Assembly: GCA_016871445.1 (NCBI GenBank) | Contig: VHDH01000017.1 | Coordinates: forward strand, 1 to 46,206 | From: Verrucomicrobiota bacterium | Lineage (GTDB): Bacteria; Verrucomicrobiota; Verrucomicrobiia; Limisphaerales; SXTU01 | DNA length: 46,206 nt | Direction of reading: 5' to 3' | In this document: positions 1 to 46,206 of the stretch, one piece after another | Position numbering within the stretch: the stretch's first letter is position 1 | Layout: the number at the start of each line of letters is the position of its first letter | Notes under the pieces: model-generated | The model's database searches: none | The model's input: only the letters and a program-made list of their open reading frames with translations | Told to the model about the DNA's origin: nothing | Translations under genes and position numbers: made by a program

Positions 1-455
1 TTCACGCGCACGAGCTGGCCGAAGTCCGCGCTGGCGAGGAGTTGCTTGATCTTTAAGTAACGCGGCTCGACGCGCATCTGGAACATCCCGGCGAAGACCT
101 GCTTCGGATGCGCCTGCGCCACGGCAATGAGCCGCTCGGCGTCGGCTTTGTGCGCGGAGATGGGCTTCTCGACCATGACGTGCAGGCCGTTCTGGAGCGC
201 ATCAATGCCCAACGTCGTGTGCAGGAAGTGCGGTGTGGCAATGATCAGCGCGTCAATTTCCTTGGAGCGAATCATCGCCTCCGCGCTGGCGAAGGTCTTG
301 AGGCCGGGCTTGCTCTTGAACGGCTCCAGGCTCGGCGCAAAGGCGTCGCTCACCGCCGTCAGTTGGCAGCGCGAGATCTTTTTGTCGAGCAGGTAGCCAC
401 AGTGGAACTTGCCGATGTTGCCGAGGCCAACGATGCCGAGACGGACGTGTTGCAT
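1..455 (-). CDS. Gfo/Idh/MocA family oxidoreductase, N-terminal part (runs off the window)
   Basis: Read on the minus strand from the ATG at 455, the product begins MQHVRLGIVGLGNIGKFH, a Rossmann NAD(P)-binding start with the GxGxxG pattern GLGNIG. About 80 residues later comes the family's EKP motif (HVMVEKPISAHK), whose Lys is usually the catalytic or substrate-contacting residue. Roughly 151 codons are present; the C-terminal substrate domain lies beyond base 1. Members of this family oxidise or reduce sugars and inositols with NAD(P). The substrate cannot be told from this half. A second, complete member of the family lies at 36006-37031. The neighbour at 566 is divergent. Confidence 0.85.
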   Translation of the reverse strand, partial: MQHVRLGIVGLGNIGKFHCGYLLDKKISRCQLTAVSDAFAPSLEPFKSKPGLKTFASAEAMIRSKEIDALIIATPHFLHTTLGIDALQNGLHVMVEKPISAHKADAERLIAVAQAHPKQVFAGMFQMRVEPRYLKIKQLLASADFGQLVRV

Positions 456-488
456 GGAGGCGGAGCATCGGCGCGGGCAAAATGCTGA

Positions 489-532
489 GCAAGCCCTTTT
501 CCACCGGCTGCTTGGACCGGCTACGGGCTTGC
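489..532. other. 44-bp inverted repeat in a divergent intergenic region
   Basis: GCAAGCCC (489-496) pairs perfectly with GGGCTTGC (525-532), and a CCGG pair lies inside the loop. It sits between the divergently read oxidoreductase and the coiled-coil gene. It could be an operator, a hairpin in the leader of the 566 gene, or chance. No T tract follows in either direction, so it is not a convincing terminator. Confidence 0.3.
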
Positions 533-565
533 CAAAAGTACGCACCCTCCCCATGCTGAAAAGGT

Positions 566-1552
566 ATGAATAACAAGACGGCGGTCGGGGTGCTGGTGGG
601 GTTGTGTGTGTTGCTGGGCTTAGGCCTACTCATGCGCCACAACACCGCAGTCGAAACGAAGAAGAAGGATGACGGCACCATTGCCGAGCTGGAGGGGACA
701 GTCAAAAAGACCACCGGCGAACTAACCACTCAAAAGCAGGTTAATGAGGCTCTCACCAAGACCAACGAGACGATCACCACCAACCTCGCTGCCAAAACCG
801 ACGAGGCCCGCAGGCTTGCCGCACGCGTCGAGACCACCACCACCGAGTTGAACCAAACCAAGACCGCGCTCACCAAGGCGGAGGCTGAGACTAAGAAAGT
901 CGAGGCCGCACTCAACACCGAGAAGGCCAAGGCCAAGGCCGACGCAGAAGCTGCTGCCACCCGCTACGCCGCGCTGGACGCGTCAAAGAAACAAGAGCTC
1001 GCAAAGCGTGACGCGAGCATCAAGGATTTGCAGGACACCCGTGACCAGTTAAACGCCAAGATTGAGGGCCTTAATGCTGACATTGCCAAACTCAACGCCA
1101 CCATCGGCACGCTAAACACGCGCATTACCTTCGTTGAGGGTGAGCTGAAAACCGCGAAGGATGACAAAGGTTTTCTCACCAAAGAACTTCAGCGCATGCA
1201 GGGGGAGCGCACCGAAATGGAGCGCAAGATGAATGACCTCACTTTTCTCAGGGAGCAGATATCCACCATCAAGAGCGACCAAGCCGTCGCCCGCCGCGTG
1301 GACTGGATGCGGCGCGGAATATTCATGGATGAACGTAAGCCCGCGACGCTGCTCAAGGACAACCTTCAGCCGCTTACCTCCGCCAAGCCCACAAAAACCA
1401 AAGGCAGCCAGCTCAATGTTGAGGTCCACCGCGACGGCACTGTCACCATCAAAGCACCCGCCGCCGCACCCAAGCCCGCCGAGAGCGGCGTCGACAAGAG
1501 TGTCACCGTTAGCCCCGAGCCCCCCGGCAACCCGGCGCCAAAGAAAAAGTAA
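566..1552 (+). CDS. Membrane-anchored coiled-coil protein, unknown function
   Basis: The 328-residue product has a short N-terminus, one hydrophobic segment at about residues 6-24, then about 220 residues rich in Lys, Glu, Thr and Ala with heptad-like spacing (repeated TK, TT and E/K patterns), which is long coiled coil. The last 60 residues are rich in Pro, Ala and Lys. The N-terminal segment lacks a clear signal-peptidase site, so it is more likely a membrane anchor with the coil on one side of the membrane. Nothing enzymatic is visible. It is not recognised as a named family; a structural or envelope-spanning role is inference. AAGG stands directly before the ATG. moaA follows 105 bases downstream in the same direction. 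Confidence 0.75.
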   Translation: MNNKTAVGVLVGLCVLLGLGLLMRHNTAVETKKKDDGTIAELEGTVKKTTGELTTQKQVNEALTKTNETITTNLAAKTDEARRLAARVETTTTELNQTKTALTKAEAETKKVEAALNTEKAKAKADAEAAATRYAALDASKKQELAKRDASIKDLQDTRDQLNAKIEGLNADIAKLNATIGTLNTRITFVEGELKTAKDDKGFLTKELQRMQGERTEMERKMNDLTFLREQISTIKSDQAVARRVDWMRRGIFMDERKPATLLKDNLQPLTSAKPTKTKGSQLNVEVHRDGTVTIKAPAAAPKPAESGVDKSVTVSPEPPGNPAPKKK

Positions 1553-1577
1553 GTGCGGTGAGCGCCTTTAGTATTCG

Positions 1578-1650
1578 GTGTTTGGCAGTTAGTGGAGCGT
1601 ATCAGTCACTGTCCACTGATTGGACGTTGAACATCGGTTACTGATTTCTT
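1578..1650. repeat. Low-complexity CAGT-rich intergenic repeat
   Basis: The gap before moaA holds repeated CAGT/ACTG words, including TCAGTcactgtccACTGA, which is palindromic at its ends, plus CAGTTAGT and GGTTACTGATT. The wording resembles the CAGT-rich elements at 8328-8400, 19541-19608 and 21254-21343, though it cannot be aligned base for base with them. It ends immediately before the moaA start. Confidence 0.4.
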
Positions 1651-1657
1651 CGCCCGC

Positions 1658-2728
1658 ATGGCCGCCCCGCTTACGCTCCGTGACTTGCATGGCCGCGTGA
1701 TGCGCGACTTGCGCGTCAGTATTACCGACCGCTGTAATTTTCGGTGCCTTTATTGCCTGCCGGAAACGGAGGAGGCCGCAAATTTCTACCGGGGCAAGTT
1801 CGATGCCCTTAAAAATCCACAACCGGCCTTCACGCCCCTTGTCCGCGAGTGGAAAGCCAAATCTGCGCTGCTCACCTACGAGGAGATCGAGCGCATAGTG
1901 CGCGTAGCTGTCGGGCTGGGCGTCGAGAAAGTCCGCATCACCGGCGGCGAGCCGCTCCTTCGCCGGGACGTGCCTGAACTGGTCGCCCGCCTCGCACCCA
2001 TCGCGGGCATCCGCGATTTAGCGATGACCACCAACGGCGCGTACTTCGCCCCGCACGCCGCCGCGCTTCGCGCCGCCGGCCTGCGGCGAGTGAGCTTCAG
2101 CCTCGACTCACTCGACCAAGACAACTTCAAGCGCATCACGGGGCGTGACGGACTGCGGGCTGTGCTCGCCGGCATCGCACAGGCGAAGGAACTGGGTTTC
2201 GCGCCCGTGAAAGTCAACGCCGTGGTCATTCGCGGGTTGAACGATCACGAGTTAGAGCGGCTCGCTCAATTCGCACGTGAGCAGACCGTGAGCCTGCGCT
2301 TCATCGAATTCATGCCACTAGACTCAGGCCATGCCTGGCTGCGCGACCTCGTGGTGCCAGGCCGTGAAATCCTCGCGCGGCTCCAGGCGCGCTTCGACCT
2401 TTGTCCAGTCGTATCAGACAATAAGTCTGAAACGGCAAAGCGCTGGACCTTCGAGGACGGGCGCGGGGAGATCGGTATCATCGCGCCAGTCACGGAGGCA
2501 TTCTGCGGGCACTGCAACCGACTACGGCTCACCGCCGACGGGAAGATCCGCACCTGCTTGTTCAGCCTGCACGAGCACGACCTCAAGCCACTCCTGCGGG
2601 GCGGCGCGACGGACGCGGAACTCGCCGCGCGATTGCGCGAGATCGTGCTCGGCAAGGAGGATCGCCATCACATCGGCGAGCCGGGCTTCGAGCAACCCGA
2701 GCGCACGATGAGTTGCATTGGCGGCTGA
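1658..2728 (+). CDS. moaA: GTP 3',8-cyclase (molybdenum cofactor biosynthesis protein A)
   Basis: A radical SAM enzyme that, with MoaC, turns GTP into cyclic pyranopterin monophosphate, the first step of molybdenum cofactor synthesis; cytoplasmic. The N-terminal cluster motif CNFRCLYC (C26, C30, C33) binds the SAM [4Fe-4S]. The C-terminal GTP-binding cluster has C283, C286 and C300 in FCGHCNRLR...TC. The chain ends in the Gly-Gly tail (IGG) needed for activity. ITGGEPL is the radical SAM GGEP motif. Length 356 is slightly above the usual 330 or so, because about 30 residues lie between the first cluster and the LLTYEEIERIV helix. No other moa, moe or molybdoenzyme genes are in the window. Confidence 0.95.
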   Translation: MAAPLTLRDLHGRVMRDLRVSITDRCNFRCLYCLPETEEAANFYRGKFDALKNPQPAFTPLVREWKAKSALLTYEEIERIVRVAVGLGVEKVRITGGEPLLRRDVPELVARLAPIAGIRDLAMTTNGAYFAPHAAALRAAGLRRVSFSLDSLDQDNFKRITGRDGLRAVLAGIAQAKELGFAPVKVNAVVIRGLNDHELERLAQFAREQTVSLRFIEFMPLDSGHAWLRDLVVPGREILARLQARFDLCPVVSDNKSETAKRWTFEDGRGEIGIIAPVTEAFCGHCNRLRLTADGKIRTCLFSLHEHDLKPLLRGGATDAELAARLREIVLGKEDRHHIGEPGFEQPERTMSCIGG

Positions 2729-3098
2729 GAATGCAAGCCAGGGCGTTAGGCCACAAGTTAGTAACTTTCGACTGCGGCCACTCTCCGGTCAGCTTTCTTT
2801 AGAAATCAGCATTTTTGTTGAAGCTGTTTGCGCTAAACCTCGAGTCCTCAGCTACGCTGCGCAGGGAAAGGCCCGCAACGCTTGCGCTGGCGATTCAGCG
2901 GATCACCAAAACCCTGCGAGCTAGTCTGGACCAACTAGTGGCCGATCACATCAGTCCATCCTCATGGGGAGCAGTGTGAAGCAACGACCCAGCGTAATCC
3001 GTGAGGCATTGGTGCGCGCCATGAGCTGTCGAAACTAATTGCGCCTCCGACGCCTGCGAACGATAAGTTTGCGCAAGTAGCCAGTCACACATTTGAAT
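2729..3098. other. 370-bp gap without a recognisable gene
   Basis: No credible ORF is seen on either strand. The one short open frame (2718-2924) overlaps the end of moaA and has no family resemblance. No RNA gene or clear terminator stands out. The second half presumably holds the promoter of the repeat protein that follows. Confidence 0.5.
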
Positions 3099-4736
3099 AT
3101 GAAGCCCAGAGAACTGCTCCTTGCTGTTGCGCTGCTCGGCTTGGGGGCGGTGCTCGGCGTGACAGTGGATCGCGCGCGCCGACCGGTTGCCTCAACCGCA
3201 AACGCGCCCCACACGCCGACCGCGCGGGAGGGCGCGCGAGCTGTTCCCGCCCTTGGCCGACCGCCCGCGCGACGCACGGAGACCGCGACGCCGCCGGTGG
3301 ATCCACTGACGGATCCGGCGGAGCCACCTCTGTCGACAGCGGAATTTACCATCGCTTTCGCGGCCGCCCGGCTGGAATCAAATCCTGAACTACGCCTAAG
3401 GAAACTTTTAGAGCTGGCCAGTCGAGTCGTGCCGGGGGACGTGCCGGCGATCATTGGCTTGTTCGAGCAGCTTGGCCGGCGGGCGGAACGCGAGGGCGTG
3501 CTGGCGACGCTGCTGAACCAGTGGGCAAGCGCGGACGCTGGAGCCGCACTGCGTTACGCACAGCAGCTCACCCGGCCCGCCGAGCGTAAGTCCGCTGTTG
3601 CTTCGGTGCTCGCCGTGTGGGCCGAGGCCGACAATCCCGCCGCGCTCACGTGGGCGGAGTCACTCCCGCCCGGTCCGGCTCGTAATGAGGCAATCCAGTC
3701 CGTCCTCACCGCGCTAGCGGACCGGCATCCCGCCGCCGCGTTCGCCGCATTACAACGAGCGGGCTTGGCCGCTGCCCGCAACGGCCTGCCCGAGGCCATT
3801 TTCCAAAGCTGGGCCGCAATGGATCCCGCGACCGCCGCTGCGCAGGCCTGCACACACTTGGCCGCCGGCCGACAGCGCGACGCGGTCCTGCAGCTCATTG
3901 CCAGCACGTGGGCGAACAGCAATCCCGCCGCCGCGGCTGCGTGGATTAGCCAACAGCCGGATAACAAGGCACGCCGTGAGATGTTGATAAACGTAGCCGG
4001 CGAGCTGGCGGTGACCGACCCGCGTGCCGCCGTTGAACTGGCATTAAGCCTGTCAGCGGGGCCGGGGCAGAATCAGGCCTTGGGCAACATCGCCTCACGT
4101 TGGGCGGGCGTGGACTTGGAGGGCGCACTCACGTGGGTCAAACAACTGCCAGCTGGCCCAGCGCGTGATCAAACGCTCGTTAACCTGAGCCACGAATGGG
4201 CGCAAGCCAACCCGCGCGCCGCCGCTGAGTTCGCCTCCACGCTGCCCCCAGGTGACACGCAAAACTCCCTGCTGTCCGCCGTCGCGAACCAGTGGGCCAC
4301 TGCCGACCCCGCCGCCGCGCTCAAGTGGGCGCAGTCGCTACCCGACGAATCAGCCCGCCAACTAGCCACCAGCGGTGCTTTTGCCGTGTGGGCGGCGGAT
4401 GCACCAGAACAGGCCGCTGCCGCGTTGAATTCCCTGCCGCCCGGTCCCGCCCGACGCAGCCTGACTCTTAACTTCGCAGCCAGTTGGGCAGAGGCTGACG
4501 CGGCGGCCGCCGCGCAATGGGCCGAACGCTTGCCGCCCGACCAACAGTCGCCCGCGTGGCAAGGCTTGTTGCAGGTGCTCGCCACCGAAGAACCGACCCC
4601 CAGCCCTGACGGCCAGCCCAGCTTGGCCGAGCGGGCCGCTCGCGGTTGGCTGCGGGCCGATCCCGCCGCGGCCCGCGCTTGGATCGCCAGCGCTGCGCTG
4701 CCCGCCGGGGTGAAGGAGAAGCTCCTCGGCAAATAA
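3099..4736 (+). CDS. Secreted or membrane-anchored Trp-Ala repeat protein (helical repeat)
   Basis: After a hydrophobic N-terminus (LLLAVALLGLGAVLGVTV) and a Pro/Arg/Ala linker, the rest of the 545 residues is built from about ten tandem units of about 35 residues. The consensus is roughly W-A-x-x-D-P-x-A-A-A-x-x-W-A-x-S-L-P-P-G-P-A-R, each unit predicted to be two helices. This is an alpha-solenoid, TPR- or HEAT-like by appearance, and so probably a protein-binding scaffold in the periplasm or at the membrane. No catalytic motif is seen. Start chosen at ATG 3099; a TTG two codons upstream is also in frame. The gene lies 68 bases before a DUF1501 gene in the same direction, so the two may be cotranscribed. 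Similar repeat proteins are common in Verrucomicrobiota, but their function is not established. Confidence 0.75.
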   Translation: MKPRELLLAVALLGLGAVLGVTVDRARRPVASTANAPHTPTAREGARAVPALGRPPARRTETATPPVDPLTDPAEPPLSTAEFTIAFAAARLESNPELRLRKLLELASRVVPGDVPAIIGLFEQLGRRAEREGVLATLLNQWASADAGAALRYAQQLTRPAERKSAVASVLAVWAEADNPAALTWAESLPPGPARNEAIQSVLTALADRHPAAAFAALQRAGLAAARNGLPEAIFQSWAAMDPATAAAQACTHLAAGRQRDAVLQLIASTWANSNPAAAAAWISQQPDNKARREMLINVAGELAVTDPRAAVELALSLSAGPGQNQALGNIASRWAGVDLEGALTWVKQLPAGPARDQTLVNLSHEWAQANPRAAAEFASTLPPGDTQNSLLSAVANQWATADPAAALKWAQSLPDESARQLATSGAFAVWAADAPEQAAAALNSLPPGPARRSLTLNFAASWAEADAAAAAQWAERLPPDQQSPAWQGLLQVLATEEPTPSPDGQPSLAERAARGWLRADPAAARAWIASAALPAGVKEKLLGK

Positions 4737-4804
4737 TGCCGCACGCCGGTTGAAACTTCGCTTTCCCAACTGCGTCTGCTTCCACATGCTTGACCGATGA
4801 TGCG

Positions 4805-6199
4805 ATGAGCTCCGCTTGCACCCCTCAACTTGGCTTCCAAATGACCCGGCGCCGCCTGCTCCAAGTCGGCGGCATGGGCATGTTTGGCATGTCTCTTCCC
4901 AAGTTGCTCGCCGCTGAAGCCAAGGGAGGCAAAAGCCCCATCGCCCGCGCCAAATCCGTCATCTTCCTCTTCCAGTGGGGTGGGCCGAGCCATCTCGAGA
5001 CCTTCGACATGAAGCCCGATGCGCCCGAGGGCATCCGCGGCTTGCACAAGCCGATGTCCTCCAGTGCCGACGGCATCCAGGTCAACTCCCTCCTCCCGCG
5101 CACCGCCAAGGTCATGGACAAGGTCTGCCTCATCCGGTCCATGCACCACACGATGAAGAACCACAACTCGGCGGGCTATTACGCGCTCTCCGGGCACGCG
5201 CCCGCCACGGATGACCAGCGGCTCAAGGACTCCATCGATCTCTTCCCCGCCTATGGATCTGTCGTAGACCGGCTGGCACCGGGCAAAAACCCCGAGTTGC
5301 CCACCTTCGCCGCGTTTCCCTACACCATCGCGGATGGCTCCGTCGTCCCCGCGCAACACGCGAGTTTCCTTGGCAAGGTCCACGACCCGCTGCTCGTGCT
5401 GCGCGACCCGAGCGAGCCGGGCTTTGGCCTGCCGGAACTCAGCCTACCGGCGAACCTTTCCTACGACCGCCTCGCCGCCCGCCGCGAGTTGCAGAAGGTC
5501 GTGGACGCGCAATCCCGCCTGCTCGACTACTCCAGCACCGCGCGCGGCCTCGATGCCTACTACGACAAGGCGCTGGCGATGCTCCACTCCACCAAGCTCC
5601 GCGAAGCTTTCAATCTCGACCGCGAACCAAAGGAACTGCGCGACGCCTACGGCCGCACGCCCTACGGCCAAAGCTGCCTGCTCGCGCGCCGGCTCGTGGA
5701 AACCGGCGTGAAGTTCGTGCAGGTCTATTTCTCCGACAGCATCGGCGGGCGCAGCACCACGGACGGCGGGTGGGACACCCACGGCTTCGACAACACGCGA
5801 ATGTTTCCCATCATCGAGAAGCGCCATCTGCCCATCACCGACCAGACCCTGCCGACCTTCCTCAACGACATGGACTCACGCGGCCTGCTCAAGGAAACCC
5901 TCGTCGTCTGGGTGGGTGAATTCGGCCGGACCCCGCGCATCAACAGCAACATCAGCCGCGACCACTGGCCGCAGTGCTACACGGCGTTGCTGGCGGGCGC
6001 CGGCGTGAAGAAGGGGTTTGTTTACGGAGCCTCCGACAAGCACGGCGAATACCCCGCCGACAAGCCGGTGAAGCCCGACGACCTCGCCGCGACGATTTAC
6101 CACCTGCTTGGCATCGACCCGCACACGGAAGTCCGCGACACGCTCAAACGCCCCGTCCCCATTAGCTACGGCAAGGCCATCACCGAGGTGATGGTGTGA
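4805..6199 (+). CDS. DUF1501 family protein, Tat-exported
   Basis: About 465 residues. Residues 13-35 form a Tat-type signal: MTRRRLLQVGGMGMFGMSLP, with the RRRLL twin arginine and a hydrophobic stretch. The mature part has DUF1501 hallmarks: FLFQWGGPSHLETFDMKP near the start, DGGWDTHG and VVWVGEFGRTP in the C-terminal half, and RDHWPQCY. The fold is related to alkaline phosphatase and sulfatases, and the conserved Asp, His and Glu residues suggest metal binding. These proteins are typical of Planctomycetes and Verrucomicrobia and often accompany PSD1 proteins; their reaction is not known. ATG 4805 was chosen; TTG 4790 and ATG 4841 are alternatives. It converges with the lipoprotein gene, leaving a 3-base gap. 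Confidence 0.88.
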   Translation: MSSACTPQLGFQMTRRRLLQVGGMGMFGMSLPKLLAAEAKGGKSPIARAKSVIFLFQWGGPSHLETFDMKPDAPEGIRGLHKPMSSSADGIQVNSLLPRTAKVMDKVCLIRSMHHTMKNHNSAGYYALSGHAPATDDQRLKDSIDLFPAYGSVVDRLAPGKNPELPTFAAFPYTIADGSVVPAQHASFLGKVHDPLLVLRDPSEPGFGLPELSLPANLSYDRLAARRELQKVVDAQSRLLDYSSTARGLDAYYDKALAMLHSTKLREAFNLDREPKELRDAYGRTPYGQSCLLARRLVETGVKFVQVYFSDSIGGRSTTDGGWDTHGFDNTRMFPIIEKRHLPITDQTLPTFLNDMDSRGLLKETLVVWVGEFGRTPRINSNISRDHWPQCYTALLAGAGVKKGFVYGASDKHGEYPADKPVKPDDLAATIYHLLGIDPHTEVRDTLKRPVPISYGKAITEVMV

Positions 6200-6202
6200 G
6201 TC

Positions 6203-6652
6203 TCACTGCAACCGGACCGTGACCGTCTTGGGGTCATACACCAAGCGCCGGCCCGGCGGGGGCTGAGGCGGTTTGGGGCTGTTGTAAGTGGACATCAAGT
6301 TTTCCAACGACTGAGGAATGTCAGCTCCCTGTGACCACACCCGGAGCACGCGGTTGTAGGCATCCAGTTGCGCCTGATAATCACCGGGGCGCGCAGGGGA
6401 ATACATGTTCTGCGGTTGAGGCGCAGCGAAGCGCACCGGGCTGTCATCGGCCACCGGTGGGGGCTGATAAGTCGGTGGCGGTGCCTGAAACTGAACTGCC
6501 GCCGGGGCCTCACCTTGAGCTGCGGGATCCACCGCTGCGGCAGCCCCGGGAGCCTCAGGCTGTGCTGCAGTGGAGCGGGACCGCCGCCGACAGGCGGAAC
6601 CCAATAGCCCGACAACCAAGAGCAGAGAAAGGAGCGAAGTGAGTCGGGTCAT
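6203..6652 (-). CDS. Small proline/glutamine-rich lipoprotein
   Basis: 149 residues. The N-terminus MTRLTSLLSLLLVVGLLGSAC ends in a clear lipobox (L-G-S-A-C at 17-21), so it should be lipidated at Cys21 and anchored in a membrane. The rest is rich in Pro, Gln and Ala (PPPTYQPPPVAD, KPPQPPPG) and looks disordered; no domain is recognised. The gene begins two bases after the pseudopilin gene ends, which suggests cotranscription and a possible role alongside it. The basis is the signal sequence and gene arrangement only. Confidence 0.7.
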   Translation of the reverse strand: MTRLTSLLSLLLVVGLLGSACRRRSRSTAAQPEAPGAAAAVDPAAQGEAPAAVQFQAPPPTYQPPPVADDSPVRFAAPQPQNMYSPARPGDYQAQLDAYNRVLRVWSQGADIPQSLENLMSTYNSPKPPQPPPGRRLVYDPKTVTVRLQ

Positions 6653-6654
6653 AC

Positions 6655-7551
6655 TTAGGGAGCGTTCGCTTTAGTGACGTTGTTATTGGTGATAGCGGTG
6701 TAATGGGTAATCTCAGTGTGGTAGTCCCCGTAGCCAACGGTCGCCTTCGGCCCGTGCCGCACCGAGAGCACGTTGCCGGTGTTGTTGAAGCGTCCGTCGT
6801 CGAGAAAGCTCGGGCTGCTCACCGTCCACACGCCGGGAGCATATTCCTTTACGCCGTCCGCCGGGCCGCCGCGCTCTTCGATCGTCATCCACTTGTCGGC
6901 GGGACGAATCACTTCGGCAGCGCGAAATTTGCGCCTAACGCCTGTCGGCGTGCGCGCGTCAACGTAGGATGCGAACCCTTGATTCTGGTTGCCGCCGTTG
7001 AAGGCGTAGGAAAACGGGAAGTTTGGGCGTCCGCCCGATGGTGAGCCACGTTGTGGGCTGTTCGCATTGGGATCCACCACCCCCGCCGGTGCACCAAGAT
7101 ACCGGTTGTTCCAAAGTTTGTCTGCCGGGCACCGCAGCATGGTATTGCCGTTCGTGCGCAGCTCGTCAGTAAGGGGCTGCAAATATCGCGCAATGACGCT
7201 GTCCTTTAGCGGCCGAGGCGTGGTGTTAATCGCATTGTTTCCCGCGCCCGAGGTTCCGTTCTGGTAATGAATCCAGTCCTCGTGGGCATTGCCCAGCGCC
7301 CCCTGCGAAGCCCCGGCGGGAAAACAATCATCGTAATCCTGCGTGTAGAGCGAAAAGGCAAGGCCAAGCTGTTTCCCGCCTCCATTCAGGCAACTGGCCT
7401 GTGACGCTTTCGCTTTCGACTTCGCAAGCGCGGGCAACAACATCCCCGCCAGAATCGCGATGATCGCGATGACGACGAGCAATTCGATGAGTGTGAAGCC
7501 GTGGTCGCCTCGGCTGGCCGGAGCGGCGGTCTGGGGATCGCTCTGTTTCAT
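6655..7551 (-). CDS. Type II secretion-like pseudopilin with prepilin methylation motif (H-X9-DG family)
   Basis: 298 residues. After a 16-residue leader, [20 protein letters not shown] is a textbook prepilin peptidase site (cut after Gly, Phe1 methylated, Glu5) followed by the hydrophobic pilin helix. The globular part matches the large Verrucomicrobia/Planctomycetes family whose C-terminus carries H-X9-DG. Here it reads [16 protein letters not shown], so the Asp-Gly pair has become Gly-Asp. The chain is translocated across the inner membrane and may form part of a pseudopilus, although many copies per genome suggest varied roles. The ATG has a CA-rich leader (ACCAAACCAACCAACCTA) and no Shine-Dalgarno. 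The lipoprotein follows two bases downstream. Confidence 0.88.
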
Positions 7552-7857
7552 TAGGTTGGTTGGTTTGGTTTATGTGCACGTCCGCTGCGATCGGCCTAGC
7601 CAGCTCCGTTGGGGCGGGAATTGGCGGCAGAGCTTATCGCGGACTGCGCAGAAGCTACTCGCGCCACGCGCGCTGTCAAAGGTAGATTTTCGCCGCGCCG
7701 GGGCGCGGCCCGCTTGGCCGCTTGGAACGTCCCTGCCACTGGTGCCGTTATCCCTTGCCATGGCAAGCGCACACGCAAGGCGGACGAGGTGCCTCGTGCG
7801 ACCCCATCAGCCCACGCGCCGCTTGTCACCTGCCGTGCTCCAGCCTAAGCTCGCGTC
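7552..7857. other. 306-bp divergent promoter region with a GC palindrome
   Basis: It separates the minus-strand pseudopilin gene from the plus-strand nuclease gene and so must contain both promoters. I cannot place -35/-10 boxes with confidence. GCCGCGCC (7692-7699) and GGCGCGGC (7702-7709) form a perfect 8-bp inverted repeat with a 2-base loop, which may be an operator or chance in GC-rich DNA. The overlapping short ORFs show no family resemblance. Confidence 0.4.
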
Positions 7858-8313
7858 ATGAAGAACGAAGTGGTGCCCGTGCAGATCCGGGGCCTGCTAC
7901 CCGCCAACAGCGGCTGCGCCATCTTTGTCGGCAACGAGGAAAAGGTCTTCGTCATCCAGGTCGAGCACAACCTCGGCGCGGTCATCCAGATGTTCCTGCG
8001 CGACCAGCCCAAGGAACGCCCGCTGACGCACGACCTCATGGTTCACGTCTTGAGGGGCTTTGGCATCACTGTGGAGCGCGTCGTCATCACTGAATTGCGC
8101 AACTCCACTTACTTTGCCCGCCTCATCCTTAAACAGGATAACGAGCTGGGCAAAAAAATCGTCGAGATAGATGCCCGCCCCAGCGACTGCCTCGCCCTGG
8201 CTGCTGCGCACAAGCGCCCTGTCTACGTTACCAAGGACCTCTTCGAGCAGGTGGAAGATATGACTGAGTATCTCGACAAGCTCACCGAGAGCAGCGGTGA
8301 GGCAGAGGCTTGA
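7858..8313 (+). CDS. Bifunctional nuclease family protein (DUF151)
   Basis: 151 residues, the usual size for the DUF151/BFN family. Recognisable family features are the hydrophobic strand-rich N-terminus, IQVEHNLGAVIQMFL, the PLTHDLMVHVLRGFG segment, and IDARPSDCLALAAAHKRPVYV, which is the family signature (D-A-R-P-S-D-A/C-hydrophobic-x-L-A-x-R/K-x-x-x-P). Members cut RNA and DNA in vitro in plants; in bacteria the function is inferred. A CAGT-rich repeat and then holA follow in the same direction, so cotranscription is possible. Confidence 0.85.
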   Translation: MKNEVVPVQIRGLLPANSGCAIFVGNEEKVFVIQVEHNLGAVIQMFLRDQPKERPLTHDLMVHVLRGFGITVERVVITELRNSTYFARLILKQDNELGKKIVEIDARPSDCLALAAAHKRPVYVTKDLFEQVEDMTEYLDKLTESSGEAEA

Positions 8314-8327
8314 TTCGAACCCAAGTT

Positions 8328-8400
8328 TACAGTGTTCAGTGTTCAGTAATGAGTCTTCAACCATGGCCGCCCTCCGGGAAAATTGAACCCTGTCACTGAA
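8328..8400. repeat. CAGT-type repeat element, intergenic copy
   Basis: The gap between the nuclease gene and holA is almost filled by an element that begins CAGTGTTCAGTGTTCAGTAA, has GGCCGCCCTCCGGG in the middle and ends CACTGAAAACTTTCC. Read in the other direction, the insert at 21254-21343 inside PSD1-B has the same order of words (GTGTTCAGTAGTCAGCCTTC, a GGCCG-rich middle, CACTGAAAACCGG). The copy at 19541-19608 shares GTGTTCAGTGTTCAGT and the CACTGAA end. The ends are imperfect inverted repeats. Confidence 0.65.
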
Positions 8401-8414
8401 AACTTTCCTCCTCG

Positions 8415-9557
8415 ATGCCCCCCGCTCCCGCGCCGCCGCCTGCCCCCGTCGCCCTCATCTGCGGCGATGAAGACTTCGCGGTGAAGCAGCGCGCGCGGCA
8501 GCTCCATGACAAATGGTGCGGCGAAGTCGGCGGCATGGATCACGAGACGATTGACGCCGCCGTGGGCAACAGCGGGGAGGCGCTCAAGGCCCTCAGTAAG
8601 CTCCGCGAGGCGCTCCAGACACTCCCCTTTTTTGGCGGTGGCAAGATCGTCTGGTTCAAGGACTGCAACTTCCTCGACGATGACCGCACCGCGAAGGCGA
8701 AGGACGTTGCCACTGGCCTCGCCGAACTCGCCGCCGAACTGAAAGCCTTCCGCTGGGATGGAGTGCGCCTGCTCGTTAGCGCCGGTAAAGTGGACAAGCG
8801 CAAGACGCTCTACAAAACCTTGGAGAAGCTGGGTAACATTGAACACTTTGCCGCCCTCTCGCTCGACGACCGGAATTGGGCCGACCAGGCCGAGGACCTC
8901 GCCTACAAGAAGCTCAAGGCGCTCAAGAAGGAGATTTCCTCCGAAGCCCTCGCCCAGCTCGTCGCCAACGTCGGCCCGCACGCGGCGCAGCTCCACAGCG
9001 AGGTCGAGAAGCTGGCCGCTTACGTAGGTGCGCGTGCAGACATCGAGCTAACCGACGTAAACGCCATTGTCACGCGCAACAAGCAGGCCCGTGCTTTCGC
9101 TCTGGCCGACGCGCTGGGCGACCGCGACCTGCCCAAGCTACTCCGCACACTCGATGAAGAACTTTGGGAAGTCCGCGTCGGGGTAGACCGGAAGTCCGAG
9201 ATCGGCCTGCTCTACGGCCTCATCACCAAGGTGCGCGTGATGATTTTCCTGCAGGAGATGCTTAAGGCCGGCTGGCTCAAGGCCGATGGAGATTACAACC
9301 GCTTCAAGTCCCAGCTCGAACGCGTCCCCGCCGACGCGCTGCCCGAGGACAAGCGCATCAACCCGCTGGCGATGAACCCCTACGTGCTCTTCCGCGCGCT
9401 GCCGCAGGCAAAGCGCTACACGCCCGCCGAACTCATCCAGGCGATGGATCTCCTGCTCCAATGCAACATGAAGCTCGTGAGCAGCCAGCTCGACGAATCT
9501 CTCGTGCTACAGCAGACGCTCACGCAAATCGTCCGCCGCGGAGAGGCGGCTAAGTGA
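8415..9557 (+). CDS. holA: DNA polymerase III subunit delta
   Basis: 380 residues. HolA is the clamp-loader subunit that opens the beta sliding clamp; with gamma/tau and delta' it forms the AAA+ clamp-loader ring. After a Pro-Ala N-terminus, ALICGDEDFAVKQRAR matches the HolA start (hydrophobic-x-G-x-D/E). Further family traits are VWFKDCNFL, the region after KRKTLYK, ALAQLVANVGPHAAQLHSEVEKLAAY, and the C-terminal helical collar domain (FALADALGDRDLPKLLRTLDEEL; LLLQCNMKLVSSQLDESLVLQQTL). The Walker motifs are lost, as normal for delta. ATG 8415 follows the repeat element at 8328-8400. Confidence 0.9.
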   Translation: MPPAPAPPPAPVALICGDEDFAVKQRARQLHDKWCGEVGGMDHETIDAAVGNSGEALKALSKLREALQTLPFFGGGKIVWFKDCNFLDDDRTAKAKDVATGLAELAAELKAFRWDGVRLLVSAGKVDKRKTLYKTLEKLGNIEHFAALSLDDRNWADQAEDLAYKKLKALKKEISSEALAQLVANVGPHAAQLHSEVEKLAAYVGARADIELTDVNAIVTRNKQARAFALADALGDRDLPKLLRTLDEELWEVRVGVDRKSEIGLLYGLITKVRVMIFLQEMLKAGWLKADGDYNRFKSQLERVPADALPEDKRINPLAMNPYVLFRALPQAKRYTPAELIQAMDLLLQCNMKLVSSQLDESLVLQQTLTQIVRRGEAAK

Positions 9558-9606
9558 AAACATTGCGGAATGCAGAACGGGCGTGTGTGCTCCAAACGAT
9601 GGCCGC

Positions 9607-9642
9607 CCCTTGCCACGGGGCCGGCAAGGGTGTTGATTGGTT
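9607..9642 (+). terminator. Probable hairpin terminator after holA
   Basis: CCCTTGCC (9607-9614) and GGCAAGGG (9623-9630) form a perfect 8-bp stem with an 8-base loop, followed by the T-rich stretch TGTTGATTGGTTT. It lies 50 bases downstream of the holA stop. The T tract is interrupted, so efficiency is uncertain. Confidence 0.5.
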
Positions 9643-9893
9643 TGGGCGACCTCAGCGACCCAGATAAAACCCAGCATGACTGAAGAAACCACAGATAAGT
9701 CTGGCAAGACTGCCTCTATAGCCAGCGCCGGCCCAGCGCGACTTTTCCCAATGTGGCTTGGGGCCCAGAGCTGTCGTCGGGTTTTACTCACCATTCAACG
9801 GGCGATTCCCTCACGGGACACCGGTGGAACTACCAGTCCAAGGCGACATCGAACTATGGCTCAGCTTGACCAGCACGCTGAAGCCGTGACCAC
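9643..9893. other. Gap between holA terminator and STAS gene, no clear gene
   Basis: A short frame from ATG 9676 stops at 9897, overlapping the STAS start by four bases, which would allow translational coupling. Its predicted 73 residues (MTEETTDKSGKTAS...) have no family resemblance and uneven composition, so I do not call it a gene. Confidence 0.4.
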
Positions 9894-10415
9894 ATGACTT
9901 CCCCTTCCTCCACCCTTCTCGCCGCCCGCGTCGGTGACACCGTCTGCGTGAAGCTCGCCGGGCGCGCAAACTTCGCCACCAGCGTGGACTTTAAACGCCT
10001 CATCAACGAGGCCCGTGTCCGCGGCGCGCAGCGCTTCATCGTGGACCTCGCGGCTTGCCCTATCATGGACAGCACGTTCCTCGGTGTCCTCGCCAGCCTC
10101 GGTGTCCAACTCTCTGCCGACGACCCCCCACCCGAGCAACGCCCCATCGAGCTGCTCAACCCCACGCCCAAGGTCGCCGACCTGATCGACAACCTCGGCG
10201 TGTTGCACCTCTTCCGCGTCGTGCAGGGCAAGGACTTAGCAAACCTCTGCTTCACCGCCGTCGAGTCCACCGGCGCAACCAAGTTGGAGCTGTCCCGCAA
10301 CTGCCTCGAGGCCCATCAAGTCCTCATGGACCTGAACCCGGAAAACGCGGCGAAGTTCAAGGACGTGGCGAAGTTCTTCGCCGAGGACGTCGCCAAGCAA
10401 GAGGCCGCGCAGTAA
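9894..10415 (+). CDS. STAS-domain protein (anti-sigma-factor antagonist type)
   Basis: 173 residues. The N-terminal 110 or so form a STAS fold: VCVKLAGRANFATSVDFKRL, then RFIVDLAACPIMDSTFLGVLASLG. In SpoIIAA-like proteins the Ser in D-S-T/S-x-x-G-hydrophobic-L is phosphorylated by an anti-sigma kinase; the matching Ser is present in MDSTFLGVL. A C-terminal extension of about 60 residues (LELSRNCLEAHQVLMDLNPEN...KFFAEDVAKQE) is helical. No kinase, phosphatase or sigma gene is adjacent, so the partner is unknown. Start at ATG 9894; the next gene begins 61 bases downstream. Confidence 0.85.
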   Translation: MTSPSSTLLAARVGDTVCVKLAGRANFATSVDFKRLINEARVRGAQRFIVDLAACPIMDSTFLGVLASLGVQLSADDPPPEQRPIELLNPTPKVADLIDNLGVLHLFRVVQGKDLANLCFTAVESTGATKLELSRNCLEAHQVLMDLNPENAAKFKDVAKFFAEDVAKQEAAQ

Positions 10416-10476
10416 CTGCCAGCAGAAAGCGCGTGCGCTGGTCGCGGGGTTGTGGCAGCAATGGCCGCATTGCACC

Positions 10477-11505
10477 ATGAAGCCGCGCCGTCGAATCCAG
10501 CACTGTCTCCTCGTCGTAATGTGTGGACTGGCCGCCGGCATCGCCGCCCCGGCCGCCGAGACCGCGCCCACACCCGCCGCCCTCCGCACCGCCATTGAGA
10601 AATCCCTGCCGCTGCTCACCGCGGGCGCACATGGCTCGATGGAAAAACGTGAGCGTTGCTTCACCTGCCATAACCAAGGCCTGCCCATCATGGCACTCGC
10701 CACGGCGCAGTCGCGCGGGTTCAAGATTGACGCGGCAGAGTTCGCCAAGCAGGTCAAGTTCACCGCCGACTTCCTTGAAAAGAACCGAACCAATTATCTC
10801 GCTGGCAAAGGTCAAGGTGGCCAAGCCGACACCGCCGGCTACGCGCTGTGGGCCTTAGAAAATGGTGGCTGGAAACCCGACGCCACCACCACCGCCGTGA
10901 CCGAGTATTTGCTGCAATGGCAACGCGACCTCGTTCACTGGCGTCCACAGTCGCGCCGGCCGCCCACGGAGCAGAGCCTATTTACGTCCACCTATGTGGC
11001 TCTGCGCGGATTGCGGACCTTCGGCACAGGGGCGCAGCGTGAGGGCATCACCCAACGCACGGAGCGAGTCCGTGCCTGGCTGTCAAAGACGCCGGCTCAG
11101 GACAACGAAGACCGCGTTTTCCGCCTGCGGGCGCTGCACGTTGCGGACGCGTCGCAGGCCGAGCGCAGCCAAGCCGCGAAGGAACTGCTCGCCGCGCAGC
11201 AACCGGACGGCGGCTGGAAGCAACTCTCCGACATGGGCACGGATGCCTACGCGACCGCCACCGCGCTGGTCGCGCTGCATCAAGCCGGCGATCTGGCGAC
11301 GACCGACGCGCCTTACCAGAAGGGCCTCCGCTACTTGTTGGACAACCAACTCGCCGACGGCTCGTGGCTCGTCACGTCACGCAGCAAGCCGATTCAGAGC
11401 TATTACGAATCTGGCTACCCGCACGGCACGAACCAGTTCATTTCCATCAGCGCCGCCGGCTGGGCCACTACCGCGCTCGCGCTCGCGCTGCCGCCCGTGA
11501 AATGA
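10477..11505 (+). CDS. Secreted CxxCH protein with squalene-cyclase/prenyltransferase-like repeats
   Basis: About 342 residues. The signal peptide (IQHCLLVVMCGLAAGIAAPAAE) is followed by a single CxxCH heme-type motif, ERCFTCHNQGLP. The remainder consists of alpha/alpha-barrel repeats like those of squalene-hopene cyclases, with typical QW-style phrases: AGYALWALENGGWKPD, AAQQPDGGWKQL, ATALVALHQAG, LLDNQLADGSWLV, ISAAGWATTALAL. The catalytic DxDD of true cyclases is not seen, so it is probably a periplasmic cytochrome-like or binding protein and not a terpene cyclase. Start at ATG 10477; a TTG nine codons upstream is in frame. The STAS gene lies just upstream on the same strand. Confidence 0.75.
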   Translation: MKPRRRIQHCLLVVMCGLAAGIAAPAAETAPTPAALRTAIEKSLPLLTAGAHGSMEKRERCFTCHNQGLPIMALATAQSRGFKIDAAEFAKQVKFTADFLEKNRTNYLAGKGQGGQADTAGYALWALENGGWKPDATTTAVTEYLLQWQRDLVHWRPQSRRPPTEQSLFTSTYVALRGLRTFGTGAQREGITQRTERVRAWLSKTPAQDNEDRVFRLRALHVADASQAERSQAAKELLAAQQPDGGWKQLSDMGTDAYATATALVALHQAGDLATTDAPYQKGLRYLLDNQLADGSWLVTSRSKPIQSYYESGYPHGTNQFISISAAGWATTALALALPPVK

Positions 11506-11506
11506 C

Positions 11507-11640
11507 TCAGGCCAAAGCGAAGTTCGTCGGCGCCACCCGCTGCGCGTTTTCCCCGAAGATTTTTCGAATGACCGCATCGCTGCGGCCGCGTTGCACGAGG
11601 CCAACGGTGGAGAGCGGCCAGTTCATCCACTCGTGGCACC
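11507..11640 (-). pseudogene. C-terminal stub of a membrane dipeptidase (peptidase M19)-like gene
   Basis: On the minus strand, ending in TGA at 11507-11509, is a frame that reads WMNWPLSTVGLVQRGRSD and continues AVIRKIFGENAQRVAP. This closely follows the end of M19 dipeptidases, where the last helix reads like N-x-T/L-x-G-L-x-x-R-G-Y-S-D-x-x-I-x-K-I-x-G-x-N-x-L-R-V. The frame has no start of its own and no catalytic part; upstream lies the divergent DUF1080 gene. It is best explained as the tail of a gene whose remainder was deleted. It stops one base after the squalene-cyclase-like gene ends on the other strand. Confidence 0.5.
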
Positions 11641-11725
11641 TGGTCAAGCGTGCGGCCGGGCGGGCACTTGACACCCTATTGGCTTTCCAACAGCCTGCGA
11701 AGGATCGTCCGACGCTATTTCAGCC

Positions 11726-13099
11726 ATGATTTCCCAACGCAATTTCCTCCTCGGCCTTAGCTCCGCTTCAGTCAGCGCGGCAGTACTGCCCGGCTGCGCC
11801 GCGCTCGACCGCGAGGCCGGCTTCCTCCCACTGTTCGACGGCCAGACGCTCAACGGCTGGCAACTCCTCGCCGGTAAGGGGAGCGGTTACGGCGTAAAGG
11901 ACGGCGTGCTCTATTGCGCCAAGGGCGGCGGTGGCAACCTCCTCTCCAATCGCGAATACGCCGACTTCATCTTCCGCTTTGAGTTTAAGCTCGAAGCGGG
12001 CAGTAATAACGGCATCGCCTTGCGCGCCCCGCTCGCGGCCGGCAGCCTCGCCTACCTGGGCATGGAGTCGCAGATCCTCGACGATACCGATCCCAAATAC
12101 GCCAAGCTCAAGGCCGCTCAGTATCACGGTTCCATCTACCTTATCGCCCCCGCACGGCGCGGCTTGCTCCGGCCCGTCGGCGAATGGAACGAGGAGGAGA
12201 TCTACTGCCGCGGCCGTCACCTGCGCGTGACGCTCAATGGCAAGGTCATCGTGGACGCAAACCTGAACAATGTCACCGACCGCGAGACGCTGGAGAAGCA
12301 CCCCGGCATGTTGCGCAACAAGGGCCACATCGGCTTTCTCGGCCACAACGACTACGTCGAGTTCCGCAACCTGCGCATCAAGGAACTGCCCGTTGCCGAG
12401 GTGAACAATGTTCCGCCCGCCGGCTTCAAGCGCCTCTTCAATGGGCAGGACCTGGAAGGCTGGAAGGGCCTCGTGGCCGACCCCATCAAGCGCGCCAAGA
12501 TGTCGAAGGACGAACTCGCCGCCGCGCAGGCCAAGGCCGACGAACAAATGGCCGCGCATTGGGGCGTGGCCGACGGTATGCTCATCTTCGACGGCAAGGG
12601 CCAGAGCTTGTGCACCGCGCGCGACTACGCCGACTTCGAAATGCTTTGTGACTGGAAGATTGAGCCAAAAGGCGACAGCGGCATCTACGTGCGTGGCACG
12701 CCGCAAATTCAGATTTGGGAACGCGACACGCCCGGCAACCCTAAGCGCGTTGGCTCTGGCGGTCTCTACAACAACCAGAAAAACGCCAGCGAGCCCCTCA
12801 AATGGGCCGACCGCGCACCGGGCCTTTGGAACCGTTTCCGTATCCTCTGCGTCGGCGAGAAGATCCACGTCTTCCTCAACGACGAACTCGTGGTGAACAA
12901 CGTGACGATGGAGAACTTCTGGGACCGCACCCAGCCGCTCTTCCCGTTTGGGCAGATTGAGCTTCAGGCTCACGGCAGCGCGCTCTACTTCCGGAACCTC
13001 TACATTCGCGAGATCGCCACCACCACGGACCCGAAATCCGCCACGCCGCCGGCCGCTCCCAAGGCTCCGGTGAAGAAGGGCGAAACGAAGGCGAATTAA
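11726..13099 (+). CDS. Lipoprotein with two DUF1080 (3-keto-disaccharide hydrolase) domains
   Basis: 457 residues. The signal ends in a lipobox (AAVLPGC). Domain 1 spans about 30-225 (FLPLFDGQTLNGW..., ending VEFRNLRIKEL) and domain 2 about 233-435 (FKRLFNGQDLEGW..., ending ALYFRNLYIREI). Both open with the L-F-x-G-x-x-L-x-G-W phrase and contain NNGIALR or DSGIYVRG strands, so this is an internal duplication of the concanavalin-like DUF1080 sandwich. The Pfam name refers to 3-keto-glycoside hydrolysis, shown for some members, so sugar binding or hydrolysis at the cell surface is likely. A Lys/Pro tail ends the chain. Transcribed alone. Confidence 0.85.
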   Translation: MISQRNFLLGLSSASVSAAVLPGCAALDREAGFLPLFDGQTLNGWQLLAGKGSGYGVKDGVLYCAKGGGGNLLSNREYADFIFRFEFKLEAGSNNGIALRAPLAAGSLAYLGMESQILDDTDPKYAKLKAAQYHGSIYLIAPARRGLLRPVGEWNEEEIYCRGRHLRVTLNGKVIVDANLNNVTDRETLEKHPGMLRNKGHIGFLGHNDYVEFRNLRIKELPVAEVNNVPPAGFKRLFNGQDLEGWKGLVADPIKRAKMSKDELAAAQAKADEQMAAHWGVADGMLIFDGKGQSLCTARDYADFEMLCDWKIEPKGDSGIYVRGTPQIQIWERDTPGNPKRVGSGGLYNNQKNASEPLKWADRAPGLWNRFRILCVGEKIHVFLNDELVVNNVTMENFWDRTQPLFPFGQIELQAHGSALYFRNLYIREIATTTDPKSATPPAAPKAPVKKGETKAN

Positions 13100-13166
13100 C
13101 TAGTGGGCCACCTGACCATGGCCCAAGTGCAGTTGGTCGCAGAGTGAGGCGACGCAAGGCTGGGCG

Positions 13167-14381
13167 TCACACCGGCATCTGCAAGCCGACCTTGTCCGCC
13201 ACTTGGGCCACGTCTTTGTCGCCGCGGCCGGAGAGGTTCACGATGACGAGGCCGTCTTTGCCGAGCTTCGGCGCGCGTTCGAAGCAGGCGGCCACGGCGT
13301 GGGAACTTTCCAGTGCAGGGATGATGCCTTCGAGCTTGGCGAGCTTCATGAACGCGGCGAGCGCCTCATCGTCCGTAGCGTAACCATATTCCACGCGGCC
13401 CTCATCGCGGAGCCAAGCGTGCTCAGGGCCGACGGCGGCGTAGTCGAGGCCGGCACTGACGCTGTGGGTGGATTGAATCTGGCCGAACTCGTCCTGCAGG
13501 ATGTAGCTCCGCGTGCCTTGGAGGACGCCGAGCGAGCCGCCTTGGAAGCGCGCAGCATGCTGCTCCGGCTGGATACCAAGCCCACCGGCTTCCACGCCAA
13601 GCATCTTCACTGAGGCGTCGTTTAGGAACGGGTAAAAGAGACCGATCGCGTTCGAGCCGCCGCCGACGCACGCGACGAGGAGATCGGGCAACCGCTCCTC
13701 CTGCTCTAGGATTTGCCGCCGCGCCTCGTCGCCGATAATGCGTTGAAAGTTACGGACCATGACGGGATACGGATGCGCGCCGTAGGCCGTGCCGAGGATG
13801 TAGTGCGTGCTGCGGACGTTCGTGACCCAGTCACGCATGGCTTCATTGACGGCTTCCTTCAACGTCTTCTGTCCCGCCTGCACGGGCACCACTTCCGCGC
13901 CGAGCATCTTCATGCGGAAGACGTTTAACTTCTGCCGCTCGCAATCCACCGCACCCATATAAATGATGCACTTCATACCGAACATGGCGGACACTGTGGC
14001 AGTGGCTACGCCGTGCTGACCCGCCCCGGTTTCAGCGATGATGCGGTTCTTGCCCATGCGCTTCGCGAGGAGGATTTGGCCCATCGCGTTGTTGATCTTG
14101 TGCGCACCGGTATGGCTGAGGTCTTCGCGTTTAAGATAAATTTTCGCGCCGCCCAGCTCGCGGGTTAGCCGTTCAGCGAAATAGAGAGGCGTCGGCCGGC
14201 CAACAAACTCGCGCAGGTAATAACTTAACTCGCGTTGAAACTCAGGGTCATGCTGGGCACGGAAATACTCATCCTCCAGCTCCTGCAACGGGTGCACAAG
14301 CGTCTCAGGGACATAGCGCCCGCCAAACGGGCCGAAGTGGCCTTGGGCGTCAGGGACAGTCAGAGTGGCAACAGTACTCAC
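13167..14381 (-). CDS. trpB: Tryptophan synthase beta subunit
   Basis: About 404 residues, the normal length. TrpB joins indole to L-serine using pyridoxal phosphate, the last step of tryptophan synthesis; cytoplasmic, with TrpA. Family text is almost complete: [15 protein letters not shown], the PLP Lys in [13 protein letters not shown] (about K95), [15 protein letters not shown], and the phosphate-binding [10 protein letters not shown]. The GTG at 14381 was chosen because homologs begin just before [10 protein letters not shown]; a longer frame to ATG 14477 has a non-family leader. trpA is not adjacent, so the trp genes appear scattered. rlmN lies upstream on the same strand, 141 bases away. 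Confidence 0.95.
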
Positions 14382-14522
14382 ACCTTTAAGGTAGCAAGCC
14401 CGCCGTGGGTGGCCAATGGGGAAGTTTTGGGTGGCGTAAAACCCCCTGGTCGATACACGAGAACCAACGGCATTCAAAGGCGTTTGGCCTCATTACTTGG
14501 ACTCTCTTTGAGGCAACTGGTG

Positions 14523-15626
14523 CTAAACCGTGACCGACGGCAAACGCTCGGCCCGGAGCCTGGTCGACCGCAGTTGACCACATCCAGCAGCGACATCGAT
14601 ACCCCGCCGTTGTCGGACGGTGCTTGGGATACCGGCTAGTTGCAGGGTCTTTTGGAACGCCCTCACGGGGGTGGATGGCGTGGCGATGCCCGTAAAGCCA
14701 CCAGTGGGATTGAGTGGAATCAAGTTTACATGGGCGTCCAGCCCAATCAGTAACCCGGCCAGCCGTTTGGCCTGAGCTGGTGAATCATTCGTACCCGCGA
14801 TCAACGTCCACTCGAAGAAAATGCGTCGTCCAGTTTTGGTAAAATAAGTGCGGCAAGCGGCCATCAGTTCCGCAAGCGGCCAACGCTGACTCGCGGGCAC
14901 CAGCGCCGAACGTTCCTGCTCAGTCGCGCCGTGCAGGCTCACGGCGAGTCGATAAGGACGCTGCTCCGCCGCCAACCGTAGGATGCCTGGCACCACGCCC
15001 ACGGTGCTGATCGTGATGCGGCTCGGGCCGAGGTTTAGGCCGCGCCGGTCAGAGATAGTTTCCAGTGCCGTCATCACCGCGTCATAGTTATGCAACGGCT
15101 CGCCCATGCCCATGAGCACTAGGTTGCGCAGGCCCTCATCGCCATCAGCGCGCAAGGCACGTTGCGCGTGTCGCACTTGCGCCACGATCTCTCCGGGCCG
15201 CAAATGTCGCACAAAGCCCATCTGACCTGTCGCGCAAAAGACACAGCCCATCGCGCAGCCCACTTGCGTGCTCAGACAAGCCGTGTGGCGATTTTTGAAA
15301 CCCATCACCACCGTCTCGACGCTTTGCCCGTCGGCGAGGTGGAGCAGGAACTTACGCGTCTGCCCATCCCCACTGGCGATGTCGGTCATTGCGGTCAGCG
15401 CTTCAACGAAAAATCGCCGCCCCTCGCCCACCTGCTCTGCCACCCACCGGCGCAGCGGAGGCGGGAAATCCACCGCCGCAGAAAAGTCCTGGCACAACCC
15501 ATGGTGTAACACGCGCCAAAATGATTGCGCATGCCGAGGCGGCAACCCCGCCGTGACGAACTCCCGTTCCAACTCCGCAAAAGTGAGATCGAGGAGCGAG
15601 CGCGGCGCAGTGTCATCAGTCGTCAT
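14523..15626 (-). CDS. rlmN: 23S rRNA (adenine(2503)-C(2))-methyltransferase / tRNA A37 methyltransferase
   Basis: 367 residues. This radical SAM enzyme methylates C2 of A2503 in 23S rRNA and A37 of some tRNAs. The cluster motif is C124-AMG-C128-VF-C131. Family phrases include TVVMGFKNRHTACLSTQVGC, LVLMGMGEPLHNYD, ISTVGVVPGI and AVSLHGATEQERS, and the C-terminal catalytic Cys lies in DVAAGCGQL. GEPL is the expected radical SAM motif. ATG 15626 fits the family length. About 20 residues after the catalytic Cys are unconserved. It precedes trpB on the minus strand. Confidence 0.95.
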   Translation of the reverse strand: MTTDDTAPRSLLDLTFAELEREFVTAGLPPRHAQSFWRVLHHGLCQDFSAAVDFPPPLRRWVAEQVGEGRRFFVEALTAMTDIASGDGQTRKFLLHLADGQSVETVVMGFKNRHTACLSTQVGCAMGCVFCATGQMGFVRHLRPGEIVAQVRHAQRALRADGDEGLRNLVLMGMGEPLHNYDAVMTALETISDRRGLNLGPSRITISTVGVVPGILRLAAEQRPYRLAVSLHGATEQERSALVPASQRWPLAELMAACRTYFTKTGRRIFFEWTLIAGTNDSPAQAKRLAGLLIGLDAHVNLIPLNPTGGFTGIATPSTPVRAFQKTLQLAGIPSTVRQRRGIDVAAGCGQLRSTRLRAERLPSVTV

Positions 15627-15987
15627 GTCGCCTCAGATTATAACAGCAACCAGCACACTCAGCCGTTCTTTCAATCCAGTTGCCCGCTGGCATGTCCCCA
15701 GCTTCCCGCCACGAAACCCACCTTGCCAAATCGCCGGGTATTTTCCACGCTCGGCGTAATGTATGAAGCGTGTAAAGGGGATGGCCCTGAGGCTTACTGA
15801 CAACTCAATCAAGGCTGGTCACGGGCCTGTGTCGCCGCGCGGCGAAATTCTCCTGCCCGAATAAAATGCCGGCGAATCCACGTTTAACGGATGGCTTTAG
15901 CCCTAGTTATCAAGTGATTCTTGGCTCGGATTTCGAGCCCCACAGTCCTCGCTCACTTCCCCTGCCGTAGTGACAACTAATCTTCGC
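15627..15987. other. 361-bp divergent gap, no gene seen
   Basis: The gap lies between rlmN (minus) and the aldolase (plus). It contains a short hairpin GGCTCG/CGAGCC near 15923-15939 and the palindrome CGCCGCGCGGCG near 15833. Neither is followed by a T tract. No RNA family or convincing ORF is recognised. Confidence 0.4.
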
Positions 15988-16638
15988 ATGCGCACGCAAG
16001 CCGAAATCTCCTCGCACCTCACCCAGCTGGGCGTCATCGCCGTCATCCGCACGCCACGGCCAGAGCAAGTGTTGCCGCTTTGCGCCGCGCTTGTCGAAGG
16101 TGGGCTGACGGCGCTGGAAATCACTTTCACTGTGCCCAACGCCTGCAACGTCGTTGCGGCAGTGGTGCGCGAGTTTGGCGGACACGCAACGGTCGGCGTG
16201 GGCACGGTGCTGACGGCGCTCCAGCTTAAGTCGGCGTTAGATGCGGGTGCGGAGTTCTTCGTTACGCCCATCTTGCGGCCCGAACTCGTGCCGCTGGCGC
16301 ACGCAGCGGGCCGACCTATCATGCTCGGCTCCTACACCCCCACCGAGGCGCAACTCGCGCACGAAGCTGGAGCAGACTTTGTGAAGCTCTTTCCCGCCGA
16401 CAACCATGGTCCCAAGGGGGTCCGCGCCTTCTGCGCTCCGCTACCGCACCTGCGCATTGTGCCCACTGGCGGAGTCACGCTCGCGAACGCCGGCGAGTTC
16501 ATTAAGGCCGGCTGCGCGGCGGTCGGCGTCGGCAGCACACTGCTCACCACGGAAATTCTGGCGAAGAACGATTGGTCAGCCCTGCAAAGGCTCGCAGCGG
16601 ATTACATCGCGACGGTACAGGCGGCGCGCGCGAGCTAA
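15988..16638 (+). CDS. eda: KDPG / 4-hydroxy-2-oxoglutarate aldolase
   Basis: 216 residues from ATG 15988 (a GTG at 15970 is an alternative). It is a class I aldolase that splits 2-keto-3-deoxy-6-phosphogluconate, or 4-hydroxy-2-oxoglutarate, to pyruvate. The small TIM barrel is recognisable from GVIAVIRTPRPEQVLPL, GGLTALEITF (catalytic Glu44), VGVGTVLT, the Schiff-base Lys133 in ADFVKLFPA, and RIVPTGGV. The residue matching E. coli Arg49 is Thr (EITFTVPNA), as in a number of homologs, so substrate preference could differ from classic KDPG aldolase. No Entner-Doudoroff or uronate genes are adjacent. Confidence 0.88.
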   Translation: MRTQAEISSHLTQLGVIAVIRTPRPEQVLPLCAALVEGGLTALEITFTVPNACNVVAAVVREFGGHATVGVGTVLTALQLKSALDAGAEFFVTPILRPELVPLAHAAGRPIMLGSYTPTEAQLAHEAGADFVKLFPADNHGPKGVRAFCAPLPHLRIVPTGGVTLANAGEFIKAGCAAVGVGSTLLTTEILAKNDWSALQRLAADYIATVQAARAS

Positions 16639-16828
16639 CCCGACGGACATCCCGCCGTGGGTGCTGTTAATGGAGGGGATTTCTGCCTTCTACGTTCGGC
16701 AGGCGCTCAACGAAATCCAGCCCAATGAACTTCTTGAGAGGCATGGTGCGGCGGGCCCGCCGCTGACAGGCTTCTACCGACTGGAAACTACACGGCTTAT
16801 ATCCTTGGCGACGGCTGGCTAACCGCGC

Positions 16829-19800
16829 TCACGGCGTCATCGTTTCGTTTAGATTCAAAATGACGTTGGCGACCGCAGTCCACGCGGCGAGCTCGGCCGG
16901 ATTGGCGCCGTCGGGGTTTTTGAAGTCGCCGACTTTCAGGAGCGACTCGGCGGCAGGTTTTTCCTCGGTGAAGTGGGCGCGTTGCTTGGCCAAAGTTTTC
17001 TCCAGCACGGCGCGCTCGGTCGCGGACGGCGGGCGAGCAAGGGCAAGCCGCCACGCGTAGTTCAGTTTTGCTGCGTCATCAATTCCACCTTCCTTCAGCA
17101 CGCGGGCAGCAAAGGCGCGGGCAGCTTCGACGTAAACCGGGTCGTTCATCAGCACGAGCGACTGCAGCGGCGTGCTGGTGCGGGGACGTCCGGCAGCGCA
17201 AACCTCGCGGTTCGGCGCGTCAAAGGTGAGCAGACTCGGATACGGCGTGCTGCGGCGGTGATAAATGTAAAGCGCGCGCCGGTATTGGCTCGCATCGCGC
17301 TGCTGCTTCCAGCCGCTGCCGCCCATTTCGTTGATTTCCCAAACACCCGGCGGCTGATACGGATAAACTGGCTTGCCGCCGAGCTGCGGGTTGAGCAGGC
17401 CGGCGATGGCGAGCGCGTTGTCGCGGACGAACTCGGCATCCAGCCGCGCGCGCGGGCCACGAGCGAGCAGGCGATTTTCGGTGTCCTGCGCCAACAACGC
17501 GGGCGTAACAGCGGCGCTCTGCCGGAAAGCGTGGCTCATCACTATCTGCTTGATAGCGCGCTTCACATCCCAGTCGCGCGCGAAGTCGGCCGCGAGCCAG
17601 TTGAGCAGTTCGGGATGGCTCGGCCATTCGCCCTGCGAGCCGAAGTCGTTCACCGTCTTCACCAGCCCGGTGCCAAAGACCATCGCCCAGAAGCGGTTCA
17701 CCGCCACGCGCGCGGTGAGCGGATGTTGCGGCGAAGCGAGCCACTGCGCGAGATCGAGGCGGGTGAGGCGGTTGGTCGAGGTCGTCGCCGGCTTGGGCAG
17801 GAAAGCGGGAAAAGCGGCCTCGACCTTCTCGCCGTTCTTGTCGTAAGCCCCGCGCACCTTGATGAACGTGTCGCGCGGCTTCTCCATCTCGGCCATGACC
17901 ATGACCGTGGGAATGAGCTTGTCGAAGTCAGTCTTCGCCTTGCGCGCGTCCTCGGCGGATTTCTTTGCGGCGAGGTAATCGGTGGCCTGCGTCTCGCGAT
18001 AAAATTTCCGCAGCTTGTCAGCCTGTTCCTTCGTGCGCTTGGCCGGCTCGATGGCCGCGAGGGCGAAGGTTGGCCCGCCCGCGAGCGTGGCGACTTCCTT
18101 CTCGGTGAGCGCGCGCGGGAAAACATACAACTCGTCCACGCGGCCGGTGAAGGGCGAGCCGCCGCCGCCGCGTCGGCCGATGGCAAAGGGTGCGGTGGTC
18201 TTGATGGTGCCGGGGAGTTTGTCCTTGAGCACCTTGCTCGCGACGGGTTGGCCGTTGACAAAGAGTTTCACGCCGGCGGCTTTGCCCGAGCCGTCGTAGG
18301 TGAACGCGAGATGCTGGAACGTGTCGAAGGGCAAATCCTTCTCCGTCTGCACATGAATGGCCTCGTCCGGCCACTTGTGGATGAGGTGAACGCTGGCCTT
18401 CCCAGCCGCGAACTCGATGTCCCAGCCGCGAAAGTTCGGCCCGTTCTCCATCTTGCCCAGCGGCGCGCCGGACGGGGTGTTCTTCACGCGAACCCACAAC
18501 CCAACACTGAATTTATCTTCTTTGTCAAAGTCGTAGCGCTCGCCGAGGTCGGCGTGGCCCTTGGCGGTGAGCAGCAAGCCGTTGCCCTCCACGCCTTCCG
18601 CGAAACCAGTCTCCCCTTTCAATTCAGCTACAATCTCTTTGCCGTCGTGCGTGACGCCGTGCGCGTTGGTGTTCAGCGGAAAGTGGTCGAACGGGCCGGG
18701 GACGGCACGGGCAGTCGGGTCGCTAACGAGCTTCGCTTCCCAAGTTTTTTGCGCGGCGTCGAGCTGGCCTTCGAGTTCCTTCACGCGCTGGTCGGTGGAG
18801 GTGACTTGGGTGGACAACTTCACCAACTCCTTCTCCTGCTCCGCCGACGGCACGGCGAGGCGCGGTTCGGGGTTGAGAGTGCGGGTGCCGTCCTTGCCCT
18901 TCTCCGGCACGTTGTGGAAAAAGGCGTATAGGCTGTAGAAGTCCCGCGTCGTGACCGGGTCGTATTTGTGGTCGTGGCATTGCGCGCAGGCGATGCTCAT
19001 GCCGAACCACGCGGTGCCGAGCGTGCTCACGCGGTCCACGAGGTAGATGTTGAGATATTCGGCATCGATAATGCCGCCTTCGTCGGAGGTCATCACGTTA
19101 CGCATGAAACCGCTGGCAACCTTCTGGTCCATGGTCGCGTTGGGCAGCAGGTCGCCGGCGAGTTGCTCGATGGTGAAGCGGTCAAAGGGCTTGTTGCGGT
19201 TGAAGGAATTCACCACCCAGTCGCGGTAAAGCCAGACTTCGCGGAGGGAGTCGTTGTGATAACCCGCCGTGTCCGAATGCCGCGCAAGGTCCAGCCACGG
19301 CACCGCGACGCGTTCGCCGAAGTGCGGGGAGGCGAGCAGGCGGTCCACGGCACTGGCGATAGCCAATTGCCGATTACCGATGGAAGAACACTCGCGGACG
19401 AAGGCATCCACTTCAGCCGGCGTGGGCGGAAGGCCAGTGAGGGCGAGCGAAAGCCGGCGGAGCAGGACTTCAGGCTCTGCCTCGGGGGCGAAGGTGAGCT
19501 TCTCCCGCTCCAACCGCGCGGCAAGGAAGTGATCAATGGTATTCAGTGAACCCGTTTTAAGCAGGTCTATGGGTGCCTTCGTTCCCGGCGACTGAACACT
19601 GAACACGGACTTGCTGATGGTTTCCTTCTTTGGCACTGCCGGAGCCACCGTCGGCTCAAACGCCCAATGCCCCTGATACATCGCGCCCTCAGCAACCCAG
19701 CGACGGAACAGCTCGCGCTGCGCGGGTGTAATGGCCTTATGCGAGTTGGGCGGCGGCATGAGGTCGTCGGCGTCCTTGGTGAACAAGCGCGCGATGATTT

Positions 19801-20077
19801 CGGACTTCTCTGGCTTACCGGGGACGATGGCGGGTTTCCCAGAAGTGCCGGCCCTGAGTGCCTCTTCGCGCACGTCGAGACGGAGCTTGCCCTTGCGCGT
19901 CTTCTCGTCAAAGCCGTGGCACTTGAAGCAGGTGTCGGACATCAGCGGGCGGATGTCGCGGTTGAAGTCCACGGGCGCGGGCTTCGGCGCGCCAAACAAC
20001 GCGGCGCGCACGGGCGCAGCGAGGGAAAACAAGATAAGCACTGCTGAGAGAATCGGCTTCACAAACATAGGCCCCAT
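16829..20077 (-). CDS. PSD1 protein A: planctomycete cytochrome c + DUF1549 + LamG-like + DUF1553
   Basis: About 1082 residues. A signal peptide (PILSAVLILFSLAAPVRA) is followed by the planctomycete-type cytochrome c region with DTCFKCHGFDEKT (CxxCH at about 50-54) and LMPPPNSHKAITPAQ. Next come DUF1549 (GLPPTPAEVDAFV...WLDLARHSDT...CAQCHDHKYDP at about 364), a LamG/ConA-like sandwich at about 465-655 (ENGPNFRGWDIEF, FVNGQPV, GRVDELYVFPRAL), and DUF1553 from about 750 (HPLTARVAVNRFWAMVFG, TPLQSLVLMNDPV). Probably a secreted heme protein linked to polysaccharide use; the reaction is unknown. Two short repeat-derived segments are inserted in frame. ATG 20077 was chosen; ATG 20068 is also possible. 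It is the last gene of the set starting at 26989. Confidence 0.88.
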   Translation of the reverse strand: MGPMFVKPILSAVLILFSLAAPVRAALFGAPKPAPVDFNRDIRPLMSDTCFKCHGFDEKTRKGKLRLDVREEALRAGTSGKPAIVPGKPEKSEIIARLFTKDADDLMPPPNSHKAITPAQRELFRRWVAEGAMYQGHWAFEPTVAPAVPKKETISKSVFSVQSPGTKAPIDLLKTGSLNTIDHFLAARLEREKLTFAPEAEPEVLLRRLSLALTGLPPTPAEVDAFVRECSSIGNRQLAIASAVDRLLASPHFGERVAVPWLDLARHSDTAGYHNDSLREVWLYRDWVVNSFNRNKPFDRFTIEQLAGDLLPNATMDQKVASGFMRNVMTSDEGGIIDAEYLNIYLVDRVSTLGTAWFGMSIACAQCHDHKYDPVTTRDFYSLYAFFHNVPEKGKDGTRTLNPEPRLAVPSAEQEKELVKLSTQVTSTDQRVKELEGQLDAAQKTWEAKLVSDPTARAVPGPFDHFPLNTNAHGVTHDGKEIVAELKGETGFAEGVEGNGLLLTAKGHADLGERYDFDKEDKFSVGLWVRVKNTPSGAPLGKMENGPNFRGWDIEFAAGKASVHLIHKWPDEAIHVQTEKDLPFDTFQHLAFTYDGSGKAAGVKLFVNGQPVASKVLKDKLPGTIKTTAPFAIGRRGGGGSPFTGRVDELYVFPRALTEKEVATLAGGPTFALAAIEPAKRTKEQADKLRKFYRETQATDYLAAKKSAEDARKAKTDFDKLIPTVMVMAEMEKPRDTFIKVRGAYDKNGEKVEAAFPAFLPKPATTSTNRLTRLDLAQWLASPQHPLTARVAVNRFWAMVFGTGLVKTVNDFGSQGEWPSHPELLNWLAADFARDWDVKRAIKQIVMSHAFRQSAAVTPALLAQDTENRLLARGPRARLDAEFVRDNALAIAGLLNPQLGGKPVYPYQPPGVWEINEMGGSGWKQQRDASQYRRALYIYHRRSTPYPSLLTFDAPNREVCAAGRPRTSTPLQSLVLMNDPVYVEAARAFAARVLKEGGIDDAAKLNYAWRLALARPPSATERAVLEKTLAKQRAHFTEEKPAAESLLKVGDFKNPDGANPAELAAWTAVANVILNLNETMTP
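19357..19382. repeat. CGATTACCGATGG-type short repeat inside PSD1-A
   Basis: GCCAATTGCCGATTACCGATGG reads as repetitive intergenic-style text and encodes the odd segment SSIGNRQLAIAS between VDAFVREC and AVDRLLASPHFGE. Relatives usually have a short, unrelated acidic linker there. The frame is kept. Similar wording (GCGATTGGCGATTAGC) occurs in the copper ATPase gene. Confidence 0.45.
19541..19608. repeat. CAGT-type repeat element, in-frame copy in PSD1-A
   Basis: On the minus strand it starts CCGTGTTCAGTGTTCAGTCG and ends GGGTTCACTGAATACC. It matches the intergenic copy at 8328-8400 at its start and end. It codes for SVFSVQSPGTKAP and neighbours, a stretch that separates the cytochrome region from the NTIDHFLAARLERE helix; relatives normally have only a few residues there. 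Confidence 0.6.
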
Positions 20078-20140
20078 TTTGACCCGGCGCGGGAGGAGGT
20101 CATTCACCGCAGGAACGACTAGTGAGGCGACTGCAACAGC

Positions 20141-23100
20141 TTAATCCACGAATAGAAACTCGTTCGCCGAGAGTAACACTTGTGCGAGCTGTTCCCAGGG
20201 CTTCAGCGGCGGTTGCGCGGGCACGTCCACGCCACGGAAATCCTTCTTCGCGTCCCATTCCTTCACGGGCACCGGCGCAGCCCCGACCACGGCGGCGGCG
20301 GTGTTCAACTCGGTGATGACGGGCGCCCACTTGAACTCGTCGCTATTCAGGTTCGCGCGAAAATCCACGATGAAGTCCAACGTGTCGCCGGCCTGCACGG
20401 CGGTAGAGGGCACGCGCAGGTCCTCTGCTGCGTTGTGCACGGTCACGGTGCGGAGTTGACCTAACCGGCTGTGCGTGATGAACGCCCGCACGCCATCGCC
20501 CGCGCTGGTCTCGTGCGCGATGCGACCCGCGATGTTCACCACGCAGTCGCGCGGCGCAATCCATCGGCGCACGACCGCATGCTGGAGGTCGTTGCCCGCG
20601 TGACCGCCGTCGGCGGTGAGTTGCGCCCAGCCGAGCTTCGCGTCAGGCCAGTTGGGGCCGCCTTGCCAAGCCTTGCCGGTGAAGTGCGGCAATGCCGTGA
20701 AGTTCTTCAACTTGCGGTTCGGCTCATCGAATTCGCCGTATCCGTAACGCCACTGATTTTCTGGCGGTGGCTCAGGTGTTTGCGGCTGGTTCGCCTCGGC
20801 ATCCGCGATAAAGCGCACGGCGGCAGCGGCCTGTGCGGACGTCGGCTCACGTTGGAAAAGCGCACGGTGGAGAAAGCGGACTTTTTCCTCGGGCGAACTC
20901 AGCTTGGAAAAATCGGCGCGTGCGACGAGCGCCTTCGCGCGCGCGGCGACGAACGGGTGATTGAGGAAAAACAACGCCTGCTGCGAAACGGTCGTCTCGT
21001 GTCGCTGCGGAATGTGCAGGTCGGGATTGGCGAAATCAAAGACGCGGAAGAGCGGCGGCAAATACTGGCGGTCAACGAGACCGTAGAGACTGCGACGCTT
21101 GCTGGTGAAAACGTCGGCGGGCCGGCCGCCGGGCGTGAGGTCGAGCTCGCCGCTGGCCGCGAGCAACGAGTCGCGCAGTTCCTCGAAGTCGAGCCGCTGG
21201 CGGTTCGCGCGCCAGAGCAGGCGATTGTCCGGGTCGAGCGCGGTGGCGCGTTTCCAGTATTCAGGATTCAGTTTCCGGTTTTCAGTGGGCCGCCCGCCGC
21301 CCTCGGCCTGCACCGAAGGCTGACTACTGAACACTGAAAACTCACCAGCCTGCTGATACGCCGCGCTGGTGAGCAAAAGTCGGTGTACCGCCTTTAAACT
21401 CCAGCCGTCCGCCACGAAACGCCGCGCGAGCCAGTCCAGCAACTCGGGATGGCTCGGCGGCTCCGCGCGCAGACCAAAATCACTTGGCGTCTTGACAAGG
21501 CCTGCCCCGAAGTGGTGGAGCCAAACCCGATTCACCATCACGCGAGCGGTGAGCGGGTTTTCCGCATTAGCGATGGCGCGGGCGAGTTCCAGCCGGCCGC
21601 TGCCATGCGCAAACGGCTGCCGCTGCGGGCCGGCAACGACTTCCAAGAACTGCCGCGGGACTTCGACCCCTTTCTGCTTCGGGTCGCCGCGCAGGAAGAC
21701 CCGCGGATTTCCCTGCGGCGCACGGTCCGTGACGATGAGCGCGTGCGCCGGGGCGCCGGGCGCGCGGATGAGGTGGCGGTCTACTTCGCCCTGCAACTTC
21801 CACAGCTCCTCGGTCGCCTTCGTGGTGAAGAGCTGCTCGGTGTTCACGATGCCATCAGGTGGGATGACGGCGGGCGAGTCGGCAGCGTAAAGCACTTGGC
21901 GAAGCGCCTCGGCTTGCGGGTCAGGCAACGAGGTGGGCGCGGGGGAATTGTTCGTTTTCGCGGCGTTGAGCGCGGCCTGCCACTGCTGTTCGATGGTGGA
22001 AAAAACTTTGCCGTAACGCTCGGCGACTTCGCGTGGAGATTTCGGAGGCTCGGTGAAAGCGGCGGCGAGCAACGCATTCGGGTTCGCCCCTGCGTTTGGT
22101 GAACGAACGCCGGCTCCCAATTCAGATGGAGCCTCTTCACGTCGGCTGCTACCGACGTGCTGGTGCCACAGCGCCCACACTGGGTCGCCGCGCTTCCGGG
22201 CCTGTTCAAGATACGCCTGCCAGCGGCGGACGGTGGCGGGGATGAGGTCGTTGTCCGTGAGGATTTGGTCGAAGCCTTCCTCGGGATACTTGTGCAGCTC
22301 GAACTGGGCAGCGAGATAGTCCGTCACTCGGGCGCGGACGCGCGCAGCGGCTTCGGCACGGCGCGTGGCCATCGTCGAGTTCAGCTTGTCGAGGCGAGTG
22401 CGGTATTCCTTGTCAAAGGCAGCGAGCGCATCGGACTGCGCTGGGAATTCGATTTGAACCAACTCATCCGCCGTGCTCTGGAACACGCCGTAAAGCGAGT
22501 AGTAATCTGCAGTTGGAATGGGGTCGTATTTGTGGTCGTGGCAGCGCGCGCACTGGACGGTCAACCCCATCGTGCCGCGCGTCACCACGTCAATGCGGTC
22601 ATCAAGGATGTCGTGCGTCACCCCGATGAAGCGGCGGCCCGTCGTGAGGAAGCCGAGGGCGGCAAGGTCAGCAAGTTTCGAGTTTTGAGTTTCGGGTTTT
22701 GAGTTGGCAGCGGTGTCCGGCAGTGCTCCGCCAACTCGAAACGGCGATAGCTGGTCGCCGGCTATCTGAAGCATCAGGAACCGGTCGTAAGGCAAGTCGT
22801 TGTTCAGCGCGCGGACCACCCAGTCGCGGTAAGCGTGGGCGTGGACGAAGAAGCGTTCTTCGCGGGCATAAACGTAGCCCTTCGTGTCCGCGTATCGCGC
22901 GACATCGAGCCAGTGCCGCGCCCAGCGCTCACCGTAGAGCGGTGAGGCGAGCAGGCGCTCCACGAGTGCGGCGATGGCTCTTTGCTCACTTTCCCGCTTT
23001 CTCACTTTCTCACTATCTCGGATGGCAGGCGGGAAAGTGGGGGAGTGAGAAAGTGAGAATTCCCTTACGAACGCCTCGACCTCCTCCGCGCTCGGCGGCA

Positions 23101-23773
23101 GGCCGGTGAGGTCGTAAGTCATCCGGCGGATGAGCGTGCGCGGATCGGCCGGCGGCGAGGGCTTCAGGCCGTTGGCCTCCAGTTTCGCGAGGATGAAGTG
23201 GTCCACCGGCGACTGCGGCCAAGCCTTGTCCTTCACCTTGGGCAGCGGCTGGTCCTTCGGCGCAACGAACGCCCAGTGCGGCTTCGAACTTTGAACTTCA
23301 GATTTTGCACTTTTAACTTCGCCCGCGCGCGGGTCCGGTGCGCCGCTGCGAATCCACACCTCGAAGTCGGCGAGTTGCTGCGGAGAAAGTTTCTTCTTCG
23401 GGGGCATCTGCAAGTCCGCGCTCGTGTGGCGGATGGCCGCCAGCAACCGGCTATTCTCCGGCTCGCCGGGCACAACGGCGGGTTCGCCCGAGTTGCCGCC
23501 GCGTCGCAAGCCGTCGCGGGTGTCCACGCGCAACCCGGCCTTGAGCGACTTGCTCGTTGCGCTGTGGCACTCGTAGCAATGCTGAGCGAGCACGGGGCGG
23601 ATGCGCCTCTCGAAGAAATCAAACTCAGTCACGGAAGCTCCCAAGCCCAAGCTCCAGAACCCCAAGAAGCACCAAGCTCCGAATACCAATTGCCAGGCAC
23701 CACGTGCGCTTTGGAGCTGGGTCATTGGAGCTTCTTTGGGATTTGGCGCTTGGCGCTTGGAACTTCGGTTCAT
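20141..23773 (-). CDS. PSD1 protein B: planctomycete cytochrome c + DUF1549 + DUF1553 with multiple in-frame repeat inserts
   Basis: About 1210 residues. CxxCH is at CYECHSATSKSLKAG, with QMPPKKKLSPQQLADFEVWIRSGAPDP completing the cytochrome domain. DUF1549 includes LTGLPPSAEEVEAFV, HWLDVARYADTKGYVYARE and CARCHDHKYDP; DUF1553 includes NPLTARVMVNRVWLHHFGAGLV and VSQQALFFLNHPFV. A C-terminal beta-sandwich of about 200 residues follows. Counted from GTG 23782, unusual segments lie at residues 156-167, 243-266, 346-371, 544-567 and 812-841, each encoded by a low-complexity or palindromic repeat and each placed in a loop. The signal-peptide region comes from another repeat. Start is uncertain: GTG 23782, ATG 23773 or ATG 23725. 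It lies 50 bases after the propeller gene and 63 before PSD1-A, so probably one operon. Confidence 0.85.
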   Translation of the reverse strand: MNRSSKRQAPNPKEAPMTQLQSARGAWQLVFGAWCFLGFWSLGLGASVTEFDFFERRIRPVLAQHCYECHSATSKSLKAGLRVDTRDGLRRGGNSGEPAVVPGEPENSRLLAAIRHTSADLQMPPKKKLSPQQLADFEVWIRSGAPDPRAGEVKSAKSEVQSSKPHWAFVAPKDQPLPKVKDKAWPQSPVDHFILAKLEANGLKPSPPADPRTLIRRMTYDLTGLPPSAEEVEAFVREFSLSHSPTFPPAIRDSEKVRKRESEQRAIAALVERLLASPLYGERWARHWLDVARYADTKGYVYAREERFFVHAHAYRDWVVRALNNDLPYDRFLMLQIAGDQLSPFRVGGALPDTAANSKPETQNSKLADLAALGFLTTGRRFIGVTHDILDDRIDVVTRGTMGLTVQCARCHDHKYDPIPTADYYSLYGVFQSTADELVQIEFPAQSDALAAFDKEYRTRLDKLNSTMATRRAEAAARVRARVTDYLAAQFELHKYPEEGFDQILTDNDLIPATVRRWQAYLEQARKRGDPVWALWHQHVGSSRREEAPSELGAGVRSPNAGANPNALLAAAFTEPPKSPREVAERYGKVFSTIEQQWQAALNAAKTNNSPAPTSLPDPQAEALRQVLYAADSPAVIPPDGIVNTEQLFTTKATEELWKLQGEVDRHLIRAPGAPAHALIVTDRAPQGNPRVFLRGDPKQKGVEVPRQFLEVVAGPQRQPFAHGSGRLELARAIANAENPLTARVMVNRVWLHHFGAGLVKTPSDFGLRAEPPSHPELLDWLARRFVADGWSLKAVHRLLLTSAAYQQAGEFSVFSSQPSVQAEGGGRPTENRKLNPEYWKRATALDPDNRLLWRANRQRLDFEELRDSLLAASGELDLTPGGRPADVFTSKRRSLYGLVDRQYLPPLFRVFDFANPDLHIPQRHETTVSQQALFFLNHPFVAARAKALVARADFSKLSSPEEKVRFLHRALFQREPTSAQAAAAVRFIADAEANQPQTPEPPPENQWRYGYGEFDEPNRKLKNFTALPHFTGKAWQGGPNWPDAKLGWAQLTADGGHAGNDLQHAVVRRWIAPRDCVVNIAGRIAHETSAGDGVRAFITHSRLGQLRTVTVHNAAEDLRVPSTAVQAGDTLDFIVDFRANLNSDEFKWAPVITELNTAAAVVGAAPVPVKEWDAKKDFRGVDVPAQPPLKPWEQLAQVLLSANEFLFVD
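21254..21343. repeat. CAGT-type repeat element, in-frame copy in PSD1-B
   Basis: On the minus strand it reads GAGTTTTCAGTGTTCAGTAG, then a GGCCGAGGGCGGCGGG middle, then CCACTGAAAACCGGAAACTG. The arms TTTTCAGTGTTCAGT and ACTGAAAACCGGAAACTGAA are imperfectly complementary. It encodes about 30 residues (EFSVFSSQPSVQAEGGGRPT and on) between LTSAAYQQ and ATALDPDNRLLWR. Those two blocks are separated by about 10-15 residues in relatives. Confidence 0.65.
22079..22156. repeat. GTCGGCTGCTACCGAC-type palindromic repeat inside PSD1-B
   Basis: The element contains the perfect hairpin GTCGG-ctgcta-CCGAC (22141-22156), GGCTCCC...ATGGAGCC, and GTTCG...CGAAC arms (22082-22106). Read on the minus strand in the gene's frame it gives GSSRREEAPSELGAGVRSPN. 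The segment lies in the spacer region between DUF1549 and DUF1553, where length varies among relatives. Confidence 0.6.
22674..22746. repeat. GAGTTTCGGGTTTTGAGTT-type palindromic repeat inside PSD1-B
   Basis: The left arm GTTTCGAGTTTTGAGTTTCG plus GGTTTTGAGTTGG (22675-22707) is matched by the right arm CCAACTCGAAACGGCG (22731-22746), with a GC-rich loop of about 23 bases. It encodes about 25 residues (SPFRVGGALPDTAANSKPET...) between LQIAGDQL and ADLAALGFLTTGRRF. Relatives go almost directly from the one to the other. Confidence 0.65.
22984..23061. repeat. CTCACTTTCTCACTTTC-type palindromic repeat inside PSD1-B
   Basis: CTCACTTTCCCGCTTTCTCA and more (22985-23013) pairs with GGGAAAGTGGGGGAGTGAGA and more (23030-23058), nearly complementary over about 28 bases. 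The loop carries TATCTCGGATGGCAGG. The gene's frame reads SLSHSPTFPPAIRDSEKVRK and a few more residues between VEAFVREF and QRAIAALVERLLASPLYGER. The homologous linker in PSD1-A carries a different insert. Confidence 0.7.
23283..23320. repeat. AT-rich low-complexity insert in PSD1-B
   Basis: TTCGAACTTTGAACTTCAGA followed by TTTTGCACTTTTAACTTC is strikingly AT-rich within a GC-rich gene and is made of repeated (G/T)AACTT words. It encodes VKSAKSEVQSSK between the cytochrome domain (GAPDPRAGE) and PHWAFVAPK. Confidence 0.55.
23633..23768. repeat. 136-bp imperfect palindromic element covering the 5' end of PSD1-B
   Basis: The left arm (23635-23702) contains AGAACCCCAAGAAGCACCAA and GCTCCGAATACCAATTGCC. 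The right arm (23703-23765) contains TTGGAGCTTCTTTGGGATTT and GGCGCTTGGCGCTTGG. The reverse complement of the left arm follows the right arm for most of its length, word by word (GGAGCTT, CTTCTT, GGG, TTTGG, GCTTGG). The element overlaps the start codon candidates and encodes the hydrophobic N-terminus AWQLVFGAWCFLGFWSLGLG. Confidence 0.7.
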
Positions 23774-23830
23774 CGCGGGCACACGGTCTAAGACGCAGCG
23801 CAGGCTACCGAATTCGCCGCGCGGAGCTGC

Positions 23831-26800
23831 TTAATCCACCTCCGGCGGAACAAAGGCGACGGTGGACTGAATCGCGTAGTAGCAGGTGCAGCCGGAGCTG
23901 GCCTCGACTTGCACGATGATGCCGCCCGCCGGGATGATGTTGATGAGGCAACCGGGGCGCATCCCAGTGAAGTTCATCAAGGTGCCGCCCGTGGCTGCGT
24001 CGCGCATCACCGTGTAGCCGTCACGATAAAACAGCATGCCCGCCGAGGCCGACATCTGGCCGCACGCACCATTGCGCGGGACGGACCACGGAATCATTCC
24101 CTTCGGGCCGGGCTTGGTCACGGCCGCGCCAGTGCGAAGGTCGTAGGCCTTGGGCCGGCCGATGACGCGCTCGCCGACGAGCACGGGGCGCACGCTGTTG
24201 CCAATGGCTTCATTCCAAAGCGGCGAGCCGTCCGCGGCAGAGAGCGCAAGCGCGCGGCGCTCGCCCTCGTCGCCCTTCGGCGCACCGTAGGCGGAGTAAA
24301 CGCCCGAGAGCAGCAGCACGCCGTTCTTCGCGGTGAGGCAGAGGTTGCCGGTCCAGTTGCCGCACTTGGTGAGGTCGTGGTCCCGTGCCCAGAGCGGCTT
24401 GCCCGTCGCAAGGTCGAGCGCGGTGACGGTGCGGATTGGCGTCGGCGGTGGTCCATCGGCCTTGGCGGGCTTGGGCTTGCCCACTTCCTTGTGCGCCTCC
24501 ATCACGGTGAGGACTTTCGGCGCGTTGGTCTGGCCGCGATGCTCCACGAGAAACACTTTCCCGCCCGACACCGCGAACGTGCTGTTCCGCATCGCGGCGC
24601 TGTCGTAACGCCACTTGAGCGCGCCCGTCCGCACGTCATACGCGAAGAGCGTGCGACTGAATTGATAGCCCGCCGACGCGCTGCCGATGAGCAGGTCGCC
24701 ATCGGTGGCGACGTAGGCCCATGTGCCGGGCTTGCCATCGGGGCCGGGTGGCACCGGGAACGTGCGGCGTGTCGCGCCGGTGACGAGGTCGAGTTGGTGA
24801 CACTCCTTGTCTGCTGCGACGAACAGCCCGTGCGGCGAGACGGCGAGATTCCCGCAGTCCTGCGTGATGTCGAGCCGCTCGGCTCCGGGAAACTCGCGCT
24901 CCCAGTAAGGCAGGCCATTGTAGGCGTCGAAGCTCAACAGCAGCGGCGTCTTCGTCTGCTGGCGCGTGCCCTCGACAAACATCCGGCCCGCGAGTTGGAG
25001 CGGCGCTTCGCTGCGACGGTGGCGGTCGTGCATCTTGTCCGCGCCGGGCTCGCCATACCACAGCACCTCGGGCCGACCGCGAACGCGCTCGTCATCGGAG
25101 GAGCCGGAGTTGCCGGCGTCGGCGTATTGGTGCGTCCAGTCGCGCGCGCCGGGCAGCGCGCCGCGCACAAGCTTCGTCCACGCGCCGCCCCCAAGCTGGG
25201 CGGAACTCACGGCTCCGGCAGAGGTCCAAGTCGCGTCGGGCGAGCTGAGGTTGCCGAGCAGCACACCGCCGTGCGGCTTCAACACGCGGAGCAACGCGCG
25301 GGCGGTCACAGCACCTTGCGCGAGCGACGCTGCATCAGCCACGACCAGGTTCGCGAAGTAAGGCGGGAACGGGAGCGCGTTCGTCTGGCCAGCGGGCAGG
25401 AGGTTCACCTCTACCTTCGTCCCGTAAAGGCCGGCTCCGGAAAGAGCTTTGCGTCCAGCCCCAGCGCGAGTTGGGTCGCTCTCGGCGACGTGAATCCGCA
25501 ACTCGGTGCGCTTCGCGAGTTCCGCGGCGAGAGCGGTGGCGTTGTCCCCGAGCAGCAGTGCGTAACCACGCGTCACACCCGACTCCTTCACGACGGCCTC
25601 CGCGAGCGCCGCCGCTCGCGCGTCGCTCGCGAGTGCGGGTTTTGCCGGCATCGCCGGTGCCGGCGCGCTCGTGCCGAAGCAATGCAGCCGCCCATTTTCT
25701 AGGCTCACCACGAGTCGGCCATTCGCTACGGCGAGGCCCTTCACCACGCCGTCCACCCTGCCGGTCCACGCGGCTTTGCCCGTCGCGGTGTCCACGGCCA
25801 CAACGGAGTTCGAGCCACCCGCGATGACGTGCGCGCCCGCCGCGATGACGAGCTGCAAGTTGGGCGCGGCGTAAGTCCACTTCACCGCTGCCGTCGGGAA
25901 GCTCGCGCGTTTCGGCGCGGCATCGGCGGCGGCGCGGTCGAACGCGGTGAGGACGTTCGGCTTGGGCGCGGGCTCGCGGCCATACTTGGGCACCGGCGGA
26001 CCGGCCAGCTTGAAGTAATGCGTCTTCGTCGCGATGACTTGCGCAGCCTCGCGCACCGTGGAGACGTGCTTGCCGTCGGGCGTGTAGCTGTGCAGTTCGT
26101 TCTGCGAACCGAGTAAATAGAGGTCATCCACGAGCACACCGTAGTCGCCGCTGACGACGCCCTTGCTCGGCACGATGAGGTAAGTCTTCACCATCGAGCC
26201 GCGCAACGCGCCGTCCGTGCGCGCGTAAGCGAGCGGCGCGGTGCGGCCGCACGGCACGTAGAGCTGGTCCGCCGTGGCGAGCAGGTAGCCTTGCGGCGCG
26301 AGCGCGGTGTAGGCCTCGGACCTGGGGGCGGAGCTGTTGCGCCAAAGCGCCTTGCCCGTCGCGGCATCGAAGGCAGCCACCGTGGTTTCGCGCGCGGGAA
26401 AAATCCCTGCCCCGCAGTAAGCCACGCCGCCATCCACGAGCACACTTGTGCGCACCGGCCAAAGTGAACTCAACCGCCCCGCACCGAGAATGCGCGTCTC
26501 GCCCGCGCCAGGCCGCGCGCTCCACACGAGCCGGCCATCCTGCGCGTCGAGGCAATAAACCAGCCCGTCATCCGACCCAGCGTAAACCCGCCCGCCCGCC
26601 ACCGTCGGCGCGAGTCGCACCGGGCCTTCGGTGAAGAACGTCCAACGCTTCGCCCCCGTGCGCGCGTCCACGGCGTGGATGCCATTGTCCACCGCCGAGC
26701 CGAAAAAGACCGTGTCACCCGCCAGCGCGACGTGCGTGGCGTCATCGAAGGCGAGCTTGGGCAATTCATTGTAGCCCGCCTGCGGGCTGGGCCACGCGCG

Positions 26801-26989
26801 GGTCGGCTCGGCGGGCGGCGTGTAAGCCCACAGTTCGTTCAGCGGGAATGCGAGCGTCTCGCCCGACACGCCGCTGCGCGCGCGGTCGTGCATGAACGTG
26901 GGCCAGTCCTCGGCCAGCGCGGCGGCAACGAGGAACAGCGAAGCGAGCAACAGCGCGGCGCGACGAACTGGGCGAACTGAGACGGACAT
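23831..26989 (-). CDS. Secreted PQQ-type beta-propeller protein with an embedded methyltransferase-like domain
   Basis: 1052 residues. A signal peptide (RRAALLLASLFLVAAALA) precedes a propeller built from blades with the W-x-(A/G)-x-T-G-K-x-x-W type signature, e.g. HAVDARTGAKRWTF, YCLDAQDGRLVWS, AAFDAATGKALW and AVDTATGKAAW. Residues of about 455-580 differ: GYALLLGDNATALAAELAKR, then RIHVAESDP and LRVLKPHGGVLLG, which follow the Rossmann order of class I SAM methyltransferases, although the glycine motif is weak (LGDN). More blades follow (TGATRRTF, VRTGALKWRY, LATGKPLWA). Probably periplasmic; function unknown. It starts the set with PSD1-B and PSD1-A. No Shine-Dalgarno is seen before ATG 26989. 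Confidence 0.82.
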   Translation of the reverse strand: MSVSVRPVRRAALLLASLFLVAAALAEDWPTFMHDRARSGVSGETLAFPLNELWAYTPPAEPTRAWPSPQAGYNELPKLAFDDATHVALAGDTVFFGSAVDNGIHAVDARTGAKRWTFFTEGPVRLAPTVAGGRVYAGSDDGLVYCLDAQDGRLVWSARPGAGETRILGAGRLSSLWPVRTSVLVDGGVAYCGAGIFPARETTVAAFDAATGKALWRNSSAPRSEAYTALAPQGYLLATADQLYVPCGRTAPLAYARTDGALRGSMVKTYLIVPSKGVVSGDYGVLVDDLYLLGSQNELHSYTPDGKHVSTVREAAQVIATKTHYFKLAGPPVPKYGREPAPKPNVLTAFDRAAADAAPKRASFPTAAVKWTYAAPNLQLVIAAGAHVIAGGSNSVVAVDTATGKAAWTGRVDGVVKGLAVANGRLVVSLENGRLHCFGTSAPAPAMPAKPALASDARAAALAEAVVKESGVTRGYALLLGDNATALAAELAKRTELRIHVAESDPTRAGAGRKALSGAGLYGTKVEVNLLPAGQTNALPFPPYFANLVVADAASLAQGAVTARALLRVLKPHGGVLLGNLSSPDATWTSAGAVSSAQLGGGAWTKLVRGALPGARDWTHQYADAGNSGSSDDERVRGRPEVLWYGEPGADKMHDRHRRSEAPLQLAGRMFVEGTRQQTKTPLLLSFDAYNGLPYWEREFPGAERLDITQDCGNLAVSPHGLFVAADKECHQLDLVTGATRRTFPVPPGPDGKPGTWAYVATDGDLLIGSASAGYQFSRTLFAYDVRTGALKWRYDSAAMRNSTFAVSGGKVFLVEHRGQTNAPKVLTVMEAHKEVGKPKPAKADGPPPTPIRTVTALDLATGKPLWARDHDLTKCGNWTGNLCLTAKNGVLLLSGVYSAYGAPKGDEGERRALALSAADGSPLWNEAIGNSVRPVLVGERVIGRPKAYDLRTGAAVTKPGPKGMIPWSVPRNGACGQMSASAGMLFYRDGYTVMRDAATGGTLMNFTGMRPGCLINIIPAGGIIVQVEASSGCTCYYAIQSTVAFVPPEVD

Positions 26990-27075
26990 GTCTTACGATG
27001 TGTTTGCTGGCGAAAAGTGGACGCAACGGCGCGCAGGACAATGCAACCAAAGCAGCGCTCCACAAATCCGTCGTT

Positions 27076-29358
27076 TCACGACCGCCGCGAGCGCAGCCGC
27101 AGCGCGTTGCCGATCACCAGTAAGTCAGACAGGCCCATCGCTGCAGCGCAAAGGACTGGACTTAGCAGACCCAGCACGGTTAACGGCACAGCGGCGGCGT
27201 TGTAGAAGAACGCCCAAAAAAGATTCTGCCGGATGGTCCGCAGGGTTGCCTGTGCGAGCCCGAGTGCGTTTGGAATGGCCTGAATGTCAGACTGAAGGAG
27301 AATAATGTCCGCCGCCTCGCGCGCCACGTCACTCGCTCGCGCGACGGCGATGCCGAGGTCTGCCTGCGCAAGCGCGGGCGCATCGTTGATGCCGTCGCCG
27401 ACGAAGGCCACGCGTTGACCGCAGTTTTGCAACCGCTGCACCAGCTCGGCCTTCTGCTCAGGCTGAATCTCTGCAAAGACGTTCTCCCGAGGTATTCCCA
27501 CTTGGGCGGCGATGGCGACCGCCGTCTGTAAGTTGTCCCCGGTCACCAGGCAGACGTTTTTGCCCTGACGTTGCAGACCGGAAATCACCTCGACGGCGCG
27601 CGGCTTCAATTGGTCGCGCAGCGCGAACAGCGCGAGCAACTCGGAGCCGCGCGCGAGGCCGAGAACAGTCGCGCCCTGCGCCATCCATTCAGAGGTAAAT
27701 GAGTTGTCTGCAATGTTCACGCCGCTTTGCGTGAGCCAGCGAAATGAGCCGAGACGGACAATCTCGCCTTCACTGGTGGCTTCAATCCCTAAACCGCGCA
27801 TTTCCCGCCAGTGCGCCAAGCTGGGCTGCGATGTGACTGCACGATGGGCGGCGATGGCCCGGCTCAACGGATGATTCGAGGGGGCGGCCAGCAGGGCGGC
27901 GAGTTGCTTGACCGGCAAGGCCCCCGGCTTCACCTCAAACACCGCCGCCACGGCGAGCTTGCCCTCTGTTATCGTGCCGGTTTTGTCAAAAAGCATGGCG
28001 GTAATGCGCCCACTTTTTTCCAAGGCCTCGCCATCGCGGATAAGGATACCGCGCCGCGCGGCCGCGTTCACGCCGGCCATGATGGCGACTGGCGTGGCCA
28101 GCCCCATCGCACACGGGCACGCGACAATGAGCACGCCGGCTGCATGGATGAACGCCGCCGCCAAGGGCGACGCAGGAAAATGCTCCGGCCTCAGGAACGG
28201 CAGCAGGGTGGTGGCCGTGCGCACTGCGCTTTCATAAGCCAAGCCCCACCAAAGCCCCGTGCCGAGCGCGACGAGCACCACGACGGGCACAAACACCGCG
28301 CTGACCTGGTCGCCAAGCTTCTGAAGCTGGGCGCGGCTGGACTGCGCGCGTTGCACAACGGCAATGATTTGGGCCAGTGCGGTCGCATCGCCAGTAGCGG
28401 TAACCCGCAAGACGAGGCGGCCGTTTTGGTTCAATGTGCCGCCGTAGAGCTTCGCACCAGGTGACTTTTCCACAGGCAGTGATTCACCCGTGAGCATCGC
28501 CTCCTCCACGGCGGACTGGCCTTCGAGGACTTCACCGTCCACCGGCACTCGTTCACCAGGACGGAGCGCGACGTGATCGCCTGGCTTAAGTTCGGCCACG
28601 GCGATTTCAGTTTCGGCCCCGCTGTCATCAAGCCGACGAGCGACGGGTGGCGCGAGATTAAGTAACGCTTGCAGCGCGTCCGCTGCCCGCGCACTCATGC
28701 GGGATTCCAGCCAGTGGCCAACGCTGATCAGCGAGATGATCGCCACCGCCTCCATATAGTAAAGGTGGCCAGACCACCCGGTGAACAACGCCCAAGTGCT
28801 AAAGCCGAAGGCCGTCGTGGAGCCCAGTGCGACGAGAGTGTCCATGTTGGAGCTGCCGATCTTGAGTTGCCGCCACGCGCCGACGTAGAAGCGCGCCCCG
28901 CATAGGGCCTGCACTGGCAGCGCGAGCGCAAAAGCTGTCCACTGAAACCACTGCTCCATGCCGAGACGGAAACCCCATTCGCTCAGCATCAGCAGCAGCA
29001 TGACTGTGCTACCGAGGACGACGTTGAACTGCCAACCCGCCAGCGGGGACCAAAGCGATTGGCGATTAGCGCGTGTTGATTGATGATTTGGCCGGGCTTC
29101 GAACCCTGCGGCGGCGAGCGCGCGGACAATGGTTTCCGCGCTTGGCTTCGCTTCCGGCTGCCAACGTACGTTGGCGCGCGGCGGTGCGAGCGTGACCACA
29201 ACACTGGCGACGCCGGGTAACGCCTCCAAAGCCGCCGTGGCTTTGCGCACACAGTTTTGGCAGTTCAGTCCAGTGACGGAAAAATCCGTCGCGTCCGCGG
29301 GGGACGCAAGCCGGGGCGAGCCGCAGTCGTTATCGCAACCACAAGTCATCGCCGGCAT
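27076..29358 (-). CDS. copA: Copper-type P1B ATPase (heavy-metal translocating)
   Basis: About 760 residues (counts below are from the longer frame beginning 29385). A Cys-rich N-terminus (MTCGCDNDCG) is followed by one HMA domain (GLNCQNCVRKA, CxxC at 42-45), about eight TM segments, the actuator TGES (300-303), the metal-binding CPC (424-426), phosphorylation D468-KTGT, HP of the N domain (506-507) and GDGINDAPAL. CPC plus YNAAAVPL in TM7 fits monovalent copper export; TM8 reads MGLSDLLVIGN, where typical Cu pumps have M-x-x-S-S, so specificity is likely but not certain. The linker NHQSTRANRQS after the HMA domain comes from a short repeat. ATG 29358 or 29349 could be the start. It is divergent from the aminotransferase gene. 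Confidence 0.92.
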   Translation of the reverse strand: MPAMTCGCDNDCGSPRLASPADATDFSVTGLNCQNCVRKATAALEALPGVASVVVTLAPPRANVRWQPEAKPSAETIVRALAAAGFEARPNHQSTRANRQSLWSPLAGWQFNVVLGSTVMLLLMLSEWGFRLGMEQWFQWTAFALALPVQALCGARFYVGAWRQLKIGSSNMDTLVALGSTTAFGFSTWALFTGWSGHLYYMEAVAIISLISVGHWLESRMSARAADALQALLNLAPPVARRLDDSGAETEIAVAELKPGDHVALRPGERVPVDGEVLEGQSAVEEAMLTGESLPVEKSPGAKLYGGTLNQNGRLVLRVTATGDATALAQIIAVVQRAQSSRAQLQKLGDQVSAVFVPVVVLVALGTGLWWGLAYESAVRTATTLLPFLRPEHFPASPLAAAFIHAAGVLIVACPCAMGLATPVAIMAGVNAAARRGILIRDGEALEKSGRITAMLFDKTGTITEGKLAVAAVFEVKPGALPVKQLAALLAAPSNHPLSRAIAAHRAVTSQPSLAHWREMRGLGIEATSEGEIVRLGSFRWLTQSGVNIADNSFTSEWMAQGATVLGLARGSELLALFALRDQLKPRAVEVISGLQRQGKNVCLVTGDNLQTAVAIAAQVGIPRENVFAEIQPEQKAELVQRLQNCGQRVAFVGDGINDAPALAQADLGIAVARASDVAREAADIILLQSDIQAIPNALGLAQATLRTIRQNLFWAFFYNAAAVPLTVLGLLSPVLCAAAMGLSDLLVIGNALRLRSRRS
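29053..29093. repeat. GCGATTGGCGATTAGC-type repeat inside copA
   Basis: GCGATTGGCGATTAGCGCGTGTTGATTGATGATTTGGCC (cited as the span) repeats the words GATT and TTGATTGATGATT. In the gene's frame it reads NHQSTRANRQS, lying in the flexible linker between the HMA domain and the first TM helix. It is similar in wording to the repeat at 19357-19382. Confidence 0.45.
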
Positions 29359-29450
29359 AAAACCACAGACGCCGCGCGGGCGCACGCAACGGTTGCAAGC
29401 CTGACCGTCCTGCCGCTTGCAAATCTCGCCATCGTGCGGGACAAACGCGC

Positions 29451-30302
29451 GTGTTCGTCTTCCTCAATGGCCGGCTTATCCCGGCGGCCGACGCAGTCGT
29501 GTCCGTCTTTGACCGTGGCTTTCTTTACGGCGACGGGCTGTTCGAAACGTTGCGGGTGATGAAGGGCGTGCCGCTGGACTGGGACGGACACTGGCGACGA
29601 CTCGCCCACGGCGCAGAGACGCTCAAGGTTAAGCTGCCCTTTACCTCAGAGGTGCTCCGCGCCCAAGCCCGCGAGCTCAGTCGGCACAATCAACTTCCCG
29701 AGGCCATTCTTCGCCTTACGCTTTCGCGGGGCGTCGGGTCACGCGGCTATTCCCCACGCGGAGCGGACACCCCGACGTTCATCATGTCGCTGCATCCCGC
29801 GCCCGTGCTCGGTCCCCGCGCGCCGCAATGGAAGCTCCACACAGCCTCGCTGCGCTTGCCAACAGGCGACGCCCTCTCCGGCTGCAAGTCTGCGAGCAAA
29901 CTACTCTATGTCCTCGCGCGCGCGGCAGCTGAAGCTGCAGGAGCTAATGACGCCTTGCTGCTCAACGTCCGTGGCGAGTTGGCAGAAAGCGCGAGCGGTA
30001 ATCTCTTCTGGCTGGAGCAGGAAACGGTGCACACCCCGCCCCTGGAGAGTGGGGCTCTGCCAGGAACCACCCGCGAGCTGGTGCTAGGTTGGTGCGCGGA
30101 ACATCGATTGGTTTTCTGCGAAACGGTGGCGAAACGGGCTCGCCTGCTGCGAGCTAGCGGGTGCTTTCTCACGCTAAGTTCCCTCGGGGTGGTGGAAGTC
30201 ACCGCCCTCGACGGCAAAACCATCCCGACCGCTTCGCTCACGCGGCGGATCCGCAAGGGTGTCCTTTCCAGCTGGCGGCGAATGGCAAAACGCGTCGAAT
30301 GA
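29451..30302 (+). CDS. Class IV PLP aminotransferase (aminodeoxychorismate lyase / branched-chain type)
   Basis: 283 residues. The fold-type IV family includes BCAT, D-amino-acid transaminase and PabC. Evidence: FLNGRLIPAADAVVSVFDRGFLYGDGLFETLRV at the start, the PLP Lys in SGCKSASKLLYVLARAAAEA (about K146), and LAESASGNLFWLE with the PLP-binding Glu (about 179), then GALPGTTRELVL. The family phrase DRGFLYGDGLFET is shared by PabC and D-alanine transaminase-like members. PabC (4-amino-4-deoxychorismate to p-aminobenzoate) is plausible but no pabA or pabB is nearby, so I leave the symbol blank. The first codon is GTG, in the divergent gap with copA. Confidence 0.85.
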   Translation: MFVFLNGRLIPAADAVVSVFDRGFLYGDGLFETLRVMKGVPLDWDGHWRRLAHGAETLKVKLPFTSEVLRAQARELSRHNQLPEAILRLTLSRGVGSRGYSPRGADTPTFIMSLHPAPVLGPRAPQWKLHTASLRLPTGDALSGCKSASKLLYVLARAAAEAAGANDALLLNVRGELAESASGNLFWLEQETVHTPPLESGALPGTTRELVLGWCAEHRLVFCETVAKRARLLRASGCFLTLSSLGVVEVTALDGKTIPTASLTRRIRKGVLSSWRRMAKRVE

Positions 30303-30345
30303 CTGCCCGCTTTGGCCGCGTCAAATTTTCTGCTAACTTGTGGTC

Positions 30346-31752
30346 ATGAATTTCAAGGTCCAAACCCCGCTTCTTAGCCGACGCGCCGCGCTCCAGCGCT
30401 CCGCCGTCGGCTTCGGCTGGCTCGCCGCGTCGTCCCTGCTCGCAGAGCAATCTCCCTCTCCCGCAGTCGCAAAGCCCCCGCGCCTCCTGGCCCCCGCCAA
30501 GCGCATCATCTTCCTCTTCATGAAGGGAGGCCCGTCCCACGTGGACACCTTCGACCCCAAGCCGCTTCTGGACCGCGATGACGGCAAGCCTTATCCCGGT
30601 GAAAAACCCCGTGTTCAATTCGCCCCCACGCTCGACCTCCTCAAGTCCCCGTGGAAATTCCAGAACTACGGCCAGTCCGGCCTGCCCGTCAGCGAACTCT
30701 TCCCGCACGTCGCCCAGTGTATTGACGACCTCTGCATCCTCCGCTCCTGTCACGGCACCAACCCCGCCCACGGCGGCGCGCTCCTCAAGCTCCACACCGG
30801 CAGTGACAACTTCGTTCGCCCCAGCATGGGTGCGTGGGTCAACTACGGTCTCGGCTCCGAGAACCAAAACCTTCCCGGCTTCATCACCATCTGCCCCACG
30901 CTCGCGCACGGCGGCGTGAACAACTGGGGCGCGGCCTTCCTCCCCGCCTGGACGCAAGGCACCCCCATCGGCAACGCCGCCGTCCCCTCAGACAAAGCCC
31001 TCGTCCGCCATATCAACCCCCGCCTCGCGCCGAGCGAACAACGCCAACAGCTCGACCTCCTCGCCGCAATGAATCGCGACCACCTCGCGCAGACCGGCCC
31101 GAACGCCGCGCTCGAGGGCCGCTTGAATTCCTTCGAACTCGCCTTCCGCATGCAGATGGCCATGCCCGAAGCGCAGGACATTTCGCGCGAATCCGAAGCC
31201 ACCAAAAAACTCTACGGCCTCGACGACCCGGTCACTGAGAACTTTGGCCGCCAATGCCTCATGGCCCGCCGCTTCGCCGAGCGCGGCGTGCGCTTCATCC
31301 AGGTTTCCCACAGCGACGCCGACGTGCAATGGGACCAGCACGGCAACCTCCGCAAAGGCCACACCAAGAACGCCGCCGAGGTGGATCGCCCCATCGCTGG
31401 ACTGTTGAAGGACCTGAAAGCCCGCGGCCTCCTCCAAGACACGCTCGTCCTCTGGGGCGGCGAATTTGGCCGCACCCCCGCGGCGCAAGGCGGACGCGAC
31501 GGTCGCGACCACAACCCCGAGGGTTTCACCATGTGGCTGGCCGGCGGCGGCGTAAAACCCGGCATTACCTACGGCGCGACCGACGACTACGGCTGGTTCG
31601 CCGCCCAAAACAAGATCCACATCCACGACCTACACGCCACGCTCCTCGCGCTCCTAGGCCTAGACCACGAGCGTCTTACTTATCGTCACGCCGGACGCGA
31701 CTTTCGCCTGACTGACGTGCATGGGCATGTGGTGACAGACATCTTCGCGTAA
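30346..31752 (+). CDS. DUF1501 family protein, second copy
   Basis: About 468 residues. A Tat-like start (LSRRAALQRSAVGFGWLAASSLLA) precedes FLFMKGGPSHVDTFDPKP, SCHGTNPAHGGALLKL, HSDADVQWDQHGNL, LVLWGGEFGRTPAAQGGRDGRDHNPEGFT, and HIHDLHATLLALLGLDHERLTY. These are the hallmarks of the DUF1501 group, whose fold resembles sulfatase and phosphatase enzymes. It differs from the copy at 4805-6199 in its longer mid-region and its RDHNPEGFTMWLAGGG phrase, the variant usually partnered with PSD1 genes; the PSD1 pair lies only 7-13 kb away but on the other strand. ATG 30346 was chosen (GTG 30340 precedes it). Confidence 0.88.
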   Translation: MNFKVQTPLLSRRAALQRSAVGFGWLAASSLLAEQSPSPAVAKPPRLLAPAKRIIFLFMKGGPSHVDTFDPKPLLDRDDGKPYPGEKPRVQFAPTLDLLKSPWKFQNYGQSGLPVSELFPHVAQCIDDLCILRSCHGTNPAHGGALLKLHTGSDNFVRPSMGAWVNYGLGSENQNLPGFITICPTLAHGGVNNWGAAFLPAWTQGTPIGNAAVPSDKALVRHINPRLAPSEQRQQLDLLAAMNRDHLAQTGPNAALEGRLNSFELAFRMQMAMPEAQDISRESEATKKLYGLDDPVTENFGRQCLMARRFAERGVRFIQVSHSDADVQWDQHGNLRKGHTKNAAEVDRPIAGLLKDLKARGLLQDTLVLWGGEFGRTPAAQGGRDGRDHNPEGFTMWLAGGGVKPGITYGATDDYGWFAAQNKIHIHDLHATLLALLGLDHERLTYRHAGRDFRLTDVHGHVVTDIFA

Positions 31753-31900
31753 GACAATGCCACCGGTGACGATAGCAACGTGGCCGGTGAGGTTGAGTGC
31801 TTGACCGAGAGTATTGGAATTTTAGCGCGAGGTTCAATTAGCAGTCCTGCTAAAGTTGATTGCCAGCGCGCCGCGGGCCGTCAAAGTCACCGCGTCCAAT

Positions 31901-33154
31901 ATGAAACCCTCACTCCTGTTCGTCGTTTGCTCACTGACCTTCCCCGCCGTTGCCGCCGATTGGGCTCAGTGGCGCGGGCCGAACCGCGACGGGCATGTCG
32001 CCGCGACTATCGCCGCGCTACCGAAAGAACCAAGGCAACTGTGGGCCATTCCCGTGGGCAACGGCCAAGCCTCGCCCATTGTGGCAGGCGGCAGATTGAT
32101 CTACCTCGACGAGCAGAAAAACCAGGAAGTCGCGCATTGCGTGGACCTCAAGACTGGCAAGGAGCTTTGGCAGACGGCGGTGGGTGAATCCGAGGCGTTC
32201 TCGAACGCTTACGGCACTGGCCCGCGCTGTACGCCGCTGGTGGATGACGACCGCGTTTATACGCAGACCTGCCGGGGAGAGTTTCGCTGCCTCGCGCTGG
32301 CGGACGGAAAAATTCTTTGGCAGACCAGCTTCGACAAGGACTGGGCCGCTCCCTTCTTGGGCAATTCGAGCAACGCGCCCGAGGCCAAGGAAACGGCCTC
32401 ACGCCGCCACGGCAATAACGGCTCGCCGGTGATCGATGGCGACCGCATCTTCGTCCCCGTGGGCAGCCCGACCAAGGGCACGCTGGTCGCGTTTGACAAG
32501 AAGTCTGGCAAGGTGCTGTGGACGGCGGGCAGAGAGAACACCGCATATTCCTCGCTGATGATTGGCACGCTCGCCGGCACGCGACAGGTCGTCCACCTCA
32601 CGGCGGATTCACTCATGGGTGTGGATGTGGCAAGCGGTAAAATCCTTTGGCAAACGCCCGTGAAGACCGGAGCCAAACGCCATGTGCTCACGCCCTTGCT
32701 CGCGGTCGATTCAGTAACAATTTCATCCTCGTCGGTTGGGCTGACGACGTTCTCGGTCATCAAAGACAGCGGCGGCTTGAAAGTAGAGCCAGCGTGGAAG
32801 AACGATAAAATCAAGGTGACGCTCGCGACGCCTGTGTTGGTCGGCGGCCATCTCTACGGTCTGGGCACAGGCGGCAATAAAACCGAGTTTGTCTGCGTGG
32901 ATTTCAAGACTGGAGAGCAGAAGTGGAGCCAACCCGGCTTCGGCGACTACGCAGCGGTCATCGCCGCCGGCGACAACCTGCTGGTACAGGACATGACCGG
33001 CACGTTGCTGCTGCTCAAGGCCAACCCGGCGAAGTTCGAAGAACTGGGCCGCGCGCAGGTCTGTGGCAACACTTGGAGCCACCCAGCTATCGCCGACGGG
33101 AAGATCTACCAGCGCGATAAGAAGCAGCTCTTCGCGTTGGAGTTGACGAAGTAA
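31901..33154 (+). CDS. Secreted PQQ-like beta-propeller protein
   Basis: 417 residues from ATG 31901. A signal peptide (PSLLFVVCSLTFPAVAADW) precedes WAQWRGPNRDGH, a typical opening of planctomycete/verrucomicrobial quinoprotein-like propellers. Blade repeats include CVDLKTGKELWQT, ALADGKILWQTSF, AFDKKSGKVLWTAG, VDVASGKILWQTPV and VDFKTGEQKWSQP, about seven or eight in all. No active-site Cys pair or other dehydrogenase feature is visible, so enzymatic quinoprotein activity is not implied; protein or polymer binding in the periplasm is likely. It lies after the second DUF1501 gene with a 148-bp gap and converges with the sugar-binding protein gene. Confidence 0.85.
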   Translation: MKPSLLFVVCSLTFPAVAADWAQWRGPNRDGHVAATIAALPKEPRQLWAIPVGNGQASPIVAGGRLIYLDEQKNQEVAHCVDLKTGKELWQTAVGESEAFSNAYGTGPRCTPLVDDDRVYTQTCRGEFRCLALADGKILWQTSFDKDWAAPFLGNSSNAPEAKETASRRHGNNGSPVIDGDRIFVPVGSPTKGTLVAFDKKSGKVLWTAGRENTAYSSLMIGTLAGTRQVVHLTADSLMGVDVASGKILWQTPVKTGAKRHVLTPLLAVDSVTISSSSVGLTTFSVIKDSGGLKVEPAWKNDKIKVTLATPVLVGGHLYGLGTGGNKTEFVCVDFKTGEQKWSQPGFGDYAAVIAAGDNLLVQDMTGTLLLLKANPAKFEELGRAQVCGNTWSHPAIADGKIYQRDKKQLFALELTK

Positions 33155-33180
33155 ATCGCTGCTGCTTTAGCCAAGCGGCC

Positions 33181-34140
33181 TCACTTCGGCAGCCACTTTT
33201 CCCAGTTCTTCGCGAAGGCATCCACGTTGGCCTTGGTCACCGGCACGAGCGGGCTGATTACGTGGACGGCAGAGGGGTTTTTCTTGAAGTGGATTTTGTC
33301 CAGCAATAGTGCGACGGACTGCCAGCCCCATTCATAAACCTGCTGGGCGAGAAGAATCTGCACATGGCCACTGCGGAGGTATTGCAGCATCGGGGGGAGC
33401 GCATCCACGGAGACGGCCTTGACGCTGCCGGGCGGCCACTTGAGTGCGTTGTCGGTGAAGAGCGGCCAGCCGCCGATGAACGCCCAGCCGGTGATGTCCG
33501 GGTTCGCCTGCATGACTTGCTCGACCTTCGCGGCGGCGTCCTGCGGCGTCTCCTTGTGGTAGTAAGTCTCCTTGATGCGGATGCCGGCGAAGGCCTTCGC
33601 GCTGTTGCGGACGCCTTGCGCGCGCTTCTGGAGGTTCGGCGCATTCTGATTGCCAGCGAGGATGGCCACGACACCTTTGCCGCCCATCGCCTTGCCCAAC
33701 TCCGCCATGACTTGCTCGCCGCACTTGATGTCGTCCACGCCAAAGGTCGCGAACCGCTTCGAGCGGGGGGCGTCGGAGTCGAAGGTCATCACTGGCACAC
33801 CGCTGGTGACGGCCTTGTTGATGGCGTCCGTGAGCTTATTGGCATCCGAGCAACTGACCGAGATACCGTCCGCGCCGGCGAGCACGAGCTGCTCGACGTT
33901 CTCGGCCTGTTTCTGCGCGTCCTCCTCGTTGGGCGTGCGCCAATCGATCTTTATGGCGAGGCCGTGCTTCGCTCCCAACTCCTTCGCCGCGTCCACCGCC
34001 CCGACGCGCGCAGCTTGGAAGACTGGGTTGCCCTGCGACTTGGCGACGAGCCCAAAAGTGTAAGACTTCTTGGTCTGGGCAAACGCAGGGAGGACAGCGG
34101 CGGCGGATGCAGAGGCGACGAGGAATTGGCGGCGGTTCAT
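33181..34140 (-). CDS. Sugar-type ABC transporter substrate-binding protein, solitary
   Basis: 319 residues. The signal MNRRQFLVASASAAAVLPAFA has a Tat-like NRRQFL. The mature part is a periplasmic binding protein of the ribose/LacI type (peripla_BP_4): TFGLVAKSQGNPVFQAARVGAVDAA, the DWRTPNEEDAQKQAENVEQLVLAGADGISVS segment, VPVMTFDSDAP, and the hinge phrase GKGVVAILAGNQNAPN. Such proteins bind monosaccharides and normally serve an ATPase (RbsA type) and permease (RbsC type), but neither gene is adjacent. It may share a distant transporter or act as a sensor input. ATG 34140 is preferred to the longer frame, whose leader has no signal sequence. Confidence 0.88.
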   Translation of the reverse strand: MNRRQFLVASASAAAVLPAFAQTKKSYTFGLVAKSQGNPVFQAARVGAVDAAKELGAKHGLAIKIDWRTPNEEDAQKQAENVEQLVLAGADGISVSCSDANKLTDAINKAVTSGVPVMTFDSDAPRSKRFATFGVDDIKCGEQVMAELGKAMGGKGVVAILAGNQNAPNLQKRAQGVRNSAKAFAGIRIKETYYHKETPQDAAAKVEQVMQANPDITGWAFIGGWPLFTDNALKWPPGSVKAVSVDALPPMLQYLRSGHVQILLAQQVYEWGWQSVALLLDKIHFKKNPSAVHVISPLVPVTKANVDAFAKNWEKWLPK

Positions 34141-34368
34141 AAGTACGGAGCCTAGCCAAACACCCATCGCCGAACAAGCACCGATGCGGTTAAGCGCGGT
34201 TGACCCGGCGGCGCGGGCCCAGGGAAGCAGATTAGTATGAGTGCGATTATTCCTCTGGACGCACCGCCTGCGAGCCGTTAGACACTCCCTACGTCGCTGG
34301 AAACGGCCGCGCTTGTTGTTTGTCTGCACAAGCAAGACCAGTTAGCGCGGATGCTTTTAACACGGGGC

Positions 34369-34397
34369 TTGACGCCCTCTGGCACGTGGCCTAGAGA
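34369..34397 (+). promoter_or_regulatory. Sigma-70-type promoter for acpP
   Basis: TTGACG at 34369-34374 and TAGAGA at 34392-34397 are separated by 17 bases, a good -35/-10 pair. They sit 24 bases before the acpP ATG, giving a short 5' leader. The leader (AAACCAAACTAAACGAATAC) has no Shine-Dalgarno and is A/C-rich, like the leader of the pseudopilin gene. Confidence 0.6.
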
Positions 34398-34420
34398 AAA
34401 CCAAACTAAACGAATACATC

Positions 34421-34666
34421 ATGGCTGCTGACAAACCGATTGATCAAAAGGTCAAAGACATCGTCGTCGAACAACTCGGGGTCAAAGCTGACCAAGTCGT
34501 GCCGGAGGCGAAGTTCATCGAGGACCTCGGTGCCGACTCGCTCGACACCGTCGAACTGATCATGGCCTTGGAGGAGGAGTTTGGCATCGAAGTCCCCGAC
34601 GAGGAGGCTGAGAAACTCGTTAGCGTCGGCGATGTCATCCGCTACATCGAGGAGAACAAGAAGTAG
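34421..34666 (+). CDS. acpP: Acyl carrier protein
   Basis: 81 residues, normal size, acidic. The phosphopantetheine site is Ser40 in [26 protein letters not shown] is the standard helix III region. It carries growing acyl chains in type II fatty acid synthesis in the cytoplasm. The partner fabF follows 56 bases downstream after a terminator-like hairpin, a common acpP-fabF arrangement that lets acpP be made in excess. Confidence 0.97.
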
Positions 34667-34682
34667 GCGGTGCCGCTTTTTG

Positions 34683-34720
34683 GGGGCAGCCGGGCTGATT
34701 ACCGCGCTGCCCCTTTTCTT
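34683..34720 (+). terminator. Terminator-like hairpin between acpP and fabF
   Basis: GGGGCAGC (34683-34690) pairs with GCTGCCCC (34706-34713), with CGG/CCG extending inside the loop, followed directly by TTTTCTTTT. This is a classic intrinsic terminator shape ending two bases before the fabF ATG. Since fabF has no separate promoter that I can see, it probably gives partial read-through. Confidence 0.7.
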
Positions 34721-34722
34721 TT

Positions 34723-35982
34723 ATGGCAAGTAACGGGTCAGATCGCAGAGTTGTCATCACGGGCCTTGGCACGGTCACCGCGCTGGGTCATGACATTGAC
34801 ACGTTCTGGAGTAACATCATCGCCGGCCAATGCGGTGTTGACCGCATAACGGCCTTCGACCCAACGGCCTACGACTGCCAGATCGCCGCCGAAGTGAAGG
34901 GCTTCGACCCCGTCCCCGCCTTCCCATCGCCCAAAGAAGTTCGCCGCACGGACCGCTTCGCACAGCTCGGCATCTATGCCGGCTGGCGCGCATTGCAAGA
35001 CTCTGGCATGGATCTGGAGAAGCTCGACCGCGACCAGATCGGCGCGTTCATCGGCTCTGGCATCGGCGGCTTGCGCACGCACGACGAGCAACATTCCGTG
35101 TTGTTAAACAAGGGTCCTGGCCGCATCTCGCCCTTCCTTATCCCGATGATGATTCTGAATATGGCCTCCGGCGTATTCAGCATGTATTACAAGCTACGCG
35201 GTCCTAACGTCGCCACTTGCTCCGCCTGCGCCACCAGCACGCACGCGCTGGGTGAAGCTTGGCGCACCATCAAAATGGGCGATGCCAACGCCATCTTTGC
35301 TGGCGGCACCGAGGCCGCCGTCACGGAGATGGGCATCGGCGGCTTCGCCGCAATGAAGGCCCTTTCCACGCGCAACGCCGAACCCAAGCGGGCCTCCCGC
35401 CCTTTCGATAAAGACCGCGATGGCTTTGTCATGGGGGAAGGCGCGGCCGTGCTCGTCGTAGAAGAACTTCAACACGCCAAAGCCCGTGGCGCGCGCATCT
35501 ACTGCGAGCTCGTCGGCTACGGCAACACCGCTGACGCCAACCACCTCACTGCCCCCGCCCCCGAAGGTGAAGGCGCAGCCCGCTGCATGAAGATGGCTCT
35601 CCGTAGCGCCGGCCTCCGGCCAGAGGACATTTCTTACATCAACGCCCACGGCACCAGCACGCCGCAGGGCGACGTCTGCGAAACTCAGGCCATCAAGGGC
35701 GTCTTTGGCGACCATGCGCGGCAACTTGCCATTAGCTCCACCAAGGGCGCGACCGGCCACCTGCTCGGCGCGGCGGGCGCGGCGGAAATGGCCCTGTGCG
35801 CCAAGGCGCTCCAGACCCAGATAGCCCCGCCTACCCTTAACCTCGACAACCCCGACCCGCAGTGCGACCTCGACTACGTGCCGCACACCGCGCGGGCGAT
35901 GAAGATCGAGGCAATCGCGAACAACTCCTTTGGCTTCGGTGGCCACAATGCCACGGTGATCGCCAAGCGGTTTACGGGCTGA
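34723..35982 (+). CDS. fabF: 3-oxoacyl-[acyl-carrier-protein] synthase II
   Basis: 419 residues, usual for FabF. It condenses malonyl-ACP with acyl-ACP to lengthen fatty acids. The nucleophile is Cys169 in ATCSACATSTHAL; the two catalytic histidines are in INAHGTSTPQGD (H309) and GATGHLLGAAG (H346), with Lys341 before the second (STKGATGH). The start RRVVITGLGTVTALGHDIDTFW and the end NNSFGFGGHNATV are also family phrases. It is read after acpP from the same promoter or through the intercistronic hairpin. The Gfo/Idh gene converges on it. Confidence 0.96.
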   Translation: MASNGSDRRVVITGLGTVTALGHDIDTFWSNIIAGQCGVDRITAFDPTAYDCQIAAEVKGFDPVPAFPSPKEVRRTDRFAQLGIYAGWRALQDSGMDLEKLDRDQIGAFIGSGIGGLRTHDEQHSVLLNKGPGRISPFLIPMMILNMASGVFSMYYKLRGPNVATCSACATSTHALGEAWRTIKMGDANAIFAGGTEAAVTEMGIGGFAAMKALSTRNAEPKRASRPFDKDRDGFVMGEGAAVLVVEELQHAKARGARIYCELVGYGNTADANHLTAPAPEGEGAARCMKMALRSAGLRPEDISYINAHGTSTPQGDVCETQAIKGVFGDHARQLAISSTKGATGHLLGAAGAAEMALCAKALQTQIAPPTLNLDNPDPQCDLDYVPHTARAMKIEAIANNSFGFGGHNATVIAKRFTG

Positions 35983-36005
35983 GGCCGGCGGCGGCCGGTG
36001 GTTGC

Positions 36006-37031
36006 TCAGAGCTTCACAGTTTTTCCCGTGGCCGCTGACTGATCCGCCGCAAAGATCACCCGATGGCTTGCTGCCGCGTCCGCGAGACTGGTAAGCGCCA
36101 TCTCTTTGCCCGCGTCCAGTGCGTCGAAGAACGCCTGAAACTGAGACGTGTAGGGATGGTCGCTCACGTCGCCGGAATCGAGCATCTTCATTGAAAGCTG
36201 GCTCCACTTGGCCTTGTTGGCGCCGAGCTTCATCGAGTGGAACTTATCGTCCAGCAGGCTGCCCTCGCTGCCGACTAAGTGCGTGTGGAAGTAATAGGGT
36301 TGCAGGCAGTCTACTACCGCGGCGCACTTGCCCACCGCCCCGTTCTTAAACTTCACAAGGGTGACGCTGGTGGTTGTGTATTCGTAGGGCGCAAAAATTT
36401 TGCTGGCCGAGCGCGTGTCATAGCTGGTGACCTCCTTGACCTCGCTGCCCATGCAGAGCAGCAGGGCATCGAGCGCATGGCAGCCAGCCGTAAGCAGGGC
36501 ACTACCGCCATCTTTCTTGAAGGTATTCCACCGGAATTGCCCATACCACGGACCTATGCCGTGATAGTAATCCACCTCGCCGTAATGCAATTTGCCGAGC
36601 AAACCCTGATCAATGATCGCCTTGGTCGCTTGGAACTGGCTGCTATAACGACACTCGAAGCAGACGCAGGACTTCACGCCTGCCTTCTTCACAGCGACCA
36701 ACATCGCGTCCACGTCCTTTTGTGACATCGCCAACGGCTTTTCAACGATGATGTGCTTGCCAGCCCGGGCAGCGGCGATGACGTGCTTGGCATGCAGGCT
36801 GGGCATGGAGCAGACCGAGACGGCATCGAGGCTCGGATCAGCGAGCATCGCGTCCACGTCGTTGTAGGTGGTGATGGGCGATCCGTATTGCGCGGAGAGC
36901 TTCGCGCCAGACTGCGGGCGTGAGGAGCAGACGGCCGTAACTTGCGCCTGCGTGGTGGCGTTAAGGGCAGGAATGTGGGCAGTGGCGACCCAGCCGTAAC
37001 CAATGACTCCGACATTGTATTTCTTGCTCAT
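36006..37031 (-). CDS. Gfo/Idh/MocA family oxidoreductase
   Basis: 341 residues, complete. The Rossmann start is KYNVGVIGYGWVATAH (GxGxxA variant). The EKP motif is HIIVEKPLAMSQKDVDA. The C-terminal half contains the beta-sheet domain with YHGIGPWYGQFRWNTFKKDGGSALLTAGCHALDALL, where the family's conserved Lys-x-x-G-G-x-hydrophobic-x-x-x-G-x-H is seen as KDGGSALLTAGCH. An NAD(P)-dependent sugar or polyol dehydrogenase; the substrate is unknown. It is divergent from the GDP-mannose epimerase gene, so a role in sugar or polysaccharide metabolism is reasonable. The ATG has no Shine-Dalgarno. Confidence 0.92.
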   Translation of the reverse strand: MSKKYNVGVIGYGWVATAHIPALNATTQAQVTAVCSSRPQSGAKLSAQYGSPITTYNDVDAMLADPSLDAVSVCSMPSLHAKHVIAAARAGKHIIVEKPLAMSQKDVDAMLVAVKKAGVKSCVCFECRYSSQFQATKAIIDQGLLGKLHYGEVDYYHGIGPWYGQFRWNTFKKDGGSALLTAGCHALDALLLCMGSEVKEVTSYDTRSASKIFAPYEYTTTSVTLVKFKNGAVGKCAAVVDCLQPYYFHTHLVGSEGSLLDDKFHSMKLGANKAKWSQLSMKMLDSGDVSDHPYTSQFQAFFDALDAGKEMALTSLADAAASHRVIFAADQSAATGKTVKL

Positions 37032-37244
37032 AGGAAAGCGTGTGTGTAGGTGGTATTCGTGACGCGAGGGATGCCAAAGGTTTTTCTCGAAGATGTCAAA
37101 CCTCGGTTCCGCGCCGTCGGAGCCTTCAGGTAAGATTCTGATTTCCCTTCGAAACAGGAACCATCACTCTCTACCAATAGATTGCCGCCTGTAGTAATGC
37201 GGCTAAAAGCCAGTGCCTTTATGGGCGCTGTGCGGAAACCAGAT

Positions 37245-38231
37245 ATGCAAAACAACGTGACGGTGGTGTGTGGCGGTGGCGGCTTCATCGGCGGCCACTT
37301 GGTGGCGGACTTGCGGCGACAGGGCATTGGCCCCATCCGCAGCGTGGATCAAAAACCCTTCGACGGCTGGTATCAGAAGTTCGACGGCGTGGAGAACCTC
37401 GTCCTCGACCTTCAAGACAAGGCCGCCTGCGAGCGTGCGACGCGAGGCGCGGCCGTGGTGTATAACCTAGCTGCCGACATGGGCGGCATGGGCTTCATCG
37501 AAAATAACAAGGCGCTTTGCATGCTTTCGGTGCTCATCAACACCCACCTGCTTATGGCCGCCAAGGCCGCCGGGGTGGACCGCTTTTTTTATGCGTCCTC
37601 CGCGTGCGTCTACAACGGCGATAAGCAAAAGGATCCCACGATCACCGGCCTAGCCGAAGCGGATGCTTATCCCGCGCTACCCGAGGATGGCTACGGTTGG
37701 GAAAAACTCTTTAGCGAACGGATGTGCCGCCACTTCCGCGAGGACTTCGGCCTCAAGACCCGTGTCGCGCGCTACCACAATGTCTATGGCCCCGAAGGCA
37801 CCTGGGACGGCGGTCGCGAGAAGGCTCCCGCCGCCGTGTGCCGCAAGGTCATCGCCGCCAAGCTCTCAGGGAAACATGAGCTCGAAATCTGGGGCGACGG
37901 TAACCAAACTCGCTCGTTCATGTATGTGGACGACTGCCTTAAGGGGACGCAGATGCTCACGCACAGCGATTACGTCGAGCCGATCAACATCGGCAGCGCC
38001 GAGAAGGTCAGCATCAACCAGCTTGTGGACATTGTTGAATCCATCGCCGGCCTGAAGCTCAAGCGCAACTACAAGCTTGATGCCCCAAAGGGCGTCAACG
38101 GCCGCAACTCCGACAACACGCTCATACAGAGAGTTTTTGGCTGGGAGCCGTCCATCCCGCTGCGCACCGGCATGGAGAAGACCTATGCTTGGATTTACGA
38201 CCAGATGGTCTCCCAAGCAAAGTCAAAGTGA
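37245..38231 (+). CDS. GDP-mannose 3,5-epimerase-like NAD-dependent epimerase
   Basis: 328 residues. It is an extended SDR enzyme with the dinucleotide motif GGGGFIGGH. It has phrases very close to plant GDP-mannose 3,5-epimerase: NLAADMGGMGFIENN, FFYASSACVYNGDKQ, GYGWEKL, RYHNVYGPEGTWDGGREKAP, GDGNQTRSFMYVDDC, and GVNGRNSDNTLI. The residues matching the plant catalytic Cys145, Tyr174, Lys178 and Lys217 are present (about C121, Y150, K154, K193 here). The plant enzyme turns GDP-D-mannose into GDP-L-galactose. A GT4 glycosyltransferase follows 69 bases downstream, so it may supply sugar for a polysaccharide. ATG 37245 was chosen; the longer frame to 37182 has a non-family leader. Confidence 0.85.
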   Translation: MQNNVTVVCGGGGFIGGHLVADLRRQGIGPIRSVDQKPFDGWYQKFDGVENLVLDLQDKAACERATRGAAVVYNLAADMGGMGFIENNKALCMLSVLINTHLLMAAKAAGVDRFFYASSACVYNGDKQKDPTITGLAEADAYPALPEDGYGWEKLFSERMCRHFREDFGLKTRVARYHNVYGPEGTWDGGREKAPAAVCRKVIAAKLSGKHELEIWGDGNQTRSFMYVDDCLKGTQMLTHSDYVEPINIGSAEKVSINQLVDIVESIAGLKLKRNYKLDAPKGVNGRNSDNTLIQRVFGWEPSIPLRTGMEKTYAWIYDQMVSQAKSK

Positions 38232-38300
38232 ACCGCCGCTGACGCCGGGGCTTTCCACAAACGGCCTGACTTACTAGCATAGGCGCGTCTCTGTTGGCCG

Positions 38301-39521
38301 ATGCGCATCCTGCTACTCAACCAGTGCTTCCACCCAGACGTGGCATCCACGGCGCAGCACTTGTCGGACTTCGGCGTCGGGCTGGCCGAGCGCGGTCATC
38401 AGGTCACGGCCATCGCCAGCCGCCGTGCCTATGACCGGCCGGAGCAGCGCTTCCCCGCGCGCGAAACCTGGAAGGAAATTGAAATCTGTCGCCTCGCCTC
38501 GACCGGCTTTGGCAAGGGCGCGAAGTGGAAACGCGCGGCGGACTTCGGCTCGTTCAGCGCGGCCTGCACGTTGCGCCTGCTGGTGGCAGACCGCTACGAC
38601 GCGGTCGTAGCGCTGACCTCGCCACCGCTCGTCTCGTATCTTGCCGCATGGTTTTGCCGGCTGCGCGGGGCGAAGCTGTTTTACTGGGTGATGGACCTGA
38701 ACCCAGACGAGGCACTCGCTGCCGGCTGGCTGCGCGAAGGCGGCCTGCCGATGCGCGCGCTCGAAATCATGTCACGGTTCAGCCTGCATCAGTCGCACCG
38801 CATCATCGCGCTGGACCGTTTCATGCGCGACCGAATTGTCGCAAAGGGTATTCCCGCCGAACGCGTCGCCGTTATTCCGCCGTGGGCGCATGATGAAGCC
38901 GTCCGCTTCGACCCCGAGGGTCGCGCAAAATTTCGCACCCAGCACGGGCTGACGGACAAGTTCGTCGTGATGTACTCCGGCAACCACAGCCCGGTGCATC
39001 CGCTCACCACGTTGCTGGAGGCCGCGCGCAGACTAGCGGACGACCCGCGCTTTATCTTCTGCTTTGTCGGTGGCGGCAGCGAACATCCGCGCGTGCAGAA
39101 GTTTGCCGGGCAGTACAGCTTGAAAAACATCCTCTGCCTGCCCTACCAGCCGCTCGCTGAACTCGCTGGCTCACTCTCGGCCGCTGACTTGCACGCGGTC
39201 GTACTCGGCGACCCGTTTGTCGGGATGATCCATCCCTGCAAGATTTACAATATTCTCACCGTCGGTGCGCCGTTACTCTATGTTGGTCCAGAGCCAAGCC
39301 ATCTCGCGGACATTCTCGCGGGCATGGAGGGCTCGCCGCACACAGCGCGGGTGGCGCATGGAAAACCGGAAGACGCGGTGACGCAGATCAGGCGCATCGC
39401 CGCGCTCGGCACGCGCGGGGATAAGGAACTGTTCAAGCGCGCAGCGGCGAAGTTCTCTGTTCACACCCTGCGTCCACAACAAGTGAAGCTGCTGGAAGAC
39501 AGCTTCGCGACGCCGACCTGA
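38301..39521 (+). CDS. GT4-type glycosyltransferase
   Basis: 406 residues, a GT-B fold. The N-terminal half MRILLLNQCFHPDVASTAQH and FGVGLAERGHQVTAIASRRAYD match the donor-free Rossmann half of GT4 enzymes; FYWVMDLNPDEA and MSRFSLHQSHRIIALDRFMRDR follow. The C-terminal half has VVMYSGNHSPVHPL and LCFVGGGSEH-type text (actually FCFVGGGSEHPRV), and VLGDPFVGMIHPCKIYNILTVGAPLLY, where the E-x7-E of many GT4 members is degenerate. It transfers a sugar from a nucleotide donor; no membrane segment is seen. It is adjacent to and probably cotranscribed with the GDP-mannose epimerase-like gene. Confidence 0.85.
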   Translation: MRILLLNQCFHPDVASTAQHLSDFGVGLAERGHQVTAIASRRAYDRPEQRFPARETWKEIEICRLASTGFGKGAKWKRAADFGSFSAACTLRLLVADRYDAVVALTSPPLVSYLAAWFCRLRGAKLFYWVMDLNPDEALAAGWLREGGLPMRALEIMSRFSLHQSHRIIALDRFMRDRIVAKGIPAERVAVIPPWAHDEAVRFDPEGRAKFRTQHGLTDKFVVMYSGNHSPVHPLTTLLEAARRLADDPRFIFCFVGGGSEHPRVQKFAGQYSLKNILCLPYQPLAELAGSLSAADLHAVVLGDPFVGMIHPCKIYNILTVGAPLLYVGPEPSHLADILAGMEGSPHTARVAHGKPEDAVTQIRRIAALGTRGDKELFKRAAAKFSVHTLRPQQVKLLEDSFATPT

Positions 39522-39587
39522 ATTAGACGCCCCGGTTTCTGCGAGGTCTTGGACTACCCCATCTCTGGGGCGCTTTTCGACGTGCGC

Positions 39588-41048
39588 TCACTTGACGCCT
39601 AATACCGGCGCACGCACTGCCTTCCCGGGCAACGCATCGGGCTGCAAAGCACCGTTCCGCACCACAAGGACGCCGCTCACCAGTACGTCGCGGATGCCCT
39701 CGGACGGCAGGTCTGGCTGTTCGTAGGTTGCACGGTCGCGCACTTTGGCGGCATCAAAGACGACGAGATCCGCGTCTGCGCCCACGCGCACGCGGCCCTT
39801 GTTCTTCATCGCAGGGATACGTTCCTCAAGCCGGCGCGCGGGCATCAGTGAGAGTTTCTCCACCGCCTGCATTAGCGTAAGCGCCTGGGTCTCGCGGACA
39901 TAATGACCCAGGATGCGCGCACTCGTGCCAGCGTGGCGCGGATGACCACGGATACCGTCGCTAGCAATCATCGCCAGGGGATTCACCACTGCATCGCGCA
40001 CGACAGATTCGGGGTTCGAGTGGATGATGACCATGCCGCCGGACGCGCGGAACTTCGCAAAAGTTGCGGCCGTCAAGCGCTCGCCAGTCGCAGGCCATTG
40101 CAAGTCGCTGAAGGTAATGCCCGCACGCTGCTGCCAGCCGGTATCAAAAATGGCCGAGCGAATGTCCGTCATCCCGGCGGTGTAAGGATAACACTCGACA
40201 CTCACGTCGAGGCCGCGCGCTCGAGCGGCGGTGATGAGTTCTAGCGCCCGGGTGGTGTGCCGATTCGCCGTGCTCTGGACATGGCAGACGTGCGCAGGCG
40301 CCCCTGTTACAGCGGTGGCGGCAATGAGTTCCTCAAGGGACGAATATACATTGTGCGGGCCGGCTTCACCTTTGGCACGGATGTGGACCGAGCACACGGC
40401 GCGGAACTTCGCAGCGGCACGGAACATTTCCAGGATTTCCCACTGTGTCGCACTGGGCGTGTATTGGATGCCAAAACCTACGGCCACCGCGCCGCGTTCA
40501 AGCCCGCGCTCTACGAGACGGCGCAAGTCCGCAAGCTGCGCGTCACTCACGTGGTTTGTGGCCGTCACCGAATTCGCGCCGGGCAGGAAGCTCGGCCGGT
40601 CCCCCAGTACAAGCATTCGGCACGGAATGTGGCCAACGCTGACGCCATGATGGATGAGCGTTTTGCCTGCGCGCGCGGCATACCACGCATCCACGTCCGC
40701 CGTGCCAACCTCGAGCTCGAACGCCGACGTCACGCCATCCTGCACCTTGAGGTGGTAATCCTCTGGCCGGTGAGCGTGTTGGTGCAGATCAATGAAACCG
40801 GGCGCAACGACGAGCCCGGTGGCGTCTATCACTGCACGCCCAAGCAACGAGGTTGCCGACACGGAGCGAATCACGCCCTCACGGATGCCGACGTGGCGAA
40901 CGGCGTCGAGTTTGGATTCGGGGTCAAAGACCCGGCCATTGGCAAGAACGAGGTCGAAGTCTTGGGCGGGGGCAAGACCGGCCAGAAGGAGCAAGGTGAA
41001 ACGTAAAAGATGGAACGCAAGCTGACGCACGGAGCCTCTGGGCTTCAT
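39588..41048 (-). CDS. Secreted N-acyl-D-amino-acid deacylase-like amidohydrolase
   Basis: About 486 residues. A hydrophobic signal (AFHLLRFTLLLLAGLAPAQ) precedes the D-aminoacylase fold: DLVLANGRVFDPESKLDAVR, the metal site FIDLHQHAH, the FELEVGT segment, SVHIRAKGE and HVCHVQST histidines, and IASDGIRGHPRHAGTSARIL with the catalytic Asp. The end KGRVRVGADADLVVFDA is the usual amidohydrolase C-terminus. It hydrolyses N-acyl-D-amino acids or related dipeptides in the periplasm. ATG 41048 gives a normal signal peptide; an ATG nine codons upstream (41075) is alternative. It is transcribed away from the GT gene and downstream of the CoA-binding gene. Confidence 0.85.
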   Translation of the reverse strand: MKPRGSVRQLAFHLLRFTLLLLAGLAPAQDFDLVLANGRVFDPESKLDAVRHVGIREGVIRSVSATSLLGRAVIDATGLVVAPGFIDLHQHAHRPEDYHLKVQDGVTSAFELEVGTADVDAWYAARAGKTLIHHGVSVGHIPCRMLVLGDRPSFLPGANSVTATNHVSDAQLADLRRLVERGLERGAVAVGFGIQYTPSATQWEILEMFRAAAKFRAVCSVHIRAKGEAGPHNVYSSLEELIAATAVTGAPAHVCHVQSTANRHTTRALELITAARARGLDVSVECYPYTAGMTDIRSAIFDTGWQQRAGITFSDLQWPATGERLTAATFAKFRASGGMVIIHSNPESVVRDAVVNPLAMIASDGIRGHPRHAGTSARILGHYVRETQALTLMQAVEKLSLMPARRLEERIPAMKNKGRVRVGADADLVVFDAAKVRDRATYEQPDLPSEGIRDVLVSGVLVVRNGALQPDALPGKAVRAPVLGVK

Positions 41049-41088
41049 CGCTGCGTACTGTCGACTCATACCCATGACCTATTAAGTT

Positions 41089-41457
41089 TCACAAACCAGC
41101 CGGTGACACGCCCACGGCCACGATGCTGCATGCCTGCACCACATTTAATCCGAGCCGCTCCGCTTCAGCGAGCACTTCGGGTGACTCGGTGCCGGGATTG
41201 AGCCACAACTCGTCGCAGCCTTTCGCGGCGATAGCTGGGAGCACCTTGAGCACAACCGGCGGCGGGAGATAAACACTCACTAAGTTAGGCCGACCCGGCA
41301 CATCCGCAATGCTCGCGAACGCAGGCGTGCCCTCGACTGCCGGCTCCTTCGGATTCACCGGCCAAACGGTGAAACCACGCTGCGCATAGGCGCGCACGGC
41401 CTTGTTGCCAAACTTACTGCGGTCGGTAGAAGCCCCAATAACGGCGACAGATTTCAT
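41089..41457 (-). CDS. CoA-binding Rossmann protein (YccU-like)
   Basis: 122 residues, the normal size of single-domain CoA-binding proteins. VAVIGASTDRSKFGNKAVRAYAQRGFTVWPVNPK is the nucleotide-binding beta-alpha-beta with the succinyl-CoA-synthetase alpha-type glycine motif; VSVYLPPPVVLKVLPAIAAKGCDELWLNPGTESPEV is typical for the family. The biochemical role is unknown in most species. It lies 40 bases upstream of the amidohydrolase start, which suggests cotranscription. Confidence 0.85.
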   Translation of the reverse strand: MKSVAVIGASTDRSKFGNKAVRAYAQRGFTVWPVNPKEPAVEGTPAFASIADVPGRPNLVSVYLPPPVVLKVLPAIAAKGCDELWLNPGTESPEVLAEAERLGLNVVQACSIVAVGVSPAGL

Positions 41458-41544
41458 GGCGCGATTATCGCGTGGAAACAGTGGAGCGCAACCCCACGAA
41501 AAACCGGTTGCCGCAGCTCTTAGCCATTGGCGGCTTCTTTGCGC

Positions 41545-42165
41545 CTAGTTCGGTCCGTAGCTGAAGTCGTCAAAGAGGGTCTCGCTATCGGCCTTGGTCC
41601 ACAGGCCGACCCGACCGGCCTCAGCGTGGGTCGCGTCCTCAGCCTCAAACAACAATCGACCGTTGAAGACAACCTTGAACCGGCTGCCCGTAAACTCGAC
41701 TCGCAGCGTGTGCCACTGACCGGCCGCCACCGGGAGGTTTATGCCTTTGAATTGCGTGCGCTTGCCATCAAGGAAATGGTAAATTCGGACGTTGCCCTCG
41801 AGGGCGTTGGCGCGCGCGATATAATAGTTCCGGGCATCCTTCACGCGCCAGACCACGCCGCCGGCCTGATCGTCCTCGCCCTTGACCGGCTTGAACTTCA
41901 CTTCCACGAAACCGTCCCGTGGCGCAATCCCATCCTTGAGCGCGAGCGGGTAATCGGCCGTGCCAGACTGCCGCAGCACGTGAGGTCCGCTCGGGGCAGA
42001 GGCGTCCGCCACCACGGCCCAAACGGGCTTACCCCCGCCCGTTTGCGCGCTGGTCCAGCCCGCCGGCAGCGCACCCGGCTTGGCTTGGTCAAAGTTTTCC
42101 CGCTCGGCGGCCGGAAGCCCCATGGCGATTCCCACCACGCCCAACCACAATAAGAAAAGTTTCAT
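41545..42165 (-). CDS. Secreted ConA-like protein (DUF1080-related)
   Basis: 206 residues. A signal peptide (FLLWLGVVGIAMGLPAAE) precedes a single jellyroll-type sandwich: ENFDQAKPGALPAGWTS, YPLALKDGIAPRDGFVEVKF, QAGGVVWRVKDARNYYIARANALEGNVRIY, AGQWHTLRVEFTGSRFKVVFNGRLLFEAED, and AGRVGLWTKADSETLFDDFSY. This is the DUF1080/LamG-like fold, common in glycan-binding or hydrolysing secreted proteins of this phylum; no catalytic residues can be assigned. It follows the membrane protein gene by 50 bases and precedes the CoA-binding gene. Confidence 0.78.
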   Translation of the reverse strand: MKLFLLWLGVVGIAMGLPAAERENFDQAKPGALPAGWTSAQTGGGKPVWAVVADASAPSGPHVLRQSGTADYPLALKDGIAPRDGFVEVKFKPVKGEDDQAGGVVWRVKDARNYYIARANALEGNVRIYHFLDGKRTQFKGINLPVAAGQWHTLRVEFTGSRFKVVFNGRLLFEAEDATHAEAGRVGLWTKADSETLFDDFSYGPN

Positions 42166-42215
42166 GCGCCAAAACTAGGAGCCGCGGCGCATAGCTCCCA
42201 GCAAAATCCACCCCG

Positions 42216-42890
42216 TCACGCCCGCGGGCCATACACGCTGCCGAGCACTACGTCGCGGGCCTTCCAAACCAAGGACATTGTCACGGATACGGGCACCAAC
42301 ACCAATATCACAACCATCGCGAAACGGATGCGCGCGACCGAACCGAAGTCCAACGCTTCGAGGACGGGCTGAGGGAGCTGATTGAGCCGCGCCAACAGGT
42401 ACCAGCCGCCGACGAGGACAACACCCACCAGCATCAGCGTCAGGTTAAGCCGCGTGAAGAAGCGTGTGTCCTCGCGCAGTGGCTCGTCCGGCAGCAGCGC
42501 GACCAAGCGTTGCAAAACTTGATTTAGCTGGAGCAGGAACAGCACGGCTGTAACTGCCAACGTAATTATGGCTTGAAAGTAATATGTCTCCGTTGGCACG
42601 CGGCTCCAAAAATACACGAAAGGCGACAGACCGAAATTGGCCAAAGCCAGCAATTGCGCGCGCTCGAGTGCTGCCTGCCACGTGCGCTCCTGTGGCTGGA
42701 ACCGCGCCATTTCGAAGACGCCCAGCAACAACAACCCCGTAGCGATCAGCGGCGGCGCACATCCCAGCGTTCGGGGAAACTCTGCCACCGCCATCAGTAC
42801 GCATATCAGCAGCGTGCTGGGCAGGCCCCAGAAAATCGCGGTCAGTCCCCGAACCAAGCGGCGGAGTGAGGGCAAGAGATCGGCATTCAT
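42216..42890 (-). CDS. Integral membrane protein of unknown function, about six TM segments
   Basis: 224 residues. Hydrophobic segments can be seen near IFWGLPSTLLICVLMAVAEF, LIATGLLLLGVFEM, ALANFGLSPFVYF, YYFQAIITLAVTAVLFLLQL, LNLTLMLVGVVLVGGWYLLA and FAMVVILVLVPVSVTMSLVW. A charged cytoplasmic stretch (QRLVALLPDEPLREDTRFFTR) lies in between. No family signature is recognised. ATG 42890 gives a short basic N-terminus; an upstream frame to 42944 lacks support. It lies between speA and the ConA-like protein, all minus strand. Confidence 0.7.
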   Translation of the reverse strand: MNADLLPSLRRLVRGLTAIFWGLPSTLLICVLMAVAEFPRTLGCAPPLIATGLLLLGVFEMARFQPQERTWQAALERAQLLALANFGLSPFVYFWSRVPTETYYFQAIITLAVTAVLFLLQLNQVLQRLVALLPDEPLREDTRFFTRLNLTLMLVGVVLVGGWYLLARLNQLPQPVLEALDFGSVARIRFAMVVILVLVPVSVTMSLVWKARDVVLGSVYGPRA

Positions 42891-43013
42891 GGAATGCCCA
42901 ACTAACGCCCAATTAGGAACACCCAAAGGACCGCATCGGTGCAAGCCCGGGACGTTGGAAATTCTTTTTCCATCGAGAATTTGGCCTCGTCCATTCCGCC
43001 GTTGCCCCGTGGC

Positions 43014-44954
43014 TCAGAAGGTGAGGTAAGTGTATTCCTTCAATCCGCGCTCATAGTCGTCCAGTAGCCGCATGCCTTCGCTAGGCTTCATGCGGTCAGA
43101 CTTGATGGCTTCATCTACCTGCGCCTTCATCAGGCGCTTAATTTCGTTCTCGTCATATTGCACGGCAGCGAGCGTCTGGACGATGGTGTTGCCCTCGATG
43201 ATTTCCTCGATGTAATAGCCAGTTGGCTCGTCAGGCTCGAGGAAAACGTGAACTTCGTTCACCCGGCCAAACAGGTTGTGCAAATCGCCCATGATGTCCT
43301 GATAAGCCCCCATCAGGAAGAAACCGAGATAGTAAGGCTCTGACTGGCCGTTGCCGTTGGTGGAGAGTTCATGCAGCGGCAGCGTGTCGCGCACGTCCCG
43401 CAGGTCCACAAACTTGTTGATACAACCATCAGAGTCGCAAGTGATGTCTACCAGCGTGCCCTCCTTGCTTGGGCGTTGGTTTAACCGCGCGATGGGCATG
43501 ATGGGGAAGAGCTGGCCCAGCGCCCAGTGGTCGAGTAGCGACTGAAAGACGGAGAAGTTGCAAAGATATTGGTCACCGAGCAGGTCTTCGAGTTTACGAA
43601 TTTCCTCTGGCACGTAGGCTTGCCCTTGGAAGCTGGCGACGACCGCACGGCTGATTTCCCAATAGAGTGTCTCAATCTTCGCCTTGTCCTGCAGTTCCAG
43701 CAGTCCGAGCGTAAACATCTGGTGCGCGTCCTCCTTACGCTCTTCGGCGTCATGGTAGGCCTCAAGCTTGTTCAGCTTGGCGAGGTTTTTCTTTATGTCG
43801 AGCAACTCGCGGACGAGCGCATGCTCATTGTCCCCGAAGGTTAACGCATCGCCACCCTTGGTCTTGGCAATGGAGCCGAACACCTCAACGAGCAGCACAG
43901 AATGGTAGGCCACGATGCCACGGCCACTTTCGCTGACAATGTTCGGGTGCGGCACCTTCTCCGCATTGCATACGTCACCGATGTAATAAACGATATCATT
44001 GGCATATTCCTGGAGCGAGTAGTTCGTCGAGGAGTCGAAGGCACTGCGCGAGCCGTCGTAGTCCACGCCTAGCCCACCGCCTACGTCCATGAACTCGATG
44101 CCAAAGCCCATCTTGTGCAGCTTCGCGTAGAAGCGCGACGCCTCCTGCACGGCCTTCTTCACCGTGAGAATATCTGGTACCTGCGAGCCAATGTGAAAGT
44201 GCAGCAGCTTGAAGCAATGTTCCAGCTTCTCCGCGCGCAACAATTCTGTGGCTGCGAGCAACTCGGCCGTGCTTAAACCAAACTTTGCGTTCTCACCGCC
44301 GCTCTCGGCCCACTTGCCCGCGCCCTTGCTGGCGAGGCGCGCGCGGATGCCTATGAGCGGTTCGACGCCGACCTGGCGCGACACCGCGATGATCTGCTTC
44401 AACTCCTCAAGTTTCTCAACAACCATGATGACCCGCTTGCCCAGCTTAGTCCCCATCAACGCCATGCGGATAAACTGAGCATCCTTGTAGCCATTACAGA
44501 TGATGAGCGCGCCGGCGTGGTTTTGTAGCGCGAGGCCGGCAAAAAGCTCTGGTTTACTTCCGACCTCGAGACCGAAGTTGAACGGCCGGCCCGCGTCGAG
44601 GATTTCTTCCACCACCTCGCGGAGCTGATTGACCTTGATGGGAAACACACCGCGATACTCGGCCGTGTAATTAAACTCCGCGATGGCATTGCGGAACGCC
44701 TTGTTGATGGCCTCGACACGGTGACGGAGAATGTCTTGGAAGCGAATGAGCACCGGGAACCTCAGCCCACGCCCGCGCGCCTCCTCAGCGATATCCGTGA
44801 GATCCACGCTCACGCCGGCGTCTTGCAACGGTCGGGCTACGACATGCCCGGCATCATTGATGTCAAAATAGCGCGCGCCCCAGCGGTCGATGTTGTAGCG
44901 GGTGCGGGCGTCCTGAATGGTCCAACCTCTGTTGGCGGCGGCGGGTTCGCTCAT
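43014..44954 (-). CDS. speA: Biosynthetic arginine decarboxylase
   Basis: 646 residues, as usual for the biosynthetic (fold III) arginine decarboxylase. It converts arginine to agmatine, the first step of the agmatine route to polyamines; cytoplasmic, needing PLP and Mg2+. The PLP Lys is in GVFPIKVNQLREVVEE (about K107). Other family phrases are LLHFHIGSQVPDI, EFMDVGGGLGVDYDGSRS, IVSESGRGIVAYHS, and the C-terminal active-site Cys region DITCDSDGCINKF. agmatinase or agmatine deiminase genes are not visible nearby. ATG 44954 matches the family length. Confidence 0.95.
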   Translation of the reverse strand: MSEPAAANRGWTIQDARTRYNIDRWGARYFDINDAGHVVARPLQDAGVSVDLTDIAEEARGRGLRFPVLIRFQDILRHRVEAINKAFRNAIAEFNYTAEYRGVFPIKVNQLREVVEEILDAGRPFNFGLEVGSKPELFAGLALQNHAGALIICNGYKDAQFIRMALMGTKLGKRVIMVVEKLEELKQIIAVSRQVGVEPLIGIRARLASKGAGKWAESGGENAKFGLSTAELLAATELLRAEKLEHCFKLLHFHIGSQVPDILTVKKAVQEASRFYAKLHKMGFGIEFMDVGGGLGVDYDGSRSAFDSSTNYSLQEYANDIVYYIGDVCNAEKVPHPNIVSESGRGIVAYHSVLLVEVFGSIAKTKGGDALTFGDNEHALVRELLDIKKNLAKLNKLEAYHDAEERKEDAHQMFTLGLLELQDKAKIETLYWEISRAVVASFQGQAYVPEEIRKLEDLLGDQYLCNFSVFQSLLDHWALGQLFPIMPIARLNQRPSKEGTLVDITCDSDGCINKFVDLRDVRDTLPLHELSTNGNGQSEPYYLGFFLMGAYQDIMGDLHNLFGRVNEVHVFLEPDEPTGYYIEEIIEGNTIVQTLAAVQYDENEIKRLMKAQVDEAIKSDRMKPSEGMRLLDDYERGLKEYTYLTF

Positions 44955-45154
44955 TTCACGCAGTCAATACGAATGCACTATAGGAACGCCTTACACGAAT
45001 GCAATAGGCACGTAATGAATCATGAGCCTTCTTGCGTGCCTCGTCACTCGCCCGCGCGGGCAGATGCCGGAGATTAGGGGCGAGCAGCGAGCCAAGCGGC
45101 CGGACAAAGCTTGCGCCGCTATGGCGGGCTTCCCTACAGTCCGTGCGCTCCGAG

Positions 45155-45229
45155 GGCGGAGTCGCCAAGTGGTAAGGCAGGGCTCTGCAAAAGCCCCATT
45201 CGTCGGTTCGATTCCGACCTCCGCCTCCA
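45155..45229 (+). tRNA. tRNA-Cys (anticodon GCA), CCA encoded
   Basis: A full cloverleaf can be drawn. The 7-bp acceptor stem is GGCGGAG (45155-45161) with CTCCGCC (45219-45225). The D arm has GCC...GGC, the anticodon arm GGGCT-CTGCAAA-AGCCC has GCA at positions 34-36, and the T arm is GTCGG-TTCGATT-CCGAC. The discriminator is U, as in other tRNA-Cys, and CCA follows in the DNA. The bases just 3' contain only short repeated words and gene remnants, not an integrase. Confidence 0.93.
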
Positions 45230-45308
45230 ATCTTCATATTCCCTGATATGGATGAGGCTTTTTAAGCATTTCACCGCGTTTGTAATGGCTCGCTGCTAAC
45301 ACCTACTG

Positions 45309-45362
45309 CTAACACCCGCCCAGCCCGAGGGCGCCGATGCTGAGAAAATCGCGACAATCCAT
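45309..45362 (-). pseudogene. N-terminal stub of a DUF1501 gene
   Basis: On the minus strand ATG 45362 opens the frame MDCRDFLSIGALGLGGC and then TAG. It matches the usual start of DUF1501 proteins (M-x-x-R-R/C-D/E-F-L-R-I-G-x-L-G-L-G-G-L). The stop lies in a short direct repeat (TGTTAGCAG, two copies at about 45291-45315). The rest of the gene is absent. It is downstream of the remnant at 45644-45745 on the same strand, which looks like the end of a related partner gene. Confidence 0.6.
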
Positions 45363-45609
45363 TTGATCGCAGGTGCGAGTAGTTTGCAGGGAACAAATGG
45401 TTAACAGCGCTGTGTCTTCCACCGTTTCCGGATTGGAACATCTTTCAACGACCCAGACGGCGCGCAAGGTTGGAACATGCGCCGCCCCGGCGGGCTGTCC
45501 TTGGGAATCCCGTGTTTCCCCAGCAACCGGCCCACCCGCAACCACGGGGCCGCCGTCCAGCGCTCTTGAGATACTCCGGGTAACTGCTCAATGCGTAAGA
45601 CTTCAACGA

Positions 45610-45629
45610 CTGATAGGAAATTGCTTTGA
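45610..45629. repeat. CTGATAGGAAATTGCTTT repeat, copy 1
   Basis: The 20-base sequence CTGATAGGAAATTGCTTTGA matches copies 2 and 3. It lacks the GACGCTGCGCG tail of the others. It is fused to the end of the DUF1552/DUF1501-type remnant on the minus strand. Confidence 0.7.
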
Positions 45630-45643
45630 GCGGGATCCTCCCG

Positions 45644-45745
45644 GTTCTGGCCAATGAGATTGAAGTGCTCGCGCGGGGTGCCGATGGCGTGGAGGATTGT
45701 GTTGTAGAGCGCGTTGATCGTCGGGCCGGAAGAGGCCGATTCCAC
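45644..45745 (-). pseudogene. C-terminal remnant of a planctomycete/verrucomicrobial DUF1552/DUF1501-type gene
   Basis: Minus-strand frame SGPTINALYNTILHAIGTPR followed by EHFNLIGQN. The motif G-P-x-x-N-x-L-Y-N-x-hydrophobic-L-H-A-x-G-x-P-R-x-x-F is what I recall from the end of planctomycete DUF1552/DUF1501-like proteins, though I could not check it. Just after it the frame continues into a copy of the CTGATAGGAAATTGCTTT repeat (45610-45629, read QSNFLS). Upstream no coding sequence of the family is left. It is a fossil, perhaps cut by the repeat insertion. Confidence 0.4.
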
Positions 45746-45800
45746 CGGGTTATTCCGGGTCTCGGGGCACAGTGGGGCCTTCGTCCACGTCCTCGGCGAG

Positions 45801-45956
45801 CTAACTGGATTCTTTCTCGCCTGCTCTCACCAATATAGAGCCTATTACACCAGCGACAATAGGCGACCAACTCACACCAGTTAGGTCGTAGCCGAAGAAC
45901 ATCCCAGCGAAGTCAATTACGGCAAACGCATAGCATAGATAACCTAGAACCTTCAT
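45801..45956 (-). CDS. 51-residue small membrane protein
   Basis: A small frame that begins at ATG 45956 and stops at 45801-45803. The product starts MKVLGYLCYAFAVIDFAGMF and continues FGYDLTGVSWSPIVAGVIGS, then ILVRAGEKESS. It has two hydrophobic segments (about 4-21 and 31-44) joined by a short loop with YDLTG, a pattern seen in small conserved hypothetical membrane proteins of many bacteria. A good Shine-Dalgarno (GAAAGGAGACTTGA) lies just upstream, unlike most genes in the window. Base composition is less GC-rich than its surroundings. A copy of the CTGATAGGAAATTGC repeat lies directly upstream. Function unknown. Confidence 0.7.
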   Translation of the reverse strand: MKVLGYLCYAFAVIDFAGMFFGYDLTGVSWSPIVAGVIGSILVRAGEKESS

Positions 45957-45973
45957 TCAAGTCTCCTTTCTTC

Positions 45974-46006
45974 CTGATAGGAAATTGCTTTGACGCTGCG
46001 CGCTTC
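45974..46006. repeat. CTGATAGGAAATTGCTTT repeat, copy 2
   Basis: CTGATAGGAAATTGCTTTGA followed by CGCTGCGCGCTTC. It lies between the small membrane protein gene and copy 3, about 15 bases upstream of that gene's start, and so may hold its promoter. A second AATTGCTTTTGCG motif follows at about 46013. Confidence 0.7.
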
Positions 46007-46095
46007 AGGGAGAATTGCTTTTGCGTCGGGTTCATTGGCTGTGATTTTGCGCCTTCACGGATCGTTGGCAAGCATCGTTTTCGTGACTTTTGCAA

Positions 46096-46131
46096 ACTGA
46101 TAGGAAATTGCTTTTTTGACGCTGCGCGGTT
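46096..46131. repeat. CTGATAGGAAATTGCTTT repeat, copy 3
   Basis: CTGATAGGAAATTGCTTTTT, then TTGACGCTGCGCGGTTC. It shares the core and the GACGCTGCGCG tail with copy 2, with three extra T. No gene is seen between it and the right end of the window (46132-46206). Confidence 0.7.
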
Positions 46132-46206
46132 CATTTACGGAGTGAACTCGCGCAGACCAGCCTTCTTTGCGGCCCCGCCCGGTCAATGATTGAAGCGGAA
46201 TTCTGG

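Follow-up and report, generated by a model that had tools for sequence, protein, structure and literature searches.

The stretch of DNA analyzed here (the window) covers 46,206 nucleotides of a Verrucomicrobiota contig and carries three related short elements, one between genes and two within them. The intergenic element is a palindrome of TTCAGTN heptads at 8324-8405, not assigned to a strand, between a nuclease gene (7858-8313) and holA (8415-9557). The other two are in frame on the minus strand in PSD1 genes. PSD1-A (16829-20107, minus strand; PSCyt1, PSCyt2, Laminin_G_3 and PSD1 domains) holds a degenerate copy at 19541-19608, recognized by sequence and reading frame. PSD1-B (20141-23782, minus strand; PSCyt1, PSCyt2 and PSD1 domains), whose true start is probably downstream of 23782, holds a palindrome at 21254-21343, recognized by sequence, frame and fold. 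Neither insert contains a stop codon. The original prediction, made from the window alone, held that a shared start and a CACTGAA end mark these sites as copies of one repeat, and that the shared word is translated as S-V-F-S in both PSD1 genes. The sequences it gave are present at all three sites (8328-8400, 19541-19608, and 21254-21343), and S-V-F-S occurs at residues 167-170 of PSD1-A (19609-19598) and 816-819 of PSD1-B (21337-21326). The CACTGAA words are also present, but the real ends of intact copies lie further out and read (N)ACTGAAnACT. When GTGTTCAGTGTTCAGT is sought in the window with up to three mismatches, seven matches are obtained, all within the three elements, against an expectation of 0.19.

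PSD1-B contains further arrays. A probable second-family element on the minus strand at 22674-22744 is built of GTTTCGA-type heptads and has a partial inverted arm (CCAACTCGAAAC); the same unit type forms the arms at three loci of the gene for the 23S rRNA intervening-sequence protein, IVP (L310, L334, and L408). An inverted repeat of 8-base units, TTCTCACTTTCTCACT and its complement, lies at 22999-23059 (minus strand) and resembles the arms of IVP loci L315, L357, and L369. Inverted CCAAGNN/CTTGGNN heptad arrays, without assigned strand, occupy 23631-23769, at or upstream of the start of PSD1-B. With these other arrays (GTTTCGA, GTGAGAAA, and CCAAGNN), four families are found in one gene region.

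The genome of the window (G000; 3.49 Mb in 236 contigs) contains 97 matches to TTCAGTRTTCAGT at one mismatch, in about 45 clusters, and none to the reversed control, a difference that rules out chance or low complexity. The original prediction would have been refuted had only the three window sites existed; instead, in-gene and intergenic copies form one family that is spread genome-wide and differs between species. Its further description of the family as mobile-looking is supported by sites filled in some species and empty in others and by copies at non-syntenic positions, although a transposition has not been directly observed. Copies have a uniform design: AGT, about four NTTCAGT units, a loop of ~15-35 nt, about four ACTGAAN units, and ACT. 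The arms are thus tandem heptads, palindromic around a variable loop, in short elements of ~65-95 bp. This architecture and the counts of other units in G000 rest on 530 kb selected around TTCAGT matches, where the dominant tandem period is 7 and the units GCATTCC, GGCAATC, and GTTTGGG also occur. Folding, which had been proposed as a check, separates intact copies from their shuffles (z -6 to -10). The window copies fold more weakly (z -2.5 for 8324-8405, -1.5 for the PSD1-A copy and -4.2 for the PSD1-B copy), and the PSD1-A copy is the most degenerate, with a single clear heptad left in one arm. Arm-to-arm covariation within TTCAGT copies is unsupported (permutation p 0.88).

Long ORFs contain 18 of 35 clusters. 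Many of the host genes encode PSD1/PSCyt proteins; others encode LeuRS, TrpE, a CusA-like pump and a DUF7133 protein. The copies inside genes are always in frame. Comparison with solved structures places the LeuRS element as an extra peptide in the region of the editing domain, and the TrpE and CusA-like pump copies at gaps or linkers. Every right-arm unit contains TGA, and coding copies dodge in-frame stops, for example by an extra base between units or by TGG for TGA. The coding copies examined have just one to three open frames out of six, and these include the frame of the gene itself. A PSD1 gene also holds a direct CAGT array with a single arm (L048:12036-12091, with orthologs L122-L129). 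Unlike the other sites, this array is equally long in all eight other species compared, and it may have become fixed in the protein. LeuRS is broken across two contigs, and their overlap falls in a second heptad element (L065:4178-4230 and L047:51-103); assembly breaks may be located at such elements.

Comparison of orthologous regions in ten species of the genus reveals that one position can hold an empty loop, the TTCAGTN family, or palindromes and arrays of other heptads. At the PSD1-B site, TTCAGTN is found in G000, G001, and G007, GGAATTC in G002, G006, G008, and G009, GGGTCGA in G004 and G005, and GTGAGNN in G010. The alleles at the PSD1-A site are TTCAGTN, GATTGCC, CCTTGGA, and ATTAGTG. 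The LeuRS site is a native empty loop in G003 and G010, carries TTCAGTN in G000, and carries GATTGCC in G004, G005, and G008, with a partial array in G002. Allele lengths at coding sites are always equal modulo 3, and those of the nuclease-holA spacer, which holds related or different heptad palindromes in other species, take all three modulo-3 values. The class comprises many heptad families that replace one another at fixed sites; on the best explanation, every family is defined by a unit of its own, of 7 or sometimes 8 bases.

TTCAGTN elements are present in all ten genomes of the genus. Elsewhere they are patchy: in a sample of 289 genomes from the whole phylum, 7 have the palindrome. Among the matches listed, the exact palindrome is found in records labeled as Planctomycetota, Chloroflexota, Bacteroidota, Acidobacteriota, Bacillota, Gammaproteobacteria, Omnitrophota, and Verrucomicrobiota. 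By our own estimate, which assumes uniform base composition, well under one exact palindrome would be expected by chance in 257 Gb.

The window copies lack an ORF for IVP. Long elements of ~420-680 bp carry an IVP/S23 gene (PF05635; sequence relatives 2gsc and 2rld) between their arms. In one genome of the same order (G027), for example, two TTCAGT arms ~500 bp apart enclose a PF05635 gene. Such genes are present in 44 of 56 genomes of the order and in none of 14 control genomes. An inverted repeat scoring at least 14 surrounds the IVP gene at 74 of 91 loci. Among random positions the figure is 3 of 400, and among other genes of about that size it is 2 of 91. With the class added, the count is 118 of 149 IVP loci. 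The arms are mostly tandem 7-mers, with some 8-mers, and vary from locus to locus. CAGT-armed IVP elements occur in the genus of the window (L314 in G002 and L335 in G003, with TTCAGTN arms) and elsewhere (L266 in G027, also with TTCAGTN arms, L311, L337, and L352). The IVP gene of locus L304, in G023, sits among very long arrays, with ~170-240 bp of the heptads GGTCGGA and CTCCGTC. None of the IVP loci examined contains a conserved 23S word.

Arms and IVP diverge together, including at unrelated sites: across bins of rising IVP identity, arm similarity is 0.11, 0.12, 0.15, 0.20, 0.42, and 0.56. For non-syntenic pairs with at least 60% IVP identity it is 0.452, compared with 0.137 after permutation (maximum of 2000 permutations, 0.204). 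It was predicted in advance that CAGT arms would accompany homologs of the L266 IVP, and GTTGCA arms those of the L294 IVP. This came true for only some of the closest homologs and no longer applied below ~55% identity. L377 and L379 have CAGT arms, L378 the related GCTCAGT and L406 GTTGCAG; the failures were L376, in which no strong repeat was found, and L407, which has other arms.

IVP elements are located in operon spacers, with the next ATG a median of 10 nt past the arm. Of 113 elements, 100 have both neighboring genes pointing the same way as the IVP gene and two have both pointing the opposite way; three consecutive genes are co-directional in 45% of cases in the G000 regions. From this bias we conclude that the element either needs the sense transcript or works by way of it. 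One such site (L300) holds an IVP element in five species, with two arm types, and an ordinary short spacer in G000, G001, G004, and G006. No clear target duplication, as would mark a MITE with terminal inverted repeats, is visible between these filled and empty alleles, the species being ~80-95% identical and the spacer itself changed. In the filled alleles, the ATG of the downstream transporter gene is now CTG.

We think it probable that the three window sites hold short, non-autonomous forms, without an ORF, of hairpin elements resembling the intervening sequences (IVSs) of 23S rRNA, and that IVP moves its cognate hairpins. The mobilization is inferred. We observe the family and its architecture, its in-frame placement, presence and absence, the swapping of families, the linkage of IVP to arms, their co-divergence and the sense bias. 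The derivation of the loops of the short forms from IVP elements has not been shown. In outline, IVP would recognize the heptad hairpin, probably in RNA. Alone or with a host enzyme such as a reverse transcriptase, the partner of its relative Avd in diversity-generating retroelements (DGRs), it would then move cognate hairpins, including those without an ORF. An insertion within a gene would survive only if it kept the frame, brought no stop codon and fell in a tolerant loop, and the hairpin is inferred to be translated as a spacer peptide. We consider it likeliest that IVP recognizes its own hairpin in RNA and that the hairpin is then copied, given the likeness of IVP to Avd (see below), the nearly exclusive sense orientation, and arms that are each clade's own. 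The IVP-bearing long relatives suggest that 23S rRNA insertions are part of a much wider class of mobile DNA. The findings also show how housekeeping enzymes can acquire small hairpins in frame, and they may account for many annotations as 'four helix bundle protein'.

Several observations weigh against this explanation. G000 has two IVP genes, and the arms read for one of them are GGAGATN-type. Neither a TTCAGTN-armed IVP nor a close homolog of a CAGT-armed IVP was found in G000, so any mobilization must have happened in the past or must act in trans. In G001 there are 69 TTCAGT pairs and no IVP match, and TTCAGT copy number and the number of IVP genes correlate only weakly. The want of a visible target duplication at L300 also counts against it, and we know of no catalytic activity of IVP.

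The absence of an identified TTCAGTN-armed IVP from the genome also leaves room for another transposase, Y1/RAYT or IS, moving REP- or MITE-type palindromes, with IVP merely residing in similar hairpins. In copy number, palindromic form and dispersal, the copies are like REPINs and MITEs (PMC3733652, PMC10969869). This explanation is not excluded, but we regard it as unlikely, given the linkage of IVP to arms and its clade specificity, and the absence of GTAG and CGTC tags from the ends that the copies share. Host hairpins retained for function, as terminators or RNA stabilizers, would account for the strong folds and for IVP elements in operons close ahead of the next start codon. However, some alleles are empty, one family can take the place of another at a given position, and half the copies lie well inside coding sequence, which makes a regulatory origin very improbable.

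The arrays could also have arisen by local 7-nt replication slippage and template switching without any mobile element, like units being reached by convergence. Unit length 7 dominates, as it does among long simple repeats in many bacteria (Mrazek, 2007, as cited in PMC4679880), and unit numbers differ between species. The GGGTCGA unit at the PSD1-B site of G004 and G005, moreover, resembles the local host sequence GGGTCGAG. Against this stand the occurrence of one unit at ~45 loci of one genome, the inversion of the arms, and arms that flank IVP genes and follow the IVP clade at unrelated sites. Purely local slippage explains neither the dispersal nor the IVP link. We hold this origin to be quite unlikely, although slippage may be the source of changes in unit number.

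A wider reading is conceivable, which we offer only tentatively and think somewhat doubtful: rRNA IVSs, cyanobacterial heptad hairpins and in-frame coding palindromes would form one cross-phylum class of RNA-level mobile elements. IVP would recognize a clade-specific heptad hairpin in the sense transcript and copy it with or without the IVP ORF. The targets would be preferred sites in rRNA, spacers and coding loops, with families competing for the same sites. A link between TTCAGTN and IVP across phyla has not been shown, as an IVP of any kind was found at only 2 of 80 cross-phylum TTCAGT loci. A literature search found nothing that links non-rRNA IVP genes to heptad arms; its coverage was incomplete and prior description is not excluded.

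Among known systems, the 23S rRNA IVS of Coxiella, Leptospira, and Salmonella encodes the same protein family as the long forms (PMC4990558). The Coxiella IVS is of similar size (428-444 nt, vs. ~420-680 bp here), has a terminal stem of ~28 bp comparable to the terminal inverted repeats here, and carries tandem GACAGAT heptads ahead of the S23p ORF, which is deleted in one strain; its mobility is only conjectured (PMC4990558). Patchy distribution and recurrent sites are further points of likeness. A stem of terminal inverted repeats is present in the short forms and in the long forms (118 of 149), and the long forms have the four-helix S23/IVP ORF (PF05635). Insertion in 23S rRNA (helix 25 or 45) is not found, the window copies being in a spacer and in PSD1 genes, and the elements are therefore not rRNA IVSs. 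Unlike IVSs, the short forms lie within protein genes, where we infer that they are translated.

Short palindromes in frame in housekeeping genes and in spacers are also known as Rickettsia palindromic elements (Ogata, 2000, 2002, as cited in PMC10969869). Stop-free, in-frame palindromes in conserved genes are shared with those elements, but we do not claim membership. They are ~150 bp long and encode conserved peptides, whereas the elements here have heptad arms, unconserved peptides and an IVP-coding long form (PMC10969869). The TAACTGA direct repeats of Beggiatoaceae, Cyanobacteria, and Bacteroidetes have a related core (ACTGATA vs. ACTGAAN) and are likewise scattered across phyla without a known mechanism; they are mostly direct arrays just upstream of start codons, with no palindrome or IVP link reported (PMC4679880). 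No template/variable repeat pair, as in DGRs, is seen at the loci here. The DGR accessory protein Avd, however, resembles PF05635 in sequence and structure and acts in RNA-based retrohoming (PMC10053308).

Stems of tandem heptads, as here, are found in P6b of the Nostoc trnL intron (class I TDNGATT and class II NNTGAGT; PMC4476775) and in cyanobacterial STRRs. The exchange of a whole region between heptad classes at a fixed site and the changes in unit number described for P6b (PMC4476775) are both seen here. The present elements differ in phylum and units, in their many sites, in the IVP gene of the long forms and in their in-frame copies in protein genes. The origin, mobility and protein role of IVSs have been open for more than 25 years (PMC4990558), and the origin of the Nostoc heptad classes is likewise open (PMC4476775). 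The clade-specific match of IVP and arms at many non-rRNA loci makes both questions testable, with a predicted ligand for each IVP.

Follow-up and report, generated by a model that had tools for sequence, protein, structure and literature searches.

The PSD1-B gene described here carries six inserts of repetitive DNA that keep its reading frame. The best explanation that we can offer is that they are translated copies of lineage-specific simple-repeat elements, which would be amplified, swapped at flexible loops, resized by slippage and filtered for frame (we put the probability of this reading at roughly 0.7). The gene lies in a window of 46,206 nucleotides, the whole stretch of DNA that we analysed (Verrucomicrobiota bacterium, contig VHDH01000017.1). 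It starts with GTG, and its product of 1213 amino acids has the PSCyt1-PSCyt2-PSD1 architecture. Five of the inserts had been described in a first-pass annotation of the same DNA; all five are present at the residues given there, with the frame open along the whole gene. The sixth lies over the signal peptide. The features are as follows, with the evidence for each in brackets.

20141 to 23782, minus strand: the PSD1-B gene, host of the inserts (ORF call; Pfam PSCyt1, PSCyt2 and PSD1)
23642 to 23764, minus strand: the sixth element, a heptamer hairpin at residues ~7-47 (fold z, lag-7 identity, congeners)
23282 to 23317, minus strand: site 1, residues 156-167, a non-palindromic array of the heptamer AAGTTCA (lag-7 period, congeners)
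22985 to 23056, minus strand: site 2, residues 243-266, an octamer palindrome, TTTCTCAC (fold, 8-nt period)
22670 to 22747, minus strand: site 3, residues 346-371, a GTTTCGA/AAACTCG heptamer palindrome (fold, congeners, array scan)
22082 to 22153, minus strand: site 4, residues 544-567, a GTAG-type REP palindrome, GTAGCAGCCGACGTGAAGAGGCTC (genome matches, congeners)
21260 to 21349, minus strand: site 5, residues 812-841, a TTCAGTG/ACTGAAC heptamer palindrome with a GC-rich spacer (genome matches, congeners)
8324 to 8358, strand not assigned: an intergenic copy of the TTCAGTG heptamer family (genome matches, array scan)

Taken with the N-terminal segment, the inserts have a GC content of 0.55 and a third-codon GC of 0.50, as opposed to 0.65 and 0.80 for the remaining PSD1-B. 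The AT shift that the annotation attributed to them holds for the inserts overall and for site 1 (GC 0.33), but not for site 4 (GC 0.61). Their description as mostly palindromic was borne out at sites 2, 3, 4 and 5, which fold better than their shuffled versions (z of -2.9, -2.0, -2.2 and -2.5, respectively), but failed at site 1 (z +1.6). A period of 7 nt is seen at sites 1, 3 and 5, and one of 8 nt at site 2. Four of the inserts (sites 1, 3, 5 and the N-terminus) are arrays of degenerate 7-bp units, usually paired as an inverted hairpin. The strongest hairpin of all is that of the sixth element (z -4.8 for the 143-nt stretch folded; lag-7 identity 0.48), whose arms, CCAAGCG/CTCCAAG and CTTGGAG, are kept in most congeners. 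Its 5' arm encodes a polar stretch of SSKRQAPNPK-like residues and its 3' arm the hydrophobic core of the signal peptide, the latter assigned by inspection.

Period 7 is in excess across the genome, of which we sampled 1.9 of 3.5 Mb, as stretches, with genes called by a simple model of our own. Self-similarity at lag 7 marks 37 segments of this sample. The counts at lags 8, 10, 11 and 13 are 1, 0, 1 and 0, and a Markov-4 null yields no lag-7 segment. When the window and nine stretches selected by matches are set aside, 29 such segments remain, versus 0-1 at other lags. Tandem Repeats Finder reports 87 period-7 arrays as opposed to 17 in the null, and 28 imperfect palindromes score 16 or more, with 0 in the null. 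Relaxing the threshold slightly brings the number of period-7 arrays to 75, of which 46 fall inside genes; a reduced and less biased set holds 54 arrays built from 37 different units, with 31 of the 54 inside genes. Aligned by eye, the commonest units have C/G-A-A/G in common, the other four bases being free (for example ACTGAAC, GCGGAAT, CGGCAAT, TCTCAAC, GTCCAAA, CTCGAAA and CCCCAGA). The family of site 5 has 51 other matches in the genome, and the palindrome of site 4 has 12 other partial matches. Thus the prediction that the DNA of the inserts recurs at many other loci was right for most of the inserts, whose families are multicopy, and wrong for site 2, whose insert occurs once in its genome.

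Repeats of other kinds occur in the same sample. The 11-mers within TTACCTTCACCAGGC, a non-heptamer repeat, are 10-50 times over-represented and lie on several contigs. Near the contig end, positions 45610-46116 of the window hold three copies of CTGATAGGAAATTGCTTTGA; TTTGACGCTGCGCG comes after two of the copies. This may be a further dispersed repeat. Further palindromes starting with GTAG (GTAGCTCGACTTTCC.., GTAGCGGCGGTCTGTG.. and GTAGGGACGCGCTCC..) are found at L119:7845-7912, L106:8521-8596 and L103:9991-10094, some of them in genes.

We compared families across genomes that are fragmented and look like metagenome assemblies. CTCGACC has 84 pattern matches in G005 and 19 in G004, as opposed to 0-1 in nine other congeners (control, 0-4). 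G004 and G005 are also the two genomes, and the only ones, in which it occupies site 5 of PSD1 and loop 2 of leucyl-tRNA synthetase (LeuRS); there it is found at site 5 of PSD1 paralogs and in unrelated genes as well. The ACTGAAC family is present in all eleven genomes of the genus that were examined, and its exact pattern in 29 of 388 genomes of the phylum. For CTCTCAA the reversed-pattern control is unusable, since the reversed unit is the same array in another phase, and its counts were not used. One record that encodes a PSD1 protein and contains heptamer arrays bears the title of a Klebsiella pneumoniae MAG, almost certainly in error.

A dedicated copying system, whether a polymerase or reverse transcriptase that writes 7-nt units or a transposase of heptamer hairpins, might spread the arrays and rewrite the same loops of essential proteins time and again. 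We regard it as unlikely. We are more doubtful still that all inserts are miniature transposons of the RPE or REPIN type, inserted as units by one transposase such as RAYT. The families are indeed multicopy, palindromic and lineage-specific, Y1-type transposases occur in the genus, and site 4 with its counterparts in G006 and G001 resembles GTAG REPs or REPINs. However, neither the ends nor the spacer nor the length of the heptamer elements is conserved, the spacers between arms varying within one family, and several elements consist of one array that is not palindromic (site 1, GGCAATC, CTCTCAA). No target-site duplication was found at the filled loops. Moreover, the Y1_Tnp profile is clear in G002, G003, G006 and G007 but marginal in G000 (24.3 bits, cut-off 23), and the same search finds no Y1 transposase in G001, G004 and G009, although arrays are common there. 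These transposases, present in some genomes only, could account for the REP of site 4.

The orthologs of PSD1-B in ten congeners share 76-86% amino acid identity with it, some of them being only pieces at contig ends. The annotation had proposed that orthologs would lack exactly these segments, but most congeners hold another repeat family in the same loop. With the family at each loop assigned by eye, site 1 is occupied by AAGTTCA, AAGTCCA or GGTCAGC arrays of nearly equal length, and the loop of site 2 holds GGCAATC heptamers in G001-G005 and G008. At site 4 the REP is found in G000 and G006 (the G006 copy being paired, REPIN-like), a different GTAG/CTAC palindrome in G001 and CTCAAAA heptamers in most others, with no repeat in G003. 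Site 5 carries ACTGAAC in G000, G001 and G007, CCGAATT in G002, G006, G008 and G009, CTCGACC in G004 and G005, a CTCTCAC-like palindrome in G010 and TTCCGCA in G003. In LeuRS, the loop ESYWMG[..]STPGV is filled with ACTGAAC, CTCTCAA, CGCTCAA or GTCGAGA, depending on the species; the loop GAEVDF[..]IRVF is repeat-free in G003 and G010 and holds ACTGAAC or GATTGCC arrays in others. In methionyl-tRNA synthetase (MetRS), the loop ISVPAA[..]WPA has GGCAATC, CTCTCAA, CTTCAAC or GGGTCTG. Families are thus swapped in frame at eight loops, five of them in PSD1, two in LeuRS and one in MetRS. On a tree of ten species built from the conserved parts, these loops require at least 27 changes. Filled sites substitute for native loop residues and are not added to them; no clean pair of an empty and a filled site with exact junctions was found among the congeners compared. 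Counterparts of the neighbouring PSD1-A and PQQ genes were not found in the congener regions examined, where only PSD1-B matched, as a paralog.

LeuRS varies in other respects too. Its loop AHDERD[..]LNGLP holds unrelated, non-repetitive in-frame segments that differ in length from congener to congener, and the enzymes of G004 and G007 have an extra segment of ~120 amino acids in the editing region (..TPEALMVVTAERAVRFRAVPVYYGEGTLIVAISNPADLDMMDSLRHEL..), recognised by eye as resembling the N-terminal domain of type II secretion/pilus ATPases.

The closest pairs are informative on how the loops change. The sisters G002 and G008 (93% nucleotide identity) carry different families at site 3; their identity falls to 50-56% only around this site, the divergence being contained within ~60 residues, and the G002 version matches that of G005. 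At LeuRS loop 1 and the PSD1 N-terminus, the arrays of these two differ in length by exactly 21 nt, or three units. Such 21-nt steps would be expected if arrays were born in place through 7-nt slippage in fast-evolving loops, immobile between loci. Also on this side are the known excess of heptameric repeats in bacteria, ascribed to slippage (PMC4692102), and the site 5 CTCGACC array of G004 and G005, whose end is in register with the native codons CTC GAC C. Nevertheless, we hold birth in place to be as improbable as insertion by one transposase: one family extends across unrelated genes of one genome and is missing from sister genomes, inverted arms share one family, and a local repeat would not be common to LeuRS and PSD1. 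A purely local origin of the array families was rejected because the same family is found in unrelated genes.

In our judgement it is very unlikely that the loops are scars of homologous recombination, which would have brought in short tracts from other species with the repeats as incidental content. The confined divergence between G002 and G008, with the G005-like version in G002, speaks for such imports, and so does the pair G003 and G033, in which an identity of 95-100% is lost only around site 4, flanks included, and where the contig ends. This would explain travel between species, but not period-7 palindromes common to many other genes. The annotation had offered mobile elements selected to be translatable and recombination scars tolerated in loops as alternatives, and each of them turns out to be partly right. 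G033 is placed in another taxonomic family. With site 4 left aside, its PSD1-B shares 95% identity with that of the congener G003, which suggests either a misbinned contig or a recent transfer.

We scored codon usage in six frames on either side of each element. The frame is kept across 27 of the 35 elements that are flanked on both sides by clear coding sequence of the same strand, and the eight that change it lie between two genes or at gene edges. The host genes of arrays encode RimO, PheT, LeuRS, MetRS, MtnA, ArgJ, QueA, lactate permease and many PSD1 paralogs. In sense arrays of ACTGAAC within genes, the in-frame opal position reads TGG in six cases of six, and where this position is out of frame we counted 15 TGA to 1 TGG; the pattern is what translation and selection against stops should leave. 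Heptamers within genes are not clearly richer in stop-free units (34 of 42 in sense orientation, versus 69% of random heptamers). Therefore, filtering is supported, and not a pre-adaptation to translation. Because 7 and 3 have no common factor, the peptide of seven residues that an array encodes is identical in all frames, and passengers of this kind should be unusually easy to tolerate. An assembly artefact was considered and rejected, as open frames are found at the same loops in independent genomes.

The location of the inserts in loops, which the annotation had claimed, agrees with an AlphaFold model of PSD1-B built on an alignment of 50 relatives (mean pLDDT 85). Six segments of the model fall below 50, and four of these six (residues 154-164, 351-365, 547-564 and 817-835) coincide with sites 1, 3, 4 and 5; site 2 is also weak. 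This low confidence leads us to place the inserts in flexible loops. We mapped 79 arrays in 143 PSD1 ORFs, which came from this genome, its genus and order, and further phyla. All but one, or 78, fall in the N-terminus or these five loops, a total of 229 of the 1213 residues. The loop of site 5 is also filled in PSD1 paralogs, and a Planctomycetaceae genome and an Abditibacteriales genome have PSD1 arrays at sites 1, 2 or 5 too. The peptides encoded by arrays are polar, S/N/Q/K-rich linkers and the N-terminal element encodes the core of a signal peptide, but that the repeats encode functional linkers under protein-level selection is the least probable of all readings, given that sequence and charge differ wholly between sister species at the same loop, that third-codon GC is 0.50 versus 0.80, that model confidence is low at most inserts, and that the same DNA families also lie between genes.

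We therefore return to translated copies of simple-repeat elements. What the data show directly is the period of 7, the many families, copy numbers that depend on the lineage, the in-frame position in loops, replacement at one and the same loop, and TGG in place of the in-frame TGA of ACTGAAC; the rest of the model is our proposal. Against it stand the failure to find any enzyme or copying intermediate in the genomes examined, the lack of exact junction pairs and target-site duplications among the loops compared, the varying spacers, and the single-copy insert of site 2. The element would be a tandem 7-bp array, usually an inverted pair around a GC-rich spacer, of which one family may amplify to many loci within one lineage. 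Families would land, or be swapped in, repeatedly at the same flexible loops, with array length changing through slippage; copies within genes would persist on condition that the frame is maintained and free of stops, selection removing those that break it. Copying may proceed by replication slippage and template switching at hairpins, which would generate the inverted arms. New loci could be reached by this route or by conversion between arrays, and versions probably pass between species by short-tract recombination. The REP of site 4 was presumably moved by a RAYT-type transposase. The arrays would be tolerated passengers that require no host function, at times domesticated, as the signal-peptide element may have been.

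Several known systems share part of this behaviour. Rickettsia palindromic elements (RPEs) are short palindromic sequences inserted in frame in functional protein genes (PMC3733652), and the heptamer inserts likewise sit in frame inside intact protein genes. However, RPEs are families of defined, conserved multicopy palindromes, whereas here we find degenerate 7-bp arrays of many families, with degenerate arms, varying spacers, a non-palindromic site 1 and a unique site 2, and sister species differ in which family a particular loop contains. The first-pass annotation took a comparable set in a verrucomicrobial PSD1 gene not to be known from the literature; in-frame palindromes as such are not new in this group, as intragenic GTAG REPs are known in the verrucomicrobium Opitutus terrae, including one in uvrA (PMC3733652). 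By its sequence, site 4 appears to belong with these: like its counterparts in G006 and G001, it has GTAG followed by a palindrome, is multicopy and is in frame. Compared with a REP defined as GTAG beside a palindrome of 20-40 bp, site 4 has the GTAG and, in G006, an inverted partner, and the best fold puts GTAG within a stem-loop. Sites 1, 3, 5 and the N-terminal element differ in being heptamer arrays without a fixed sequence, and neither a GTAG nor a CGTC tag is present in the heptamer elements listed.

Heptanucleotide elements are also described in Geobacter metallireducens, in one family of 49 copies within and between genes, and for another class there, five heptanucleotide repeats are depicted as forming a hairpin (PMC2700814). 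The likeness lies in tandem heptanucleotides that also occur within genes. In the part of that report dealing with these repeats, though, they are putative regulatory elements with a fixed consensus, and in-frame swapping of loops between species or replacement by lineage is not reported.

Cyanobacterial STRRs are heptamer direct repeats in many copies. TAACTGA repeats are described in Beggiatoaceae (PMC4679880), and G-rich heptamers in Xanthomonas and Nostoc along with a heptamer excess in bacteria (PMC4692102). All of these share tandem 7-nt units in many copies with the present arrays, but they are mostly intergenic direct repeats built from one or two different units in each genome, whereas here there are 37 canonical units and over half of the arrays of the reduced set lie in genes. 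TAACTGA would fit our heptamer pattern if the C/G of the core were T; in forward orientation, a TAACTGA array contains a stop codon in every frame and is therefore confined to gene ends. In a literature search that left most subscription papers outside, we found no in-frame translated heptamer hairpins with species-by-species replacement at loops. In our judgement the novelty lies in heptamer arrays that form hairpins, are translated, and both spread and are replaced within loops that tolerate them. Beyond the first-pass annotation, the analysis adds the heptameric periodicity, the exchange of families throughout the genus, the inserts in essential genes, and the fact that paralogs and members of other phyla carry arrays at the same loops.

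In these genomes, repeat DNA of a noncoding type is turned into predicted protein sequence, and in essential enzymes it is exchanged as fast as closely related species diverge. This amounts to a natural, many-fold replicated test of which protein loops tolerate insertion, and offers a handle on the old question of the 7-bp repeat excess in bacteria. Another consequence is that, in such genomes, homology should not be judged by how long a loop is or by its sequence. If a dedicated copying system did exist, the frame-independent peptide would make the array an unusually safe genetic passenger.
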